NCBI GenBank assembly: GCA_963971535.1
Contig: OZ020585.1
Span: 24,016,736-24,080,735 of the forward strand
DNA: 64,000 nt
DNA from: Notolepis coatsorum
Taxonomy: Eukaryota > Chordata > Actinopteri > Aulopiformes > Paralepididae
Reading direction: 5' to 3'
Below are positions 1-64,000 of the stretch, piece by piece; positions within the stretch are counted from its first letter, which is position 1, and the number at the start of each line of letters is the position of its first letter. The notes beneath the pieces were generated by a model. The model saw nothing but the letters and a program-made list of their open reading frames with translations. It did not search any database and was not told the DNA's origin. The position numbers and the translations under genes are program-made.

Positions 1-274
1 CGCCCGGGGACCAATCCAAGTGCTCCTGCCCGTCTTCGTCAGGGACGCGACAGCGTCAGCAATCTGTTGTGCATGTTTTTCCATTGGGTTTCTCTTATCA
101 GGGGGGGAACCCTTGCGAGCACGGGGAGAACATGCAAACTCCACACAGAAAGGCCTGGGAGATCCCCCACCTGGGTACCTGGCATCGCGGAAACCTGGTC
201 CCCAAGCGGGAATCGAACCCTGGACCTTCTTGCTGTGAGTCGACAGTGTTAACCTCTACACCACCGTGCCGCCG
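1..274 (-). mobile_element. tRNA-derived SINE, cut by window edge
   Basis: Read on the minus strand, it starts near 274 with a tRNA-like head: GGCACGGTGGTGTAGAGG as an A-box-like part and GGGTTCGATTCCC (about 201-213) as a B box. It is followed by the CTGTGTGGAGTTTGCATGTT stretch that recurs in many fish repeats. The body runs off position 1, so its 3' end and target duplication are not visible. The short open frames inside are not genes. Confidence 0.7.
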
Positions 275-846
275 TAGTGGTGGACTGTTCACAAATTAAC
301 ATGGGGATATGTGCTGAACGGTGCAAATGTTCTACCAAAGTAAAATACTGCTTTGAGGCCTGCATGAACACGTTTGACTCTAGAAATATCCTAGTTAATA
401 GTACATGTCTGGAAAATAACTATGCTACGCCAACTCTGTACCCCAAGCTGCTCTGACATGTTTTTCAGTCAGGAAATACTTGTGCAACATCCATGTAAGG
501 CATATAAAATATTCACAAGTACATAATGAAGCCAGTGGGTCATAATAATCCATGCATATATTTAGTTGAATCAACTCCTATTTAGTTGATTTGACAAAAA
601 GCAAGCCGCACAAAAAGGTTCCTTGAAAATATAAGTTGAGACAACTTGTGATTTTCTACAGTGTAACCAATTGTGAAACCAATTGCGATGAATCATTGAT
701 CCCTAGACAGTCCGTTCCCTGAAGGATTCTGTTGTTACTATCTCACAGGAACACCATGGTGTGATTGAAGCCCAATACCATCTTTATAGTTCCCCAGTGG
801 CAGAGAAATATAGCATGATAAAATAAGTGTTAAATAGCTCTACATT
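275..846. other. Unassigned AT-rich sequence
   Basis: I see no coding frame of note and no repeat ends. Short stretches such as TAGTTGAATCAACTCCTATT resemble repeat debris but cannot be placed in a family. Confidence 0.4.
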
Positions 847-1222
847 CCGACAGCCGTCATTGATATAGAGTGTCTGGTCAGTAACATGAGTCTCCCAGTC
901 CCTCCACTCTGCAGTAAACAAAAAATAAATGTTCTGGTATCCCATTCTCACTTTATCCAATCGTGAGAGAGAACCCTAGATATAAATATATATACAGGTA
1001 TATAATATATATATATTTTTTTTTACTTATTTCAAGAAATCTTGCCTTGCCAAATTTGCTTCATTTCTTTATTTCTTATTTTTGTCAGACCATGTTTGCA
1101 GTGTGGAGTTCTCTCTCCTGATTGGATAAAGTGGGAACGGGATACCAGAAAATTTATTTTCTGTTTACTGCAAAGTGGAGGGATTGTTACTGACAAAACA
1201 CTATATCAGTAATAGCTGTTGG
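847..1222. mobile_element. Foldback MITE-like inverted repeat
   Basis: Two arms of about 120-130 bp are imperfect reverse complements. The left arm starts CCGACAGCCGTCATTGATA, contains CTTTATCCAATC, and ends near 980. The right arm runs from about 1105 to 1222, contains GATTGGATAAAG, and ends CTATATCAGTAATAGCTG. The centre is an AT-rich stretch with TATATATA. No coding capacity is present. No clean target duplication was found, so the superfamily is not assigned. Confidence 0.6.
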
Positions 1223-1263
1223 AGCAATTTTTTCAACAAGAAAATACCACGTATAGCACCTTT

Positions 1264-1772
1264 AACATTGAAACGTGACGGGGGCGGCTACGTGGCGTAG
1301 TGGGCAAGGCGCTCGCCACGAATGCGGAGACGCTGGGCTCGAGCCCAGCGCTCCACATTGCTTTCAGTTTAGCTGGTCGTTCATACTAATACACATTGGC
1401 CGTATTAGGGGGTGGGAAACTGATGGGTGGGGATCGGGCGTTGTGGACAGCGACTCCTACAGGTCGGTTGGTGCGCCTGCGCAGTAGAATCAGGAAGTGT
1501 CGGGGGCAGCGTGAGCCTCCCACGTGTTACTCCTCGCCACTGAGAGATCGAGCTGCGCAGGTGAAAAGATGCGACTGCTGTTACCTCAAGTACCGGAGGG
1601 GACTTGTGCTATGTATGACTTAGTCCACATTGCAGCCGGCTTGTGGGAGGCAAGAAACAGCGTTCGTGACAGGGGAGGGTTGAATTGGATGATACGAAAT
1701 TGGGATGGGAGAAAAATATAGAAAATGGGAGAAAAAGTGGATAAAAAAAAAAAAAACATTGAAACGTGACGG
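1264..1772 (+). mobile_element. tRNA-derived SINE (family A) with 18-bp TSD
   Basis: The body (1282-1754) begins with a tRNA-like head (GGCGGCTACGTGGCGTAGTG, then GGGCTCGAGCCCA as B box) and ends in an A-rich tail. Its middle carries GACAGCGACTCCTACAGG, which marks every copy of this family in the window. The 18-bp duplication AACATTGAAACGTGACGG lies at 1264-1281 and 1755-1772, showing insertion by LINE-type target-primed reverse transcription. Other copies are at 6481-7919 (split), 13630-14088, 29317-29767, 31270-31710, 52311-52772, 53945-54860 (split) and 60264-60741. Confidence 0.85.
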
Positions 1773-2581
1773 ATTTGGAGATGTACCTGGTACAAAAAGA
1801 ACATTGTTGAAATCATGGCAAAATTGGGCAGGAAATTGCAGAAAGGCTGTAGTCTCAAATTTTACTTTTACACAACATGTACACTCCTATGTCTCCAAGT
1901 CCTCATCATTCAGGACTTCATTGGGCCCATCCTTCAGAGGAGTGGTCGACCGAGGGCGACTTTTCAAAGGTCAACTTATATTTAGAGAACAGGGTGGCCG
2001 ATGACCTATATACTGTTTTTTTTGCATCTGATAAAAATCAACAAAAAAGTCTCTATTATTTAGTAGATCTGCACTCTACTTGATATTTTATATAAAATGT
2101 ATCAAACTAAATAAATTGGTTGAAAATATTTTCTTTCTTTTCAATTGACACATGATTGACATAAGGGAGTGCAAATGTTTTTGTTAATGGGCCATGTGGG
2201 CCGATTATTTCAGATATTTGCTCTATCAGAGCTTCTCTTCCTATCTGACGTCCTGCTGTTGTAAAGGTACCTCAAATGCAGAAGCAAAGCCAGATATTCA
2301 ACTCAAAACTGAAAATAGCAACTTGAAGATGATAATGAATATGAGTTTAGAGTGAGGTGCCATGTGGGCAGGGTGGGCTACAGTAAGTGTGTAGCCTATA
2401 TTTATCATTATGTTTATAAATATATATATATATATGTGTATTTAAGTTATGTATTTATTTTTTACCCAGGGACAGTGCACATTAATCAACGTCTTCAGTT
2501 TCCACATCAATGTAAATGTGCCATAATTAATGAGCTTGTTTTCATCTGTATAAATATAGTGTTTGGCTCTACAGTATGTAG
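1773..2581. other. Unassigned sequence
   Basis: AT-rich sequence with no convincing gene. A short TA-rich microsatellite (about 2416-2434) lies before the next MITE. The small open frames have no recognisable domain. Confidence 0.35.
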
Positions 2582-2955
2582 TAGGGGTGTAAAGGTACAC
2601 GTATCCGTACCGAACCGTTTCAGTGTGTACCATACCGTACCGAACGGCTGTGTAGTGTACCGAACGAATACAACGGTATGTTAACCACTAACGACCGCCC
2701 ACCGGGGGATGTTTTTTTCACAATCTAATATAATAATTATTATAAAAAAAATATTTACAAGTCGATTATTAATTTCAATATAGAATATTCGTTGACAGCC
2801 CTACAAGTACAATTAGTTACTGCACACTACATCACCCCTGAGTGGAACATGGAAAGCCAAACTTTCCCCCATTGTACCGAAAACCCGTACCGAACCTTGA
2901 CTTCAAAACCGAGGTACGTACCGTACCGTGGTTTTTGTGTACAGTTACACCCCTA
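2582..2955. mobile_element. Terminal-inverted-repeat MITE (TAGGGGTGTAA ends)
   Basis: The left end TAGGGGTGTAAAGGTACAC and the right end GTGTACAGTTACACCCCTA are imperfect inverted repeats of about 19 bp. Subterminal GTACCGAACC and its reverse complement recur inside both ends. The flanks share TGTAG (2577-2581 and 2956-2960), a possible 5-bp target duplication. It is 374 bp with no coding capacity, so it is a non-autonomous DNA transposon. Confidence 0.7.
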
Positions 2956-3550
2956 TGTAGGCAAGTGACTCAGATTGTAAAACCATGAACATCATTCAAA
3001 GACGTCATATCCGTTGGTGACTTCACATAACAATGATGTCGGACCAAACTATATTTAGCACTGCTACAGATTGCAAGAAGCCAGACTGTTAGACCCATTA
3101 ATCAGTAGTATTACTTGGGAACAGGAAAGAGAAACAGACCAGTGATGCATGTTGGCCTTTAGTGAGTCACTTCCCACTGACCTGCAACACTCTATTTGCA
3201 GACTTGGTGACACTCATTTCACCCTTGTCCACTCAGTCCTATGTTGAAATGCCTCTCCTGCGATATCTGAATTGGATTTTTGCAGGTGACGGACTGTGGA
3301 TAAGACTGCGGTATTAAACTTTTGTGGTCAGTGAGTGGAGTTTGGTCATCCCTGTCTGCCAGGGACCAGCAGTCGTAATGGTGCCTGTTGACCTGCAGGT
3401 AATATGTTCGAGCCCGGCTGTCCAGCTGGAGTCACTGTGTGTTGAGCTGTGAGTTTAGAAGGGCGTAATGAGGTTGAAGCGACATAGTAATAGCCCCTGA
3501 AATAACCCCCTCTTCGCTATCTGAATTGGATCATTTTCAGGTAGCGGACA
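2956..3550. other. Unassigned sequence with a repeated motif
   Basis: No gene is seen. GTGGATAAGACTGCGGTATT (about 3297) recurs with one change near 5962, beyond the minisatellite. ATCTGAATTGGAT occurs near 3268 and 3520. The interval is probably old repeat debris. Confidence 0.35.
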
Positions 3551-3720
3551 GTGGCTCGGGAGGTAGAGCAGTCGTCTGGTAATCCGGAGGTTCCCGGTTA
3601 GATATCCGCTCCTCCCGGGCAGCGCGTCGAAGTGTCCTTGAGCAAGACACTTAACCCCTAACTGCTCCCGATGAGCAGGTTGGCAACTTGCATGGTTGCC
3701 TCCGCCGTCGGTGAGTGAAC
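3551..3720 (+). mobile_element. tRNA-like SINE fragment (GTGGCTCGGGAGG type)
   Basis: The head GTGGCTCGGGAGGTAGAGCA is A-box-like and is followed by a degenerate B box (GGTTAGATATCC). The next block, TCGAAGTGTCCTTGAGCAAG, is a motif widespread in fish repeats. The copy stops where the 28-bp minisatellite begins. I infer a 5' SINE part. The family name is not certain. Confidence 0.6.
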
Positions 3721-3721
3721 T

Positions 3722-3996
3722 TGGTAATACTGTATATTTCAGTGCTACTTGGTACTACTGTATATTTCATTACTACTTGGTAATACTGTATATTTCAGTG
3801 ATACTTGGTAATACTGTATATTTCAGTACTACTTGGTAATACTGTATATTTCAGTGCTACTTGGTAATACTGTATTTCAGTGCTACTTGGTAATACTGTA
3901 TATTTCAGTGCTACTTGGTAATACTGTATATTTCAGTACTACTGTATTTCAGTGATACTTGGTAATACTGTATAATATTTCAGTGCTACTTGGTAA
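3722..3996 (+). repeat. 28-bp minisatellite, left part
   Basis: Tandem units close to GTGCTACTTGGTAATACTGT plus ATATTTCA, with shorter (GTATTTCA) and longer (GTATAATATTTCA) variants. The array is interrupted at 3997 by a LINE and resumes at 5161 with the same unit. Confidence 0.9.
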
Positions 3997-5160
3997 GATC
4001 TTGGCCTTGAGAAGAATCATCGAGGAGGTGAAGAAGAACAACCTGACAGCGGTACTGTGCTTTATCGACTTCAAAAAGGCTTTTGACTCGATACACAGAG
4101 CCGTGATGATGAGGATACTCAAGGCCTACGGAGTCCCTCCCAATCTACTCCGGGCCATAGGGACCATGCACACGGGTACAAGGGCCAAGGTGGTAACCCC
4201 AGATGGCAACAGTGAAGAATTTGACATCCTGGCTGGAGTGATGCAAGGGGACACCCTTGCCCCCTTCCTTTTCGTCATAGTCCTCGACTATGCGCTCAGG
4301 AAGGCCATCAATGGACGGGAGCAGGAACTTGGTCTCACAATAACCCCAAGGAGATCGAGACGACACCCCGCCATAGTCCTAACAGACCTTGACTACGCGG
4401 ACGACATCAGCCTGCTCTCTGACCACGTGGAGCAGGCACAGGAACTCCTGTGCAGAGTGGAGACGGAGTGCGCCAAGGTTGGCCTTAGGCTAAATGCCAA
4501 GAAAACCGAGGTCATAATGTATAACATCCTCCCGGATCATCCACCTCTAAGGACAACAGGAGGCTCTGCTCTAAAGGAAGTCGGTGATTTCAAATACCTG
4601 GGCTCGTGGGTCAACTCGTCCGAGCAAGACCTTAAAGTGAGGAAGGCGCTTGCGTGGAGGGCTCTGAACGGCATGACCAGTGTGTGGAAATCCAACCTCC
4701 CCCGTCAAATCAAGCTCAACTTCTTTCATGCAACAGTTGAGTCTGTCTTTTTGTATGGCAGTGAATGCTGGACCTTGAAGCCCACCCTGCAGAAGTCCTT
4801 GGATGGGTGCTACACCAGAATGATGCGTGTGGTGCTCAACATCAACAGGGATGAGCATGTCACTAATGCAAACTTGTATGGGGGGGTGCTAAGGGTGAGC
4901 GAGAAAGTGGCAGTCAGGAGAATGAGGCTGGCAGGTCACTGCCAGAGACATCATGAGATGCCAACCAGCAAACTTGTGCTGTGGGAACCAACACACAGGC
5001 ATCGATCACAAGGACGTCCCACATTAACCTACGTGGACGTACTCAGGAGAGATGCGGGAACAGAATGCACCGGCGAGCTAGCCAGATGCATGGAGGATCG
5101 GGATGACTGGAAGCACCGATGGAGGGCCCGTCCGAGGACGACCTAGATAGATAGATAGAT
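3997..5160 (+). mobile_element. 5'-truncated non-LTR retrotransposon inside the minisatellite
   Basis: The insert splits the 28-bp array. Array sequence ends GGTAA (3992-3996) and resumes with GGTAA (5161-5165), a plausible 5-bp target duplication. The right end is a short (TAGA)n tail, typical of some LINE 3' ends. Only the RT domain and C-terminal part remain. Clade is uncertain: RTE/CR1-like features are present, but I cannot place it without a tree. Confidence 0.85.
3998..5146 (+). pseudogene. LINE reverse transcriptase, N-terminally truncated
   Basis: This is an open frame of about 380 codons of LINE sequence. It shows the RT core in order: FIDFKKAFDS (near 4070), the motif GVMQGDTLAP (near 4230), the catalytic YADD (4394-4405), then NAKKTE and FKYLGSWV. 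The C-terminal part carries LYGSECWTL and GRPTLTYVDVLRRD. The endonuclease domain and the first RT motifs are missing because of 5' truncation. The apparent start methionine at 3959 is encoded by minisatellite sequence and is not the element's start. The frame ends with a stop just before the TAGA tail. It has no in-frame stops, so the copy is fairly young but cannot move on its own. Confidence 0.85.
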
Positions 5161-5945
5161 GGTAATACTGTATTTCAGTGCTACTTGGTAATACTGTATA
5201 TTTCAGTACTACTTTGTAATACTGTATTTCAATGATACTTGGTAATACTGTATAATATTTCAGTGATACTTGGTAATACTGTATATTTCAGTGCTACTTG
5301 GTAATACTGTATATTTCAGTGCTACTTGGTAATACTGTATTTCAGTGCTACTTGGTAATACTGTGTAATATTGCAGTGCTACTTGGTAATACTGTATAAT
5401 ATTTCAGTGATACTTGGTAATACTGTATTTCAGTGCTACTTGGTAATACTGTATAATATTTCAGTGCTATTTGGTAATACTGTATAATATTTCAGTGTTA
5501 CTTGGTAATACTGTATATTTCAGTACTACTTGGTAATACTGTATATTTCAGTACTACTTGGTAATACTGTATCAGTGCTACTTGACAATACCGTATAATA
5601 TTTCAGTGCTACTTGGTAATAATGTATATTTCAGTGATACTTGGTAATACTGTATATTTCAGTGATACTTGGTAATACTGTATATTTCAGTACTACTTGG
5701 TAATACTGTATATTTCAGTGATACTTGGTAATACTGTATAATATTTCAGTGCTACTTGGTAATACTGTATATTTCAGTGCTACTTGGTAATACTGTATAT
5801 TTCAGTGCTACTTGATATACTGTATATTTCAGCACTACTTGGTAATACTGTATATTTCAGTACTACTTGGTAATACTGTATATTTCAGTGCTACTTGGTA
5901 ATACTGTATATTTCAGTGCTACTTGGTAATACTGTATATTTGAGT
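5161..5945 (+). repeat. 28-bp minisatellite, right part
   Basis: This continues the array interrupted at 3997. There are about 27 more units with 20-31-bp length variants. The last units run into AGTACTTTTTACACTT at 5945. Confidence 0.9.
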
Positions 5946-6351
5946 ACTTTTTACACTTCTGTGGATAAGACTGTGGTATTAATCATCTGTGGCCACATGC
6001 CGCTGCTGCACTGAGGGTTTGCGGTTGGAGGCTAGTTGGAGGATGAGTGCCAAGTGCCTGCCAGTAGCCCATGATCAGCAGTTATACTGTATAGTGACAG
6101 GAGAAATGCAACAGAGGAGATATAACATGGAAAGAACACTGTGAGCCAAATCCGAAAGCCATGACACTGCACTGACATGATGACTCAAGAGCCAGCTTAC
6201 CATGGACCAGAGGCGGCATGACAAAGGACAGAGAATAAACGTTGTAGTTACAGTTCACCACAGTGTGTGTGTGAGAGCAGACGAGGGAAGATAGGAATCG
6301 ATAGAGAAGGAAGCACTTGAGAAGGAAGCTACAAGGCCTTTCTGTGACGGC
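5946..6351. other. Unassigned sequence
   Basis: The interval begins with a second copy of the GTGGATAAGACTG motif seen near 3297. No gene or repeat ends are recognised. Confidence 0.35.
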
Positions 6352-6466
6352 AAGGGGCGGAACGTAACTAAGTGCTTTTACTCAAGTACTGAATTTATGT
6401 ACACTTTTGAGGTGTTTGTACATTACTTGCATATTTCCATTTTAGGGGACATTATACTTTTACTCC

Positions 6467-7933
6467 ACTACTGTATCTTTTTTAATTATTATTATTATAT
6501 ATATATATTTTCCCCCTCCTTTTTCCTCAGTTTTTCTCCAATCCCAATGTTAGTCGTTATGCCAATTCCCAATCCCCTTCCTGGTCGCTGCGCACCTACC
6601 CCCTACAGTCGGTCTGGGAGAGTGGAGGCTATCACATGCTTCCTCCGACACACGTCTAGCCAATCAACCTGTTATGGTCTGACACCGACCCCAAACGCAA
6701 ACGGCACAGAGAGAGTAGTTTCAGAGTCTAGGGCTTGTTTATTTTACAGAGTAACAGAAAGAACTTGGTTGAGAACAGAAACAAACTGGGAAACAAGCAT
6801 GTGAGGAATGTTGCTGCTCTGCAGCTTCTCCCGGGGGGGTTACGTTTGAGGAATCTGTCCGTGACGTCAGAGCCGCTCTGCAGAATCCTCCCGGCAGTAC
6901 TCCGAGGTGGTAGCGGAACAGGGAGAGAGAGAGAGCGGGTTAGCTCAGTGAACAGTTGGGAACTGACAGGTGACAGGTGAAGTGACTTGTCCCAAACAGA
7001 TAATCCAAGTGACAGAATTTTCGGTGTGAAACACACAGTGAGCAATGTCCAAACAATAAATCCAAGTGACAGAATCTTCGGTGTGAGACACGCAGTGAGC
7101 AATGTCCAAACAAATATGAATCCCAATGAATATCCAAAACAGGCAAAAAGGGTGAGAGACAGTCTGAACGAAAAACAGGATCTCTTCAGTGTTTACACAC
7201 ACGAAAAATGATTGAGTCCAAAGACTGTCTTGCAAAAACTCACCAGAGCGCTGTGCGTGAAGCGAGCAGATCAAACAGGGCGAGCGCTTCGTAACGGGGA
7301 ACGGGTTGTCCAAACGGAATACTCCTCGAGAGTCCTGGGAGGCAAAGCACAGGGAAAAGCAGGCGACGGAAGGAACGGCAAATGCAGAGAATATATCAGA
7401 ACGATCCAACAACACTAAATGGGGAAATCAGGGTATATAAAGCAAAAGGGATGCTTAATGACAAGCAGTGACAGCTGCGGGATGAGATTGACAAGCGTGT
7501 GGTTGGGGGAGCACCAATCAAACGGCATCTACAGGAAGAAGCGTGTGGAGAGGAGAATGCAATTAATTAACCGAAAATCTTAAAGGAACAGAGCGAGTGG
7601 GTGAGCAGCGGGCAAAACCTCACACAACCGCTTCTTTTCACCTGGCAGCATGGACTCTCACTGAGAGGGTGTAACGTGTGGAAGGATCACACTACCCCCC
7701 TTAGATCCTTTCCTCGCTGAGCAGGCGCCCCGACCGAACTGTAGGAGTCGCTGTTTACAACGACCAGGACCCACCCACCGGCTTTCCCACCCTCTAACAC
7801 TGCCAATTGTGTTAGTACGACGGCCAGCCAAGCCGGAAGCAACGCCGAGAGCTGGGCTCGATACCAGTATCTCCTGTGTTGGTGGCGAGCGCCTTGCCCA
7901 CTGCGCCACCCAGCCGCCTACTACTGTATCTTT
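6467..7933 (-). mobile_element. SINE family A split by a solo LTR
   Basis: The tRNA-like head is at about 7850-7919 on the minus strand (CTGGGCTCGATACCAG; GCGCCACCCAGCCGCC). The tail lies near 6481-6510. A 14-bp duplication, ACTACTGTATCTTT, flanks it at 6467-6480 and 7920-7933. The body is interrupted from 6670 to 7624 by an LTR, so the SINE is older than that LTR. Confidence 0.8.
6670..7624 (-). mobile_element. Solo LTR (955 bp) inside a SINE
   Basis: It starts TG and ends CA (TGTTATGG ... CCTCACA) and is flanked by a 5-bp duplication CAACC at 6665-6669 and 7625-7629. The host SINE continues on both sides, which fixes the ends. Minus orientation is favoured: TATATA lies near 7435 and an AATAAA on the minus strand near 6738. 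Inside is a tandem duplication of about 57 bp (7006-7118, marked by CCAAGTGACAGAAT). No internal retroelement region remains, as expected after LTR-LTR recombination. Confidence 0.75.
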
Positions 7934-9566
7934 CAAAGCAAATAGGGAGGTGTAGTGGTTATGTAATTTTCGTTTTTTCCTGCACCCTCTGTTTCACTGA
8001 ATGTATTTCCCCATTGCCCATTTCTAAAACGGTTCGTTTAAAACAAATAAAGCATGGACATTGGCATGGTGTACCTTTCTGTGTGTATTCATCCTCAATC
8101 TATAGCTCAACATGAAAATATTCGCAATTAATCGTAAAGGTAGCAAAATAACAGCGTTTATGTTTTTGTTTGCTGGGAAACTACACTGCTATTTGGCGCT
8201 GTTGACTGACGTCACCACAGCGTAGACGCCTGGCTTTAGTCGCGGACCTAGGATCAGATTTTCCTTACATTCGATAAGCTTAACAATTCGTACAATGGGA
8301 CAATAACTGACCCTGAATCTGTTGCTAGTATCTGTTTCACCCAACACCAGTTTATAGCCAACCACCATTTTAATATTTTTTTTACATTTGTATTTATAAT
8401 TTAAATCGTATAACGTTATTTCGCTGCATATTAAATCACTGTAAATACTAATGTAAATCATTGTTTTGTTGTACATATTGTGTATAGTTTATAACGTTAT
8501 TGTTTTTTACATAACGTTAGTAGCTAGCTAGCTTGCTAGCCATTCCCGAAACTCCTCCACATGCCCCGATTTAAAATGGTTCTCTCCTCTTTGTATACTC
8601 CTCACAAACAAAGTATTCTGCCAGGGAACTTATGGACACAACAGTAGTAGTTATAAGGTTTTTGAGCTTGTAACGTTAACGTTAGTTAGCTATCGTGGTA
8701 TCAGCAGGCTGTGACGCGTAGCTAGCTAGCTTGCTAGCCGGCATGATGCGTGTGCAGTGCTTGCCCCACAGGTCTGAGAAGAGGACCTGCACATTTTACT
8801 CGTTCCCGAAACTCCTCTACATGGCACAATTTAAAATGGTTCACGACAGTAGACATTGCTAACGTCTAGTACGTTTAGCGGGGTAACGTAGCTATCAGCT
8901 TGCCGTGACGTGAGGTAGGCGTCGGCGACAGCTGCCCAATGAACAACAGGCTGCCTACTGGTAAATGTAGTTCTTTTTTTACGACAAATTAAAAACCTTA
9001 TAACTACCTTTATTTCAACCAAAAATGCTTAAACAGTAATGTTAGTGGTAGAAGGGAACTCATTTTGTGCAAAAATGGAAGCTTGTCAATTTCCAATGCT
9101 GCAGAATAGTTACAATAGCCGATAATCCAGTTTCCCAATGATGAATCCCTATACGGGTGGAACAACCAGTGACGTCAGACTACACCTCCCTATAGCCTAC
9201 ATTTTACTTAACATCTGTAACACCTAAAATTAGTACTTTAATGACGGGTTTGGCATACATACATACCTATACATGAATGCAATTAACACATACACTTTAT
9301 GTATGTATATTTATATGAGTCAACTTAAAGAAAAAGCCATCAGGGCAACCATAACCCCTTTAGCTTAACCATTAGAGATGGATGTATGAAATAATGGAAT
9401 ATGTACTTAAATATGTAGACATGATGTTGTACAAATACTTAGACTTTTGATGCTTCAATACATTTAGTATACCCAAGTACCTTGGGTGGATTTCAAATGA
9501 AGGATTTTAACTTTTACCAGAGTACTATCAGGGTATTTCTACTTTTACTTGAGTAAAGGATTTGGG
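7934..9566. other. Unassigned interior with local duplications
   Basis: No coding region is recognised. A segment with GCTAGCTAGCTTGCTAGC and TTCCCGAAACTCCTC occurs near 8519-8600 and again near 8718-8845; the second copy has about 80 extra bases between the two motifs. GAACTCATTTTGTGC and other AT-rich stretches look like transposon filler. Confidence 0.35.
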
Positions 9567-9762
9567 TTCCACCACTTTTTTTTTTATTTTTTATTATGTA
9601 TTTTATTTTATTTATTGCTTTATTGGATAGACAGAGAGGACGGATGGGAGAAGATATGCGGAGGAGACATTTGGCAAATGTCGCCGGGTCCGGGAGTCGA
9701 ACCCCGGACGGCCGCGCTGCACTGAAGTGCGTTACGTGGTGTGCCCCGTCTTCCACCACTTT
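9567..9762 (-). mobile_element. tRNA-derived SINE (second type) with TSD
   Basis: The body (9579-9750, minus) has a tRNA-like head near 9750 (CACACCACGTAACGCA) and the perfect B-box palindrome GGGGTTCGACTCC. A T-rich segment on the plus strand marks its A-rich 3' tail. The 12-bp duplication TTCCACCACTTT flanks it (9567-9578 and 9751-9762). It is unrelated in body to family A. Confidence 0.8.
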
Positions 9763-9768
9763 GTTGAT

Positions 9769-10338
9769 GGCTTAACTGTGACAGTAAGGAGTACAAGCGA
9801 TGAGTTTTATCAGCCGCTTCAAATCAGTTTATTCATAACGAGTTCACAAAAAACACACAAAGTATTCCCCAATTTCAACCACTATGAAGGAACAAGGACA
9901 CACACAGTGTCACAGATGCAAAGCATTCTTGCATGGATCCAACTGGTCCTACACAAAGGGACCATGCACGTGAGGTGCCATTAGGGGCAGAGTGGCTACA
10001 CCATAATGCGAGTGAGTGAATGACATTGCTGGTCTGTGAGGTGCTTCGCATCTAGGAAGAAAACTCCCCAGAACCTCCTTTTCTTCCACGTGCCAAAGGA
10101 AGCTATGAAGACACGAGGGCAAGTGTGGCATCGCTTTCACATTGAAACGAATGTGCTTATCCTTAACGGCTTTGACAGGATTAACCACTAGGATTTAAGG
10201 ATTTCCCCCCGAGGACTTGCAGTGCACCCCCCCCCCCCCCCCCCCCCCCCCAATAACTGTGTCATAATTGCCTTGGTTGGGGATTGCAAGCGGAGAGCCC
10301 AGTGGCAACTCATTCAGAAGTATTAATGTTCAGGCAAA
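9769..10338. other. Unassigned sequence with poly-C tract
   Basis: No gene recognised. A run of 25 C lies at 10227-10251. Confidence 0.4.
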
Positions 10339-10417
10339 CATTGAGAGCCAACAACAACACTGTACTGACGGAGGGCCACCGTCTCTCTCAGTACAGTGTT
10401 GTTGTTGGCTCTCAATG
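10339..10417. repeat. Perfect 30-bp inverted repeat (hairpin)
   Basis: The arms 10339-10368 and 10388-10417 are exact reverse complements, starting CATTGAGAGCCAACAACAAC and separated by 19 nt. The size (79 nt) would suit a pre-miRNA-like stem, but perfect pairing with no bulges is more typical of a recent inverted duplication. I do not match either arm to a known microRNA. Confidence 0.8.
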
Positions 10418-11442
10418 AAAAATTGCAAAAAGATACCCCGTGTTACTACCACTTTCTCAGACAGCTAACAGGGCGCAAGACAAATGCTTCCAGGAGCTTT
10501 GCTTGTCATCAACGGCGCGTTAAGTAGGAAGAGTCAGATGGCCTTGATGTCGTTTCCTCTCTGTGTTGTTCAGAATATTAAGCTATATCGCCATACATCC
10601 ATGCTAAGGTATGCATTGTTGTCAATGATACAGGTTGTAAAAAATTTGATATTTTTTATTAAGTACCACCATTACACTTATATTGCCAAAGAAATACATG
10701 AATAAATATGTCACATCACACTACAATATTTTGACCATATCGACGGGCCCCGCAGTACTGCTTTTTACATGACAACCAGACATTTTTTAAAATGTCAACT
10801 TGTCAGTAAATACAGTAGATTACCTGGTGATGAACACAGTGTTTTGCATGGCTGTCATAACAGTGGTGATGTATCACCCTGTATGCACACTTACGTATAT
10901 TCTGGATGAATACAATGCAAATAATTTATTACATACTCTCAACACAACAGCATTAGCAGAGAAGATCAAAGCCCACATCATAATGTCATGGACAGCGATG
11001 GCAAAGGTTTCACTAATCTAATTCAGCATACTCTATTATCCTCATGCCCATTATAGCACCAAGGGGGAAAAAAATTATGAAAAGAAATTTTATTAATAAA
11101 TAAATTAATATATCCACAAAATCGTCACTCTAGTGTCTAGTTCATGGGCCCTAAAGAAAGGCAGTCATGACTCACATCTGTGGGTGAAAACGGTCCACAA
11201 CAACTGACTACCCAGTGCTGCAAGATGGGTCAAAACTGACCCGATTGAGTTTGTATTTTTTATATCTTTGCAATACATTTTTCCTTTCTTACTTTTTGAA
11301 TAAACATTTATTTTGTATGACTACCCTTCTAATGAGCAATATGGGTCATTGTTTCAGATTCAAGGGGCGTGGCTAACATATAGTATAAATCGAACTGTAC
11401 TCAGTGTTTATAGTACATAATAGGCTAGTACTTAGTATATAT
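10418..11442. other. Unassigned AT-rich sequence
   Basis: Small open frames only, no domains. Short TAGTACATA/AGTATATA runs precede the LINE at 11452 and continue after it (12702-12790), so the LINE sits in an imperfect TAGTA-rich repeat. Confidence 0.35.
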
Positions 11443-12701
11443 GGTACATATTTTACATTTACATTTAGTCATTTAGCTGATGCTTTTATCCAAAGCGACT
11501 TACAAGTCATCAGGTAGGGCACAACTCTATCAGCTGAGTAACAATGTTCATCAAAGTGTTGAGTGCTACAGTGTAGGTTAGTATATTAGGACAAGTGCAT
11601 GACAGTAAGGTTAGTTAGGGTTACATAATTTTTTTTTAGATAATGGTTGAAGAAGTGTGTCTTTAGTCGATGGCGAAAGATTGGACGGGTTTTGGCTGTC
11701 CTAACTGTGGTGGGCAGTTTGTTCCACCATTGTGGGGCATGGACTGAGAAAAGGTGGCTTCTCCTTGATGACCCTCCCGGAGCTTGGATAGGAGTGGGTC
11801 TGAGATGGCCAGAAGATGCAGAGCGTAGGGGTCTTGAGGGTGTGTAGTTAGAGACCATTGACCGGAGGTAGGCGGGAGCCGTTCCCTTTGGCGCACGGTA
11901 TGCCAGGTCGAGGGCCTTGAAGCGGATTCGTGCGGCAATGGGGAGCCTGTGCAGGTCCCTAAGAAGTGGGGTGACATGGGCTGACTTTGGTAGGTTTGAG
12001 ATCAGGCGGGCCGCTGCGTTCTGAATGAGTTGAATAGGCTTGGTGGCAGTGGTCGGAAGGCCAGCAAGCAGTGCGTTGCAGTAGTCGAGGCGGGAGATGA
12101 CTGTTGATTAGATGAGGAGTTGGGTGGCTTCTTTTGTCAGGAAGGGGCGGATCCTTCTGACGTTGTTCAGGAGGAATCTGCAGGTTCTGGTTGTCGCTGC
12201 GATGTGAGCGGAGAAGTTCAACCGGCTTGTCGAGGACAACACCAAGGTTCTTGGCGGTCGGGGACGTGGTCACAGCTGCATTCTCGACTGTGATGGAAAG
12301 GTTGGTCAGGGGAGAGGATTTGGCCCGCAGGTTGAGTAATTCTGTTTTGCCTAGGTTCGGTTTGAGGTGGTTGGTTGTCATCCAGGCGGAGATGTCAGAC
12401 AGACAGGCCGAGATCCACTCGGAGACGTGGATATCTGAGGGAGGGAAGGAGAGGAAGAGTTGAGTATCATCGGCATAGCAATGATAAGAGAAGGCATGAG
12501 AGGTGATAATGTTACCCAGAGATTTAGTGTAGAGGGAGAAGAGAAGGGGTCCTAAGACCGAGCCCTGGGGGACACCCGACCGCAGGCGGCGGGTGGCCGA
12601 CAGGGTCCCTCTCCATGACACTTGGTAGGCGCGGTCATTGAGGTATGATGTCAGCCATGTCAGTGCAGAGCCAGCCACTCCCATTCCTGCGAGGTACATA
12701 T
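11443..12701 (-). mobile_element. L2-type LINE, 5' truncated, with 9-bp TSD
   Basis: The body is 11452-12692. The 3' end on the minus strand matches the fish L2-like tail (on plus: TTAGTCATTTAGCTGATGC, ATCCAAAGCGACTTACAAG). The duplication GGTACATAT is at 11443-11451 and 12693-12701. The insert carries the C-terminal half of the polymerase ORF. Confidence 0.8.
11586..12692 (-). pseudogene. L2-type reverse transcriptase, C-terminal part, frameshifted
   Basis: Minus-strand translation shows an RT domain: SGVPQGSVLGPLLFSLY, the catalytic YADD (12466-12477) and NLGVVLD. The reading frame then breaks at least twice. Downstream fragments in other frames carry the family's C-terminal signatures near 11590-11860 (a HAPQWWNKLP block and RLKTHFFNHYLKK). 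The endonuclease and N-terminal RT motifs are absent because of 5' truncation at 12692. The first methionine near 12699 is accidental. This is a dead copy. Confidence 0.8.
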
Positions 12702-12880
12702 GAGTTCTCAGTGTGTTTGGTATATAGTAATAGTCACTGTGTATAGTATATAGTACTCAGAATATGTACATAGTAGTACTTGTACTTGTATAGTTGACAT
12801 GTTATATTATAGCTAGCTAACATTAGCTAGGTCAACAAAATAAAACTCAAAATAGAACAAAAAAATATTCTTGTGCTTTA

Positions 12881-13551
12881 GAGTAGACCAGTGCTTTTCA
12901 AACTTTTTCTGTCAGGCCCCCCTTTGGCGGACCAACATATTTTGGGCCCCCCCCCCCCCCAACAAAATAGTCATGAAATGGGCCATGTTTAAATTTATTG
13001 AAATAACACCAATATCGTGACCTTTCAAATTGGCCCTATATTTTGTTTTCAGAGCTGTCATGGATGAAAAGCCAGCTTCACACAGATACTGTATGTGGTG
13101 CTGAATGGTATCAACACCTTAACTGCTGCATCATGAGATACTTGGTGGGCCATGAGATGAGATACTTGGTACTCAGCACCACACTCTGAAACTAGCTCTC
13201 TAGGTGGTATCAGATGAGATTTCAAAGAGTTCTTCCAAGAGTTTGGATGGAGATGTGTCAGGAAGCTTTGTCTCAATGTAGTCTGTAAAAGTTTTTTTTA
13301 TCCAGAGTAACTTGGTGATCCTTTTCTGTGTTTTATTAAATAATGATTTTCAGATTTTGAGAAATGGCATTTTCATGGAGAACAGTGCAGCTGCAACAGA
13401 TAGCACTTTAGTGATAATTTTCTGTAATCCCCAAAAAAAAAAAAAAAAAAAAAAAAAACGTTTTTTTAATAAATTTCAAGGCCCCCCCTGTCATGCCTCT
13501 GCGCCCCCCCTGGGGGGCGCGCCCCCCACTTTGAGAAACACTGGAGTAGAC
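12881..13551. mobile_element. Non-autonomous hAT element (655 bp)
   Basis: The element is 12889-13543. Its ends CAGTGCTTTTCAAACT and ACTTTGAGAAACACTG are inverted repeats of hAT type. The 8-bp duplication GAGTAGAC flanks it exactly (12881-12888 and 13544-13551). The interior has C-rich ends, a 25-26-nt A run (about 13433) and no intact transposase. Confidence 0.85.
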
Positions 13552-14640
13552 TATCCAGGGTGTTAGTATGGCTGGTTCCAGTCGTCGCAGATTTACTGCT
13601 GAAATGGTCATAGATATGCCGATATGAAGGCGGCTGATTGGCGCAGTGGGCAAGGCGCTCGCCTCTAACGCAGGAGACGCAGCTCTCGGCGTTGCTACCA
13701 GCTGGCCGGTCGTTCATACTAACACAATTGGCAAGTGTTAGAGGGTGGGAAAGCCAGGGGGTGGGGATTTGACGTTGTGGACAGCGACTCCTACAGGTCG
13801 GTTTGGTGACGGCGGTGCGACGGAAGCAGGAAGTGACGGGGCAGCGTGAGCCTCCCACGCGTTACTCCTCGCCACTGAGAGTTCGAGCTGCTGCGCCGAA
13901 AAGATGCAACAGGCTGCCTCCTCGTGTACCGGAGGGGACACGTGATGCAAGGCTTCTGTCCTCACTACAACCGACCAGTGGGAGGCATAGTCTAGCAACG
14001 TTCAAGACAGGGGAGGGAATAATTGGATACACGAAATTGGGATGGGAGAAAAATTTAAATGGGGAGAAAAAGTGGATAAAAAAAATATATATGCCGATAT
14101 GAAGATTCTTCAGAGACTGGTAGGCATGGTAAACTACGTGTCAAAATTCTATGTTCATTGGATTGTGAGATTTTGAGACAACTCACACACAAAGAGAACC
14201 TGTGGGAATGGACCGACATACAAGAGCAGGCATTTCAAAGGCTGAAAAACGAAATACTCAACACACCGGTGAATATACAAATGCTTTAATCGTCCATTCT
14301 GTAAGTTAGTGAACGGAACAGAATGAAATAACGTGTGGCTTGTGATTGGGTCTTTAATGCTCATGTGTTTCCAAGAAGTGAGTTTAAAGAAAAGCCTGGC
14401 CTGCTGAGGTGGCATCTCTTTCCTCCCACAGTGTCGGTCCTTTCCACTTCATTATTGGGCAAAAGATTCAGTCACTCAGTCATTCCTTGTCAGCGATGCC
14501 TCGATCAGAGGTAGCCTATCCAAGGGACCAGTAGAGTACGCCACAAAATAACACTGACACCAGAGAGACAACTCCTTTTTTGATTTGGGGCCATGTGGTT
14601 TTCCTCTGTTGGCAAGACACAAATACACCTTTTGCAATTT
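13552..14640 (+). pseudogene. Ty3/gypsy pol relic (RT-RNase H), split by a SINE
   Basis: Short in-frame blocks read as gypsy-type pol. They are AEMVIDMP (near 13594), ILQRLVGMVNYVSKFY (14105-14152), a HKENLWEWT block (near 14188) and LVSDASIRG ... GPVEYATK (14486-14550). These correspond to the end of RT and the start of RNase H. The pieces lie in shifting frames with stops, so this is an old remnant. The SINE at 13630-14088 interrupts it. No LTR, protease or integrase is seen. The segment 14641-14918 is unassigned. Confidence 0.7.
13614..14104 (+). mobile_element. SINE family A inside gypsy relic
   Basis: The body (13630-14088) has the tRNA-like head GCGGCTGATTGGCGCAGTG, GACAGCGACTCCTACAGG, and an A-rich tail. 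The duplication ATATGCCGATATGAAG is at 13614-13629 and 14089-14104. Removing the SINE and one duplicate rejoins the gypsy relic. Confidence 0.85.
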
Positions 14641-14918
14641 CTGACAAAAAGGATGGATCCCGCCCGCCCCTGCCAGAGGTGAGGGAAGGAAAGACCTTTT
14701 TTAATATAAAAAATGTCACAGCCACCTGCCAAGTTCCTGACACAGTTTTTAGGAATCGTCTTCAAGATCCAAACCCACTATCAATTCATTCCTCACAATC
14801 GGGGGGAAAACTCGCCGGCAATCCCAATTTACATATTAATTGACTCAAAGTTTAAGCATAATGGCACTGAAAAAACCCTGTGGCAGCATGCAGAGTCAAT
14901 ATTGGCTCCCTTTTAACC

Positions 14919-15150
14919 CTTTCACTGCCACTCTACCAAAGGGTTAACACTTTCACTGCGACAATACAGGTTCACCCTTTCACTGCCACACAACAAAGGG
15001 TTAACCCTTTCACAACCACACTACATAAGGTTAACCCTTTCACTACCACACTACAGATGGTTAACCGTCTGTAGTGTGGTACTGAAAGCCGTCTGTGGTG
15101 TGGTAGTGAAAGGTTAACCTTCGGTAGTGTGGTAATGAAACGGGTTAAAA
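14919..15150. repeat. Minisatellite with central inversion
   Basis: Units of about 30 bp (GGTTAACCCTTTCACTACCA, then CACTACA) run to about 15065. The following units are in the reverse orientation (GTAGTGTGGTACTGAAAG), so the block is palindromic about 15060-15070. No genes. Confidence 0.75.
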
Positions 15151-15244
15151 GGAGCGGAGAAAGGATAGAATCTTACCTCATCGCTGCCTGTTCGCCTGAG
15201 GCAAGTAGAAGTACACTTAATGCATTATATAGCTCCTTCGAATT

Positions 15245-15335
15245 ACACACACACATAGACACAAGCATAGACACAAGCTCAAACACACACACCTGCACAC
15301 ACATAGACACAGGCTCAAACACACACACCTACACA
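15245..15335. repeat. CA-rich minisatellite, left part
   Basis: Repeats of CACACATAGACACAAGCTCA type. They stop at the hAT end at 15336 and resume at 19375 with an 8-bp overlap, so the array is the insertion target. Confidence 0.7.
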
Positions 15336-15403
15336 CAGTGGCGGACTGGCCATCGGGACGTTCGGGACGAATCCCGATGGGCCGGAACCAAAGTGGGCTG
15401 GTC

Positions 15404-15407
15404 CAAA

Positions 15408-15441
<34 letters not shown>

Positions 15442-15472
15442 TAATTTTTTTTTTTTTTTTTTTTTTTTTTTG
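15404..15472. repeat. Poly-A / (TA)n / poly-T tract
   Basis: About 22 A, a short AT alternation, then about 30 T. Together they can fold back on themselves. It sits just after the hAT 5' end. Confidence 0.8.
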
Positions 15473-15474
15473 GG

Positions 15475-16016
15475 GGGGCAGTGTGTGGGCCACTAATGTG
15501 GGCTGGTGTGTGGGCCACTAACGTGGGCCGGTGTGTGGGCCAGTGTGTGGGCCAGTGTGTGGGCCACTAATGTGGGCCAGTGTGTGGGCCGGTGTGTGAG
15601 TCGGTGTGTGGGCCACTAATGTGGGCCAGTGTGTGGGCCAGTGTGTGGGCCAGTGTGTGGGCCAGTATGTGGGCCGGTGTGTGGGCCGGTGTGTGGGCCA
15701 GTATGTGGGCCAGTGTGTGGGCCAGTGTGTGGGCCACTAATGTGGGCCAGTGTGTGGGCCGGTGTGTGAGTCGGTGTGTGGGCCACTAATGTGGGCCAGT
15801 GTGTGGGCCAGTGTGTGGGCCAGTGTGTGGGCCAGTATGTGGGCCGGTGTGTGGGCCGGTGTGTGGGCCAGTATGTGGGCCAGTGTGTGGGCCAGTGTGT
15901 GAGTCGGTGTGTGGGCCACTAATGTGGGCCAGTGTGTGGGCCGGTGTGTGGGCCAGTATGTGGGCCGGTGTGTGGGCCGGTGTGTGGGCCAGTATGTGGG
16001 CCATTGTGTGGGCCGG
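15475..16016 (+). repeat. 12-bp GTGTGGGCCRGT minisatellite with 170-bp higher order
   Basis: The basic unit is GTGTGGGCCAGT or GTGTGGGCCGGT, with GTGTGAGTCGGT and CACTAATGTGGGCC variants. The pattern containing GGGCCACTAATGTGGGCCAG recurs about 170 bp apart (15561 and 15731). Since 12 is a multiple of 3, both strands give long but meaningless open frames. The same motif is found near the hAT right end (19275-19335). Confidence 0.9.
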
Positions 16017-16017
16017 C

Positions 16018-17060
16018 AATAAAACAATAAACAAGTTGCATAAACTAAATCGGATTAAAAATGATCACAGTTCTGGTTTGCCTTAAGATGCAGTTTAAGA
16101 TGGGTCTTGAACATGGAGTATGTAGGGCACTCTCTAATCACAACTGGTAGGCTATTCCAGTAGTTACCACCTTTAACAGAGAACACAGTTTTTGCAAAGG
16201 TAGTATACCGAAAAGGCACCTTACAGTCCCCTCTACTGATGGCCCTGGTGGTAATGCCAGTGTCTGCTTTCTGTTGGATGAACTCATTCAATGGGGGAGG
16301 GGCAAGTCCATGCAGAACCTTGTTGCATGTTATGTTTTTCTAAAACATTACAGTGATGAAATGAAATTGGTTTCCTATCAAACACTTTTATGGCTTTTTT
16401 GTAGAGTAATTCTATTGGTGTAAGAGTAGTGACATATGAAAGAGACCAGTTGATAAAACAGTACTCGATGTGTGATAAAATCATTGAATGCAGAAACATC
16501 CTTGCAGCATTAACTGGCAGGCAGGGCCTGATCTGCCTGAAGTTTTCGATGTTAAACTTGACTGTTTGTCACTTTCTTCACATGACTTTTTGAAGGTCAA
16601 TGTAGAGTCCAATGTGACCCCAAGATACTTGAATTAATGGGATCATCCTTATGTTCCCCGGGTCCTATGTTCCCCGGGTCCTATGTTCCCCGCTTGATTG
16701 ATTAATAGATTGACATTTTTATTAATTTCTATTATTTTATTAATTATGAATGTCCGCCTTGTTTCGAACTGGTTAAGCTTAGGCCCTCTTTCGAACTGGT
16801 TACGGTTAGAGTTTGGAATCAGGGCTGGTGGTCTAAAAATTTCAATCAATCAAAGCGGGGAACATAGAACCCGGGGAACATAGGACCCGGGGAACATAGA
16901 CATGCTCCCGAATTAATGTACAATGTCCAGCTCCGCCTCTCCCAGAAACACATTAGAGTGAGTGACCTCTACTGGTGACTTTGTGAACATCATAGACACT
17001 GTTTTCTTGGTGTTAAGTGAAAGACATGCTTTTGTTTTTGTCTTGAATGAGACATGAGAC
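16018..17060 (-). pseudogene. LINE reverse-transcriptase relic, split by a MITE
   Basis: Minus-strand fragments read as the C-terminal half of a Jockey-superfamily-like LINE. They are KTKACLSLNTKKTVSMMF (about 17020), YLG and HVKKV motifs (about 16570-16630), HSMILSHIEYCFINWS (about 16450-16490) and NYWNSLPVVIRECPTYSMF (near 16100-16175). Frames change and stops occur. A 270-bp foldback element (16640-16909) interrupts it. Removing that element and one 9-bp duplicate restores continuity of the relic. Confidence 0.7.
16631..16918. mobile_element. 270-bp foldback MITE with CCCCGGG ends and 9-bp TSD
   Basis: The element is 16640-16909, flanked by GAATTAATG (16631-16639 and 16910-16918). Each end carries three spaced copies of TATGTTCCCCGGGTCC-like sequence in opposite orientation. 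The centre contains GGTTAAGCTTAGGCCCTC and GTTAGAGTTTGGAATCAGGG. The same module is found at 22270-22300 and in the palindrome at 27580-27723. Confidence 0.75.
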
Positions 17061-17117
17061 ATCAGTGAATGAGATTCACGTTTCCTCCCAACCGCGAGTA
17101 GGCCTAGAAGCGCAGAA

Positions 17118-17313
17118 ATGGAGAACGAAAAAAAAACAAAAAAAAGTGGAGCTGAAAAAGCTAGAATAAAAAAACAAAAATTGCTAATAAAAGATGCAGA
17201 ACAATGTTCTAAAATTACAGACATGTTTAGTAGAGGAAGGGCTCTCGTTAGAGTAGCTGCTGCTGCTAATAATGATGAAGTTCAAGTGGAAGGAACCAAC
17301 AGTAACATGACAG
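17118..17313 (+). pseudogene. Possible first coding exon of a hAT transposase
   Basis: A 65-codon open stretch begins ATGGAGAACG and is strongly basic (KKTKKSGAEKARIKKQK). It continues to ITDMFSRGRALVR and ends at a good splice donor (CAG then GTGCGT, 17311-17319). Basic starts with a DMF/FF-type motif resemble the N-termini of ZMYM1-type hAT transposases. It lies inside the 4.0-kb hAT element on the same strand as its presumed 5' end. No BED finger or catalytic domain is visible downstream. Assignment is inference from position and composition. Segment 18580-18690 may hold a second, broken Ser/Pro-rich exon. Confidence 0.4.
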
Positions 17314-17966
17314 GTGCGTGCAGTAGCCTAGTGCATATTCTACTGTTGGTGTCTGCCGGTTCATGAGGGCTAGCTAGCCTATACTAGCTCTTGCAGTGAT
17401 TTCAGTCATTCTATTACAAGACAATGTGCTTTCCGTATTCCTGATTCCTTACAGCACGTGGACATAAATAGTCGTGACTCGTGAAGTTTTTTCTCTGACT
17501 AAAAGTTTAGTTAGCAATGTTAGGACTAGTGCCCACCACAGCATCAGAAGCTAAAGTGCTAACCTAGAGAGCCAATCAGAACCTAGGACGGGCTGCAAAT
17601 TAATCGGCTACTAATATTATAATAGTAAATACTAAAATAAAATACTATTATGTTCCCTTCCAAATTTTCATGTTGATATAATATTGGTAATCTAATTGAT
17701 TGAATTGATTAGTTGCCATTTGACATGCTTAAATAAGATGTACCTTAGAATTCCCAACTGTTAGCCATGTTCTCGATATGATTAGTCTCATCTACATGTT
17801 TGTAAATAACCACAGCTAACTAGCTTAAGCTAACAACTCGGTCAACTACTACCCCGTAGTTAAACAAATGTGATTGCATATAACAGCTAACTGCTACAGC
17901 TAAGTTGGTAGTTAGCCTATTCCATTAATGTTGAATGTATATTTTTCAAATTGTGTATTATAATGT

Positions 17967-18338
17967 GTATATTTTAGTGATGTCCGATATTATCGGCCTA
18001 CCGATATTGGCATTAAAATGTGATATCGGAAATTATCGGTATCTGTTTTCAAAAAAAGAAAAATTAAATATTTTTATTTTTTATATTTATTTAACCTTTA
18101 TTTACCCAGGCAAGCAAGTAAGAACAAATTCTGATTTTATTTATTGTCAAAAGTATGCATAATGTTGTGTTAATTCCACAACAAGAGATATGTAATGTTA
18201 ATTACCTGAAATTATTCGTTTTTTGGGGGGGAAACCCTGCATATATTGGTATCGGTTGATATCGGTATCGGAAATGTAAGTGTTGGACTATATCGGATAT
18301 CGGTAAAAAAGCCAATATCGAACATCCCTAGTATATTT
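17967..18338. mobile_element. hAT MITE, copy 1 (TAGGGATGTCCGATA family)
   Basis: The element is 17975-18330, with ends TAGTGATGTCCGATATTATC and GATATCGG...CGAACATCCCTA. The 8-bp duplication GTATATTT is at 17967-17974 and 18331-18338. The middle contains TATTTAACCTTTATTTACCC. A second copy is at 30331-30665. Confidence 0.9.
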
Positions 18339-18749
18339 GTATCTTCTTCCTTACTGCCCCCACTACTGGGTCCATCACTACTAGCACAGATTTCAACTTT
18401 ATTTTCAATTCTAGTGAAGATAACATGTTTTTCTCTATTGGATGAAATGGTGCAGCGATAAAAACATTGTATTCAAACATTTTATTCAATAAAGCCTCAA
18501 CAAAGAGTTGGAACAGCATACAGAATATAGATGTGATGTCAGTCTGAATCAGAGCATTCTCTGCCTCATTGAATTCTGAATAATCAGATTCCAATGAACC
18601 CTCAAATTCTGAAAATGGGAGTAGTCACCACTCACCAACTTCCCCATCTTCTCTAGTCACCCCCACACCTTCTATTTGACCCATGACTTCTCAGCAGAGC
18701 CCAGACAAAACTTCCCTTTTCCTAGCAACTCTGCTAATACTGAGTCACT

Positions 18750-18864
<115 letters not shown>

Positions 18865-19133
18865 GAGAGACTGTGAGAGACTGTGAGAGACTGTGACTCT
18901 TGGAGGAAGTGGGGGGTCTTTCGATGTTGATTAAACGGCAAGCAACTAATGTCATGAGTGCCAAATTAAAGGACAATAAATCCAATCTAACTGAAATTGT
19001 GTAGCACAGACCTTTCTATGGATCAAAACCTCAATATTATTATGGTGTAGTTAATACTTCATGTATCCTTAATCCCTAGGCTAATGAGGCACTAAGATGT
19101 TACTAAAAAGTAAAAAGCCAAAGTAACGGTATA

Positions 19134-19136
<3 letters not shown>

Positions 19137-19165
<29 letters not shown>
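19137..19165. repeat. (TG)n microsatellite
   Basis: A short pure TG run inside the right part of the 4.0-kb hAT element. Confidence 0.9.
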
Positions 19166-19167
<2 letters not shown>

Positions 19168-19374
19168 CTGTGCACGAGTGCACATCTAGGGGCGGGGTGT
19201 AGATTTGGTCTCCCTGATGTTGACTCCTTAGCCACAGCCTTGGGTTGTTTAATACTGGACAAGTGTTTCATAACGGCCGTTGTGTGGGCCGGTTTCGGGG
19301 CCGGTGCGTGGGCCGGTGTGTGGGCTGGTGCGTCTGAATGTCCCGGGCTGAATTTGTGTCCCAGTCCGCCACTG

Positions 19375-19590
19375 CCTACACACATAGACACAAGCTCAAA
19401 CACACACACATAGATAGGCTAAAACACACACACCTGCACACACATAGACACAGGCTCAAACACACACACCTACACACATAAGACACAAGCTCAAACACAC
19501 ACACATAGACAGGCTAAAACACACACACCTACACGCATAGGCACAGGCTCGAACACACATACATAGACACAGGCTAAAACACACACACCT
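19375..19590. repeat. CA-rich minisatellite, right part
   Basis: This continues the CACACATAGACACAGGCTCA array interrupted by the hAT element at 15336. Confidence 0.75.
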
Positions 19591-19742
19591 TCTAATCAAA
19601 GCTCAGGGCACTTCAGTTGCTGTCTTACGCAACTGGCCCCCAGGGGCCCTTGGCTTGGAGTGATTAATGCCTGTTCTGTCACATAAAGAGCGCTTCATCA
19701 ACCCAACAACAAGTGGCTCCCAGCAGTCCCCACCCTATCCCT

Positions 19743-20450
<708 letters not shown>

Positions 20451-21195
20451 AGGGCGCTTTCACATATAGGTTTGGTGGACTCGGTGCGGACTCGGTGCGG
20501 TTCGGGGGGTGAAGTTGCAACATTGTTGCATTCTTCATATGGTTCGGTCTGCATTCACATTGCAATTTGTCAAGTGCACCAAACTTTCTGAACAATGTCA
20601 CGCGGTCGAAAAGGGCGCTCGTCTATTGGACACAATAGAGAGTGGAAATGTGTGGGTGTGACTGCGAGCGTGTGTGCGCGCGCACGCGTGTGTGACTGCC
20701 AGCCCTGTCTGACTCCAGATCAGCGGAGGCTCACATTTTTCAGTCGGTGGTAGGGTGACCAGGTGTCCCGCTTTTGGTTGTACTGTCCCACCATTTGACC
20801 GAATGTACCGCGTCCCGCATATTGAGAGGATGTCCCTCTTTTCGAAGCAAAAAAAAAAACATAGGTCTAAAAGCCCCTCCCTACAGTAAACGTAGCAACC
20901 CGCCTCTTGTCCATACACATTGCTCTGCTCGTGACGCTACCTCATATCGCAGAGCTGATTGGTTAGGTTTAGCGCTCTGCTCGTGAGAGTCGTGACTCAC
21001 TTCCTATATTTGGTCCGCGTTTGGTCCGATGAAGCGAACCGAGACCTACGTTTTCAGGCGGACCAGAGTTTGCGTGTTTGGTCTGCACCAGAGTTCGACT
21101 GAGCATTCACACCACCCCCAAAAAAGCGGACTATCCGAGAAAACGAACTCTGGTCCGATAGTCTGGACCAAACAGCTCTGGTGTGAAAGCACCCT
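20451..21195. mobile_element. DNA transposon (AGGGCGCTTTCACAT ends)
   Basis: The left end AGGGCGCTTTCACAT and right end GGTGTGAAAGCACCCT are inverted. Repeated GGACTCGGTGCGG and TTTGGTCCG-type motifs lie inside the ends. A separate fragment (20755-20870; TAGGGTGACCAGGTGTCCCG, CGTCCCGCAT) looks like the end of another DNA element. There is no intact transposase. The target duplication is unclear. Confidence 0.6.
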
Positions 21196-21289
21196 TATAT
21201 ATCAATGCTGCATAGTCTTTACATCAATATCATATCGCAGATTGGAATCTTGGTCCCCTCATATCTCAAACTGAACTAATTGGATATGC

Positions 21290-21452
21290 TTAAAGGAACA
21301 CGCCAACATTAGCTTACCGTCTTCTCCAGAGAGAGAGACAAGAAGATAGATACCAGTGTCCTCTCTGTGAGTTTAGTAGAAAGCTATCAGTATGTTAGCC
21401 TAGTTTAGCACAATGAATGGAAGCGGACATGACCGGTTAGCCTTCGGGAGAG
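21290..21452. repeat. Left half of a palindromic MITE
   Basis: TTAAAGGAACACGCCAACAT, then TTAGCTTACCGTCTTCTCC and GTTTAGCACAATGAATGG. The reverse complement of this half is found at 29058-29202. The hAT element at 21453 separates the halves. Confidence 0.7.
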
Positions 21453-21981
21453 CAAGGCCAGATTAAGAATTCAGAGGCCTCTGGGCCAAACTCTTGTGGA
21501 GGCCCCCACACACACATACACGTGCACGCACGCACAGTGGCGTTTTTATATGTAAAACATTGGTGGGGCAGCCACTAACCAAGGTTATACAACGGCATGC
21601 AAATTTCTCTATTCTGATTGGCTGAAACAGTCCATTTACACGTATGTATTGCGATCAGTCCACGCTTGCTGGCCCAGGACCCGCCCACAACCGAATCACA
21701 TCACATCAATCCGCCGGATCACAAGAAGGTGGACAATAATCTTTACAAATGGATATGTTGATAGCGACTAAACGACTAAATATAAAGCGATTCTGTCACA
21801 GCGAATGTCTTAGTCGTTTAAACAATGTTGGATGATGTAATTGATGGGTCTTGAATCATTCTGTAACAAAAGAAAAATCGCGGATTGATTGATTGATTAA
21901 TTTTCAATTTTCTTTTCAATTTCTTTTTCCTTTTGACTGTCAGCGCTCGCTCTAGTCTCCACCCACCGCCACACACCGCCA

Positions 21982-22499
<518 letters not shown>

Positions 22500-22665
22500 T
22501 TTCAATCAATCATTCCAATAATACACAGTTGGATGTGTTAGTTGGTTGGATGCACTTCAAGCTGCTTCCACATGAGGCAACTTCTCTCAATCATTCCAAT
22601 AATACACAGTTGGATGTGTTAGTTGGTTGGATGCACTTCCGATCTGCTTCCACATGGAGGCAAAT
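22500..22665 (+). repeat. Tandem duplication, about 82-bp unit
   Basis: Two adjacent copies begin at CAATCATTCCAATAATACAC (about 22507 and 22589). Each contains GTTGGATGTGTTAGTTGG and CTGCTTCCACATG. Confidence 0.85.
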
Positions 22666-22810
22666 TGTCTTTTTTGTAGTTGTGGGAACTACTTTTTCTG
22701 GCGGATGGTTTTTTCAATAAATCTTCGATTAATGTGTGTTTATTGTATAGAAATAAGGTTGGATGAATGTGGCAGTTGTATAAAAGCTTTACACCACTTG
22801 CAGTCGTGAT

Positions 22811-22877
22811 TTGTGAACAATAAACCATGCCTAGGGGGATCTAACGACCACCCCTAGGCATGGTTTATTGTTCACAA
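22811..22877. repeat. Perfect 27-bp inverted repeat (hairpin)
   Basis: The arms 22811-22837 and 22851-22877 are exact reverse complements (TTGTGAACAATAAACCATGC, then CTAGGGG) around a 13-nt loop. No coding role seen. Confidence 0.85.
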
Positions 22878-23230
22878 ACCACTCCTGCCTGTGATGTAAT
22901 GCTTAACTACATACCAGGCAAACTACAGTAATCAAAATGACAGTAATCCTGCTACTGATGCGTTTTAACACGTCAACAAACAGCTATCCATCGAGAGAGA
23001 GAAAGTATAGTTGAGGAAAATGTATTATATTCCCTGTCTGCCAAAGTTATTGACAGGGTACCACACAATATATTATACTTTATTGTTCAGTTATTCTGTC
23101 AGTTTCATGATGGCTTTGTTTGAAAAGGTTAAATGCAGGAAAACACAACCAGAAAATGTTCATTTTTGATAACTTTAATATTTCAACAACAAAGAAACAA
23201 AGAAAGAACAGTTCTGCAACAGTGCAATTG

Positions 23231-23792
23231 TCTTGTTTACATCAGGGTCCCCCATTTTCAATTCATAGTTGATTGATTGAATTGATTGAATACTTTATTT
23301 TGACACAATCGTAGGACAAACATTTGAAAGACAAACAATAACAGTGTCAACACGTTGGTCAAAAATGGATAAAACACAATAAAGCCAAGGCTTGTTTCCA
23401 TTGTGGTCCATACATGGAACATAAAGGGCACAAAAACACAAATGGACATGTACACTAGACAGGACACATCCTAAAATGTTTTACAATAACACCTAACCTG
23501 ACAACTCATACAGTCAACTAATGTTAAAAGAAAATCCGCAAACCCTTAAAAGCAACTCATGATAAAGAGAAATAAAAGCAAGTTATGATAAAAGAGATAA
23601 AAACCATATTAAGACCAATTTGAGTTGCTGCTGAGCCATGTTTTTAGGGAATGAATGAATGAAAACGTTATTTAACAGATTGCAGAATGGGTACAATACA
23701 GTACGTCTCAATACACACAATTGTAAAGGGGATGCAGACCTGAGAAAGACGTTTGTCTTGTTTCCATCAGGGTCCCCCATTTTCAATTCATA
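23231..23792 (-). mobile_element. LINE 3'-end insertion with 37-bp TSD
   Basis: A 37-bp sequence (TCTTGTTTACATCAGGGTCC ...) occurs at 23231-23267 and again, with two changes, at 23756-23792. Between them lies a tract starting with (TTGA)n-rich sequence, typical of LINE 3' tails on the minus strand, and ending in LINE 3'-UTR-like sequence. One part (about 23640-23715: AACAGATTGCAGAATGGGTA) recurs near 47551. No coding region. Confidence 0.55.
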
Positions 23793-23807
23793 TAGACATT
23801 TATGACA

Positions 23808-23905
23808 TACACAACATACATGACATTTATGGCATAGGGACATATAGGTATTTAGTACTGATACATTTGTGACATAAACGGTATTCAAATATACAGTACT
23901 GTTAC
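23808..23905. repeat. Direct repeat, left copy (pair at 25560-25650)
   Basis: TGACATTTATGGCATAGGGA, then TTTAGTACTGATACATTTG. It is repeated beyond the LINE at 25564-25650 with some insertions. The copies bracket the LINE coding region. Confidence 0.6.
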
Positions 23906-23912
23906 TGTACCC

Positions 23913-25530
23913 CTAGATCCTGACAGAGTATATACATATGATGGCGAGGGAACTGTACATTAGGAGGGGGTGGGTGGGTGGGAGAGAGATATACATACGG
24001 CGGGGAGGGAATATATACATGCGGTGGGGAGGAGACTGTCTATTAGGAGGTGGTGGGGGTTTTGGGCATTTACGGTGGCCAGTTTCGAATTGCAGCCTCC
24101 CGTAGGTGCTCTTTAAGAGCGGTTTTGAATGTGGGTAGGGATTCCATTCCTTTACAGCTTTGGGTAGGGCGTTCCACATTGATGTGGCATAATTGCGAAA
24201 CGTATTTAGTCCCTTGTTTGAGCCGAATCTGGGTTTAACATGATTTGTTGAGCTTCCTCTGGTGTTGTGGTTGTGGTATTCACTGACCTTTGGGAAGTAT
24301 TTTGACATGTACATGGGTACCTTAGTCGTATAGTGTATCTTGTAGACCAGGCCCATTGCAAGTTGCTGTACTCTGTCGTCTACTCTAAGCCATCCTAGGT
24401 TGTCAAAGTGGGCAGGGGTGAGGTGGGTTCTGGGGGTAAGGTCAAGTAGTAGTCTGACCAGTTTGTTTTGTGATGTTTGTAATTTTGTTTTAAGCGCCTT
24501 TGAGGTGCTTTGGTACCATGAGGTGCACACATAGTCGTAGTACCCTTGAATGAGTGCTCCTGCCAGAGTCTTCAGGGTATTCTTGTTTACCAGAGAGGAG
24601 ATCCGGTACAAGAATCTAGTTCGTTGGTTGACTTTTTTTATTACATTGGATGCCATTTTGTCACAGGAAAGATTTGCCTCTAGGATGGAACCCAGGTAGG
24701 TAATTTCGTCTTTCCTTGTGACAATATTGTCACCCACTGCAACTGAGAAGCCGTCGGTCTTGCTGAGTTTGTTATTTGAACCGAAGAGAATGGACTCTGT
24801 TTTGCCCATGTGTAATGATAGTTGTTATCAGCGAGCCATATGCAGATTTTGCCTAGTTCCGAGCTGAGGGTTTTTTCAACCTGCAACTTGTTCTTGTCAG
24901 AGACCAGCAGGGCTGAGTCGTCCGCAAACAGGAACAAGTTGCAGTCACAGGCTGACGACATGTCATTTGCATAAATTAGGACGAGTAGCGGTCCTAGTAT
25001 GCTTCCTTGTGGAACACCACAGCTCACTGTGAGGGGGGGGGGGGGTAGAGTACCGTTTACCTCTACCATCTGTTCTCTCCCCTCCAGGTAGGATTGCATC
25101 CAGCTCACTGATAAGCTATCAAAACCAATTGCTTTTAGCTTGTCAATCAGAATGGAGTGATTGACAGTGTCGAAGGCCTTTTGTAGGTCCAGCATGACCA
25201 TGCCGCAGTATTTGCCCGCGTCCACCTCTTGTTTGATGTGGTCGTTCAAATAGAGGAGGCATGTGTCAGTGGAGTGGGACGTTCTGAAGACAGATTGGAA
25301 TTCGTAGATTAGATTTTTTTCCGCCAGGTACTTTTCGACCTGTTCGAAGACTATTTTCTCCATGACTTTCGAGATGGAGGTAAGAATAGAAACAGGGCGG
25401 TAGTTGCCTGGGTCTAATTTGCTGCCCTTTTTGTGCAGAGGGGTCACTCTCGCAATTTTGAAGTCCTTGGGGACGTGTCCCTGTTTTATAGAGAGGTTTA
25501 TTATGTGAGTGATGACTGGGCGGATTTAAA
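23913..25530 (-). pseudogene. LINE reverse transcriptase (minus), one frameshift
   Basis: The upper part (about 24830-25530) reads with standard RT motifs: PLHKKGSKLDPGNYRPVS, MLDLQKAFDTVNH, SCGVPQGSILGPLL and the catalytic FADD (24917-24928). The lower part (23913-24835) continues in another frame with GKTESILFGSN, YLGSILEANLS and SMWNALPKAVKEW. The frame changes near 24825, where one base appears to be missing. The endonuclease domain is absent, so the copy is 5' truncated near 25530. Most of the RT and C-terminal region is otherwise open, suggesting moderate age. It belongs broadly to the Jockey/CR1-like non-LTR elements. The exact clade needs a tree. Confidence 0.8.
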
Positions 25531-25674
25531 TGTATGACTGACACACAACATAATGACATCATCATGACATTTATGGCATAGGGACATACATGACATACAG
25601 GTATATAGTACTGTTACATTTGTGACATATACGATATGCAAATATATGATATTATTATAACAAGATATGCTGCA

Positions 25675-25990
25675 TGCACCTCTCTCAATAAGCACAGATT
25701 TGATCCTATCGCTGCTCGTGTCTTCCCATAAAGCTGGATCCGTAACATTGTTCAACCAATCCTGGTTTTCATGTTCAAGCACCGCCGGCGGCGGGCTGTC
25801 ATCATCGCGGTCTGCCTCATTCGTGTTGGTGTTGGGGCTGGGCTGTGGAGATGCGGCGGGCGTAGACGAACAGGTGGCAGCCACTGGTGGGCCGGCTGCG
25901 TGTTGCTTTTTAACATCGGAGGAGTGCAAGAATGTGACAATTTGACCATGTGACCGCGGCAGCGCGAGAGAGCGGCAATGCGGAAATAGG
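25675..25990 (-). pseudogene. Fragment of a hAT transposase (ZMYM1-like) exon
   Basis: The minus-strand frame reads HSSDVKKQHAAGPPVAATC, then a Ser/Pro/Asn-rich linker, then DWLNNVTDPALWEDTSSDRI and SVLIERG. A DPALW motif followed by an xxxRG block is typical of the N-terminal region of ZMYM1-type hAT transposases. A minus-strand acceptor-like CAG sits just upstream (about 25990). The exon is cut short where LINE-associated sequence begins (about 25670). It lies inside the 7.6-kb hAT element, so it probably is that element's own transposase remnant. A diverged related linker lies at 27340-27450. No catalytic domain was found. Confidence 0.5.
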
Positions 25991-25999
25991 CTGTCTATT

Positions 26000-26455
26000 G
26001 CCATTCTCTAAGACAAACGCTAACCTTAACCAGCTCCTTAACAGCGCCTAAACTTAACCGTTCTAACCTTAACCAACTCCGAAACAATGCCTAACCTTAA
26101 CCTTAACCTTAACCATGCCTAACCTTAACCTTAACCATAGAAAGAATATTGCCATTCTCTAAGACAAACTCTAACCTTAACCAGCTCCTTAACAGCGCCT
26201 AAACTTAACCGTTCTAACCTTAACCAACTCCGAAACAATGCCTAACCTTAACCTTAACCTTAACCATGCCTAACCTTAACCTTAACCATAGAAAGAATAT
26301 TGCCATTCTCTAAGACAAACTCTAACCTTAACCAGCTCCTTAACAGCGCCTAAACTTAACCGTTCTAACCTTAACCAACTCCGAAACAATGCCTAACCTT
26401 AACCTTAACCTTAACCTTAACCTTAACCATGCCTAACCTTAACCGGCGAAAGAAT
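26000..26455 (+). repeat. 151-bp satellite, three units, rich in CCTTAACC
   Basis: Units start at GCCATTCTCTAAGACAAAC (26000, 26151, 26302). Each holds runs of CTAACCTTAACC, which resemble degenerate telomere-like sequence but are not TTAGGG repeats. Parts of the unit match the palindrome at 27660-27720 (CTCTAACCTTAACCAAC). Confidence 0.9.
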
Positions 26456-26476
26456 ACACGTTAAAACATTTTTTTT

Positions 26477-26553
26477 ATGGGATTCGAACTTGTCAACAAC
26501 GGACCGCAGGACCGCAGGACCGCAGGACCGCTGCGCTGCCAGGTGAGCTGAGC
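26477..26553 (-). other. tRNA-like sequence with expanded GGTCCTGC units
   Basis: On the minus strand, GCTCAGCTCACCTGGCAGCG looks A-box-like and AAGTTCGAATCCC is a good B box. Between them the octamer CGGTCCTG is repeated about three times. This spoils a normal cloverleaf, so it is more likely a tRNA-derived remnant than a tRNA gene. Confidence 0.4.
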
Positions 26554-26559
26554 TTCGAA

Positions 26560-26900
26560 TGAAAATCATGGCGGATTAGGGCGGTTACATAATGCCGCAA
26601 GCTCTGCCGCTCCGCTCCGCGGCAGAGCTCCGCGGTTGCCGAGCTCTGCGGTTGCCGCGCCTGCCGCGGGGCGTGTCGCAGCCAATCAGGGAAAACGCGG
26701 AAGCAACGGCAGCACTGCTCCGCTGTTAATAAGCAATAGGCGGGCCGGCTGAACTAGAGGCTGCCGCTGCCTCTTCTCTGTCGCTAGCATCAATAACGTT
26801 AACATTCTCGTCCTCTCTGCCCGCGGCGCCTGGCTCAGCCTCTTTAACGTTGCTGCTACTAGTGCTAGCCAGGCTAGCCTTACCTGACGGGGTGAAAAAA
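26560..26900. other. GC/CpG-rich segment, possible promoter or exon remnant
   Basis: A GC-rich island in AT-rich surroundings, with CTCCGCGGCAGAGCTCCGCG and CCAATCAGG. On the minus strand CACCCCGTCAG then GTAAGG (about 26885-26900) is a good splice-donor context. It lies upstream of the minus-strand hAT-like exon at 25675-25990. It may be the promoter and first exon of the 7.6-kb hAT element. This is inference. Confidence 0.3.
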
Positions 26901-27287
26901 GTTAAGATAGTCGGTATGCTTTGCCGAAGTAACGCGCTCTTTCTGTCCCTTTCCTGTTTACATTTTAACTTAGCAGCTCCGTTTTCCCACTGTTAAATAT
27001 TTGTATCCATGTTTTTTGAATCTCATATACAGTACTACTCAAATCTTAGCCTACTTGATCAACTTGCATGTGCAATTTTCGCGGTTAGTGGTCACCTGAA
27101 CTGACCTGACAGTGACCCCTGGACCTGGACGTCAGTGTCACGTCGACTCAACGTCTCTCACCCCCTCATTATCAAACAATCAATCATATTTTTATTTGCA
27201 ATACAAAAAATTCAATAAAAATAGATAGAGATGAGATGATAGTAGTCACTATAGATGCTGTGAAAGTAAACGCTGGATCTGATTATA
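26901..27287. other. Unassigned sequence
   Basis: No gene or repeat end recognised before the T tract at 27288-27320. Confidence 0.35.
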
Positions 27288-27474
27288 TATTTTTTTTTTT
27301 GTTTTTTTTTTTTTTTTTTTTACTAGTGTGTAGTGGAGGCCCCTAGTCACTAGGGGGAGCTCGAGGATATCCGCTATCAGCACCGGTGGGTCTCTGCTGT
27401 CTGTCATGATCCCAATCTGCCTCATTCGTGTCGGGGCTGGGATGTGGAGATGCGGGCGTGACGCCTGATTACTT

Positions 27475-27905
27475 TTACCAACGGATTTCCAGTTCCGCAT
27501 TCTCGTTCTGCGATCTGATTGGCCACTGACGTTTCTGGGCGTGTGACATCTGCGCCAATCGTGTGACGCCTGTTTCTATCACCGGTTAAGCTTAGGCACT
27601 CTTTCGAAGTGGGTTAAGGTTAGAGTTTGTCTTAGAGCAGGGCGATAGAACACCAGCCCTGATTCCAAACTCTAACCTTAACCAACTTCGAAAGAGTCGC
27701 CTAAGCTTAACCAGTGATAAACTAGGCGTTAGGTAGTTTGCAGGCTGTTCGAGGCGGAAATGGGCGCGTCACGCGATTGGGCGCACATGTCACATGACCA
27801 GAAACGTCAGTGGCCAATCAGATCGCACCAGAAACGTCAATGGCCAATCAGATCGCAGAATGCGAACGCGGAACTGGAAATCCGTTGGTAAAAAACTAGA
27901 CGCGG
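27475..27905. repeat. Nested inverted repeat with 65-bp inner palindrome
   Basis: Inner arms: GGTTAAGCTTAGGCACTCTT (about 27584) and its reverse complement ending near 27718. Outer arms: TTACCAACGGATTTCCAGTT (27475) and AACTGGAAATCCGTTGGTAA (27873-27892). CAGAAACGTCARTGGCCAAT is tandemly duplicated near 27798 and 27829. The GTTTCTGG/CCAATCAGATCGC parts also pair across the arms. Confidence 0.75.
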
Positions 27906-28045
27906 GCGTGACAGCAGACTCTACGTCTAGTCTTCTTCTTCCTCTTCTTGTATATTTCCGGCGGACTACGCGTCTAGGCGTATTGCCACCCGCCACAGGA
28001 CAGAGGGAGCACTATAGATTTCCAGCCCTCCCTATACGTCTAGTC

Positions 28046-28990
28046 CAGGGGTCAGCAACCTTTACTATCAAAAGAGCCACTTTTCCCCCCTCCCACAAAA
28101 TAAAATGCTCATGGAGCCGCACAACCTATTTACCCTTAAAATGAAGATAACACAGTGTATAACGTTTTATATATCCCTAAGCATACCTCACATTTAGCAT
28201 AAAACGCCTGACAATTGCATACCCAAAGTAATTTGCGATTTATTATACTTTATACTTATTGCATTAATGGAATTATAAAGCAACAAAAAGAAAAGTTTTG
28301 ACTTTTTATTGCTGTTTTTACAGCAAACTCTTATGAAGAGGAGAAAAAATACTGGCTGTGTAGACCTATTTTTAAATAAAACACAGAAGAGGAGACAAAT
28401 CACTGGTGTCTGTAGACCGACTTTGAAATAAAACCCTGAACTATTCAGGTATATTTGAGTCCTTCCCTTATTTGTGGAACATTTATAAAATAAAAAGTAG
28501 TCCACTTTAAAAAAAGACTACCATGTGTAGACCTACTTTGAAATAAAACACAGAAAAGGAGAAAAAAACACTGGCATCTGTAGACCTACTTTGAAATAAA
28601 ACCCTGAACTATGCAGCTCTATTTGAGTTCTTCCCTTATTTGTGGAAAATCTATAAAATAAAAAGTAAATTTTTCGTTGTTCGCAAATTTCGCACCACAT
28701 ATCAGGCATAGGCTACAGGTAAGCCTGCATTGTTAGTCGTGAAAGCAAATTAATCTGTCCACACTGAATTAAACCCTCTATTTTCCTCAGACTTTCCTTT
28801 TCTTGGATTTATCCATGGTTAGCTTAGTGGGGGGTCGGAAACTCAAGATTAGCCACTTGCAGACGGCAGGGAGAGGCACAGGGTGTGACGTACTGTATAT
28901 TTTAGTTGATGAAATATTTTTGTTCATTTCAGTGTCACAGTATGACATCGATCTCAAAAAAAAAAAAAAATTTATTATTATAATAATTAT
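28046..28990 (+). mobile_element. hAT-like element, left end only
   Basis: It starts CAGGGGTCAGCAACCTTTAC, a hAT-type end. The matching right end was not found before the A run at 28957-28970. Inside (28340-28670) a unit of about 190 bp with TGTAGACCTACTTTGAAATA is duplicated. Confidence 0.5.
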
Positions 28991-29057
28991 AGGCCCCTCG
29001 TCACTAGTCAGGCCCACGGGCCGCGGCCCAAACGGCCCGGTCGTTAATCCGCCTCTG

Positions 29058-29202
29058 CGGGAGAGGTGTTAGTTGGATAATGGGCTAACCGGTTATGTCC
29101 GTTTCCATTCATTGTGCTAAACTAGGCTAAGATGCAGCCAGATAAACTGGTATGCATCTTCTTGTCTCTCTCTGGAGAAGACGGTAAGCTAATTTCCCAA
29201 AA
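29058..29202. repeat. Right half of the palindromic MITE
   Basis: GCTAACCGGTTATGTCCG, then CCATTCATTGTGCTAAAC and GGAGAAGACGGTAAGCTAAT. It is the reverse complement of 21290-21452, apart from indels. Confidence 0.7.
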
Positions 29203-29243
29203 TTATTGAAGAGTGACTCGGAACTGCTTTCGACCATTTATTT

Positions 29244-29301
29244 CAGAAGACACATAAAACACAATAACTGTAGTTTTCTGGTCACTGCACATCTTGCATA
29301 C
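29244..29301 (+). repeat. 58-bp direct repeat, copy 1
   Basis: CAGAAGACACATAAAACACA through ATCTTGCATAC. A near-identical copy is at 30057-30114 (one mismatch seen). Confidence 0.85.
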
Positions 29302-29316
29302 CTCAGCAGATGTTCC

Positions 29317-29767
29317 TTTTTTTATCCACTTTTTCTCCTTATTTTCATTTCGTGTTTCCAATTCTCCCCTCCCCTGTCTTGAACGTTGCTCGACTATGCC
29401 CCCCACTGGCCGGTTGTAGGGAGGATAGAAGCCTTGCATCACGTGTCCCCTCCGGTACACGAGGAGGCAGCCTGTCACATCTTTTCACCTGCCAGCGCGG
29501 ACTCTCATTGGCGAGGTGTAACGCATGGGAGGATCACACTACCCCCGCCACTTCCTGTCTCTGCTGTGCAGGCGTCCCCCAACCAACCTGTAGGAGTCGC
29601 TGTCCACAACGTCCAATCTACCACCCATCGACTTCCACCCACTGGCTCTGCCAATTGAGCCAGTATGACGGCCGACCCAAGCCGGAGGCAATGCTGACAC
29701 CCGGATTCGATACCGGAGTCTCTTGCATTGGTGACGAGCGCAATCTCCGCTGCGCCACCCAGCCGCC
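29317..29767 (-). mobile_element. SINE family A
   Basis: The minus-strand head is near 29767 (GGCGGCTGGGTGGCGCAG; B box GGTATCGAATCC), then GACAGCGACTCCTACAGG (about 29588-29605), and a tail near 29317. No clear target duplication was found. Confidence 0.8.
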
Positions 29768-30322
29768 CTAAGACTGCTCTTTTTGTAATGTCTCAATGAC
29801 ACAGTATTTATAAAAATACATGTATTTTACATGATCATAAAACGGTACTACTTGCCAACACAATGATCATATAGCTTGTGTACTACAACACAGTAGTCTA
29901 TAATACATAATACATTGGTATGCCTACCAAATTGGTAAACTTGCACAACCTGCTGGACATAGCAGGAAATGCAACAGTGCATATAATAATGCAGGTACAA
30001 TAATTAACGTTGAAAATAACATGTTTGTTTGCATTATGTATGGAGCCACATACCTACAGAAGACACATACAACACAATAACTGTAGTTTTCTGGTCACTG
30101 CACATCTTGCATACATGCATGTACAACATTAAAAAATACATTAAACTTCCTTCCCCAAAATAACTAACTCCACGAGAGCAACGCGACAACCAAGGATGAT
30201 TTGGCGCCGTAGCAAAGTCCCATGTTCTAGCATTTGCAAAACGCATTACACACATAAAACCAAAACCAGCGGCCAAACCAACACAATTATCATTACATTA
30301 CGTAATACAGTGAACGTTACGC
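29768..30322. other. Unassigned sequence with direct-repeat copy 2
   Basis: AT-rich with no gene recognised. It holds the second 58-bp direct-repeat copy (30057-30114). Confidence 0.4.
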
Positions 30323-30673
30323 ATTACGTTTAGGGATGTCCGATATTATCGGCCTACCGATATTGGCATTAAAATGTAATATTGGAAATGATCGGATTAA
30401 ATAAAAAAAAAATTGAATTTTTTTACATTTATTTAACCTTTATTTACCCAGGCAAGCATGTAAAAACAAATTCTTATTTTATGTATTGTCAAAAGTATGC
30501 ATAATGTTGTGTTAATTCCACGACAAGAGATATGTAATGTTAATTACCTTAAATTATTCCGTTTTTTTGGGGGGGAAACCCCACATATATATCGGAAATG
30601 AAGAGTTGGACAATAATTATCGGTATATCGGATATCGGTAAAAAAGCCAATATCGAACATCCCTAATTACGTT
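30323..30673. mobile_element. hAT MITE, copy 2 (TAGGGATGTCCGATA family)
   Basis: The element is 30331-30665, with ends TAGGGATGTCCGATATTATC and CCAATATCGAACATCCCTA. The 8-bp duplication ATTACGTT is at 30323-30330 and 30666-30673. It closely matches copy 1 at 17975-18330. Confidence 0.92.
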
Positions 30674-30814
30674 ATTACAGTTTAATATTTAGACAAGTTC
30701 TAATTAGCAAAAAATTGTGAAATAGGGGAGCTATATTTAGAAGGAGAACCTACCTCAGCAGATAGCTACAAGACCTTTGCTATAGGCCACGCCCCTTTTA
30801 GCCAATTGGCATGA

Positions 30815-30935
<121 letters not shown>

Positions 30936-31269
30936 GATACCTGACCTCCATGCCCAATTCCAGACTCCTAGGGTGAAACCTGTGAACTTTGTAGACCGAC
31001 CTACAGAGTGACAATATAGCTGCTGGTCTCAGCTCCAAATAAAATGTATAAGAAACATCTCCAGAAAACAGTGCAGGATTATTTAACTACAAGTCCATAA
31101 ATGGCCACAAGAGGGCAATCACACACATATCTGAGGCTAATTCCTTTCAAATGTACACTATACTCAAGCTATGTTGTTGAAAATGTATTTTGTGTTGACG
31201 TGGTAGTTTGTATCATTTCAACTTATTCAATGCCTTTTTTTCCTTCTTTTTCCTTCTTTTTATTTAAAA

Positions 31270-31710
31270 AAAAATTTGTATCTACTTTTTCTCCCCATTT
31301 TTCTATTTTTCTCCCATCCCAATTTCGTATTATCCAATTCTTCCCTCCCCTGTCTCGAACGTTGATAGACCATGCCTCCCACTGGCCGGCTGCAATGTGG
31401 ACGAAGCCTTGCATCACGTGACCCCGCCGGTACACGAGGAGGCAGCCGTCGCATCTTTTCACCTGTACAGCGCGATCTCTCAGTGGCAAGGAGTAGCACG
31501 TGGGAGGCTCACGCTGCCCCCGATACTTTCCTGATTCTGCTGTACAGGCGCACCAACCGACCTGTAGGAGTCGCTGTCCACAACGTCTGATCCCCACCCA
31601 CCGGCTTTCCCACCCCCTAATACTGCCAATTGTATTAGTATGAACAACCAGCCAAGCCGGAAGCAACGCCGAGAGCTGGGCTCGAACCCAGCATTGTCGT
31701 TGCAGACAAT
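31270..31710 (-). mobile_element. SINE family A, head truncated
   Basis: Tail near 31275; GACGCTGTCC-type body (GTAGGAGTCGCTGTCCAC near 31563) and B box CTGGGCTCGAACCCAG (31676-31691). The 5' end of the tRNA head is missing, and a hAT end starts at 31718. Confidence 0.8.
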
Positions 31711-31717
31711 CCCAGTC

Positions 31718-32100
31718 CAGTGGCGGCCGGTCCATAGAGGGCGCTAGGGCGTCGCCCCCCCCCCCCTCCCCCCACCCCTGGTGGAAAGAAGAAGAAAAAA
31801 GAATTCTTTGCGTGTCCTATTCATCCCCCGGCCCCTAGCCCCCTCCACTCCCTTTTCATGGGCGCTCCACCTCAGCTCCACCGTCAGTGCGCAAATCACA
31901 GGGCAAAATGCAAATACATTTAATCCAATTAGCGCCGTCAAATACGATATCCGAGGACGCTTTCCTCTAGCGCCCGAAGTAGTCACTCTATTGGCTGAGA
32001 GTGGCACGTGACATCACGTCCCTAATCACCTCGAGGGTCTAGTAGGAAAATACGCTCGGCTAGTATAGTTGTCGGAAATTGATAATAATCACAAGATACT
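31718..32100 (+). mobile_element. hAT-like element, left end only
   Basis: It starts CAGTGGCGGCCGGTCCATAG, followed by GAGGGCGCTAGGGCG and a C-rich tract. The opposite end (CCGGCCGCCACTG) is not found. The segment 32101-32479 is unassigned. Confidence 0.5.
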
Positions 32101-32479
32101 GTACATTCAGACAGTGTTGGATACAAACCGGGACACACATGTACACATGCATGCATGAGGACACAGCGCGTTCAGAGATTTAATACGATGTGGGTTTCAA
32201 AATTGTTCCACACATCATCCCAGAATACTGAGTCTGAGATTATCCCAATGGTCAAATATTGTGCGACTGAAGTTTGAAAGAACATCATGGAAGGAAGCAG
32301 AGAAAATCGCCCAACACCGAACCAGCTGGAGAGATTTCATGAATGACCTATGCTCCCCAAAGAGCAAAAGGGTTTAAGTCAAGTAAGTCAAGAAGTTTGA
32401 AAAACTTTAAATATATCCTAAAGTGTATACTCATGTTGCCCATACTACATCTACTGCCTACAACTGTCTTGCACTTGAA

Positions 32480-33090
32480 TAATTTGAACCATCTGCTCCT
32501 CTTTTCAAGAAACTAAACATTCTGTCTGTGCCTGAGGTTAATTCTTTTAATTTGGATTTTCATTCATATGTCACACGTCAGCAGGGACCTGCATATACCT
32601 TATTGTGGTACTTCTCTTAGGCAGTTCTCAGTGAGGTATAGATGGTCCAATCTTTGGAATGCAGCTGATCCTATGCTGAAGAAATATCCATCTCTGCTTA
32701 TTTTTAAAGCAAACTACAAAAAAAATGCTTATATCCAAAAAGTAGTAGCTAGATAAATAGGTCATACATGTAGGTATGCATTTGGTTATGTGGGTGGGTA
32801 GGTTTGTAGGCAGGTGGGTGGGTGGTTATGTATTATTATGTACTCAGTATATATGCATGTATGTATGTATGTTTGTATTTACACATATCTTTAGAATGTA
32901 TTACTGGTATTTTTTTAAATAATATGTATATTTTTGTATGTTTAATTTTACAAAACAAGGGAAGTTCTCGATGAGCCTCTAGGCTTCTAAACTTCTCCTA
33001 CACAATATGGTTATTATGTTTTTTTTTTAAACTTTTGTTTAACTCTTTGTGTTAATAAATAAATAAATAAAAAATAAAAAATAAAAAATA
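32480..33090 (+). pseudogene. LINE C-terminal and 3' UTR fragment
   Basis: A short frame (about 32575-32756) reads RDLHIPYCGTSLRQFSVRY and SNLWNAADPMLKKYPSL, the C-terminal block of a non-LTR retrotransposon polymerase. It is followed by a stop, a TATG-rich 3' UTR and an (AAATA)n tail to about 33090. RT and endonuclease domains are missing. Confidence 0.65.
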
Positions 33091-33164
33091 TTACCTACCT
33101 CAATCTATAGTCTATCCATATAACACAGTATGATAGCAATGTACAATAACATTGTATATACATA
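33091..33164 (+). mobile_element. LINE 3'-UTR-like sequence, left of the LTR element
   Basis: It appears continuous with 39540-39785 once the LTR element and one CATA duplicate are removed. The right piece ends TGTGCTGTGCAATGACAATA, a LINE 3'-end motif. Confidence 0.4.
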
Positions 33165-34987
33165 TGTAGCAGTCTGGAAAATATGGTATATTATTCAGAA
33201 CTGCTGACTGTGTTTATATCCCTTTTTGTACACAAAGACATTCTAACTAGTGTCATTGATTCACACGAACAATGACACAAAACTCCCCGTCCAAAGAGCA
33301 TGTGAATACGGATCATAAATGACAGTATTGATTCATATTTTACAGTGCGTCTCCCCTTGTGACTGGCAGGCGGGACCAGCAGGGGGCAGTAGCAGGCAGA
33401 GAGTGGCGGAGAGAGCTGAGAGATGATAAAGGGAGGAGCCGAGCGGAAGTCGCTCTCTTCGGCAGTGAACTTGACAACGAGAAGTCACGTCTAACGGGGG
33501 GGCTCTGGATAGCCCCGTTGCTGACTTTATGCCGGAGTGCCCCGTGGAACAGTGACGGGTGATAGGAAGTACTGGCTAGTGGATACGATATCCTAGCAGT
33601 ACCAGTGTTATGATATTATGAACATTAAGTGCAGAGTCAGGCACTAAGAGTCGAGTTATACCTAGTTACAGTGAGCGGTATAGGTAGCGTGCGGCTAAGG
33701 ATCACAGTAGCATTGCTCGTGTTATACCTAGTTACAGTGACGGTATAGTCTGCGTGCCAGAGACGTACGGGACATCCAAGCAGTCTGCCCGGGCGTCAAC
33801 AGCTGTCTGCACCGGAGAGCAGCAGCACACCTGCTCCAGGCTGCCTGCAGGACACGGGGAGTTCTTTACCACCAGCAGAGTTCGCCCAGCACCAGCTCAG
33901 CCAGCACTGCCTCTCTGCTATAGCTCCGCCTGCTAGCACCTGCGGCGCGAGTGTTCGACGCCATCTTGCCACCAGGACGGTGGTGGAGCGGCGCAGCCGC
34001 CATTTTGGTAGAGTAAACATTAGGGCTTCGGCGCCCAGGATCTATTGCACCTTACACAGTGTGGAGCGGCCTGCGGGTGAAGTTAACATTGCTAACTGCA
34101 GACCCCAAACATTACATTACATGCCGGCATTAGCATAGGGCTTTTGTTTTGGTAATTGTGGGCCCACACTTTGGTTTTATTTCCTTTTCTTTGAGCGTGA
34201 TACAATGTGTGTGTATTAATATTTTCCCATTCAATTAACCCTTCCCTGGGGGGGGAAGTTACAGACCTGGTGCATTATAATTAAAGCCTTTTGAGGTATT
34301 ATTCTGGCCGTATAATTAAAGCCTGTTGAGGTATTATACAGGGTGAAGACCCAGACGTGGGTGATGAGTCAAACACAGTGAAGTATATTATCCCGGATAG
34401 TAACCCAGAGGTGGGTGCATAATATACGTGTTTATGAGGTATTGAGTTGAACAGCAGGGGCTATAGTAGGACTTCAGCCCAATTGGCCAGTAGTATTAAA
34501 TAATTGTAACTGAACAGTACAATTAACATAAAGACTTGAATGGGGTTCTGTGTGCGTGTCCATTCCTGTGCCCTGCATTAACTCTTTTGGTGTGGGTAAC
34601 GTATATATATGGTTAACCCCTTCCTACCCAACTCTCCCCTTTTCATTGTCAGGTTTCTAGGGTCATTGAGGGAGGGTACTGCTTGCGGGGGGAACTCAGA
34701 GTATTTGATTACAATTCAGTCACGAGGTGTGGGAGGGTCTAAGGAGCGACTGGGAGGAGTGGGAGCGTGTTGGGGAGTACTGCTGACCGCCCTGCGATAG
34801 GGAAGGAAGACCAGAGTACCAGACCAGGTTGGTAAATCCCGGGCCCCATCCACTCACACTACCAGCCTCCAGTCGACGCCCCAGGCCCAAAGACGAGGGT
34901 GCAGCCAGACAGAGTTCTGCTGTGTCCAGCTACCTCCTGACTGCCAGCAACCGTTCCCACGAAGCAGGGATAATCCACCCTGCTACA
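33165..34987 (+). repeat. 5' LTR, 1823 bp
   Basis: TG...CA ends with 7-bp inverted termini (TGTAGCA/TGCTACA). Relative to the 3' LTR I see C33718 versus T38265, A34088 versus G38635, and a G run of 8 versus 9. Small open frames inside are repeated in both LTRs and are not genes. A TATATATA box is at about 34599. Confidence 0.93.
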
Positions 34988-35055
34988 TTTGGCGTCACGA
35001 ACAGGATCAACATCCTAACTTACTCCCTTGACCGAGACCCGTAGAGAGACCCACG

Positions 35056-37449
35056 ATGTCAAAGAAGGAGACCGCCACCGCGCAAGAGATGGCGGCGAAG
35101 TTTGAGCAACTGCAGGAGCAGTGTCAGACTCAGGCGGCACTGCTAAAGCAGCAAGCCGCAGCGATGAAGGAGTTGACTGACCAGGCCCTCCACACTCAGG
35201 TGGCCCTACAGGAGCTACGAGAGGGCCAGGCCGCCGCCACCTTGATACAGAAAGGGGAGACCCACGTCGCGCAGGAGAGGGAGGCAGAGTTAGAGCAGCT
35301 GCAGGAGCAGTGTGAGACTCAGGCGACACTACTGACGCAGCAAGCCGAAGCGATCAAGGAGTTGATCAACAAGGCACTCCTAGAGAAGCGCTACACTGAG
35401 GCGGCCCTAAAGGTGCAACGAGACGGCGAGGACGCCGCCGCCGAGGTAAAGAAAGAGGAGGCCGAACGCATGGAGAGCCTGACCGCACAGGTGGAGCTGT
35501 TGGCGAACAGAACCCACACACACGCGGGCCTCCTGGACCGACAGGCGCTGGTGCTGGAACAGACCCAGCACGAACAGCGGGAGCAGGCCGGACGCCGAGC
35601 TCCGCTTGCCTTGGCACCGGCCGGGATCCAACAGCTCCCTCCAGCGCCCCTCCCGGTGGTGTACGTCCAACGAGAGCGGAAGTGCAGCGAATTTGGAGGT
35701 GAACAAGAGATGGGGGAACTGCCTGTGGAGGACTGGATCCAGGCGATGAGGACCCACCTCCGGGCCAGTCGAGTGCCCGCGGAGGAACAAGCGGAGGTCG
35801 TACAGCTACACCTCAAAGGCGAGGCGAAGCAGACGGTACGCTTCCTGACGGGGGAAACCGCCCCCGACACGGAAGCCTTGTTCAAGATACTCCAAGAAAC
35901 CTATGGGGACAAGGTCCTGGTCAGCATTCGGCTGGGGGAGTTCTTCGATCGAAGACAGGCCGCCAGCGAGACCACACGCCAGTTCGCCTATGACCTGCAG
36001 GAGAGGGTCCGTCGCCTACGACGTCGGGCGCCTACGCTGGTCGGCGATGCCACCGCCCTGCTGCAGGAGCGGTTTGTGGTGGGCCTCAGAGACGAGGCCC
36101 TGAGGAGAGAAATGCGGAAGTACATGAGGGAGGACGGTACACGGCCGTTTCCTCAGGTACTGCAGGCGGCGATAGACTGGTCCGAAGAGGAGATGGTCCT
36201 GCCCCCCACAAGGGGTGCCGACAGGGGCATGATACGCGGCGTCGTCGTGAAAAGACACGAGCCACCTCTGGACATAGCCGTGCTACAGGAGTCCATCCGA
36301 CAGCTCTTCGCCGGCCAAGAGCGGTTGGGCGCGCGCATGGAACAGCTCTTCCAGGCGTTTCAACAGGAGCGAGACACACCCCAGAGAGGCTTCGCCGGAA
36401 GCCGACGGAGGAGAGACATGCCCTCTACCCCGCGCAGACTACCCCGCCGGAGTGAGGATGGGAGACTGATCTGCTACAACTGTCAACAGCCCGGTCATAT
36501 CGGCCGCGAGTGCCCCCGCGCGATGGAAGAATCACGCCGGGCGGAAGTACCGGGCGGTGAGGTCCCTCTCCCACCAGTACAGGACGCCACCCACACAGCA
36601 GCAGGCGGGTCGCCCGACCGGGCGACCGCCAGACCATGGTCTGGAGGGGGAGGTGTGGGGGTGTGCCGTAGAATTCGATACCACTGCGGCCGGCCAGACG
36701 AAAGCGCTGGCGCCCGGCTGCGCATCCCGATGCGGTCAGAACCGGAGTCTGTACCCAAGAGACAGAACAGGTCAAAAGGAGGTCAAGGGGGCGAGGACGG
36801 CCCGGACCAGGGGCCTCGTCGGCGCCGCTACCGCCGCAACTTCAACTACCGCTGCAGACGCTCGCCGGCCGGCGACCAGCCGGGCCCCGAGAGCGGCGAT
36901 GGAAACGTCAAGAGGACGTCAGTGTTCACGGTTCGTCCCGAAAGAGGGGGCCCCGAAAGGACCGTGCAGAGAGATCGGAGCAAGATCTGCCCCTTCCCGG
37001 CCTCCGACCCGGAAGAGCGGACGAGAGCTTCCCGAAGGAGCCCGATGAGAGCGCAGAGCTCATCCGAAGCAGACGTGGGGGGTGCCTTCGTTTACCCTCG
37101 TGAACCGCACCCTAGGGCGTGTAGCAGCAGCGCCGCTACAACAGCAGCTGAAGCAGCGCCGAACGAGGGAGGAGAGGTAGAGTTGGTCCCCTCAGGCGAG
37201 GGCGGCGAAGACGACGGAGACGGGGGCGAGGAGGGCGCTGTGAGCGGCCCCTCAGAGGCCTCGGAGGCCGAAGCCGTGGCCGAGGACCCGCCAACAGAGA
37301 CGGAGGAATCTGACACGGAGTTAGACTGGTGGGGGGTTAAGCAAACCCGGGCCCAGCTGAATGACAGAGGTGAGCCACTCGCTCGGTGTTTCCAAGACCA
37401 TGTGCGAAGGTGTGTGGGAACGAGACGAGTGGTGCACCTGTATGTCTAA
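35056..37449 (+). CDS. Gag-like polyprotein of the LTR element, with fused residual tail
   Basis: This is a 797-codon open frame on the element's sense strand, starting 69 bp after the 5' LTR; this is the first ATG after the putative primer-binding site. The N-terminal 130 residues are Gln/Glu/Ala-rich coiled coil, with a duplicated block (EQLQEQC..TQA.L..QQA) at about residues 16 and 78. Residues 220-385 match the style of a Ty3-type Gag capsid (LPVEDWIQAMRTHL, DWSEEEM). A CCHC zinc knuckle (CYNCQQPGHIGREC) lies at residues 473-486. After it the sequence is Arg-rich and then acidic (residues about 710-757). The tail is probably residual pol or linker DNA read in the Gag frame. Gag would bind RNA and form particles. 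Movement would need pol supplied by a relative. The sequence is GC-rich against AT-rich flanks. Confidence 0.8.
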   Translation: MSKKETATAQEMAAKFEQLQEQCQTQAALLKQQAAAMKELTDQALHTQVALQELREGQAAATLIQKGETHVAQEREAELEQLQEQCETQATLLTQQAEAIKELINKALLEKRYTEAALKVQRDGEDAAAEVKKEEAERMESLTAQVELLANRTHTHAGLLDRQALVLEQTQHEQREQAGRRAPLALAPAGIQQLPPAPLPVVYVQRERKCSEFGGEQEMGELPVEDWIQAMRTHLRASRVPAEEQAEVVQLHLKGEAKQTVRFLTGETAPDTEALFKILQETYGDKVLVSIRLGEFFDRRQAASETTRQFAYDLQERVRRLRRRAPTLVGDATALLQERFVVGLRDEALRREMRKYMREDGTRPFPQVLQAAIDWSEEEMVLPPTRGADRGMIRGVVVKRHEPPLDIAVLQESIRQLFAGQERLGARMEQLFQAFQQERDTPQRGFAGSRRRRDMPSTPRRLPRRSEDGRLICYNCQQPGHIGRECPRAMEESRRAEVPGGEVPLPPVQDATHTAAGGSPDRATARPWSGGGGVGVCRRIRYHCGRPDESAGARLRIPMRSEPESVPKRQNRSKGGQGGEDGPDQGPRRRRYRRNFNYRCRRSPAGDQPGPESGDGNVKRTSVFTVRPERGGPERTVQRDRSKICPFPASDPEERTRASRRSPMRAQSSSEADVGGAFVYPREPHPRACSSSAATTAAEAAPNEGGEVELVPSGEGGEDDGDGGEEGAVSGPSEASEAEAVAEDPPTETEESDTELDWWGVKQTRAQLNDRGEPLARCFQDHVRRCVGTRRVVHLYV

Positions 37450-37711
37450 GGGAATATGGCACAGAATCAGACGCAGGGGGGGTTGAACGAACCCGGCCCC
37501 AGAGGAGCACCAGAGGTCGGCTACCCGCTCGGTATCGCCAGGACTACGTGCTCAGGAGTGTGTCCAACTCCGGAGGGAGTGTGTAAAACTGTTGGCATAA
37601 TGCGTAATTGTCAACCGATGTGTGAAACTGTTGGTCTCAGGACCGTTGTCATACATGTGTGGTTTTGTTGTTAACTTGCAGAGGACTTAGCAAGTTCAAA
37701 GTGGGGGGAAA

Positions 37712-39535
37712 TGTAGCAGTCTGGAAAATATGGTATATTATTCAGAACTGCTGACTGTGTTTATATCCCTTTTTGTACACAAAGACATTCTAACTAGTGT
37801 CATTGATTCACACGAACAATGACACAAAACTCCCCGTCCAAAGAGCATGTGAATACGGATCATAAATGACAGTATTGATTCATATTTTACAGTGCGTCTC
37901 CCCTTGTGACTGGCAGGCGGGACCAGCAGGGGGCAGTAGCAGGCAGAGAGTGGCGGAGAGAGCTGAGAGATGATAAAGGGAGGAGCCGAGCGGAAGTCGC
38001 TCTCTTCGGCAGTGAACTTGACAACGAGAAGTCACGTCTAACGGGGGGGCTCTGGATAGCCCCGTTGCTGACTTTATGCCGGAGTGCCCCGTGGAACAGT
38101 GACGGGTGATAGGAAGTACTGGCTAGTGGATACGATATCCTAGCAGTACCAGTGTTATGATATTATGAACATTAAGTGCAGAGTCAGGCACTAAGAGTCG
38201 AGTTATACCTAGTTACAGTGAGCGGTATAGGTAGCGTGCGGCTAAGGATCACAGTAGCATTGCTTGTGTTATACCTAGTTACAGTGACGGTATAGTCTGC
38301 GTGCCAGAGACGTACGGGACATCCAAGCAGTCTGCCCGGGCGTCAACAGCTGTCTGCACCGGAGAGCAGCAGCACACCTGCTCCAGGCTGCCTGCAGGAC
38401 ACGGGGAGTTCTTTACCACCAGCAGAGTTCGCCCAGCACCAGCTCAGCCAGCACTGCCTCTCTGCTATAGCTCCGCCTGCTAGCACCTGCGGCGCGAGTG
38501 TTCGACGCCATCTTGCCACCAGGACGGTGGTGGAGCGGCGCAGCCGCCATTTTGGTAGAGTAAACATTAGGGCTTCGGCGCCCAGGATCTATTGCACCTT
38601 ACACAGTGTGGAGCGGCCTGCGGGTGAAGTTAACGTTGCTAACTGCAGACCCCAAACATTACATTACATGCCGGCATTAGCATAGGGCTTTTGTTTTGGT
38701 AATTGTGGGCCCACACTTTGGTTTTATTTCCTTTTCTTTGAGCGTGATACAATGTGTGTGTATTAATATTTTCCCATTCAATTAACCCTTCCCTGGGGGG
38801 GGGAAGTTACAGACCTGGTGCATTATAATTAAAGCCTTTTGAGGTATTATTCTGGCCGTATAATTAAAGCCTGTTGAGGTATTATACAGGGTGAAGACCC
38901 AGACGTGGGTGATGAGTCAAACACAGTGAAGTATATTATCCCGGATAGTAACCCAGAGGTGGGTGCATAATATACGTGTTTATGAGGTATTGAGTTGAAC
39001 AGCAGGGGCTATAGTAGGACTTCAGCCCAATTGGCCAGTAGTATTAAATAATTGTAACTGAACAGTACAATTAACATAAAGACTTGAATGGGGTTCTGTG
39101 TGCGTGTCCATTCCTGTGCCCTGCATTAACTCTTTTGGTGTGGGTAACGTATATATATGGTTAACCCCTTCCTACCCAACTCTCCCCTTTTCATTGTCAG
39201 GTTTCTAGGGTCATTGAGGGAGGGTACTGCTTGCGGGGGGAACTCAGAGTATTTGATTACAATTCAGTCACGAGGTGTGGGAGGGTCTAAGGAGCGACTG
39301 GGAGGAGTGGGAGCGTGTTGGGGAGTACTGCTGACCGCCCTGCGATAGGGAAGGAAGACCAGAGTACCAGACCAGGTTGGTAAATCCCGGGCCCCATCCA
39401 CTCACACTACCAGCCTCCAGTCGACGCCCCAGGCCCAAAGACGAGGGTGCAGCCAGACAGAGTTCTGCTGTGTCCAGCTACCTCCTGACTGCCAGCAACC
39501 GTTCCCACGAAGCAGGGATAATCCACCCTGCTACA
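37712..39535 (+). repeat. 3' LTR, 1824 bp
   Basis: Nearly identical to the 5' LTR (three differences seen). It is preceded by the polypurine tract at 37701-37711. Confidence 0.93.
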
Positions 39536-39539
39536 CATA

Positions 39540-39785
39540 TATACCTGTATGTATATTCCATACCTACTCTTATTAGTTAGGCTAGTATGGTTTACTACCC
39601 TATTGTATTCATACTTTGTGCCACCATATAATATATTGTACATACATTAACTTAGAATATTTACTTGTCATATATACTTCACATGTATGCACTTTAATGT
39701 CACTTTGCACTCTGGTTAGATGCCAACTTCATTTTGTTGTATTGTACTTGTGCTGTGCAATGACAATACAATTAATCTAATCTAA
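39540..39785 (+). mobile_element. LINE 3'-UTR-like sequence, right of the LTR element
   Basis: It contains GCACTTTAATGTCACTTTGC and ends near ATGACAATACAATTAATCTA. Such ends occur in fish LINE 3' UTRs. It is the target site of the LTR element. Confidence 0.5.
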
Positions 39786-40904
39786 GTGCAAGACATAACA
39801 GTCGTAGCTGCTAATTGGACACATTCCCAAAAAGCCTTCCCTCCGGAAACCTGTAAAGCGCTAGGGAAGGTGCCAATTTTTACATGACAGAGTAGTGATT
39901 GGTTGGGAACAGGCTAGGGATATGGGTATTGTTGTAATGACAGCGTCACAAGCAGACAGTGAAAAACCTGTATACGCACGGAGGCTTAAACATTCATAAA
40001 CGGTAGACATTACTGGAACGTATTGAATGATTGATCAGGCATTGGGAGTGCAGCTGTCGTCAGTTTGTGTGGGGAATGACTCTTAGATTATTTCCAAACC
40101 TATGCCCCAGCAGCGTTTTAATCTGCTTTTTGGCCACATTACAGATTTTGTTTCGTCTATGATAGAGATGGATTAAACATAGACTGTGTGCGAGAATTGC
40201 GTATGCGAGCATCAATACATTTAACATTATGGGCCAGTAGGAATCAGTCATTTACATTACCAGCAGGGCAAAAGCAACTCCTTCTCCCAGATGTATTTAT
40301 GCTAAATAATCTCTCCACTTAGATTCAGACAGGGAAAAATAGCACACTATATGCAGCCCAATGCAGTCCGGGTAGTTTGTTATTTTAGTGCATAGCATCT
40401 AGCCAGATGTTAATTGCTCAATCATGTCAAGTGATCTCAAGGGCAGAAGGGATCGACTTGTACAATGAGAACAGAACTGTGATTTTTCCCATACAGAATA
40501 TATAGACTATTATAAACTTGGTGTAAATGGAGCATGAGATGGCATTATATTTGCTGAATCGTTTGCCATCCCATTATTATGACATTAAACTAAAATGCCT
40601 ACGGTAAGTGTTTACGTGCCCGCCTGGTCTAGGGAAACCTGGACCCCCCCCCCCTCTTCCAACTCCCAAGGGATGGTGCTGAACAGCAAACAAAGTAGCA
40701 TTTTATTTTTGTATGCATCAGCTTTAAAGAGAGAGAAGTGCCCAACATAATAAACAAAAAGTACTGATTAACGCCAACTTCCCTAACAAAACCAAATGTC
40801 AAAAGACAAAACTCTAACCTAACTCCAAATACGAGAAACACAAGAAATATGGGTTATAAAAGAATAGAGCTTCTCATTCCTACACTATGCTTACTTTGAT
40901 CTCG
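39786..40904. other. Low-repeat interval, possible conserved non-coding sequence
   Basis: No transposon ends, coding domains or simple repeats over 1.1 kb, apart from a short C run near 40645. AT-rich stretches such as TTAATTGCTCAATCATGTCA are of the sort often found in conserved elements. Whether it is conserved cannot be judged here. Confidence 0.3.
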
Positions 40905-41160
40905 GGTGATAATGACCCCCCTCCCCCCCCTTTCATGCATTCATGATGAAACATAATACCTATACATTTGATTTGGAAATAGTAGCGTGTCCAGGCAAGA
41001 AACGCCAACACTTATAGTAGAATACACGTAGCGCCCTATAGCTTTTCAGGAATGATCCCGGATCACTTATATTCACCACGGGATAAGGCGCGAACATATG
41101 CATGAAATAATTATCTCTTTTTTGCATGTTCAACGGAAGAAAGTCACTGTCAAATGACCA
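40905..41160 (-). mobile_element. Fragment related to the piggyBac-like element at 52998
   Basis: The plus strand here matches, with divergence, the minus strand of about 53130-53395 (CCTTTCATGCATTCATGATG next to a C run, GGCAAGAAACGCCAAC). Neither end is visible. A G run (41161-41182) follows. Confidence 0.6.
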
Positions 41161-41248
41161 GGGGGGGGGGGGGGGGGGGGGGTACACTGCAGTACACTAC
41201 ATTATTGAACTCATTGAGTGGATTTGTACGCACGGTACACTGTATAGC

Positions 41249-41404
41249 TGAGTGTGAGTGTGAGTGTGAGTGTGAGTGTGAGTGTGAGTGTGAGTGTGAG
41301 TGTGAGTGTGAGTGTGAGTGTGAGTGTGAGTGTGAGTGAGTGTGAGAGTGAGAGTGAGAGAGAGAGAGAGAGTGAGAGTGTGTGAGAGAGAGAGAGAGAG
41401 AGAG
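41249..41404. repeat. (GAGTGT)n then (GA)n microsatellite
   Basis: GAGTGT hexamers run to about 41335, then GAGAGT/GA repeats to 41404. Confidence 0.95.
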
Positions 41405-41825
41405 ACCAATCATTATCAAATCAACTTTCTAATGGATATTGACCTATATTACATTTCATTAATGTGCACAGGTTTTGATTCATAAATAGTTGCCAAATGG
41501 ATTTTAATTAAAAGCACACTATTTTTGGCAGATTCAGACAAGTAAAAAGAATGATATGGTATATTTTCATAACGGAATAGTTCTTTCTCTAGAATACAGA
41601 CAGAGCGTTGAGTTTATAGTGAATTCCCATAGGCATGCCCGGTGCTGCTGGGACATGCTGGGATTTAGTTTTGTGTTGTCATGTATTTATGTTATCTGTT
41701 GTGTGTGTGTGGGTGTGTGCTTGAATGTATGTTGCTCTCCTGCTCCCTGCCCTTTATCCACTGTCCCTCCTTGCACAAGATTGTATATCCCGTTTTTTCA
41801 TTTATTTTTTCCTTTAATTCAACTC
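41405..41825. other. Unassigned AT-rich sequence
   Basis: No repeat ends or coding domains. A short TG run near 41702. Confidence 0.35.
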
Positions 41826-43050
41826 TGGTATGATGAATACTTCTAAAGGTTTAAATGTTATCCACCTGAATATAAGGAGTCTGTACCCCAAAATTGATCT
41901 ACTGAGAGCTTGGCTTGTCTACAATAATGACAGTGTAATTACTGTGTCTGAGACATGGTTGCATAGTGCAATCTCTGACAATGAGGTTGGACTTGACAAC
42001 TATGTTCTGTACAGACCTGATAGGGGTTCTAGAGGTGGAGGAGTGGCTACATGTGTCAAATCAAACCTGACATCTGAGCTCCTCAGGCCAAGGGTAAACC
42101 CTATACACTTTGAGTGTATTTTCATTAAAAAAAAATTTCATGAAAATAAACAGTTGACCATAGGAAATATTTATAGACCTCCTGATTCCCCCTCTGAATC
42201 TACAAATGATACTGTATATTATCCACCATTAACTCTTTAGATCGTCCAAATGAAATTATTATCTTGGGTGACTTTAACATCAACTGGTAGTGGCTAGATC
42301 GATCATCTAGTAATGTTTGAAACCTATTTGGCAGTATCAACTTAACTCAACTCATAAGTGAGCCTACTAGAGTTGATACTAGATCCAAGTCCCAGCTAGA
42401 TTGGATTCTCGTCTCACATACAGATATAATCTCAAACTCAAAATAGTTTCAGCGACCATTCTATCATCTTCTGCATTTGGAAGATAAAGCTACTGTACCA
42501 TATGTCTACCATCAAAATTGGTAGTGAACTTATAAATCTGTTTAAACAAAGAGATAAGGCTTGGGAAATGCATCGCCTGACAAAGGATTCTGCCGACTTC
42601 AATGCATATAAACAAATACGGAACTTATGTACAACTAAAACAAAAAATGCTAAATCCAACTATTTCAAAGATTGTTTAAGCAATGATTTTAGCAATCCAA
42701 AACAGTTTTGGAAGATAATCAACAGTAGAACTATAAGAAGTCATCTATAAGTCCCACTCATATTAGAATTAATAATGAAGTTGTCAATGATCTCTCATCA
42801 ATTGCACTTGCCTTTAATCAGCACTTTAATTCTGTTTGCAGACAAAAATTGAATGACTCCTCCTACTCTGATGTGCCTCTTAATAACACCAGATGCAACA
42901 GCTCTTTTTCCTTTAGAAGTATTCGTCCGCTTGATGTTCAGAAGGTCATTGATGAATTAAGATTGGGTACTAGCTGTGGTTCAGATGGTATGGAGATCAA
43001 GACTGTCGTATATTTATTTAACCCTTCCACCCCATTTGCAGCATATTATT
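41826..43050 (+). pseudogene. Degenerate LINE: endonuclease and linker
   Basis: The first frame (41830-42240) starts with an APE-type endonuclease: NVIHLNIRSLYPKIDLL, a SETWL motif, YVLYRPDRGSRGGGVA and IGNIYRPP. A second frame near 42260 gives ILGDFNINW, and near 42455 a SDHS-like block follows, as in endonuclease active sites. Linker fragments follow at 42502-42750 (FKDCLSNDFSNPKQFWK) and 42849-43000 (a SCGSDG block just before RT). Several stops and shifts break it. It ends where the next LINE starts, so its RT is lost or displaced. Confidence 0.75.
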
Positions 43051-45757
43051 AAGGGTCTCTACAGGTGGTCAAGGAAGGGTACTGCCATTTTGGTCTTGGG
43101 GGATTTCAACAGCGCGCGTCTTAAAAAGGTGCTGCCGAATTTCTATCAGCATGTGACCTGTCCCACCAGAGGCGAGAACATATTAGACCATGTATACTCG
43201 CAATTTAAGAATGGGTACAAGTCACAGGCTCTTAGTCCATTCGGTAAAAGCGATCACGCCGCCATTTTTCTTTTGCCTAAGTACAAACAGAGTCTCAAGC
43301 GAACGCCGGTGGTCTCGCGAGAGGTTAAGCGTTGGGCCGTGACGTCAGTGGAGTCACTCCAAGCAGTGCTGGGAAGCACAGAATGGAGTGTATTCCGTGA
43401 TAACACAGCCAATATTAACGAATACACCGAAACGGTGATTGACTATGTCTGTACTCAGGTAGAAGTAATAATCCCCACCACCAAAATTAATATCTACCCA
43501 AATCAAAAGCCCTGGGTAGACAAATCCGTCCGTGAGGCTCTGAAAGTGCGCACATCAGCATACAACACCGGGCTGGTGACAGGCAACATGGAAGAACACA
43601 AGATGGCAAGATACAACGTCAGGAGAGCAGTAATAGAGGCAAAACGGCGTTACAGGGATAAAGTTGAACTTCAGTTTGAACAGGCTGACTCTAGAGGCAT
43701 GTGGCAGGGCCTCAGAACAATGACAGACTACAAAGGAACCCCCCTCAAACTGAACAGTGACATCTCCTTAGCAAATGATCTCAACTCCTTCTATGCGAGG
43801 TTTGAGGCTGTGAATAACAACACCAGCCTACAAACCACGGCAATGGGGGGGGGGGGGTCTGCTGATGGAGACTCAGTGTTCAGGGTAACAGAGCATGAGG
43901 TGAGACGGATCTTTAAAAAAGTGGATATCAGGAAGGCAGCAGGACCGGACGGCATCCCCGGCCGCGTCCTAAAAGTCTGTGCCGACCAACTGGCCCCGGT
44001 ATTCACTGACATCTTCAACCTGTCCTTGGAACAGGCCGTCATCCCCACCTGTCTGAAGAAGTCCACCATCATCCCTGTACCCAAAAAATCTACGCCCGCT
44101 TGCCTCAACGACTACCGCCCTGTAGCCCTCACCTCCATAGCCATGAAGTGCTTTGAGAAGCTAGTGAAGGGCTACATCTGTTCCTCCCTCCCCATCAACC
44201 TGGACCCTCTGCAATTTGCATATCGCCCCAACAGGTCCACGGAGGACGCCATAGCCCATGTGCTGCACACAGCAGCATCACATCTGGACAAGAGGCAGGG
44301 GAACTATGTGAGAATGCTGTTCATCGACTACAGCTCAGCATTCAATACCATAGTCCCCTCCAAACTCATAGCCAAGCTCAGGGACCTGGGCTTGAACTAT
44401 GACCTGTGCCAGTGGGTCCTGGACTTCCTGACGGGCAGACCCCAGGTGGTAAGAGCCGGCAACTGCACCTCCTCATCCATCACGCTCAACATAGGGGCCC
44501 CCCAGGGCTGTGTTCTGAGCCCCCTCCTCTACTCCCTGTACACACATGACTGCGTAGCACAGCGGAACAACAACACCATCATCAAATTTGCTGATGACAC
44601 AGTAGTGGTGGGCCTGATCTCTGCCAACGACGAAAGGGCCTACCTGGAAGAGGTAGAGAACCTGTCACAGTGGTGTCAGGAGAACTGCCTCTCCCTGAAC
44701 GTCAGCAAAACAAAAGAGATGATTGTGGACTTCAGGAGGTCGGGGGTCAAGGACTACAGCCCCCTCAGCATCGACGGGGCACCAGTTGAGAGAGTGAACA
44801 GTTTCAAGTACCTCGGAGCCCACATATCCGAGGACTTGACATGGACCACACACATTGACAGTGTTGTGAAGAAGGCACGACAACGCCTCTACTTCCTCAG
44901 GCGCCTAAGGAAGTTCCAAGTCAGTCAGAAGATCCTTAGGAACTTCTACTCATGTACAATAGAGAGCATCCTGACCGGCAACATCACCTCCTGGTTTGGG
45001 AATAGCACTGCACAAGACCGTAGCAGACTACAAAGAGTGACACGTTCAGCCGAACGCACAATTAGAGGGGGGCTTCCCACCCTCCAGAACATTTACAACA
45101 AGCGGTGCAAGGGGAAGGCTAAGAGAATTATTAAGGACTCGAGCCACCCGAACAACTGCCTCTTTGAACTGCTGCCGTCAGGCAAGCGATACCGGAGTCT
45201 TATGGCGAGCACAGAAAGACTCAGAAGGAGCTTCTATCCCCAGGCCATCAGGCTGCTAAACGAACAATAATCGCTAAACGAACAATAATCACTATGCAAC
45301 AACCATCAAATGCACACAGCACACACACCCACACGCACACACTCACTCAAACAAACAACACACTGCAGCACCCACTCTCCACACTTTAGATCACACAAAC
45401 ACACTTACACTTTATATTTATTGATAAAGGATTTGCACTACAACTCGTACACCTACTGTGAATTGTACCTAAACTGCACCTCGTCCATTTATGCCTTGCA
45501 CTATATAGTATTGTATATTAGTACACTGCACAGTATTGTATATTGTATGGTAACTACGTCTACGAACATTGTACATATGTCTAAACTGAACACTGTGACC
45601 TCTTTTTACTTCTAATTTTTACTATGTTTTTATTTCATACTTATCTTGTCATGCACAGTCTCTGGAGCGCAACAGTAAGAAGCATTTTGTACAAAAGTAT
45701 TCTGTACTTCTGTATGACAACTATTAAAGAAACTTGAAACTTGAAACTTGAAACTTG
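43050..45757 (+). mobile_element. 5'-truncated LINE with open RT frame
   Basis: Sequence from about 43050 is a different and better preserved LINE than the one before it. Its 3' UTR is rich in CA and ends with ATTAAAGAAACTTG and a (GAAACTT)n tail at about 45730-45757. The target duplication was not resolved. Confidence 0.8.
43055..45270 (+). CDS. LINE endonuclease C-terminus and reverse transcriptase (L2/CR1-like group)
   Basis: About 738 codons are open in one frame. The first methionine upstream (42976) lies in the previous LINE, so the true start is lost by 5' truncation. Motifs in order: GDFNSARLKKVLP and SDHAAIFLLP (end of the endonuclease), a linker, KAAGPDGIPG (about 43938), IPVPKK and NDYRPVALTS, FIDYSSAFNTI, GAPQGCVLSPLLYSLY, the catalytic FADD (44587-44598), LNVSKTKEMIVDFRR and FKYLGAHISEDLTW. 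The C-terminus has the HPNNCLFELLPSGKRYRS block. The protein would copy LINE RNA at a nicked target. With only part of the endonuclease it is probably inactive alone, but it is among the youngest-looking LINE frames here. Confidence 0.85.
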
Positions 45758-45790
45758 CTTTGAGGGAAGCCCAATATCTTTATTGAACTA

Positions 45791-46063
45791 ACAGTCACCG
45801 GGTGTGGGAGGGCTAACGGAGGTACTGGGGGAAGTGAGAGTGTGTGGGGAGCTACTGCTGACCGCCCTGGAAGGCGAGGAAGACCAGAGCACCACCCCCC
45901 AGGTTAGTAAATCCTGGGCCCCATCCGCTCCTGCTGCCCGCCCTCCAGAACGACGTTCCGGGCCCAAAGACGGGGGTTCAGATAGATTGAAATCTACTGT
46001 ATCCCGCTACCAGGTGGCTGTGTATAACTACTCCCATAAGCAGGGATAATCCACCCTTCTACA
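45791..46063 (+). repeat. Diverged LTR 3'-end fragment related to the 33-39 kb element
   Basis: It matches about 34713-34987 of the young LTR with many changes: GTGTGGGAGGG, CTACTGCTGACCGCCCTG, GGTTAGTAAATCCTGGGCCC, CAAAGACGGGGGT, GCAGGGATAATCCACCCTTC, TACA. It has lost its 5' part at the LINE junction. It ends with the LTR's own terminal TACA. Confidence 0.8.
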
Positions 46064-46371
46064 TCTGTTACACAAGTTTATTTTTATTTCATTCATTTAT
46101 GCATTTATTTATTTCTGGAGCATTTATTTATCCACTTAGTACCATGTAGTTATATAGTTTTGGCCGCTATTCTTCTTTGGGCCTTTATCGGCTACTGTTG
46201 CCATGGCAACGCAAATTCAAGAAAACTCCCAATACATTTTCTTATTTATTTCATGTTATGAATTAGCCTGCCAAGTTTCATAGATATGCCCCCTAAGGAA
46301 AAATATGCCCCATAGCCCCCACATTTTTAGGGTACCGGTCTAGGACCTGTTCACGGACACTTTGGTTAACC
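46064..46371. other. Unassigned AT-rich sequence
   Basis: Runs of ATTTATTTATTT and no recognised gene. Confidence 0.35.
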
Positions 46372-47042
46372 TTAACCCATTCTGCGACAAAAACGAGTAT
46401 ACTCGTTATTGGATCCGTTTTTTTTTATGCCATTCATAATTCATCGGGGCAGCCTGTGCATGCTGTTCTGAATGTGTCTGAGCTGGCAGACGGTCAATAC
46501 TGCCCTCTAACGCCTTTGGCCGCTATTGCACTCCATTTGAAACCATGTAGTTTGTTTTCTGGGCTGAGCTGAGCCGTGTGGGCAGGGTTTAAATACTCCG
46601 GCAAGGCAAGCGTTTACAACGATGTATCAACTAGGCTGCCCCCCCCCCCCCCCCTTCCTTCATATGCAATGCAGGATAACATGGGACGGACTCCCGTGAC
46701 CAGTACTTGGAATAGCGATCAGATAATTGGATTCTTTTTTTTGCATTACATCAGAGACAAGGTAAGGACACTATATATCCAATCTTGCGTTGATCTGATA
46801 TTTTTTTCTCCCGCAATCAAAGCTGTCTGTGTGGGATGTGTGTGTGCTGTGTACCGTTGGTGGGGGGGGGGGGGGGCTCTGTAGCGCCCTCTGGAGTCCA
46901 ATGTGTTAATTTACAGGGAACAAATCTATTTAATTTTTTTTTTCAAAATTGTAGATAACTTTTGGAATAGCACCAAAATAACATTCTAGAGTTGAAATTG
47001 TGAATTTCCAGGTATTTCAAGAAGTGACCGGTAAAGGGTTAA
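46372..47042 (+). mobile_element. piggyBac-like element, copy 1
   Basis: The element is 46376-47038 between TTAA sites (46372-46375, 47039-47042). The left end starts CCCATTCTGCGACAAAAACG and contains the palindrome ACGAGTATACTCGT (46393-46406). The right end reads GACCGGTAAAGGG. An exon-like stretch ends at a GGTAAGGA donor (about 46760), shared with copy 2 in reverse. C and G runs are at 46638 and 46862. No complete transposase. Confidence 0.6.
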
Positions 47043-47238
47043 GTAGCCTTTTACACTTAGTTGTCTGTTTTTTACTTTTACTTTTACTGGATTGTGTATT
47101 GCATGGAATGTTGTTGTCGCCGTGCTGTCGTTGAGATGTTTTTGTTTTTGTTGTTGTTGTTTTTGTTACTCATGAAGCTACAATATGAATTGCCCCACGC
47201 AGGATCAATAAAGTTGTCTGAATCTGAATCTGAAATAG
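47043..47238 (+). mobile_element. LINE 3'-end fragment
   Basis: TTGTTGTTGTT-rich sequence and then GATCAATAAAGTTGTCTGAA with a (GAATCT)n tail. This is typical of a LINE 3' UTR. No coding part. Confidence 0.55.
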
Positions 47239-47308
47239 TTAACATCTCCTCTACAATATACCCAGCGACAAGCTTCTTCAGACTTTCTCCACTCACGGGT
47301 GGTGTTTG

Positions 47309-48806
47309 CCCCCCTATTCCCCGTACCTGGTTCAACTAAGTCGATCAAAAGTCCCATTATCCAGATTCAATTAACGGGATGTTTGAATCCGCGCTTTCCC
47401 TGTTCCTCGAACGCTGATTCAGTCTTGTTAATTCGAACCAGACTTGATGCTCAGGATAAGTGTGCGCGGCCGCCTCAGCTGAAAAGACAGCAGGTGTCGA
47501 TCGCAGAAATCCTGATTTTCTAACGGCATTGCTTGATTGATTGATTTAAAACTTTATTAACAGATTGCAGAATGGGTATAATACAGTACGGCTCAATAGC
47601 CTCGCCGACAAGTTAAATGCATATCTATAGGCTAATGTTAAGTTCCTCATTACCCCAATCAATCAGATTATATTTCTTTAAATGTGCTGCTGGCAGTATA
47701 TGGAATGAATAATCGAATGAGATCTATTGCTAGCGAAAATAATTTGTTCAACTCTTTCAGAATAAGTAGATACAAACAAGCCCAAAGAGTATCTAATTGT
47801 TACGAATTAATAGATACTTATGAGGATATCTGTACAGTGTATGCGCTCGGCTTAGGTATCATGTACTATATAAATACATGGTTCCCAAAGTTTCAAGGCT
47901 CGACCCGAAATAACGTGTCAGAGAGGCTTGGAGGCTATACAGTTTCACTATTAATCAGGTTTTAATCTTGGGACATCATCCATACATGCATTGAATTGAT
48001 TAACCTTTGGTTTATACCAGTGACACATGTTCATCATCAGATAACAGTGCTTGAAGCCTTGAACAGATAAATGCATTTTCTCAAATGCATTAATGTCAAC
48101 GGCTCATTCAATTTCTCAAATCCGTCAAACAGCGCATCTCATCAGACATTTTAATCCCAGTTACAATATCACAATAACGTGTGAGTGACAGTGCTACAAT
48201 TCAACAATCCACAGATTCAGATTCCTCGTAATTCATAATCCACAGTCCACGCATAGACACTTCAATTTATGCTTGAATGAAACACAATCCGAGCGCTCCG
48301 TTAAGCAAATACATCCACAGCAGAGAATATGAAACTAATCAGAGCCAAAATTAAAAATATCCCTGCGGGATTCACATTTGCAATGCGCCGTTATTAAAAT
48401 AACCACATCCACATGCAGTGTGTATCGCGACTCCGAGCGCCGTATATAACGTGCATTATTTAGGACAAAGTAAATTTAGTATCAGCATTTTAGGTCTATT
48501 ATTTTACATTTCAAAAGCCCCCCCTAGGAAAACGAAGCACAAAAACATAATTCAGAATGGTATAATGCAGATCTACACTGTGATAATTATTTCAGGAAGG
48601 GAGCTGGCATTTCTTTGCGAGGGTGTGGCCATGGTTCATCCAGCTAACTGAACTAAACCTGCTCCGGAGCAGGTTCAAACTTTCTGATCTGTTGCCATAG
48701 CGACTTAGAAAATCTGACGTCGGGGAACGGAAATGTCTGGCTTAAGTCAAGCTATGCTGAAAATTATCCGGCTAACTTAGTTAGCCAGGTACGGGGAATA
48801 GGGCCC
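47309..48806. mobile_element. Possible 1.5-kb element with 18-bp inverted ends
   Basis: CCTATTCCCCGTACCTGG at 47313-47330 is exactly inverted at 48785-48802 and both lie in C- or G-rich contexts. No target duplication and no transposase were found. A LINE 3'-end fragment (about 47535-47610, AACAGATTGCAGAATGGGTA, like 23660-23690) lies inside. The rest is AT-rich. The two ends could instead be separate short MITEs in opposite orientation. Confidence 0.5.
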
Positions 48807-48943
48807 GATCTTAGATCTTGTTTCTGTTTTGTTCACATCCTTCCCTTGCCACTGGTAGAGGCTTCCCTGTCAGCGTTGTTTTTTTTCATGCGTCAGGTTT
48901 CACATTGTTGTGCTGCCGTGTCAGATCAAATAAGATGTTGTAT

Positions 48944-49840
48944 TGTCACCAGACCCCCACGGGAAGTATCCAGGTCTAAGGCTAAGGTGTGCAAATGCAC
49001 GGATACACTTCCCAAAGGGGTCAGCCAACCTACCACCACGAATTTCCCCAAGACCACAAACAGACACGGGAGAATGCTCCGAGAATCAGTAAGAACGCTT
49101 TTATTGTAGGAAAAATAGATATCTAATACAATGGTTATACTTTACATAAATAATTAGTAATTAGCCTTTTTAAAAGACCCACGCCTCCTAGGCCTAGGGT
49201 AGTTAAAAAGAGGAAGCGCTCAATGCCCTGTCAACCCACCCCCAGGCTGTTGCTCCCACCCACGCTACCTATCCCCGCCCCTGAGGCACTACACACGTGA
49301 ATAAAAGGGTTTGCCCTGCACACGGGTCTATGACTATCACACACTAGTCTAGAATCACACCACACCTCAAAACACGGTTCACTGCAAATAGGTGCCTAAA
49401 ATAGGTATCGATATCACACCATCTCTCGGGGAGCCACGGCAAATGATTATAGGGAACATAGGTTATGTAAATACACACTAAGTGTCACACAGCAACTAAG
49501 GGGGCTGGGATAAAATAGTGGGGGCTGCTCACCGCTAGGGGTGGTGACTAGGCCTAGAATACTCCTCTCATATCCTAACCTAGGTTTGGGCAGTGGAAGC
49601 GCTGAGTTTACAAACACTACAAAAAAGGGTTTAGTTATGACCGGGCCCGAAGGTGAGGGCCGGAAGGACGCCACCCCCTTCCGCTCCCGTAGCCCCTCAC
49701 GCCTTCGGGCTAAAACCGTTCTGTCCGTACTGGGGTGTTTTAGTATACTCCAAGCACCAGGCGTATAATAATGTCCTCCCGCCTGTAATGGAAGGCAAAG
49801 TCAGTAATAGCAAGGTCCCCCCGTTCCCGGGTTCGTCACA
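48944..49840 (-). mobile_element. Candidate solo LTR
   Basis: The ends are TGTCACCAG and CGTCACA, consistent with TG...CA. On the minus strand an AATAAA lies about 145 bp from the 3' end (near 49090). TSD not found, so boundaries are provisional. The interior has CCTAGGCCTAGG and many short palindromic stretches but no coding domain. Confidence 0.35.
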
Positions 49841-50976
49841 ATGCACAAATTAGATATTCTCCACATGATACAACAAAGAGAGAGAGGTAGTTCACAGAGG
49901 ATGGAGTGTCCAAAATACTGGGTTCAAATCTTCTACAGTTTTACTGGCTTACTGCATGCCGTTCTGATAATCTTCAGCTCCACGCTACTAATAATATTCC
50001 TAATTCCAATGCAGTCTGTTCTTCTATTTCTTCATTTACCACTCGGGAAACAGTTAGCTTGTCAGGCGCGTATTCTGATATCTTGTATCCATTTACTCAC
50101 AGCGTGCAGTGCTGCGACAATGCCTCTCCTGTCTGAGGCTCCACCCGTTCCACAGCAGGGGGGAACACCGCAGTCAGCAATAGGAAAATGTTCCACTGGA
50201 GAAAAGCACAAGACAAAAAGAGTCGCGTGTCCTCGTACTCTTGCAGCTCCGCATCCTCTGGTGTCGTCCTCTCGACTCCCGTTTCGTTCTGCTACTGTCC
50301 ACCATTGATCCTCCTTTCAACAGCGCCAGTACTTCTGGGCACCGCCCCGCCACGCCAGCCAGCCAGCCAATCCACTTCTTGCTCCCTCCAACGACGCTCC
50401 CCAGCTGCGTAAGAAAGAGGGCACACATGTGTAGACTGCATGCCGTTAAGTAAGCTACCCCCCCCCTGGTGGTCCTGCACTCGCCTGCTGTAGCTGTCTT
50501 CTGCACAAAATCACCATCCTCCCAAGACGGCTCTCCACTCTCCCACCGGGACTTCCTGGACTCCGTCTAGACAAGAAAGCAGGGACAGCATGGTGCAGTA
50601 CAGTGACGGTGATTCGAATACCCATCATAGGCCGATATACACTTGCCTGTTATATCAGCCAGGTAAGCCTTTAGGTCCTCTTCCAGACCATCCCGGGACA
50701 CGTCCTCCTCTTGGGATCCCGCAGGTACATCCACACCCCCATACAGACACCCATATATCCCCACCCGCGACAGTATTTTTCACGCTTTTTCCACATAGTT
50801 TACGACAGACAGCTATTGAACGCATAACATTTTCATCACCCTCCATGCTGCTTTTTGACTAGTAGCAGACGTGAGCTTGCTTTGACCTGCCTGCGCGCAC
50901 ACGTCATCTACCAGAGTATGCGTATAAATGCTATCTAACGTTATAGGAGGACACAAAAACATATTGCATTCTGGCA
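49841..50976. other. Unassigned sequence
   Basis: Several short open frames, none with a recognisable domain. A short C run near 50457. It may include the interior of the element whose end is at 51067. Confidence 0.3.
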
Positions 50977-51067
50977 ACGATGTAACACAGCGTTACTTGG
51001 ATTAGTAACTGTAATACTTTACTTGTTACTGGGAAAGTAATACAATTACAGTTACTGCCCAACACTG
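50977..51067 (-). mobile_element. hAT-type element end
   Basis: The minus strand starts CAGTGTTGGGCAGTAACTGT, a common fish hAT-type terminus, followed by TAACAAGTAAAGTATTACAG. The other end was not found to the left. Confidence 0.55.
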
Positions 51068-51229
51068 CTTCTCCATCACCTTTGAAACCTTGGTACAGAT
51101 GGAGCGATTTCATTGTACCCCCATTACATGTCCTACCACCAGAAGCTCTTCTTACAGGTTCAACACAATACTTCTTCTGAGTGAACATGTGAGGCAAGGT
51201 CTGACCTACACCTACCAGACCAAGATGGC

Positions 51230-51460
51230 TGAGGCTGAGATGAACCACTTCTTCACAGCAAGCTCAGCCCCACACTGCTGTCCTCATCATACAACATGTG
51301 TAGTATGTGGCAGGGCATCCAGGCTGTCACAAACTACAAGGGAAATACACACTGTCGGTTTTCATTGATAACAAAGGTTTTCTTTTAATAACCCCCAGCA
51401 AGACACCTTCGATAGCACCTTCAATACCACCAGCAAACGCATCTCACCGCCAGCGTGATG
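51230..51460 (+). pseudogene. LINE linker relic
   Basis: Near 51295-51350 the plus strand reads SMWQGIQAVTNYKGN. This matches the style of the linker just before RT in the 43-45 kb LINE (GMWQGLRTMTDYKG). Stops and shifts occur. No RT motifs follow. Confidence 0.5.
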
Positions 51461-52296
51461 GGAGGTAGCCATGTGAGTAGCCTAGACAGGTATCTCCACT
51501 GTGCCTATGTCTCTTAATTCTTCCTTGCTTTTTGTGTGGAAACTTTTAAAGAGGGAGACTGTTCAAAGGTGAAAGTGAGGTGAGGAGAAACTCAAGCTCC
51601 TCTCTTACTTATTTTGTCAAGAGAAGACTCAGTGTTTCCGGGAGGCCCTACGAAATGATGACTTGAGGCCAATTTAATATCCTGACATGATTATCTACAG
51701 TGCAGTTAAACAATTGAAGGGAGAGGTGATTACAAAATGAGGTGACTTATCAACATGACGTGATGATTAATTCATGATTTCTCTTTAATATCTCTCCATA
51801 CCTGGGGAAATGTATGAAAAACCAATGACATAACGAGACACCTAGAGAGGACAATATTAGGGAAACGAATTCATGGCAATTTCATGAGTCATTTGCAGAG
51901 GTCTAATAGTACTTAAAGTAATTGGATGGGTACTGCACTTTGAGGAAGATTTCCGGAAAGATCCGAGTCAATGTTATGATTAGTAAGCATTGGTTAATGA
52001 CTACTTTGCCAGCAAATGCTTCTTTACAAAGATGCCGCATATTGCCATCTGATCAACACAATAGTTTAATCAAAGACTTATTATACAAAGACGAAAGTGA
52101 ACTATAGCACTGAATTTCCTCTCCTGTGAGGTGTTGACCCTTTAACAGGTTACCCTGCCTTTGGTTTGCTTTGATGAAATTACACCATTGACTGAATGCA
52201 CATGACTTCACAATATTGGTTCCCAAGGTGGGAACCTGTCAGACGTCCTTGAGGGGGTACCAGCAAAATGGAGAATAGTTATATTTCATGTTCAAG
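51461..52296. other. Low-repeat AT-rich interval
   Basis: No repeat ends or coding domains. It could include conserved non-coding sequence (such as GACGTGATGATTAATTCATG), which only cross-species alignment could show. Confidence 0.3.
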
Positions 52297-52786
52297 AATG
52301 AATATTTTGGAGCGGCTGTGTAGCGCAGTGGACTAAGCACTCGCCTACCACCGCAGAGACTCTGGGATCGAATCCAGCTGTCTTGGTCAGTCGTCCCTAC
52401 TAACACAATTGGCAGTGTTAGTCGGTGGGAAGCCGGTGGGGTATGTGTCCTGGTTGTTTTAAACTGCAACTCTTACTGGTCAGTCGGGGCGCCTATCCAG
52501 CAGGGAGGGGATCTGGGGGAAATAGCGTGAACCTCTGCACGTGCGTTACATTCCCCCAGTGAAACTCCTTGCTGTCAGGTGAAAAGAAGCGGCTTATTCA
52601 CCCCCCATGTATCGGAGGAGGCATGTGATAATTCTACACCCTCCCCAGGCCGACAGTGGGGCAATGCGAGCAACGACCAGGAAGGGAATTTGCATAATGA
52701 CTAAATTGGATTGGGTGAAAAATACAGAAAGCCCAAAAATAAGTACAATTAAAAAGAATATATTAAAAAAATAATGAATATTTTGG
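52297..52786 (+). mobile_element. SINE family A/B variant with 14-bp TSD
   Basis: The body (52311-52772) has the head AGCGGCTGTGTAGCGCAGTG and B box GGGATCGAATCC. Its middle differs from the main family (GGGAGGGGATCTGGGGGAAA). The duplication AATGAATATTTTGG is at 52297-52310 and 52773-52786. Confidence 0.85.
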
Positions 52787-52993
52787 TCATAGGTCATAGG
52801 TCATAGGTTGTATTTTCTTGATACTCGTATCTCCCCACAAACAGTATAGACTATACAATACAGGCCGATACAGATATTTTTTTATTGAATCTTATCCAAC
52901 TAGAAGAGTGCATCCAGTAGGCCAAACATAATGAGAGTAATTGTGTAATTGTGTAAAGAAAACATATTTTTCAATTGAAAAAAAAACAACGCC

Positions 52994-53937
52994 TTAACTC
53001 ATTCAGCGCCGGGGATTAGCCATGGCCCTGTGGTCGCATTGCCACACGTTAAAATATAGGACTGAGTCACCTTGTTTGTAGAGCTATAACTATATTCTAT
53101 ATTATAGCTATGGATACAATACTATGGCCCATTTGACATCACCTATCTATCGTTCAATATGTGAGAAAGAATACATTTTTCCATCCTTACGTTCCCGTGT
53201 TATACCGTGGTGCATACAAGTATGGTTTTACCTAGGGTAATTCATGAAATCCTGAGTTAAAGCCCTATATGTCGATTCCACTATACACGTTGCCATTTCT
53301 TGCCTGTATACACTATTATCCCGAAATCAGATCTATATCATAGCTATTATGTTCCATCATGAATGCATGAAAGGGGGGGGGGGGGTTGTTTCTGATTATT
53401 TGATTGTCAGTAACGGCATTCGCATTGAACACTAAAAGCGGTTATCAGCACAATCGGTATGAAAGCATTGCAGGATCAAGCAAAAATTTACGTGAAAACG
53501 TCCTTACCTGTGATCGGGAGTATTCCAAAAATAATATTCCAATTGTTTGATCGCCATCTGGTATATCCAATGTCCATTTGGGCGACGGCATAATCCACAT
53601 ATGGATCAGAGATATTTGACGCGCTTCGATGGAACCGGCAGAACGGCTGCCCTCGCCCGACAAGGAAACATGAAACCGGAGACCTGTGGCCATCCCACAG
53701 AGAAAGATAGAAGGGTATAAAGGGTGCTTGATACCGCCGTCTAGCGTGATGCGGCCGGTATTGCACTTTTACATTCTCAAGCTGATTCCCCATGTTAACC
53801 CCGAGTCCGTGTGCCTGTAATGAATAGAAATATTGAATAAAAGAAATAACGATCAAATAACGAGTATACTCGTTGTTGGTGTTCAACGATTGGCACCCAA
53901 TAACGAGTATACTCGTCGTTGGCAGTGAATGAGTTAA
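52994..53937 (-). mobile_element. piggyBac-like element, copy 2
   Basis: The element is 52998-53933 between TTAA sites (52994-52997, 53934-53937). The ends CTCATTCAGCGCC and GGCAGTGAATGAG are inverted repeats. Two copies of ACGAGTATACTCGT lie near the right end (53860-53873, 53903-53916). On the minus strand a frame with GDQTIGILFLEYSRSQ ends at a CAG/GTAAGGA donor (about 53500), like copy 1. A complete transposase is absent. Confidence 0.75.
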
Positions 53938-53944
53938 TATGGAC

Positions 53945-54860
53945 AGCCCTGGACAGCATGGTAGTATAGAGGTCTAAGCACTCACCTACCACCACAGAGA
54001 CCCGGGTTCAACTCACAGGTAGTGGTACCTCTGGCTTGGTCAGTCGGCCCTACAAACACATTGCCAATGGTCTGGTCGTTGCAACAGCGCCTCCTACTGG
54101 TCAGTTGGGACACCTGTTCAGCAGGGAGGGGATCTGGGGGAGAGTGCAAACCTCCATGCATGTTACACTCTCCCGGTGAAACTCCTAGCTGTCACATGAA
54201 AATGTCACATATATTGGAGGAAGCATGTGGTAGTCTACACCAGGGGTTCCCAAACTTTTCAGGCCGGGACCCAGAAAATAAGGCGTCAGAGAGCCGCGGC
54301 CCAATGCACATCGTCAGGCTTTTCTTTTTATTTTCTTTTGCCAGGCGACCGATTTTTTAAGCCAAATATCACTTCAATCCTATTAAGTTAGTTCAAGTTA
54401 GTTATTCATTTATATGTGCTATTTATGAGAGGGCTAACTTGTTGCAAAATAATAATGATAATAATAATAGCCTCATTAAAATACTATTGTTGCTTCGGTT
54501 GTTTTCAGCGTTTTATGTGCATAATCTGTTATTTATTTGAAATGTTCGTTGAAATAAGTAGATTTTTCGTTTTTGTTTATTTATTAAGTTAATATAAAAC
54601 CATATAGTCACATTTTAGAATACAATAGAATAGAATTTTAGAATACAACTAGAAACACTGTCCTGGCCTGCTTCTAAGTTCAGTGGCCTGAATTTTTATT
54701 TTTTATTTAATTTTTATTTTTTTTGGAAATCATCTCGCGGCCCTCCCCGACTTTGGGAAACACTGGTCTACACCATCCCCAGACCGACCAGGGGGGAATT
54801 GGCATAATAACAGAAATTGGGGATGGGAAAAGAGAATATATATATAATATATATATTGAC
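53945..54860 (+). mobile_element. SINE (variant B) split by a hAT element
   Basis: The head is near 53957 (GCATGGTAGTATAGAGG; B box GGGTTCAACTC). The body resembles 52311-52772 (GGGAGGGGATCTGGGGGAG). It is interrupted at 54241-54765 and resumes with CATCCCCAGACCGACC. The flanks ATATGGACAGCCCT and ATATTGACAACCCT form an imperfect target duplication. Confidence 0.75.
54233..54773. mobile_element. Non-autonomous hAT element inside a SINE
   Basis: The element is 54241-54765, with ends CAGGGGTTCCCAAACTTT and ACTTTGGGAAACACTG. The 8-bp duplication GTCTACAC is at 54233-54240 and 54766-54773. No transposase frame. Confidence 0.88.
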
Positions 54861-55440
54861 AACCCTAAAAATAATGAAACACAATGCTGTGAAATCTGTA
54901 AAGAAAAAAGATGTCAGACCCTTTTCTAGAGCAAGGGTCGTTCGTTGCAGTGTCCATAGGGCTGCTCCATGGTCCCTCTAATTTGCTGGAGGAGTCCTAT
55001 AATTTTTTGTACTTGGTTGTTGTTGTTGTTGTTGTTGTTGTGGTTTAGTTGTGATTTGGTGATTAATGGTTTAGTTTCTTGGTGACGTTTCTCCCTACGT
55101 ACAGGCACACATGGAAGTTAGGACGTTTCAAAGTAAAAGCTATACTCGGATGAGAGAGAAAAAGAGCAAGAAAGAGGCGTGTATCAGACTTGGTACAGTA
55201 GATAACCGACCAAGCTTTTACTTTGGCACTTTGTGTCTTCTGACATCTTCTGTGCATGCCCATCAGCCTAGTATTCTGCCACTAAAGTTCATACTGTGGA
55301 AAAACTACACCTGCTAACTAATCGACTAACAAAGTATTGGTCAACTAAGACCAAACCAATTTAGTCTAGTTTTCTCTTATCCTCCATGTTTAAACAGCAG
55401 TTACCACTCACGGCCACATGGTGCTGATCTTCCACAGTGT
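54861..55440. other. Unassigned sequence with (TTG)n
   Basis: A (TTG)n run at 55017-55041. No gene domain. Confidence 0.4.
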
Positions 55441-55530
55441 GGATCTACATAAATCAAATAAAATGTATTTGTAAGGCCCGACAAGACACGTTAATTTCCC
55501 CATGGGCCGGACATGTCTTAGCATGCAACG
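55441..55530 (+). repeat. Recurrent repeat family R, short copy
   Basis: AATGTATTTGTAAGGCCCGA, then CCCATGGGCCGGACATGTCT. The longest copy is at 62570-63635. The interval 55531-55960 is unassigned. Confidence 0.6.
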
Positions 55531-55960
55531 GACCACATGTGGGCCCTCTTGAGGACGATTTTCCCACTGGCACTTTGGCGACCTCTAGCGGCTCTGGTGT
55601 GCATATTTTTTAATACAATATATATCTATAAAGTATTTGTTGCCTGTCGATAGCCCTTTCAGGTGACAAAATCCGTTTAGCGGTTCTCGAGTTACATGGC
55701 GATATGTGACGTGTGCGCCAAAGTACACGGCAGAGTCAGATTACCACCCTTGACTCCGTCAATCATTTCATTTAATCAAATTATTGGACAGGGTTGTAGC
55801 CAATGAGTGTGGCTACAATCAGGGATCTACAGTAGGTTGGTGAAAAGACGTAACAAATTTGATTCATAGGGCCATCAATTTAAGATTAAGTTAAAACAAG
55901 TTAGATAAATAATATTGATATGTGTATTTGAGACGTCTGAGAGGCTGAAGACATCTAGAG

Positions 55961-56715
55961 CAGTGGTTCTCAACTGGTCTAGCCTCGGGACCCAACATTT
56001 TCCTTAGTCATTAAGACGCGACCCAATTTTTTTAACCACTATGATTTATTTCAATTTTTTTTTTGCACAATCTTGCACAATCTTGCACAATCTTTCATGC
56101 ACTGTTAAAAACATGAAATAAACACAAAAAATTAACCAAATGAAATTAAATAATATATGCTTCTTAGCAGATTTCTTAACTTAATATAACAAACCTAAGT
56201 TTGGGGGAACTAATGGGATAATGGGTTGCAACAAAAGTGCAGCTAGGGCTTAAAACCCAATGAAATAAAATAATAATAATAATAATAAATAATATTATGC
56301 TTCTTAGCAGACTTCTCTACAGTAAGTTTGGGGGAACTAATGGGATAACTGGGGTTGCAACAAAAGTGCAACTAGGGCTAAAAACACAATGAAATAAAAT
56401 AATAATAATTAATAATATATCCTTCTTAGCAGACTTCTTAGCTTAACATCCTAGGGAACGAATGGGATAACTGGGGATGTTGTTTGCTCCTGACAAGAGT
56501 CTCAAAGTCTGGGGTGATGGTAGACAAAGCAACTCTGAGGTCATGCTCAATGTCCAATCTGTTCCTCTGCTTTGTCTTCAGTTGGACCAGAGCTGAGAAG
56601 CCACTTTCACAAAGATAGGTAGTTGAAAAAAAATAAAAATAAAAAAGAATTTACTTTTTTTTTTACACACACATTCGCGACCCACTCAAAATGGACCCAC
56701 TCAAACAGAGACAAA
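55961..56715 (+). mobile_element. hAT-like element with internal tandem units
   Basis: The left end is CAGTGGTTCTCAACTGGTCT. Units of about 135 bp (CTTCTTAGCAGACTTCT, GGGGGAACTAATGGGATAAC) are repeated about three times between 56150 and 56480. The inverse end (AGTTGAGAACCACTG) is not found. A CGACCCACTC motif near 56678 may be close to the lost right end. Confidence 0.55.
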
Positions 56716-56894
56716 GAAAAGTTGAATTTTCTTTATTGTATCAGAAACTTCAGAATGTCATATTTCAAAAAAAGACCAGGCACATGCATGTGCTATAAGA
56801 ATAAAGTATAGTATTTTGTTTTGCAAAAAAAGTATGCAGTCCTCAAAAACGAATACTAAAATGACCACTTTTGGGGGTGATTGTTAAGAGGTTA

Positions 56895-57850
56895 AACAAG
56901 TCAAGAAGAATAATAACAATCACAATAAATCAAGAACAAAACAAAAAACACAATACACAATCAAATGTAAAATAAATAAATGCAACACTCCCAGAAAAAC
57001 TCACTAAAAACCTAGCAATAGGAAAAAAGCACCACGTGCAAGGTGGAGGAAAGAAACCTTAGGAGGGCCGTTCAAGGGGGTATCTCCCTTCTTAGATGTC
57101 GGTGATAGTAGTGTTGCTATGGATGATCAATGGGTGGAGAATAAAACAGGCGAAATAGTTGGTGTGTATTGTGGCAGATATCACCCCCTCCCCCCCTCTC
57201 ATGGATATGTGAAGGACCGGATATATTTCTGCCATGGAAGGAGTGGAAACAATTAGGTAGCTGATTAGTACTGATAGAACACACCTGTGCATCATTAGTT
57301 CACCCACATCTCACACGCACACACATCAGACACACACACTACAAATACATTGAGAGATGAGTGGAGGTGAGGTTGGAGTTGTTGCATTGAGAGAGAAATT
57401 GTTGTATACAAAGTTTTGTAAGGTGAGAGGTAGTGAGAGGAGAGGTGAAGGCGAGAAGGTGTTCATTGTGTATTGGACCCTGGACTGGCTGAGAAACCCC
57501 CTTGTGTACTGACCCTGGACCGGACGACTACTCTGAGTATTGAACAATCCCTTTTTTTGCACGAGAGCCTGTTTTGTGTTTTGACCATCGGACTGTATTA
57601 CGACCATTCTCTTTGCCCGTCGAACTTTATTCTGCCTATAATCAATTAAATATTCATGTTGATTGATATTGCACTTGTGTGGCCATTTGAATTTGTTTGT
57701 TTTTGAACCGTGACGAGTCTGAACACCACCAGGCTCATCACAGTATGCACATGTAATAAAACACAAATATGTATATGCAATAGCAACTGGGGTACATAAG
57801 ACACATTTTGAAAGATTGAAATAGAATAGAACTATGAACAGCAACAACAA
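56895..57850 (+). repeat. Repeat family R, split by a solo LTR
   Basis: Left part 56895-57165 (CAAGTCAAGAAGAATAAT, GCAATAGGAAAAAAGCACCA, CTTAGATGTCGGTGATAGTA) and right part from about 57747 (TATGCAATAGCAACTGGGG, CATTTTGAAAGATTGAAA). These match 62650-63020. The LTR at 57170-57742 interrupts it. Confidence 0.7.
57166..57746 (+). mobile_element. Solo LTR, 573 bp
   Basis: The element is 57170-57742 (TGTGGCAG ... CTCATCACA), flanked by GTAT (57166-57169 and 57743-57746). It interrupts a repeat whose uninterrupted copy is at 62570-63635, so the ends are supported. ATTAAA near 57644 may be its poly-A signal. Confidence 0.7.
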
Positions 57851-57986
57851 AATAAAAATTTTAAGTCACTGTGGATAAGAGCATCACTTGAATGCATACA
57901 TCATAAGTGAGATGAGAGCAAGAGAGCTCACTCACTCTGTCGCTATACATTCTCTCCATGTCTATATAGAGTCTTGCGCTCTGAGA

Positions 57987-58230
57987 TACTGTAAAAAATG
58001 AATGTTTTTTCATGGGAAATTCACTATTATTTTACAGATTACTTTTGTTTTTCTACTTTAAGTGTAAATGCCATAAAAATACAGTAAATTACCTTTTATC
58101 AAAATATTAACCATTAAATAAAGGTTGTAATCTGTAAATGTATTTGATTTTACTGTAATTTGACAGTAAGTATTTGGAAACCATTGATGCCAGACATTTA
58201 CCGTTTTCTTGCAGCTTTTTTTCTTACAGT
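57987..58230. mobile_element. MITE-like inverted repeat (ACTGTAAAAAA ends)
   Basis: Left end ACTGTAAAAAATGAATG, right end CTTTTTTTCTTACAGTGTAA, with TTTTACAGATTAC and GTAATCTGTAAA-type sequence inside. Target duplication not clear. Confidence 0.45.
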
Positions 58231-58479
58231 GTAACAGTTGGATATTTGATGATCGATTCTTGTGCAAAATGAAAGACCCACGACTGGCTCTCATCAAGAA
58301 CGGATGAGTGACAACAGGACTCCATATCTCCCTCTGAAATCTCTCTCTCTGTGCAAATGAAATAACTATATTTGATTTACATGGACGATGTTCTATAATT
58401 GAAATCAGAGGATTGAAAAAGGTGGGATACTTAAAACCCCAATCTGATATCCCCCCCCTCTACAAATGGTGTATATTTA

Positions 58480-61020
58480 CATACAGAGAACGAAAACACC
58501 CTATATAAACCATTTTTAAAACATAGAACATAGAGACTGAACATAAGAAAAACTAAAATAAACAAACTACAGTACTATTAGAGGATAAGCAAGAAGGAAT
58601 ACTATACCAAATTATTAGAGAATAGCAAAAACAATATTAAAGGAATATGGAAGATAAATAGTATTATTAGAAATAGTTCAACTACAAGTTACCCTGAACA
58701 TTTTACTGACAACGATAGGACATAAAATAATAGGAATGATGTGGTTAATGGGTTTAACAACTTCTTTGTTAATATAGGGTCAAACTTGGCAGAGAAAATC
58801 AATGTCACACACACAAAAGATGGCAGGGATGCTGAGGAGAATATTGCAAGAAATCTCAACTAAATTAATCTGAAAACTGTAGAAGGAAAATAAATCATAG
58901 ATATTGTTAGCAAGTGTAAGAATAAAACATCTACCGATTGGAATCGAATTGATATGACACTAATCAAGAAAGTAATCGACAGCATTATAAACCCACTAAC
59001 CTACATCTGTAATATATCCTTCACAACCGGTTAATTTCCTCAGAAAATGTAAATTGCTAAAGTTATTCCGTTATATAAAGCTGGAGAGAAACACCACTTC
59101 ACCAATTATAGGCCAGTATCCTTACTTTGCCAGTTCTCCAAAATATTGGAAAAACGATATATTGCAAGGTTAGATGACTTCATTAATAAGCATACCATTT
59201 TAACAGATGTCAGTACGGTTTCAGAGCTAACAGATCAACAGCAATGGCATTAATGGAGTTAACAGAAGAAATCACCAACAGTTTAGATAATAAGAAACAC
59301 GTAGTAGGAGTATTCATAGAGCTAAAAAAAGCATTCAATACCATACATCATGACATATTACTGAAACAAATTTAAAGGTATGGTATAAGGGGGGTGGCGT
59401 TAAACTGGTTGAATATATATATACGGAATAGGCAACAGTTTGTGCAGATTGTGTTAGGAATTGGCACCACTGAAAAGAAAGGAGTATCACTCAATATAGT
59501 TAATACTACATCATAACTAACATTATATGCATTCATAACCATATAATCCCATTGTAATTTGATTTTATGGCCCCCGAGACATATCATGTCCCTTATTTTT
59601 AAGATGCAAATTAGGTTGTTCAATCATAATATACTAAATGTGAAACCCATAGATAATAATGTTTTCTGACTATAATAGAACAATATTAGAATATAACTAC
59701 TGAAAAAAAATATAATTTAATTTATTTATATTTAGTATTTTTATAGTATAGTTTTACCTTGCCGGGTAAAGAATGACCCCTAACACCACAGTCGTACCTT
59801 TTTTTCTGCAGATACCTTCAGAATTTTCAAAATGGTGAAACATAGTTTTGCTGTGATATGTGTTGTGGAGGATATCATAAAGCCTTGTTCTAATAAAATC
59901 AACTACATGGTAGTTATTACATATTATAACATTTAAACAGGTCGCTGGAGAGCCTAACACCACATAAGGGTTAAATAAATTGTCATCACATTTGAGTAAA
60001 ACCAAACTTATGTTATTTGGAAATCGTAAAATAGACATGCAAGTACAAATGACTATAGATTATGTTAACATTGAAAGAGATATGCAAATAAATTTCGAGG
60101 TGTGATACATTCTATATTGCTCACTACTACTATCTGAACTACTGTGTGGAGATTTGGGGTAACACGTATAAAAGTTACTTAAAACCATTATGCACACTAC
60201 AAGAAAGAGCAATTAGGATTATCGATAAAGTAGGATATCTGGAACACACAAACACACGCATGTTATATATTTTTTTGATCCACTTTTTCTCCCATTTTTC
60301 TATTTTCTCCCATCCCAATTTCGTCTCGTCCAATTCAACCCTCCCCTGTCTCGAACGCTGTTTCTTGCCTCCCACAAGCCGGCTGCAATGTGGACTAAGT
60401 CATACATAGCACGAGTCCCCTCCGATACTCGAGGTAACAGCAGTCGCATCTTTTCACCTGCGCAGCGCACTCTTTCAGCGTCAGGGGTCTGTGCTTTGGA
60501 GGGGCCCCGCCCCCGTCGGTTCTTGATTCTACTGCGCAGGCGCACCAACCGACCTGTAGGAGTCGCTGTCCACAACGCTCGATCCCCACCCATCAGTTTC
60601 CCACCCCCTAATACTGCCAATGTGTATTAGTACGGACGACCAGCTAAACTGAAAGCAATGTGGAGAGCTGGGTTCGAACACGCGAACCCAGCGTCTCCAG
60701 CATTCGAGGTGAGCGCCTTGCCCACTGCACCACGTAGCCGCCACGCATGTGATTATGAAACTCAGGGACCTGGCTGAATTTAAGACAGCATGAAACACTT
60801 CACTCCCGGTAACATCCAAAATAATTTCTGTGATAGAGAGGGGGGTTACAATTTAAGAGGAGAGTCTAACTTCAAGAAACAGGCTGTTCATTCAACAATG
60901 AAGAGTACAGTATGTGTATTTCAGTTTGTGGAGTGAATCTGTGGAATGGTTTGAGTGTGGAATTAAAACAAAGCACAAATATAAATTACTTTAAAAAAAC
61001 ATAAAAAATTCTTATATCTC
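58480..61020 (+). pseudogene. Degenerate LINE, split by a SINE
   Basis: RT-type blocks: IPLYKAGEKHHFTNYRPVSL (about 59070-59125), QYGFRANRSTAMALMELTEE (about 59211-59270), a damaged catalytic-region block near 59300 (KKAFNTIHHDILLKQI) and FVQI. Later: LSKTKLMLFGNRKIDMQ (about 59990-60045), EIWGNTYKSYLKPL and LQERAIRIIDKVGY (60146-60240). After the SINE: KLRDLAEFKTA (about 60755) and WNGLSVELKQ (about 60945). Many stops are present. A segment of about 500 bp (59490-59985) does not read as LINE and may be another insertion. Confidence 0.75.
60255..60750 (-). mobile_element. SINE family A inside LINE relic
   Basis: The body (60264-60741) has its head at 60741 (GGCGGCTACGTGGTGCAGTG), GACAGCGACTCCTACAGG and a T-rich (plus strand) tail. 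The duplication CACGCATGT is at 60255-60263 and 60742-60750. Confidence 0.88.
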
Positions 61021-62560
61021 AGAGGTATGAGGAGGCGTTGTGTTGACCGCTTGAGCCCTAGCGTCCCTGTCCAGGGGTTAGTGCTCGCGGGATTATATAG
61101 TATTCTTACTGATATTTTCTTTTTATAATATTTTCATTTCATAGTGTGGAAATTTGGGTTGTATGAAAATTAGTTAATATGAGTTGCATACGATAATAGA
61201 GTGTGAAGGGGGTAGGAATACATAAGTTTACACTTCATCCTAGTCCTTTTCGAACATTATCGTTTTGCTTGTTTGTTTTTTAATCTGTTTATTACTTTAT
61301 TGTTTTATTACATTTTTTTATTTATTAAATTCGTTTTTAATTTATGTTCGAATTTTATGTTCGGTGTTCATTCATTCATACAGTACATGTTGAATGATGC
61401 AGTAACTAGCTACAGTACATGTCAAAAGCTGTGGAATTATAAATTTAGGATAACATGAGTAGACTACATTTGAAGGAATTTGTAGAGTGAAGAGTCCTTC
61501 AAGTATACACACTCTCAGCCACACACCTCTATTCGATAATGTGTTGTTACAGGCAGGGGCCCCCTTCACAGTAGATTTGAATGGTTGGATAATGGTTTAG
61601 TAGATACTTACTCCAGTAGGTGGGGAGACAATGGAGAGAGTGATACCCATTAAGATTAGTTCTTACACTTTCTCTCATTATGCGTGCAGAGCACAACGGT
61701 GGTATTGTAATCACTTCTGTCCGTGTGTGTATGTGTCCACATCAGCCATAATTCCTACAGATACGAATGGATTTAGATGGAACCTTACACATACATGTAG
61801 GACAAGGACCTGACTTCACAAACACTTTTCAAATTAAATTGTAATGAATTTCCACCATTGGCCACATTGAAATCAATATTGAGGTTAAACGTTAGACCTT
61901 TTGGGGACAGCAGTACTTGCAGTACCAATATAGAATAATGCCTTTCTAGATTTTAGCTGCAACCACAATCCCAAGTCGCCTGCGGGTATAGGAAAATGAA
62001 TGGACTATTAATAGATCGCTCCCAGCTTCGTGTGTGGTTCATGCAGCTGTGGTCCCATAAACAAAGCCTTCTAATATGTACATTTCTTTCTCTGATAAGG
62101 CAGAGGATTTAGAATTTTAAGCAGCAGTTTAAAAAATATAAAAATTGCTAGTCAAAGCTAACTTAGCATTGCATATCAGGTCACCCATGTCAGTGCATTC
62201 TCTGAACTATTTTATGGTTAGCAATTGGAATTGGAACATTAACAAAACATAAAATCGTTGAAACACAATTTTCCCATTAACCCCACATGCAGTATCAAGG
62301 ACAAAATGACTGTTAAACGGGAAAGGAAAAGGCTGTTAATTTCCACCGGGGCTTGCCTTGTCATCGTGATGGTAAAGCTTGAGAGGTCTATTGAAATTGA
62401 CTAACAGGGCTCTTCAAATGCAGTAAAAGAAAAAAATCTATTGGAAGTCTCTGTCATTAAGAAATGTGGTTGAATCAGCAAGCATTTGCAGGCTGACAGC
62501 ACAAAGCCGGACACACTTACAGTATGTATTTAAATGTGTTTTATTTTTAATTTGCTATAG
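61021..62560. other. Low-repeat interval, possible conserved non-coding sequence
   Basis: Over 1.5 kb I see no transposon ends, simple repeats or coding domains. Parts of 62010-62500 (such as GCAAGCATTTGCAGGCTGAC) have the balanced, non-repetitive look of conserved elements. This cannot be established from one sequence. Confidence 0.3.
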
Positions 62561-62569
62561 ATGCTAAAT

Positions 62570-63635
62570 CAAATCAAATCAAATCAAATGTATTTGTAAG
62601 GCCCGACAACACACGTTAATGTCCCCATGGGCCGGACACGTCTTCTCTAAACAAGTCAAGAAAAAACATCACAATAAGTCAAGAACAAAACAAGAACACC
62701 ATAAAGTCCAATTTTTTTTTAAAATAAATGCAAAATAAATAAATGCAACACTCCCAGACATACCCCACGCGAAGGTAAGGAAAAACTCACTAAAACCTAG
62801 CAATAGGAAAAAATGCACCACAGGCAATGTGGAGGAGAGAAACCTTAGAAGGGCCATTCAAGGGGGGGATCTCCCTTCTTAGATGTCGGTGATAGTAGTG
62901 TTGCAATAAAACAGGTGAACAGTTGGTAGGCATGCACTCATGTGTGTAGTGAAACACAGATAAAAGTGCATGCAATACCAACTGAACATTTTGAAAGATT
63001 AAAGATAGAGCTGATAGCGATAGCAACTGAACATTTTGAAAGATTAAGATTAAAGATAGAGCTGATAGCGATAGCAACTGAGCATTTTTGAAAGATTAAA
63101 GATAGAGCTGATAGCGGATCTATTTGAAGTGAAGGGGCGGCGCAGATAGGGTCGCATCCTCCCGGTTTTCATCACGGGACGTCCAACACTCCGGTCATCA
63201 CTCCGAGACAGCCACTCACAGGGAGACAGGGGGACAGGGAGACAGGGAGACAGGGAGCCGGGACAGGCATTAGACAGTTCGCGTGATTGTGATGGGCGGA
63301 CATAGCAATAGATACAAGTGGTAAGCATATATATGTAGTAAGCATATTAGAATACAAGTACTTAACCCAGCAATGAACGTCTGAACCGCGTTGACAGACC
63401 ACGGACAGAAGACGGTAAGAAGCTGATCCATGGCCTCGTGGTGCACATAGAACAGTCACTGCAATCTTGGGCAAGACCCCGAGACATCCACCACCTTGGT
63501 CAGCACTATGAGACAACGACTCAGAGAGAGGGGGGTGGGGGGGTGGGTGGGTTAGAGAGTTCCCATGTTTGTAGTGGGCGGAGATGGAGCAATAAATACA
63601 TGTAGTGAGCATATGCATACATGGTGAGAGTGGGA
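62570..63635 (+). repeat. Repeat family R, longest copy
   Basis: It begins AATCAAATCAAATCAAATG and TTTGTAAGGCCCGACAACAC, and shares GCAATAGGAAAAAATGCACC and CTTAGATGTCGGTGATAGTA with 56895-57165. It contains about three tandem 57-bp units (62985-63117; GATAGAGCTGATAGCGATAG). Two partly similar modules follow, ending near 63340 and 63610 (GTGGGCGGA, TAAGCATAT). No protein is encoded. The family is probably the 3' or non-coding part of a retroelement. Confidence 0.6.
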
Positions 63636-63639
63636 TCAT

Positions 63640-64000
63640 TGTCATGGTTTTTGCCTTATTTCAACTTTCTGTGAGGGACAGCTGTCTATTTTTGCTTTAT
63701 TTCACCTCTCTGTGAGGGATAGCTGTCAATCCCTGTTCCCTGTGGTTAATTGCCTCATGGGTCGGCAGGTGTGTGGGCTTGATTGCACCTGATGCAGTGC
63801 AGCTGTGCCTATGGCCATGTGGAGTCTATTTAAGTTTGGAGATCGCAGTGTCAACTGCTTTTTCATTTCCAGTGTTGGCTGTCCTTTTGGTCACGCTCAT
63901 TATATTGAAGTGTAGTCTGATACAGAATTGAGCTTTATGGTAGTCATTCTTATTTTAGGCTACTCACGTGATTCACATAAACTCCTTTAGTGGAGGTTTA
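63640..64000 (+). mobile_element. Possible LTR, 5' part, cut by window edge
   Basis: It starts TGTCATGGTTTTTGCC and has an internal duplication of CTGTGAGGGAYAGCTGTC (about 63670 and 63711). TATTTAAG near 63828 could be a promoter box. Without the right end no target duplication can be tested. Confidence 0.35.

What the first reader, a model, noticed from the sequence alone, without database searches (positions are those of the whole stretch)
33161..39539. Gag-only LTR retrotransposon with almost identical LTRs
Both 1.82-kb LTRs, PBS candidate, polypurine tract and TSD are present. The 2.7-kb interior encodes a 797-codon Gag-like protein with coiled coil and a CCHC knuckle, and no RT, RNase H or integrase. 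Only three LTR differences were seen by eye, so the insertion looks recent. A short pol-tail-like block near 37490-37560 suggests an internal deletion derivative that kept gag. Such an element could hijack pol from a full-length relative while supplying its own Gag.
Basis: partly seen in the sequence, partly recalled or inferred. Interest (0 to 1): 0.7.

Follow-up and report, generated by a model that had tools for sequence, protein, structure and literature searches.

The report
Gag-only retrotransposon that captured Y-box gene
This young jumping element lacks its own copying enzymes, and its relatives show why: in place of much of the enzyme gene the family carries a copy of the host's Y-box RNA-binding protein gene, of which this copy keeps only the last basic tail.

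Summary
LTRs 33165-34987 and 37712-39535 differ at two sites (both CpG decays) plus one G-run base; TSD CATA; PBS matches a tRNA-Ser(CGA) gene of this genome; one 797-aa ORF with a CCHC knuckle; no RT, RNase H or integrase core found. The story goes beyond 'internal deletion that kept gag'. Searches of the 3.42-Gb genome show relatives with the same PBS and pol domains (L011/L083), and related copies in which the integrase core is replaced, in frame, by a nearly whole Y-box protein: cold-shock domain plus basic C-terminal domain. It is intronless although the host gene (L042) has introns, so it was captured from spliced mRNA. The YBX-to-pol joint occurs at 162 places. The window copy carries that joint: 36764-36912 is a 149-bp Y-box remnant (126/149 to the host exon), and pol C-terminus starts at 36914, inside the 'Gag' ORF. 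In four older copies the captured CSD shows pN/pS 0.21, suggesting selection while inside the element. A second, distinct element family also carries the Y-box gene. Most likely mechanism: Gag made in cis, pol borrowed from the pol-bearing relative; Y-box parts aid RNA binding. Mobilisation and function are inferred, not shown.

The parts
33161..33164 (.). target-site duplication CATA, left copy
   Evidence: flanks
33165..34987 (+). 5' LTR, TG..CA, 1823 b
34990..35007 (+). primer binding site, 18 nt complementary to tRNA-Ser(CGA) 3' end
   Evidence: tRNA gene in L080; 746 genome copies of the 21-mer
35056..37449 (+). 797-aa ORF: Gag + linker + Y-box remnant + pol C-terminus
   Evidence: 8 copies examined (window copy included): 6 have an ORF of 797-800 aa, L006 is broken, L008 start not found
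35067..35380 (+). two in-frame copies of a stretch in the Gag N-terminus (35067-35191 and 35256-35380, 82%)
35650..36270 (+). capsid region; best Pfam match is PNMA, below cut-off
   Evidence: E 0.012-0.015, 15 bits against a cut-off of 25
36472..36516 (+). CCHC zinc knuckle
   Evidence: residues 473-487
36523..36672 (+). linker of unknown origin, shared with L015, L019, L024, L029 and L038
36673..36747 (+). probable piece of the pol spacer that follows RNase H (25 residues, 52% to L083 2136-2210, E 0.003)
36764..36912 (+). remnant of the captured Y-box protein gene (last basic island, RRRRYRRNFNYRCRR), in frame
   Evidence: 126/149 to the host exon L042, 137/148 to L045; joint at 36895-36927 found without mismatch
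36914..37319 (+). pol C-terminal region behind the integrase core; starts at the joint shared with YBX-bearing copies
   Evidence: 74% to L083 4313-4721
37305..37416 (+). first copy of the pol tail, in frame at the end of the ORF
37451..37562 (+). second copy of the pol tail (..RTRPQRSTRGRLPARYRQDYVL..), outside the ORF
   Evidence: 37494-37711 is 87% to L083 4765-5008
37698..37711 (+). polypurine tract
   Evidence: sequence
37712..39535 (+). 3' LTR, 1824 b
39536..39539 (.). target-site duplication CATA, right copy

Best explanation
The element is a young, non-autonomous Ty3-type LTR retrotransposon whose lineage once captured a host Y-box protein (YBX) mRNA. Supported by sequence: in an ancestor, the pol segment between the RNase H-integrase spacer and the integrase C-terminal part was replaced by a spliced YBX copy, fused in frame, without the stop codon and about the last 25 codons of YBX. 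RT and RNase H are missing from these copies as well. The window subfamily lacks the cold-shock domain and most of YBX. It keeps 49 codons of the basic YBX tail between the zinc knuckle and the pol C-terminus, and spread to at least 40 nearly identical copies. Inferred: the order of the losses; that the RNA makes its own Gag-YBX-tail protein, is primed by tRNA-Ser, and is reverse transcribed and integrated by proteins of pol-bearing relatives with the same PBS and related LTRs and Gag (L011/L083 type); that in the fuller copies the cold-shock and basic YBX domains bind and protect or package RNA; and that in the window copy the basic island extends the nucleocapsid.
For: LTR, PBS and TSD anatomy and near-identical LTRs; tRNA-Ser(CGA) gene. 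40 full-length copies of 36541-37304 at 97-100%. A YBX1-tail query, typed from recall, gave 113 rows at E up to 10 (150 of 170 candidates scored), 35 of them at E 0.001 or less, best 8.8e-15; 38 of the 113 rows lie in open frames of 700 aa or more, three of these in one frame and one with a stop in the match (counted by hand). PF00313: 89 matches, all 104 candidates scored; 71 cover at least 60 of 66 positions without a stop (by hand; some of the 71 are plain retrocopies such as L044 and L046). Joints: L043, L047 and L059 leave pol at L083 2540, L045 at 2539; L043, L047 and L087 re-enter at 4312, the window and L086 at 4313. The 3' joint 33-mer (up to 3 mismatches) occurs 162 times, reversed control 0. 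Host gene L042 has blocks 226-531, 990-1094, 1504-1822 and 2897-3245; element copies L043 and L062 run through borders of these blocks without the introns. Only C44 matches exon plus intron over all 351 b. L083 has RT, RNase H and integrase domains, an LTR 90% alike over 1-1038 and the pol tail. CSD pN/pS 0.206 within four older copies; 15 of 22 changes synonymous, P 9e-6 to 1.4e-3 by mutation model.
Against: No expression, particle or mobilisation data. The recalled human tail did not list the window copy or any of the 40 copies: the link of the window subfamily to YBX rests on DNA and on the shared joint. Intermediates between the fuller copies and the window subfamily were not examined. The 5'-side match to L083 ends at 2516 in L086 and 2530 in L087 rather than 2540. 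The window subfamily shows only weak constraint (Gag pN/pS 0.83 in 6 young copies), and L006 is frame-broken. L043 and L059 have a YBX part closer to family 2 and to the retrocopy L046 than to L045/L047, so a second capture or sequence exchange is possible; then the low ratio between groups (0.287) could partly stem from the host gene, while the 0.206 within the older copies does not depend on this. The CSD test uses few, partly non-independent changes. Family-2 copies show pN/pS 1.11. The 990-codon frame of L086 does not begin in the capsid frame (read). The open frame of 36541-37304 alone is met by 15 of 5000 shuffles.
Confidence: 0.8

Rival explanations
1. Plain internal-deletion derivative (animal counterpart of plant TR-GAG): gag kept, pol lost, the rest of the ORF being chance open frame.
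For: No pol core found; pol tail kept; pol-bearing relatives exist. Such an element is reported to move in Arabidopsis (PMC8704663, passages). The frame 36541-37304 alone stays open in 15 of 5000 shuffles.
Against: The whole post-CCHC frame 36541-37446 is open in 0 of 5000 dinucleotide shuffles; it contains a 149-bp match to a host exon at a joint shared with copies that carry the whole cold-shock domain.
Confidence: 0.1
2. The YBX part is passive cargo: a processed YBX retrocopy landed in an element once and is carried along without function, eroding as in the window copy.
For: Six exon-only YBX matches of 116-123 b besides the gene lie in the genome, two of these loci seen with poly(A) signal and A-rich tail (L044, L046); the window subfamily lacks the CSD yet spread; family-2 copies show pN/pS 1.11.
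Against: Fusion is in frame with pol at the 3' joint and without the YBX stop; long uninterrupted frames that hold knuckle, YBX and pol C-terminus (frame lengths); pN/pS 0.206 in older element copies; two different element families carry YBX.
Confidence: 0.25
3. Two independent captures of YBX mRNA (family 1 and family 2), perhaps because Y-box protein mRNPs are packaged with Gag, rather than one capture passed between families.
For: 3' ends differ: family 1 at L043 1738; the family-2 loci compared at L043 1462-1551, and L051 then enters an integrase SH3 tail. YB-1 is reported to co-localise with MMTV Gag and RNA (PMC4486188, passages).
Against: L062 of family 2 shares with family 1 the same 5' stretch upstream of the YBX start (alignment), and family-2 loci are 87-97% identical to L043 in YBX, which also fits transfer between families.
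Confidence: 0.45
4. Domesticated Gag gene (PNMA/Arc-like host gene).
For: Long Gag ORF; weak PNMA match.
Against: Intact LTRs, PBS and TSD, near-identical LTRs, many near-identical copies.
Confidence: 0.01

Closest known systems
TR-GAG elements of plants (Chaparro et al. 2015, not held; PMC8704663, passages read)
   Same: Two LTRs, a single ORF with Gag, no pol, presumed help in trans from a related complete element
   Different: Animal element; the ORF also holds a captured host-gene remnant and pol C-terminus, and relatives carry a whole cold-shock domain
Maize Bs1 (transduction named in PMC11963269, passages; that it is gag-like and lacks pol is recalled)
   Same: LTR retrotransposon with cell-gene sequence taken up into the element
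   Different: Other kingdom and captured genes; here an RNA-binding protein, 162 joints, and a sign of selection on the captured domain
Acute transforming retroviruses (recalled)
   Same: Gag fused in frame to a host coding sequence that replaces pol, helper-dependent
   Different: No envelope or infection shown; genomic elements with 162 joints; the captured gene is a Y-box RNA-binding protein
Gypsy12_DR / PNMA-type Gag elements (PMC3406341, passages; PMC11011659, passages)
   Same: Ty3-type Gag; best though sub-threshold Pfam match is PNMA
   Different: The N-terminal RNA-binding domain described for PNMA was not tested; no convincing solved-structure match

Membership tests
LTR retrotransposon, Ty3 type | LTRs with TG..CA ends, PBS and PPT | tested here: met
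LTR retrotransposon, Ty3 type | pol order PR-RT-RNase H-IN | tested here: not met
   not found in the window copy; present in relative L083 (RT, RNase H, IN in that order; protease motif in L011)
LTR retrotransposon, Ty3 type | RT phylogeny places the pol-bearing relative in Ty3/Metaviridae | not tested
   no tree built; Pfam domains and order only
TR-GAG | single Gag ORF between LTRs, no pol domains | tested here: met
TR-GAG | related pol-bearing element in the same genome | tested here: met
   that L083's element is itself active was not tested, and its integrase end lies in a separate frame
TR-GAG | ORF consists of Gag only | tested here: not met
   Y-box remnant and pol C-terminus in the ORF
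Element with transduced cell gene | captured sequence matches a host gene with introns and lacks them | tested here: met
   L042 against L043 and L062
Element with transduced cell gene | captured part is translated | not testable with these tools
   only open frames and pN/pS
PNMA-type Gag | significant match to the PNMA family | tested here: inconclusive
   E 0.012, below curated cut-off
Y-box protein | cold-shock domain | tested here: not met
   not found in the window copy; relatives have it

The most novel reading that the evidence does not exclude
An animal (probably vertebrate) LTR retrotransposon lineage swapped its integrase core for a host Y-box RNA-binding protein and spread as a Gag-YBX particle parasite: it uses the captured cold-shock protein to gather or protect its RNA and borrows RT and integrase from relatives. 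The same host gene was taken up by a second, unrelated element family, which suggests that Y-box mRNPs are unusually prone to capture or unusually useful to such parasites.
Probability: 0.45. Interest if true: 0.9.

Novelty: new variant of a known kind. Interest (0 to 1): 0.78.

Why it matters
Gene capture by LTR retrotransposons is known from plants and by retroviruses from animals. A genomic LTR family that carries an apparently selected, in-frame host RNA-binding protein, with its joint at 162 places, is unusual to my knowledge. One listing search for Y-box with retrotransposon, transduction, captured and gag showed no such report among the 15 of 326 papers listed (only open-access papers are held). 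It offers a natural test of what a Y-box protein does for a Gag particle and of how non-autonomous elements compete for helper proteins, and it shows one route from a full element to a Gag-only element with other states preserved beside it.

Tried and rejected
Tried without result: PDB sequence searches of the ORF, its capsid and C-terminal parts (nothing convincing); NCBIfam (only a sub-threshold match); viral contigs with the capsid protein, the PBS and the YBX motif (none); prokaryote contigs with the YBX motif gave two hits in 257 Gb, both in frames full of stops; Rfam on the window at gathering threshold (none); paper searches for the YBX peptide and the PBS letters (none). Two further partial CSD hits (L084, L085) gave no match to the Y-box sequences held. 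A first script for pN/pS stopped with an error after two of its tables and was rerun.

Rejected: coiled coil as a supported feature; pol in unrecognised form in the interior; assembly gap (no N; same structure in 40 copies); chance similarity to YBX (0 of 3000 in each of three kinds of shuffle; then). A plain protein score against YBX was weak on its own (2 and 32 of 5000 shuffles as high). Not obtained: a count of the window subfamily's second joint and of RT copies.
Full report
1. Observation. The two LTRs are 1823 and 1824 b and differ at three positions. From the sequence both substitutions are at CpG and one difference is a base in a G-run. The target-site duplication is CATA. The interior is 2724 b (34988-37711). 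The ORF 35056-37449 encodes 797 aa with a CCHC knuckle. The capsid region matches only PNMA, below cut-off. No pol domain was found in the ORF or in the 10 other interior ORFs scanned. The N-terminus has no heptad signal above composition and contains an internal duplication.

2. PBS. The 21-mer TTTGGCGTCACGAACAGGATC occurs 746 times in the genome (370 + 376), 0 for the reversed control. A search for the tRNA end gave three places. One of them is a tRNA-Ser(CGA) gene by ARAGORN; the other two gave no tRNA gene. The 3' end of the gene plus CCA is complementary to the PBS.

3. Copy number. The post-CCHC region 36541-37304 has 42 matches listed, 40 of them full length at 97-100% (window copy included) and two pieces of 60 b; only 40 of 1095 first-look candidates were scored. 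Thus the structure is neither private nor an assembly gap. Of the 8 loci fetched (window copy included), the start was found in 7, and 6 of these carry an ORF of 797-800 aa; L006 breaks behind the knuckle and in L008 the start was not found.

4. What fills the ORF behind the knuckle. I recognised RRYRRNFNYR as the tail of human YBX1 (recall). The DNA match is 34/39 in frame with the recalled cDNA, with 0 of 3000 in each of three kinds of shuffle. When the genome could be searched, the recalled YBX1 tail gave 113 rows at E up to 10 (150 of 170 candidates scored), 35 of them at E 0.001 or less, best 8.8e-15. The window copy and the 40 copies are not among the 113: the query finds other copies that keep more of YBX. 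The Pfam cold-shock family matched 89 places (all 104 candidates scored). Counted by hand, 71 of the 89 cover at least 60 of 66 positions without a stop; these include plain retrocopies (L044, L046) and a second element family (paragraph 10).

5. Pol-bearing relatives. Of the 746 PBS places, 30 were fetched. All 30 match the window interior somewhere; 28 match at least part of the capsid-to-knuckle stretch (68-94%), while L014 and L036 match only near the start. In 17 of the 30 a protease motif (DTGA or DTGS) follows, read by eye. Downstream of L011, L083 holds RT, RNase H and integrase domains, a pol tail reading RPQRSTRGRLPARYRQDYVLKSV, and an LTR 90% alike over LTR positions 1-1038. In L083 the integrase end is in a separate frame from the 1077-codon frame. 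L082 has RT and RNase H.

6. The capture. L043, L045, L047 and L059 carry a cold-shock domain in place of the integrase core. Matches to L083 end at 2539-2540 before the YBX part in all four, and resume at 4312 behind it in L043 and L047 (in L045 at 4344; L059 does not reach that far). The window's own match to L083 resumes at 4313, which is window 36914. In L086 and L087 the matches end at 2516 and 2530 and resume at 4313 and 4312. The joint itself, as a 33-mer with up to 3 mismatches, occurs at 162 places, 0 in the reversed control; the 100 places listed, the window copy among them, have no mismatch. Sixteen of the 71 cold-shock matches lie within 1.7 kb upstream of one of the 100 listed joints (compared by hand).

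7. Origin from mRNA. L042 holds four blocks that match processed copies (226-531, 990-1094, 1504-1822, 2897-3245) with other sequence between them; GGTGAGTT follows the third block. L044 and L046 are processed copies with AATAAA and an A-rich tail. A 351-b query that spans exon and following intron matches fully only at C44; seven other places match the exon part only, six of them over about 116-123 b and one over 58 b; eight further weak matches of 50-116 b lie in the intron part. The element copies L043 and L062 run through block borders without the introns. So the captured sequence came from spliced RNA. In the element the YBX reading frame stops short of the host's last about 25 codons and enters pol in frame. 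The exons with the cold-shock domain of the host gene lie outside L042 and were not read.

8. The window copy. 36764-36912 is 126/149 identical to the host exon, 130/149 to L043, 137/148 to L045 and 135/149 to L047. Just before it, 25 residues match the pol spacer behind RNase H (52%, E 0.003); this spacer begins near L083 2131 in L043 and L059 as well. I infer that the window subfamily descends from a YBX-bearing copy by a second deletion. The pol tail is present twice. The ORF ends behind the first copy.

9. Selection. In four older element copies (L045, L047, L086, L087) the CSD has pN/pS 0.206 over six pairs. In two pairs taken as independent, 15 of 22 changes are synonymous; neutral expectation is 23-35% by model, P 9e-6 to 1.4e-3. 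If the two pairs share a branch the test is weaker. An earlier set (L043, L045, L047, L048, L059; L047 and L048 identical in the CSD) gave 0.234 over 10 pairs. Results against: family-2 copies have pN/pS 1.11 (26 copies, 325 pairs), the window subfamily's Gag 0.83 (6 copies). L043 and L059 lie closer to family 2 than to L045/L047.

10. A second family. Of the 30 cold-shock loci fetched, two (L058, L059) are family 1. The front part of L062 before its YBX is matched in 26 of the other 28 (L062 included), in 24 of these over at least 657 b and in L056 and L070 over only 37 and 149 b; L049 and L078 do not match. None of the 28 matches the window's LTR or interior at E 1e-5 on either strand. L051 ends in an integrase-type SH3 domain behind YBX. 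LTRs and complete structure of this family were not examined.

11. Mechanism. Shown: anatomy, joints, intronless capture, copy number, presence of pol-bearing relatives. Inferred: trans-mobilisation, RNA binding by the captured domains, and benefit to the element. YB-1 is reported to co-localise with MMTV Gag and RNA, and its knockdown to lower particle production (PMC4486188, passages), and to support HIV replication (PMC6040738, passages). These make a captured Y-box protein plausible as an aid to a Gag particle, no more.

12. Host. That it is a vertebrate is inferred from the likeness of its Y-box gene to recalled human YBX1; it was not tested.

13. Prior work. A TR-GAG element moved in Arabidopsis (PMC8704663, passages); Bs1 and others transduce cell genes (PMC11963269, passages). 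Searches looked for Y-box or YB-1 together with retrotransposon or retroviral terms; among the rows listed (15 of 326 and 8 of 12 papers) none reports a Y-box gene in an LTR element. Searches were on other terms. Only listings were seen, except for the papers named as read in passages.

Noticed in passing
L049-L078 without L058 and L059, e.g. L051, L062, L077: A second, unrelated element family carries the Y-box coding region behind its own N-terminal frame (front part of L062 matched in 26 of 28 loci, 24 over at least 657 b); L051 has an integrase SH3 tail behind YBX.
   Followed up: partly
L086 4947-5268 (reverse-complement coordinates) and L087: Between cold-shock domain and C-terminal domain the captured protein holds an array of RE/RD/RR-rich repeats (RREPDRREPDRRGPEKRE..), which the L043 frame lacks.
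   Followed up: no
G000:C9:193032-196493: A 1487-codon open frame with several cold-shock and Y-box tail matches in a row, apparently a tandem of the captured domain.
   Followed up: no
G000:C43:82091096, C6:121124487, C8:2015067, C8:1994873, C46:10635578, C6:83067698: Exon-only matches to the Y-box gene (94-99%), likely processed retrocopies; L046 (C8:2.015 Mb) holds two cold-shock domains.
   Followed up: partly
L079 and L081: tRNA-Ser 3' parts that end in genomic CCA and continue into the same sequence (CCAATTGT), looking like a tRNA-derived repeat.
   Followed up: no
window 45792-46063: 3' end of a related LTR (78%) without PBS behind it.
   Followed up: partly
window 42961-45267: LINE-like ORF with RVT_1 and ALKBH8_N matches; further RVT_1 ORFs at 3956-5143, 11962-12756 and 24683-25525.
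   Followed up: partly
window 15475-16014: 12-bp minisatellite, about 44 copies.
   Followed up: no
L086 1-1968 and 6921-8869 (reverse-complement coordinates): 97.7% identical long direct repeat: LTR end plus gag start occur twice, suggesting a tandem or recombinant array of elements.
   Followed up: no
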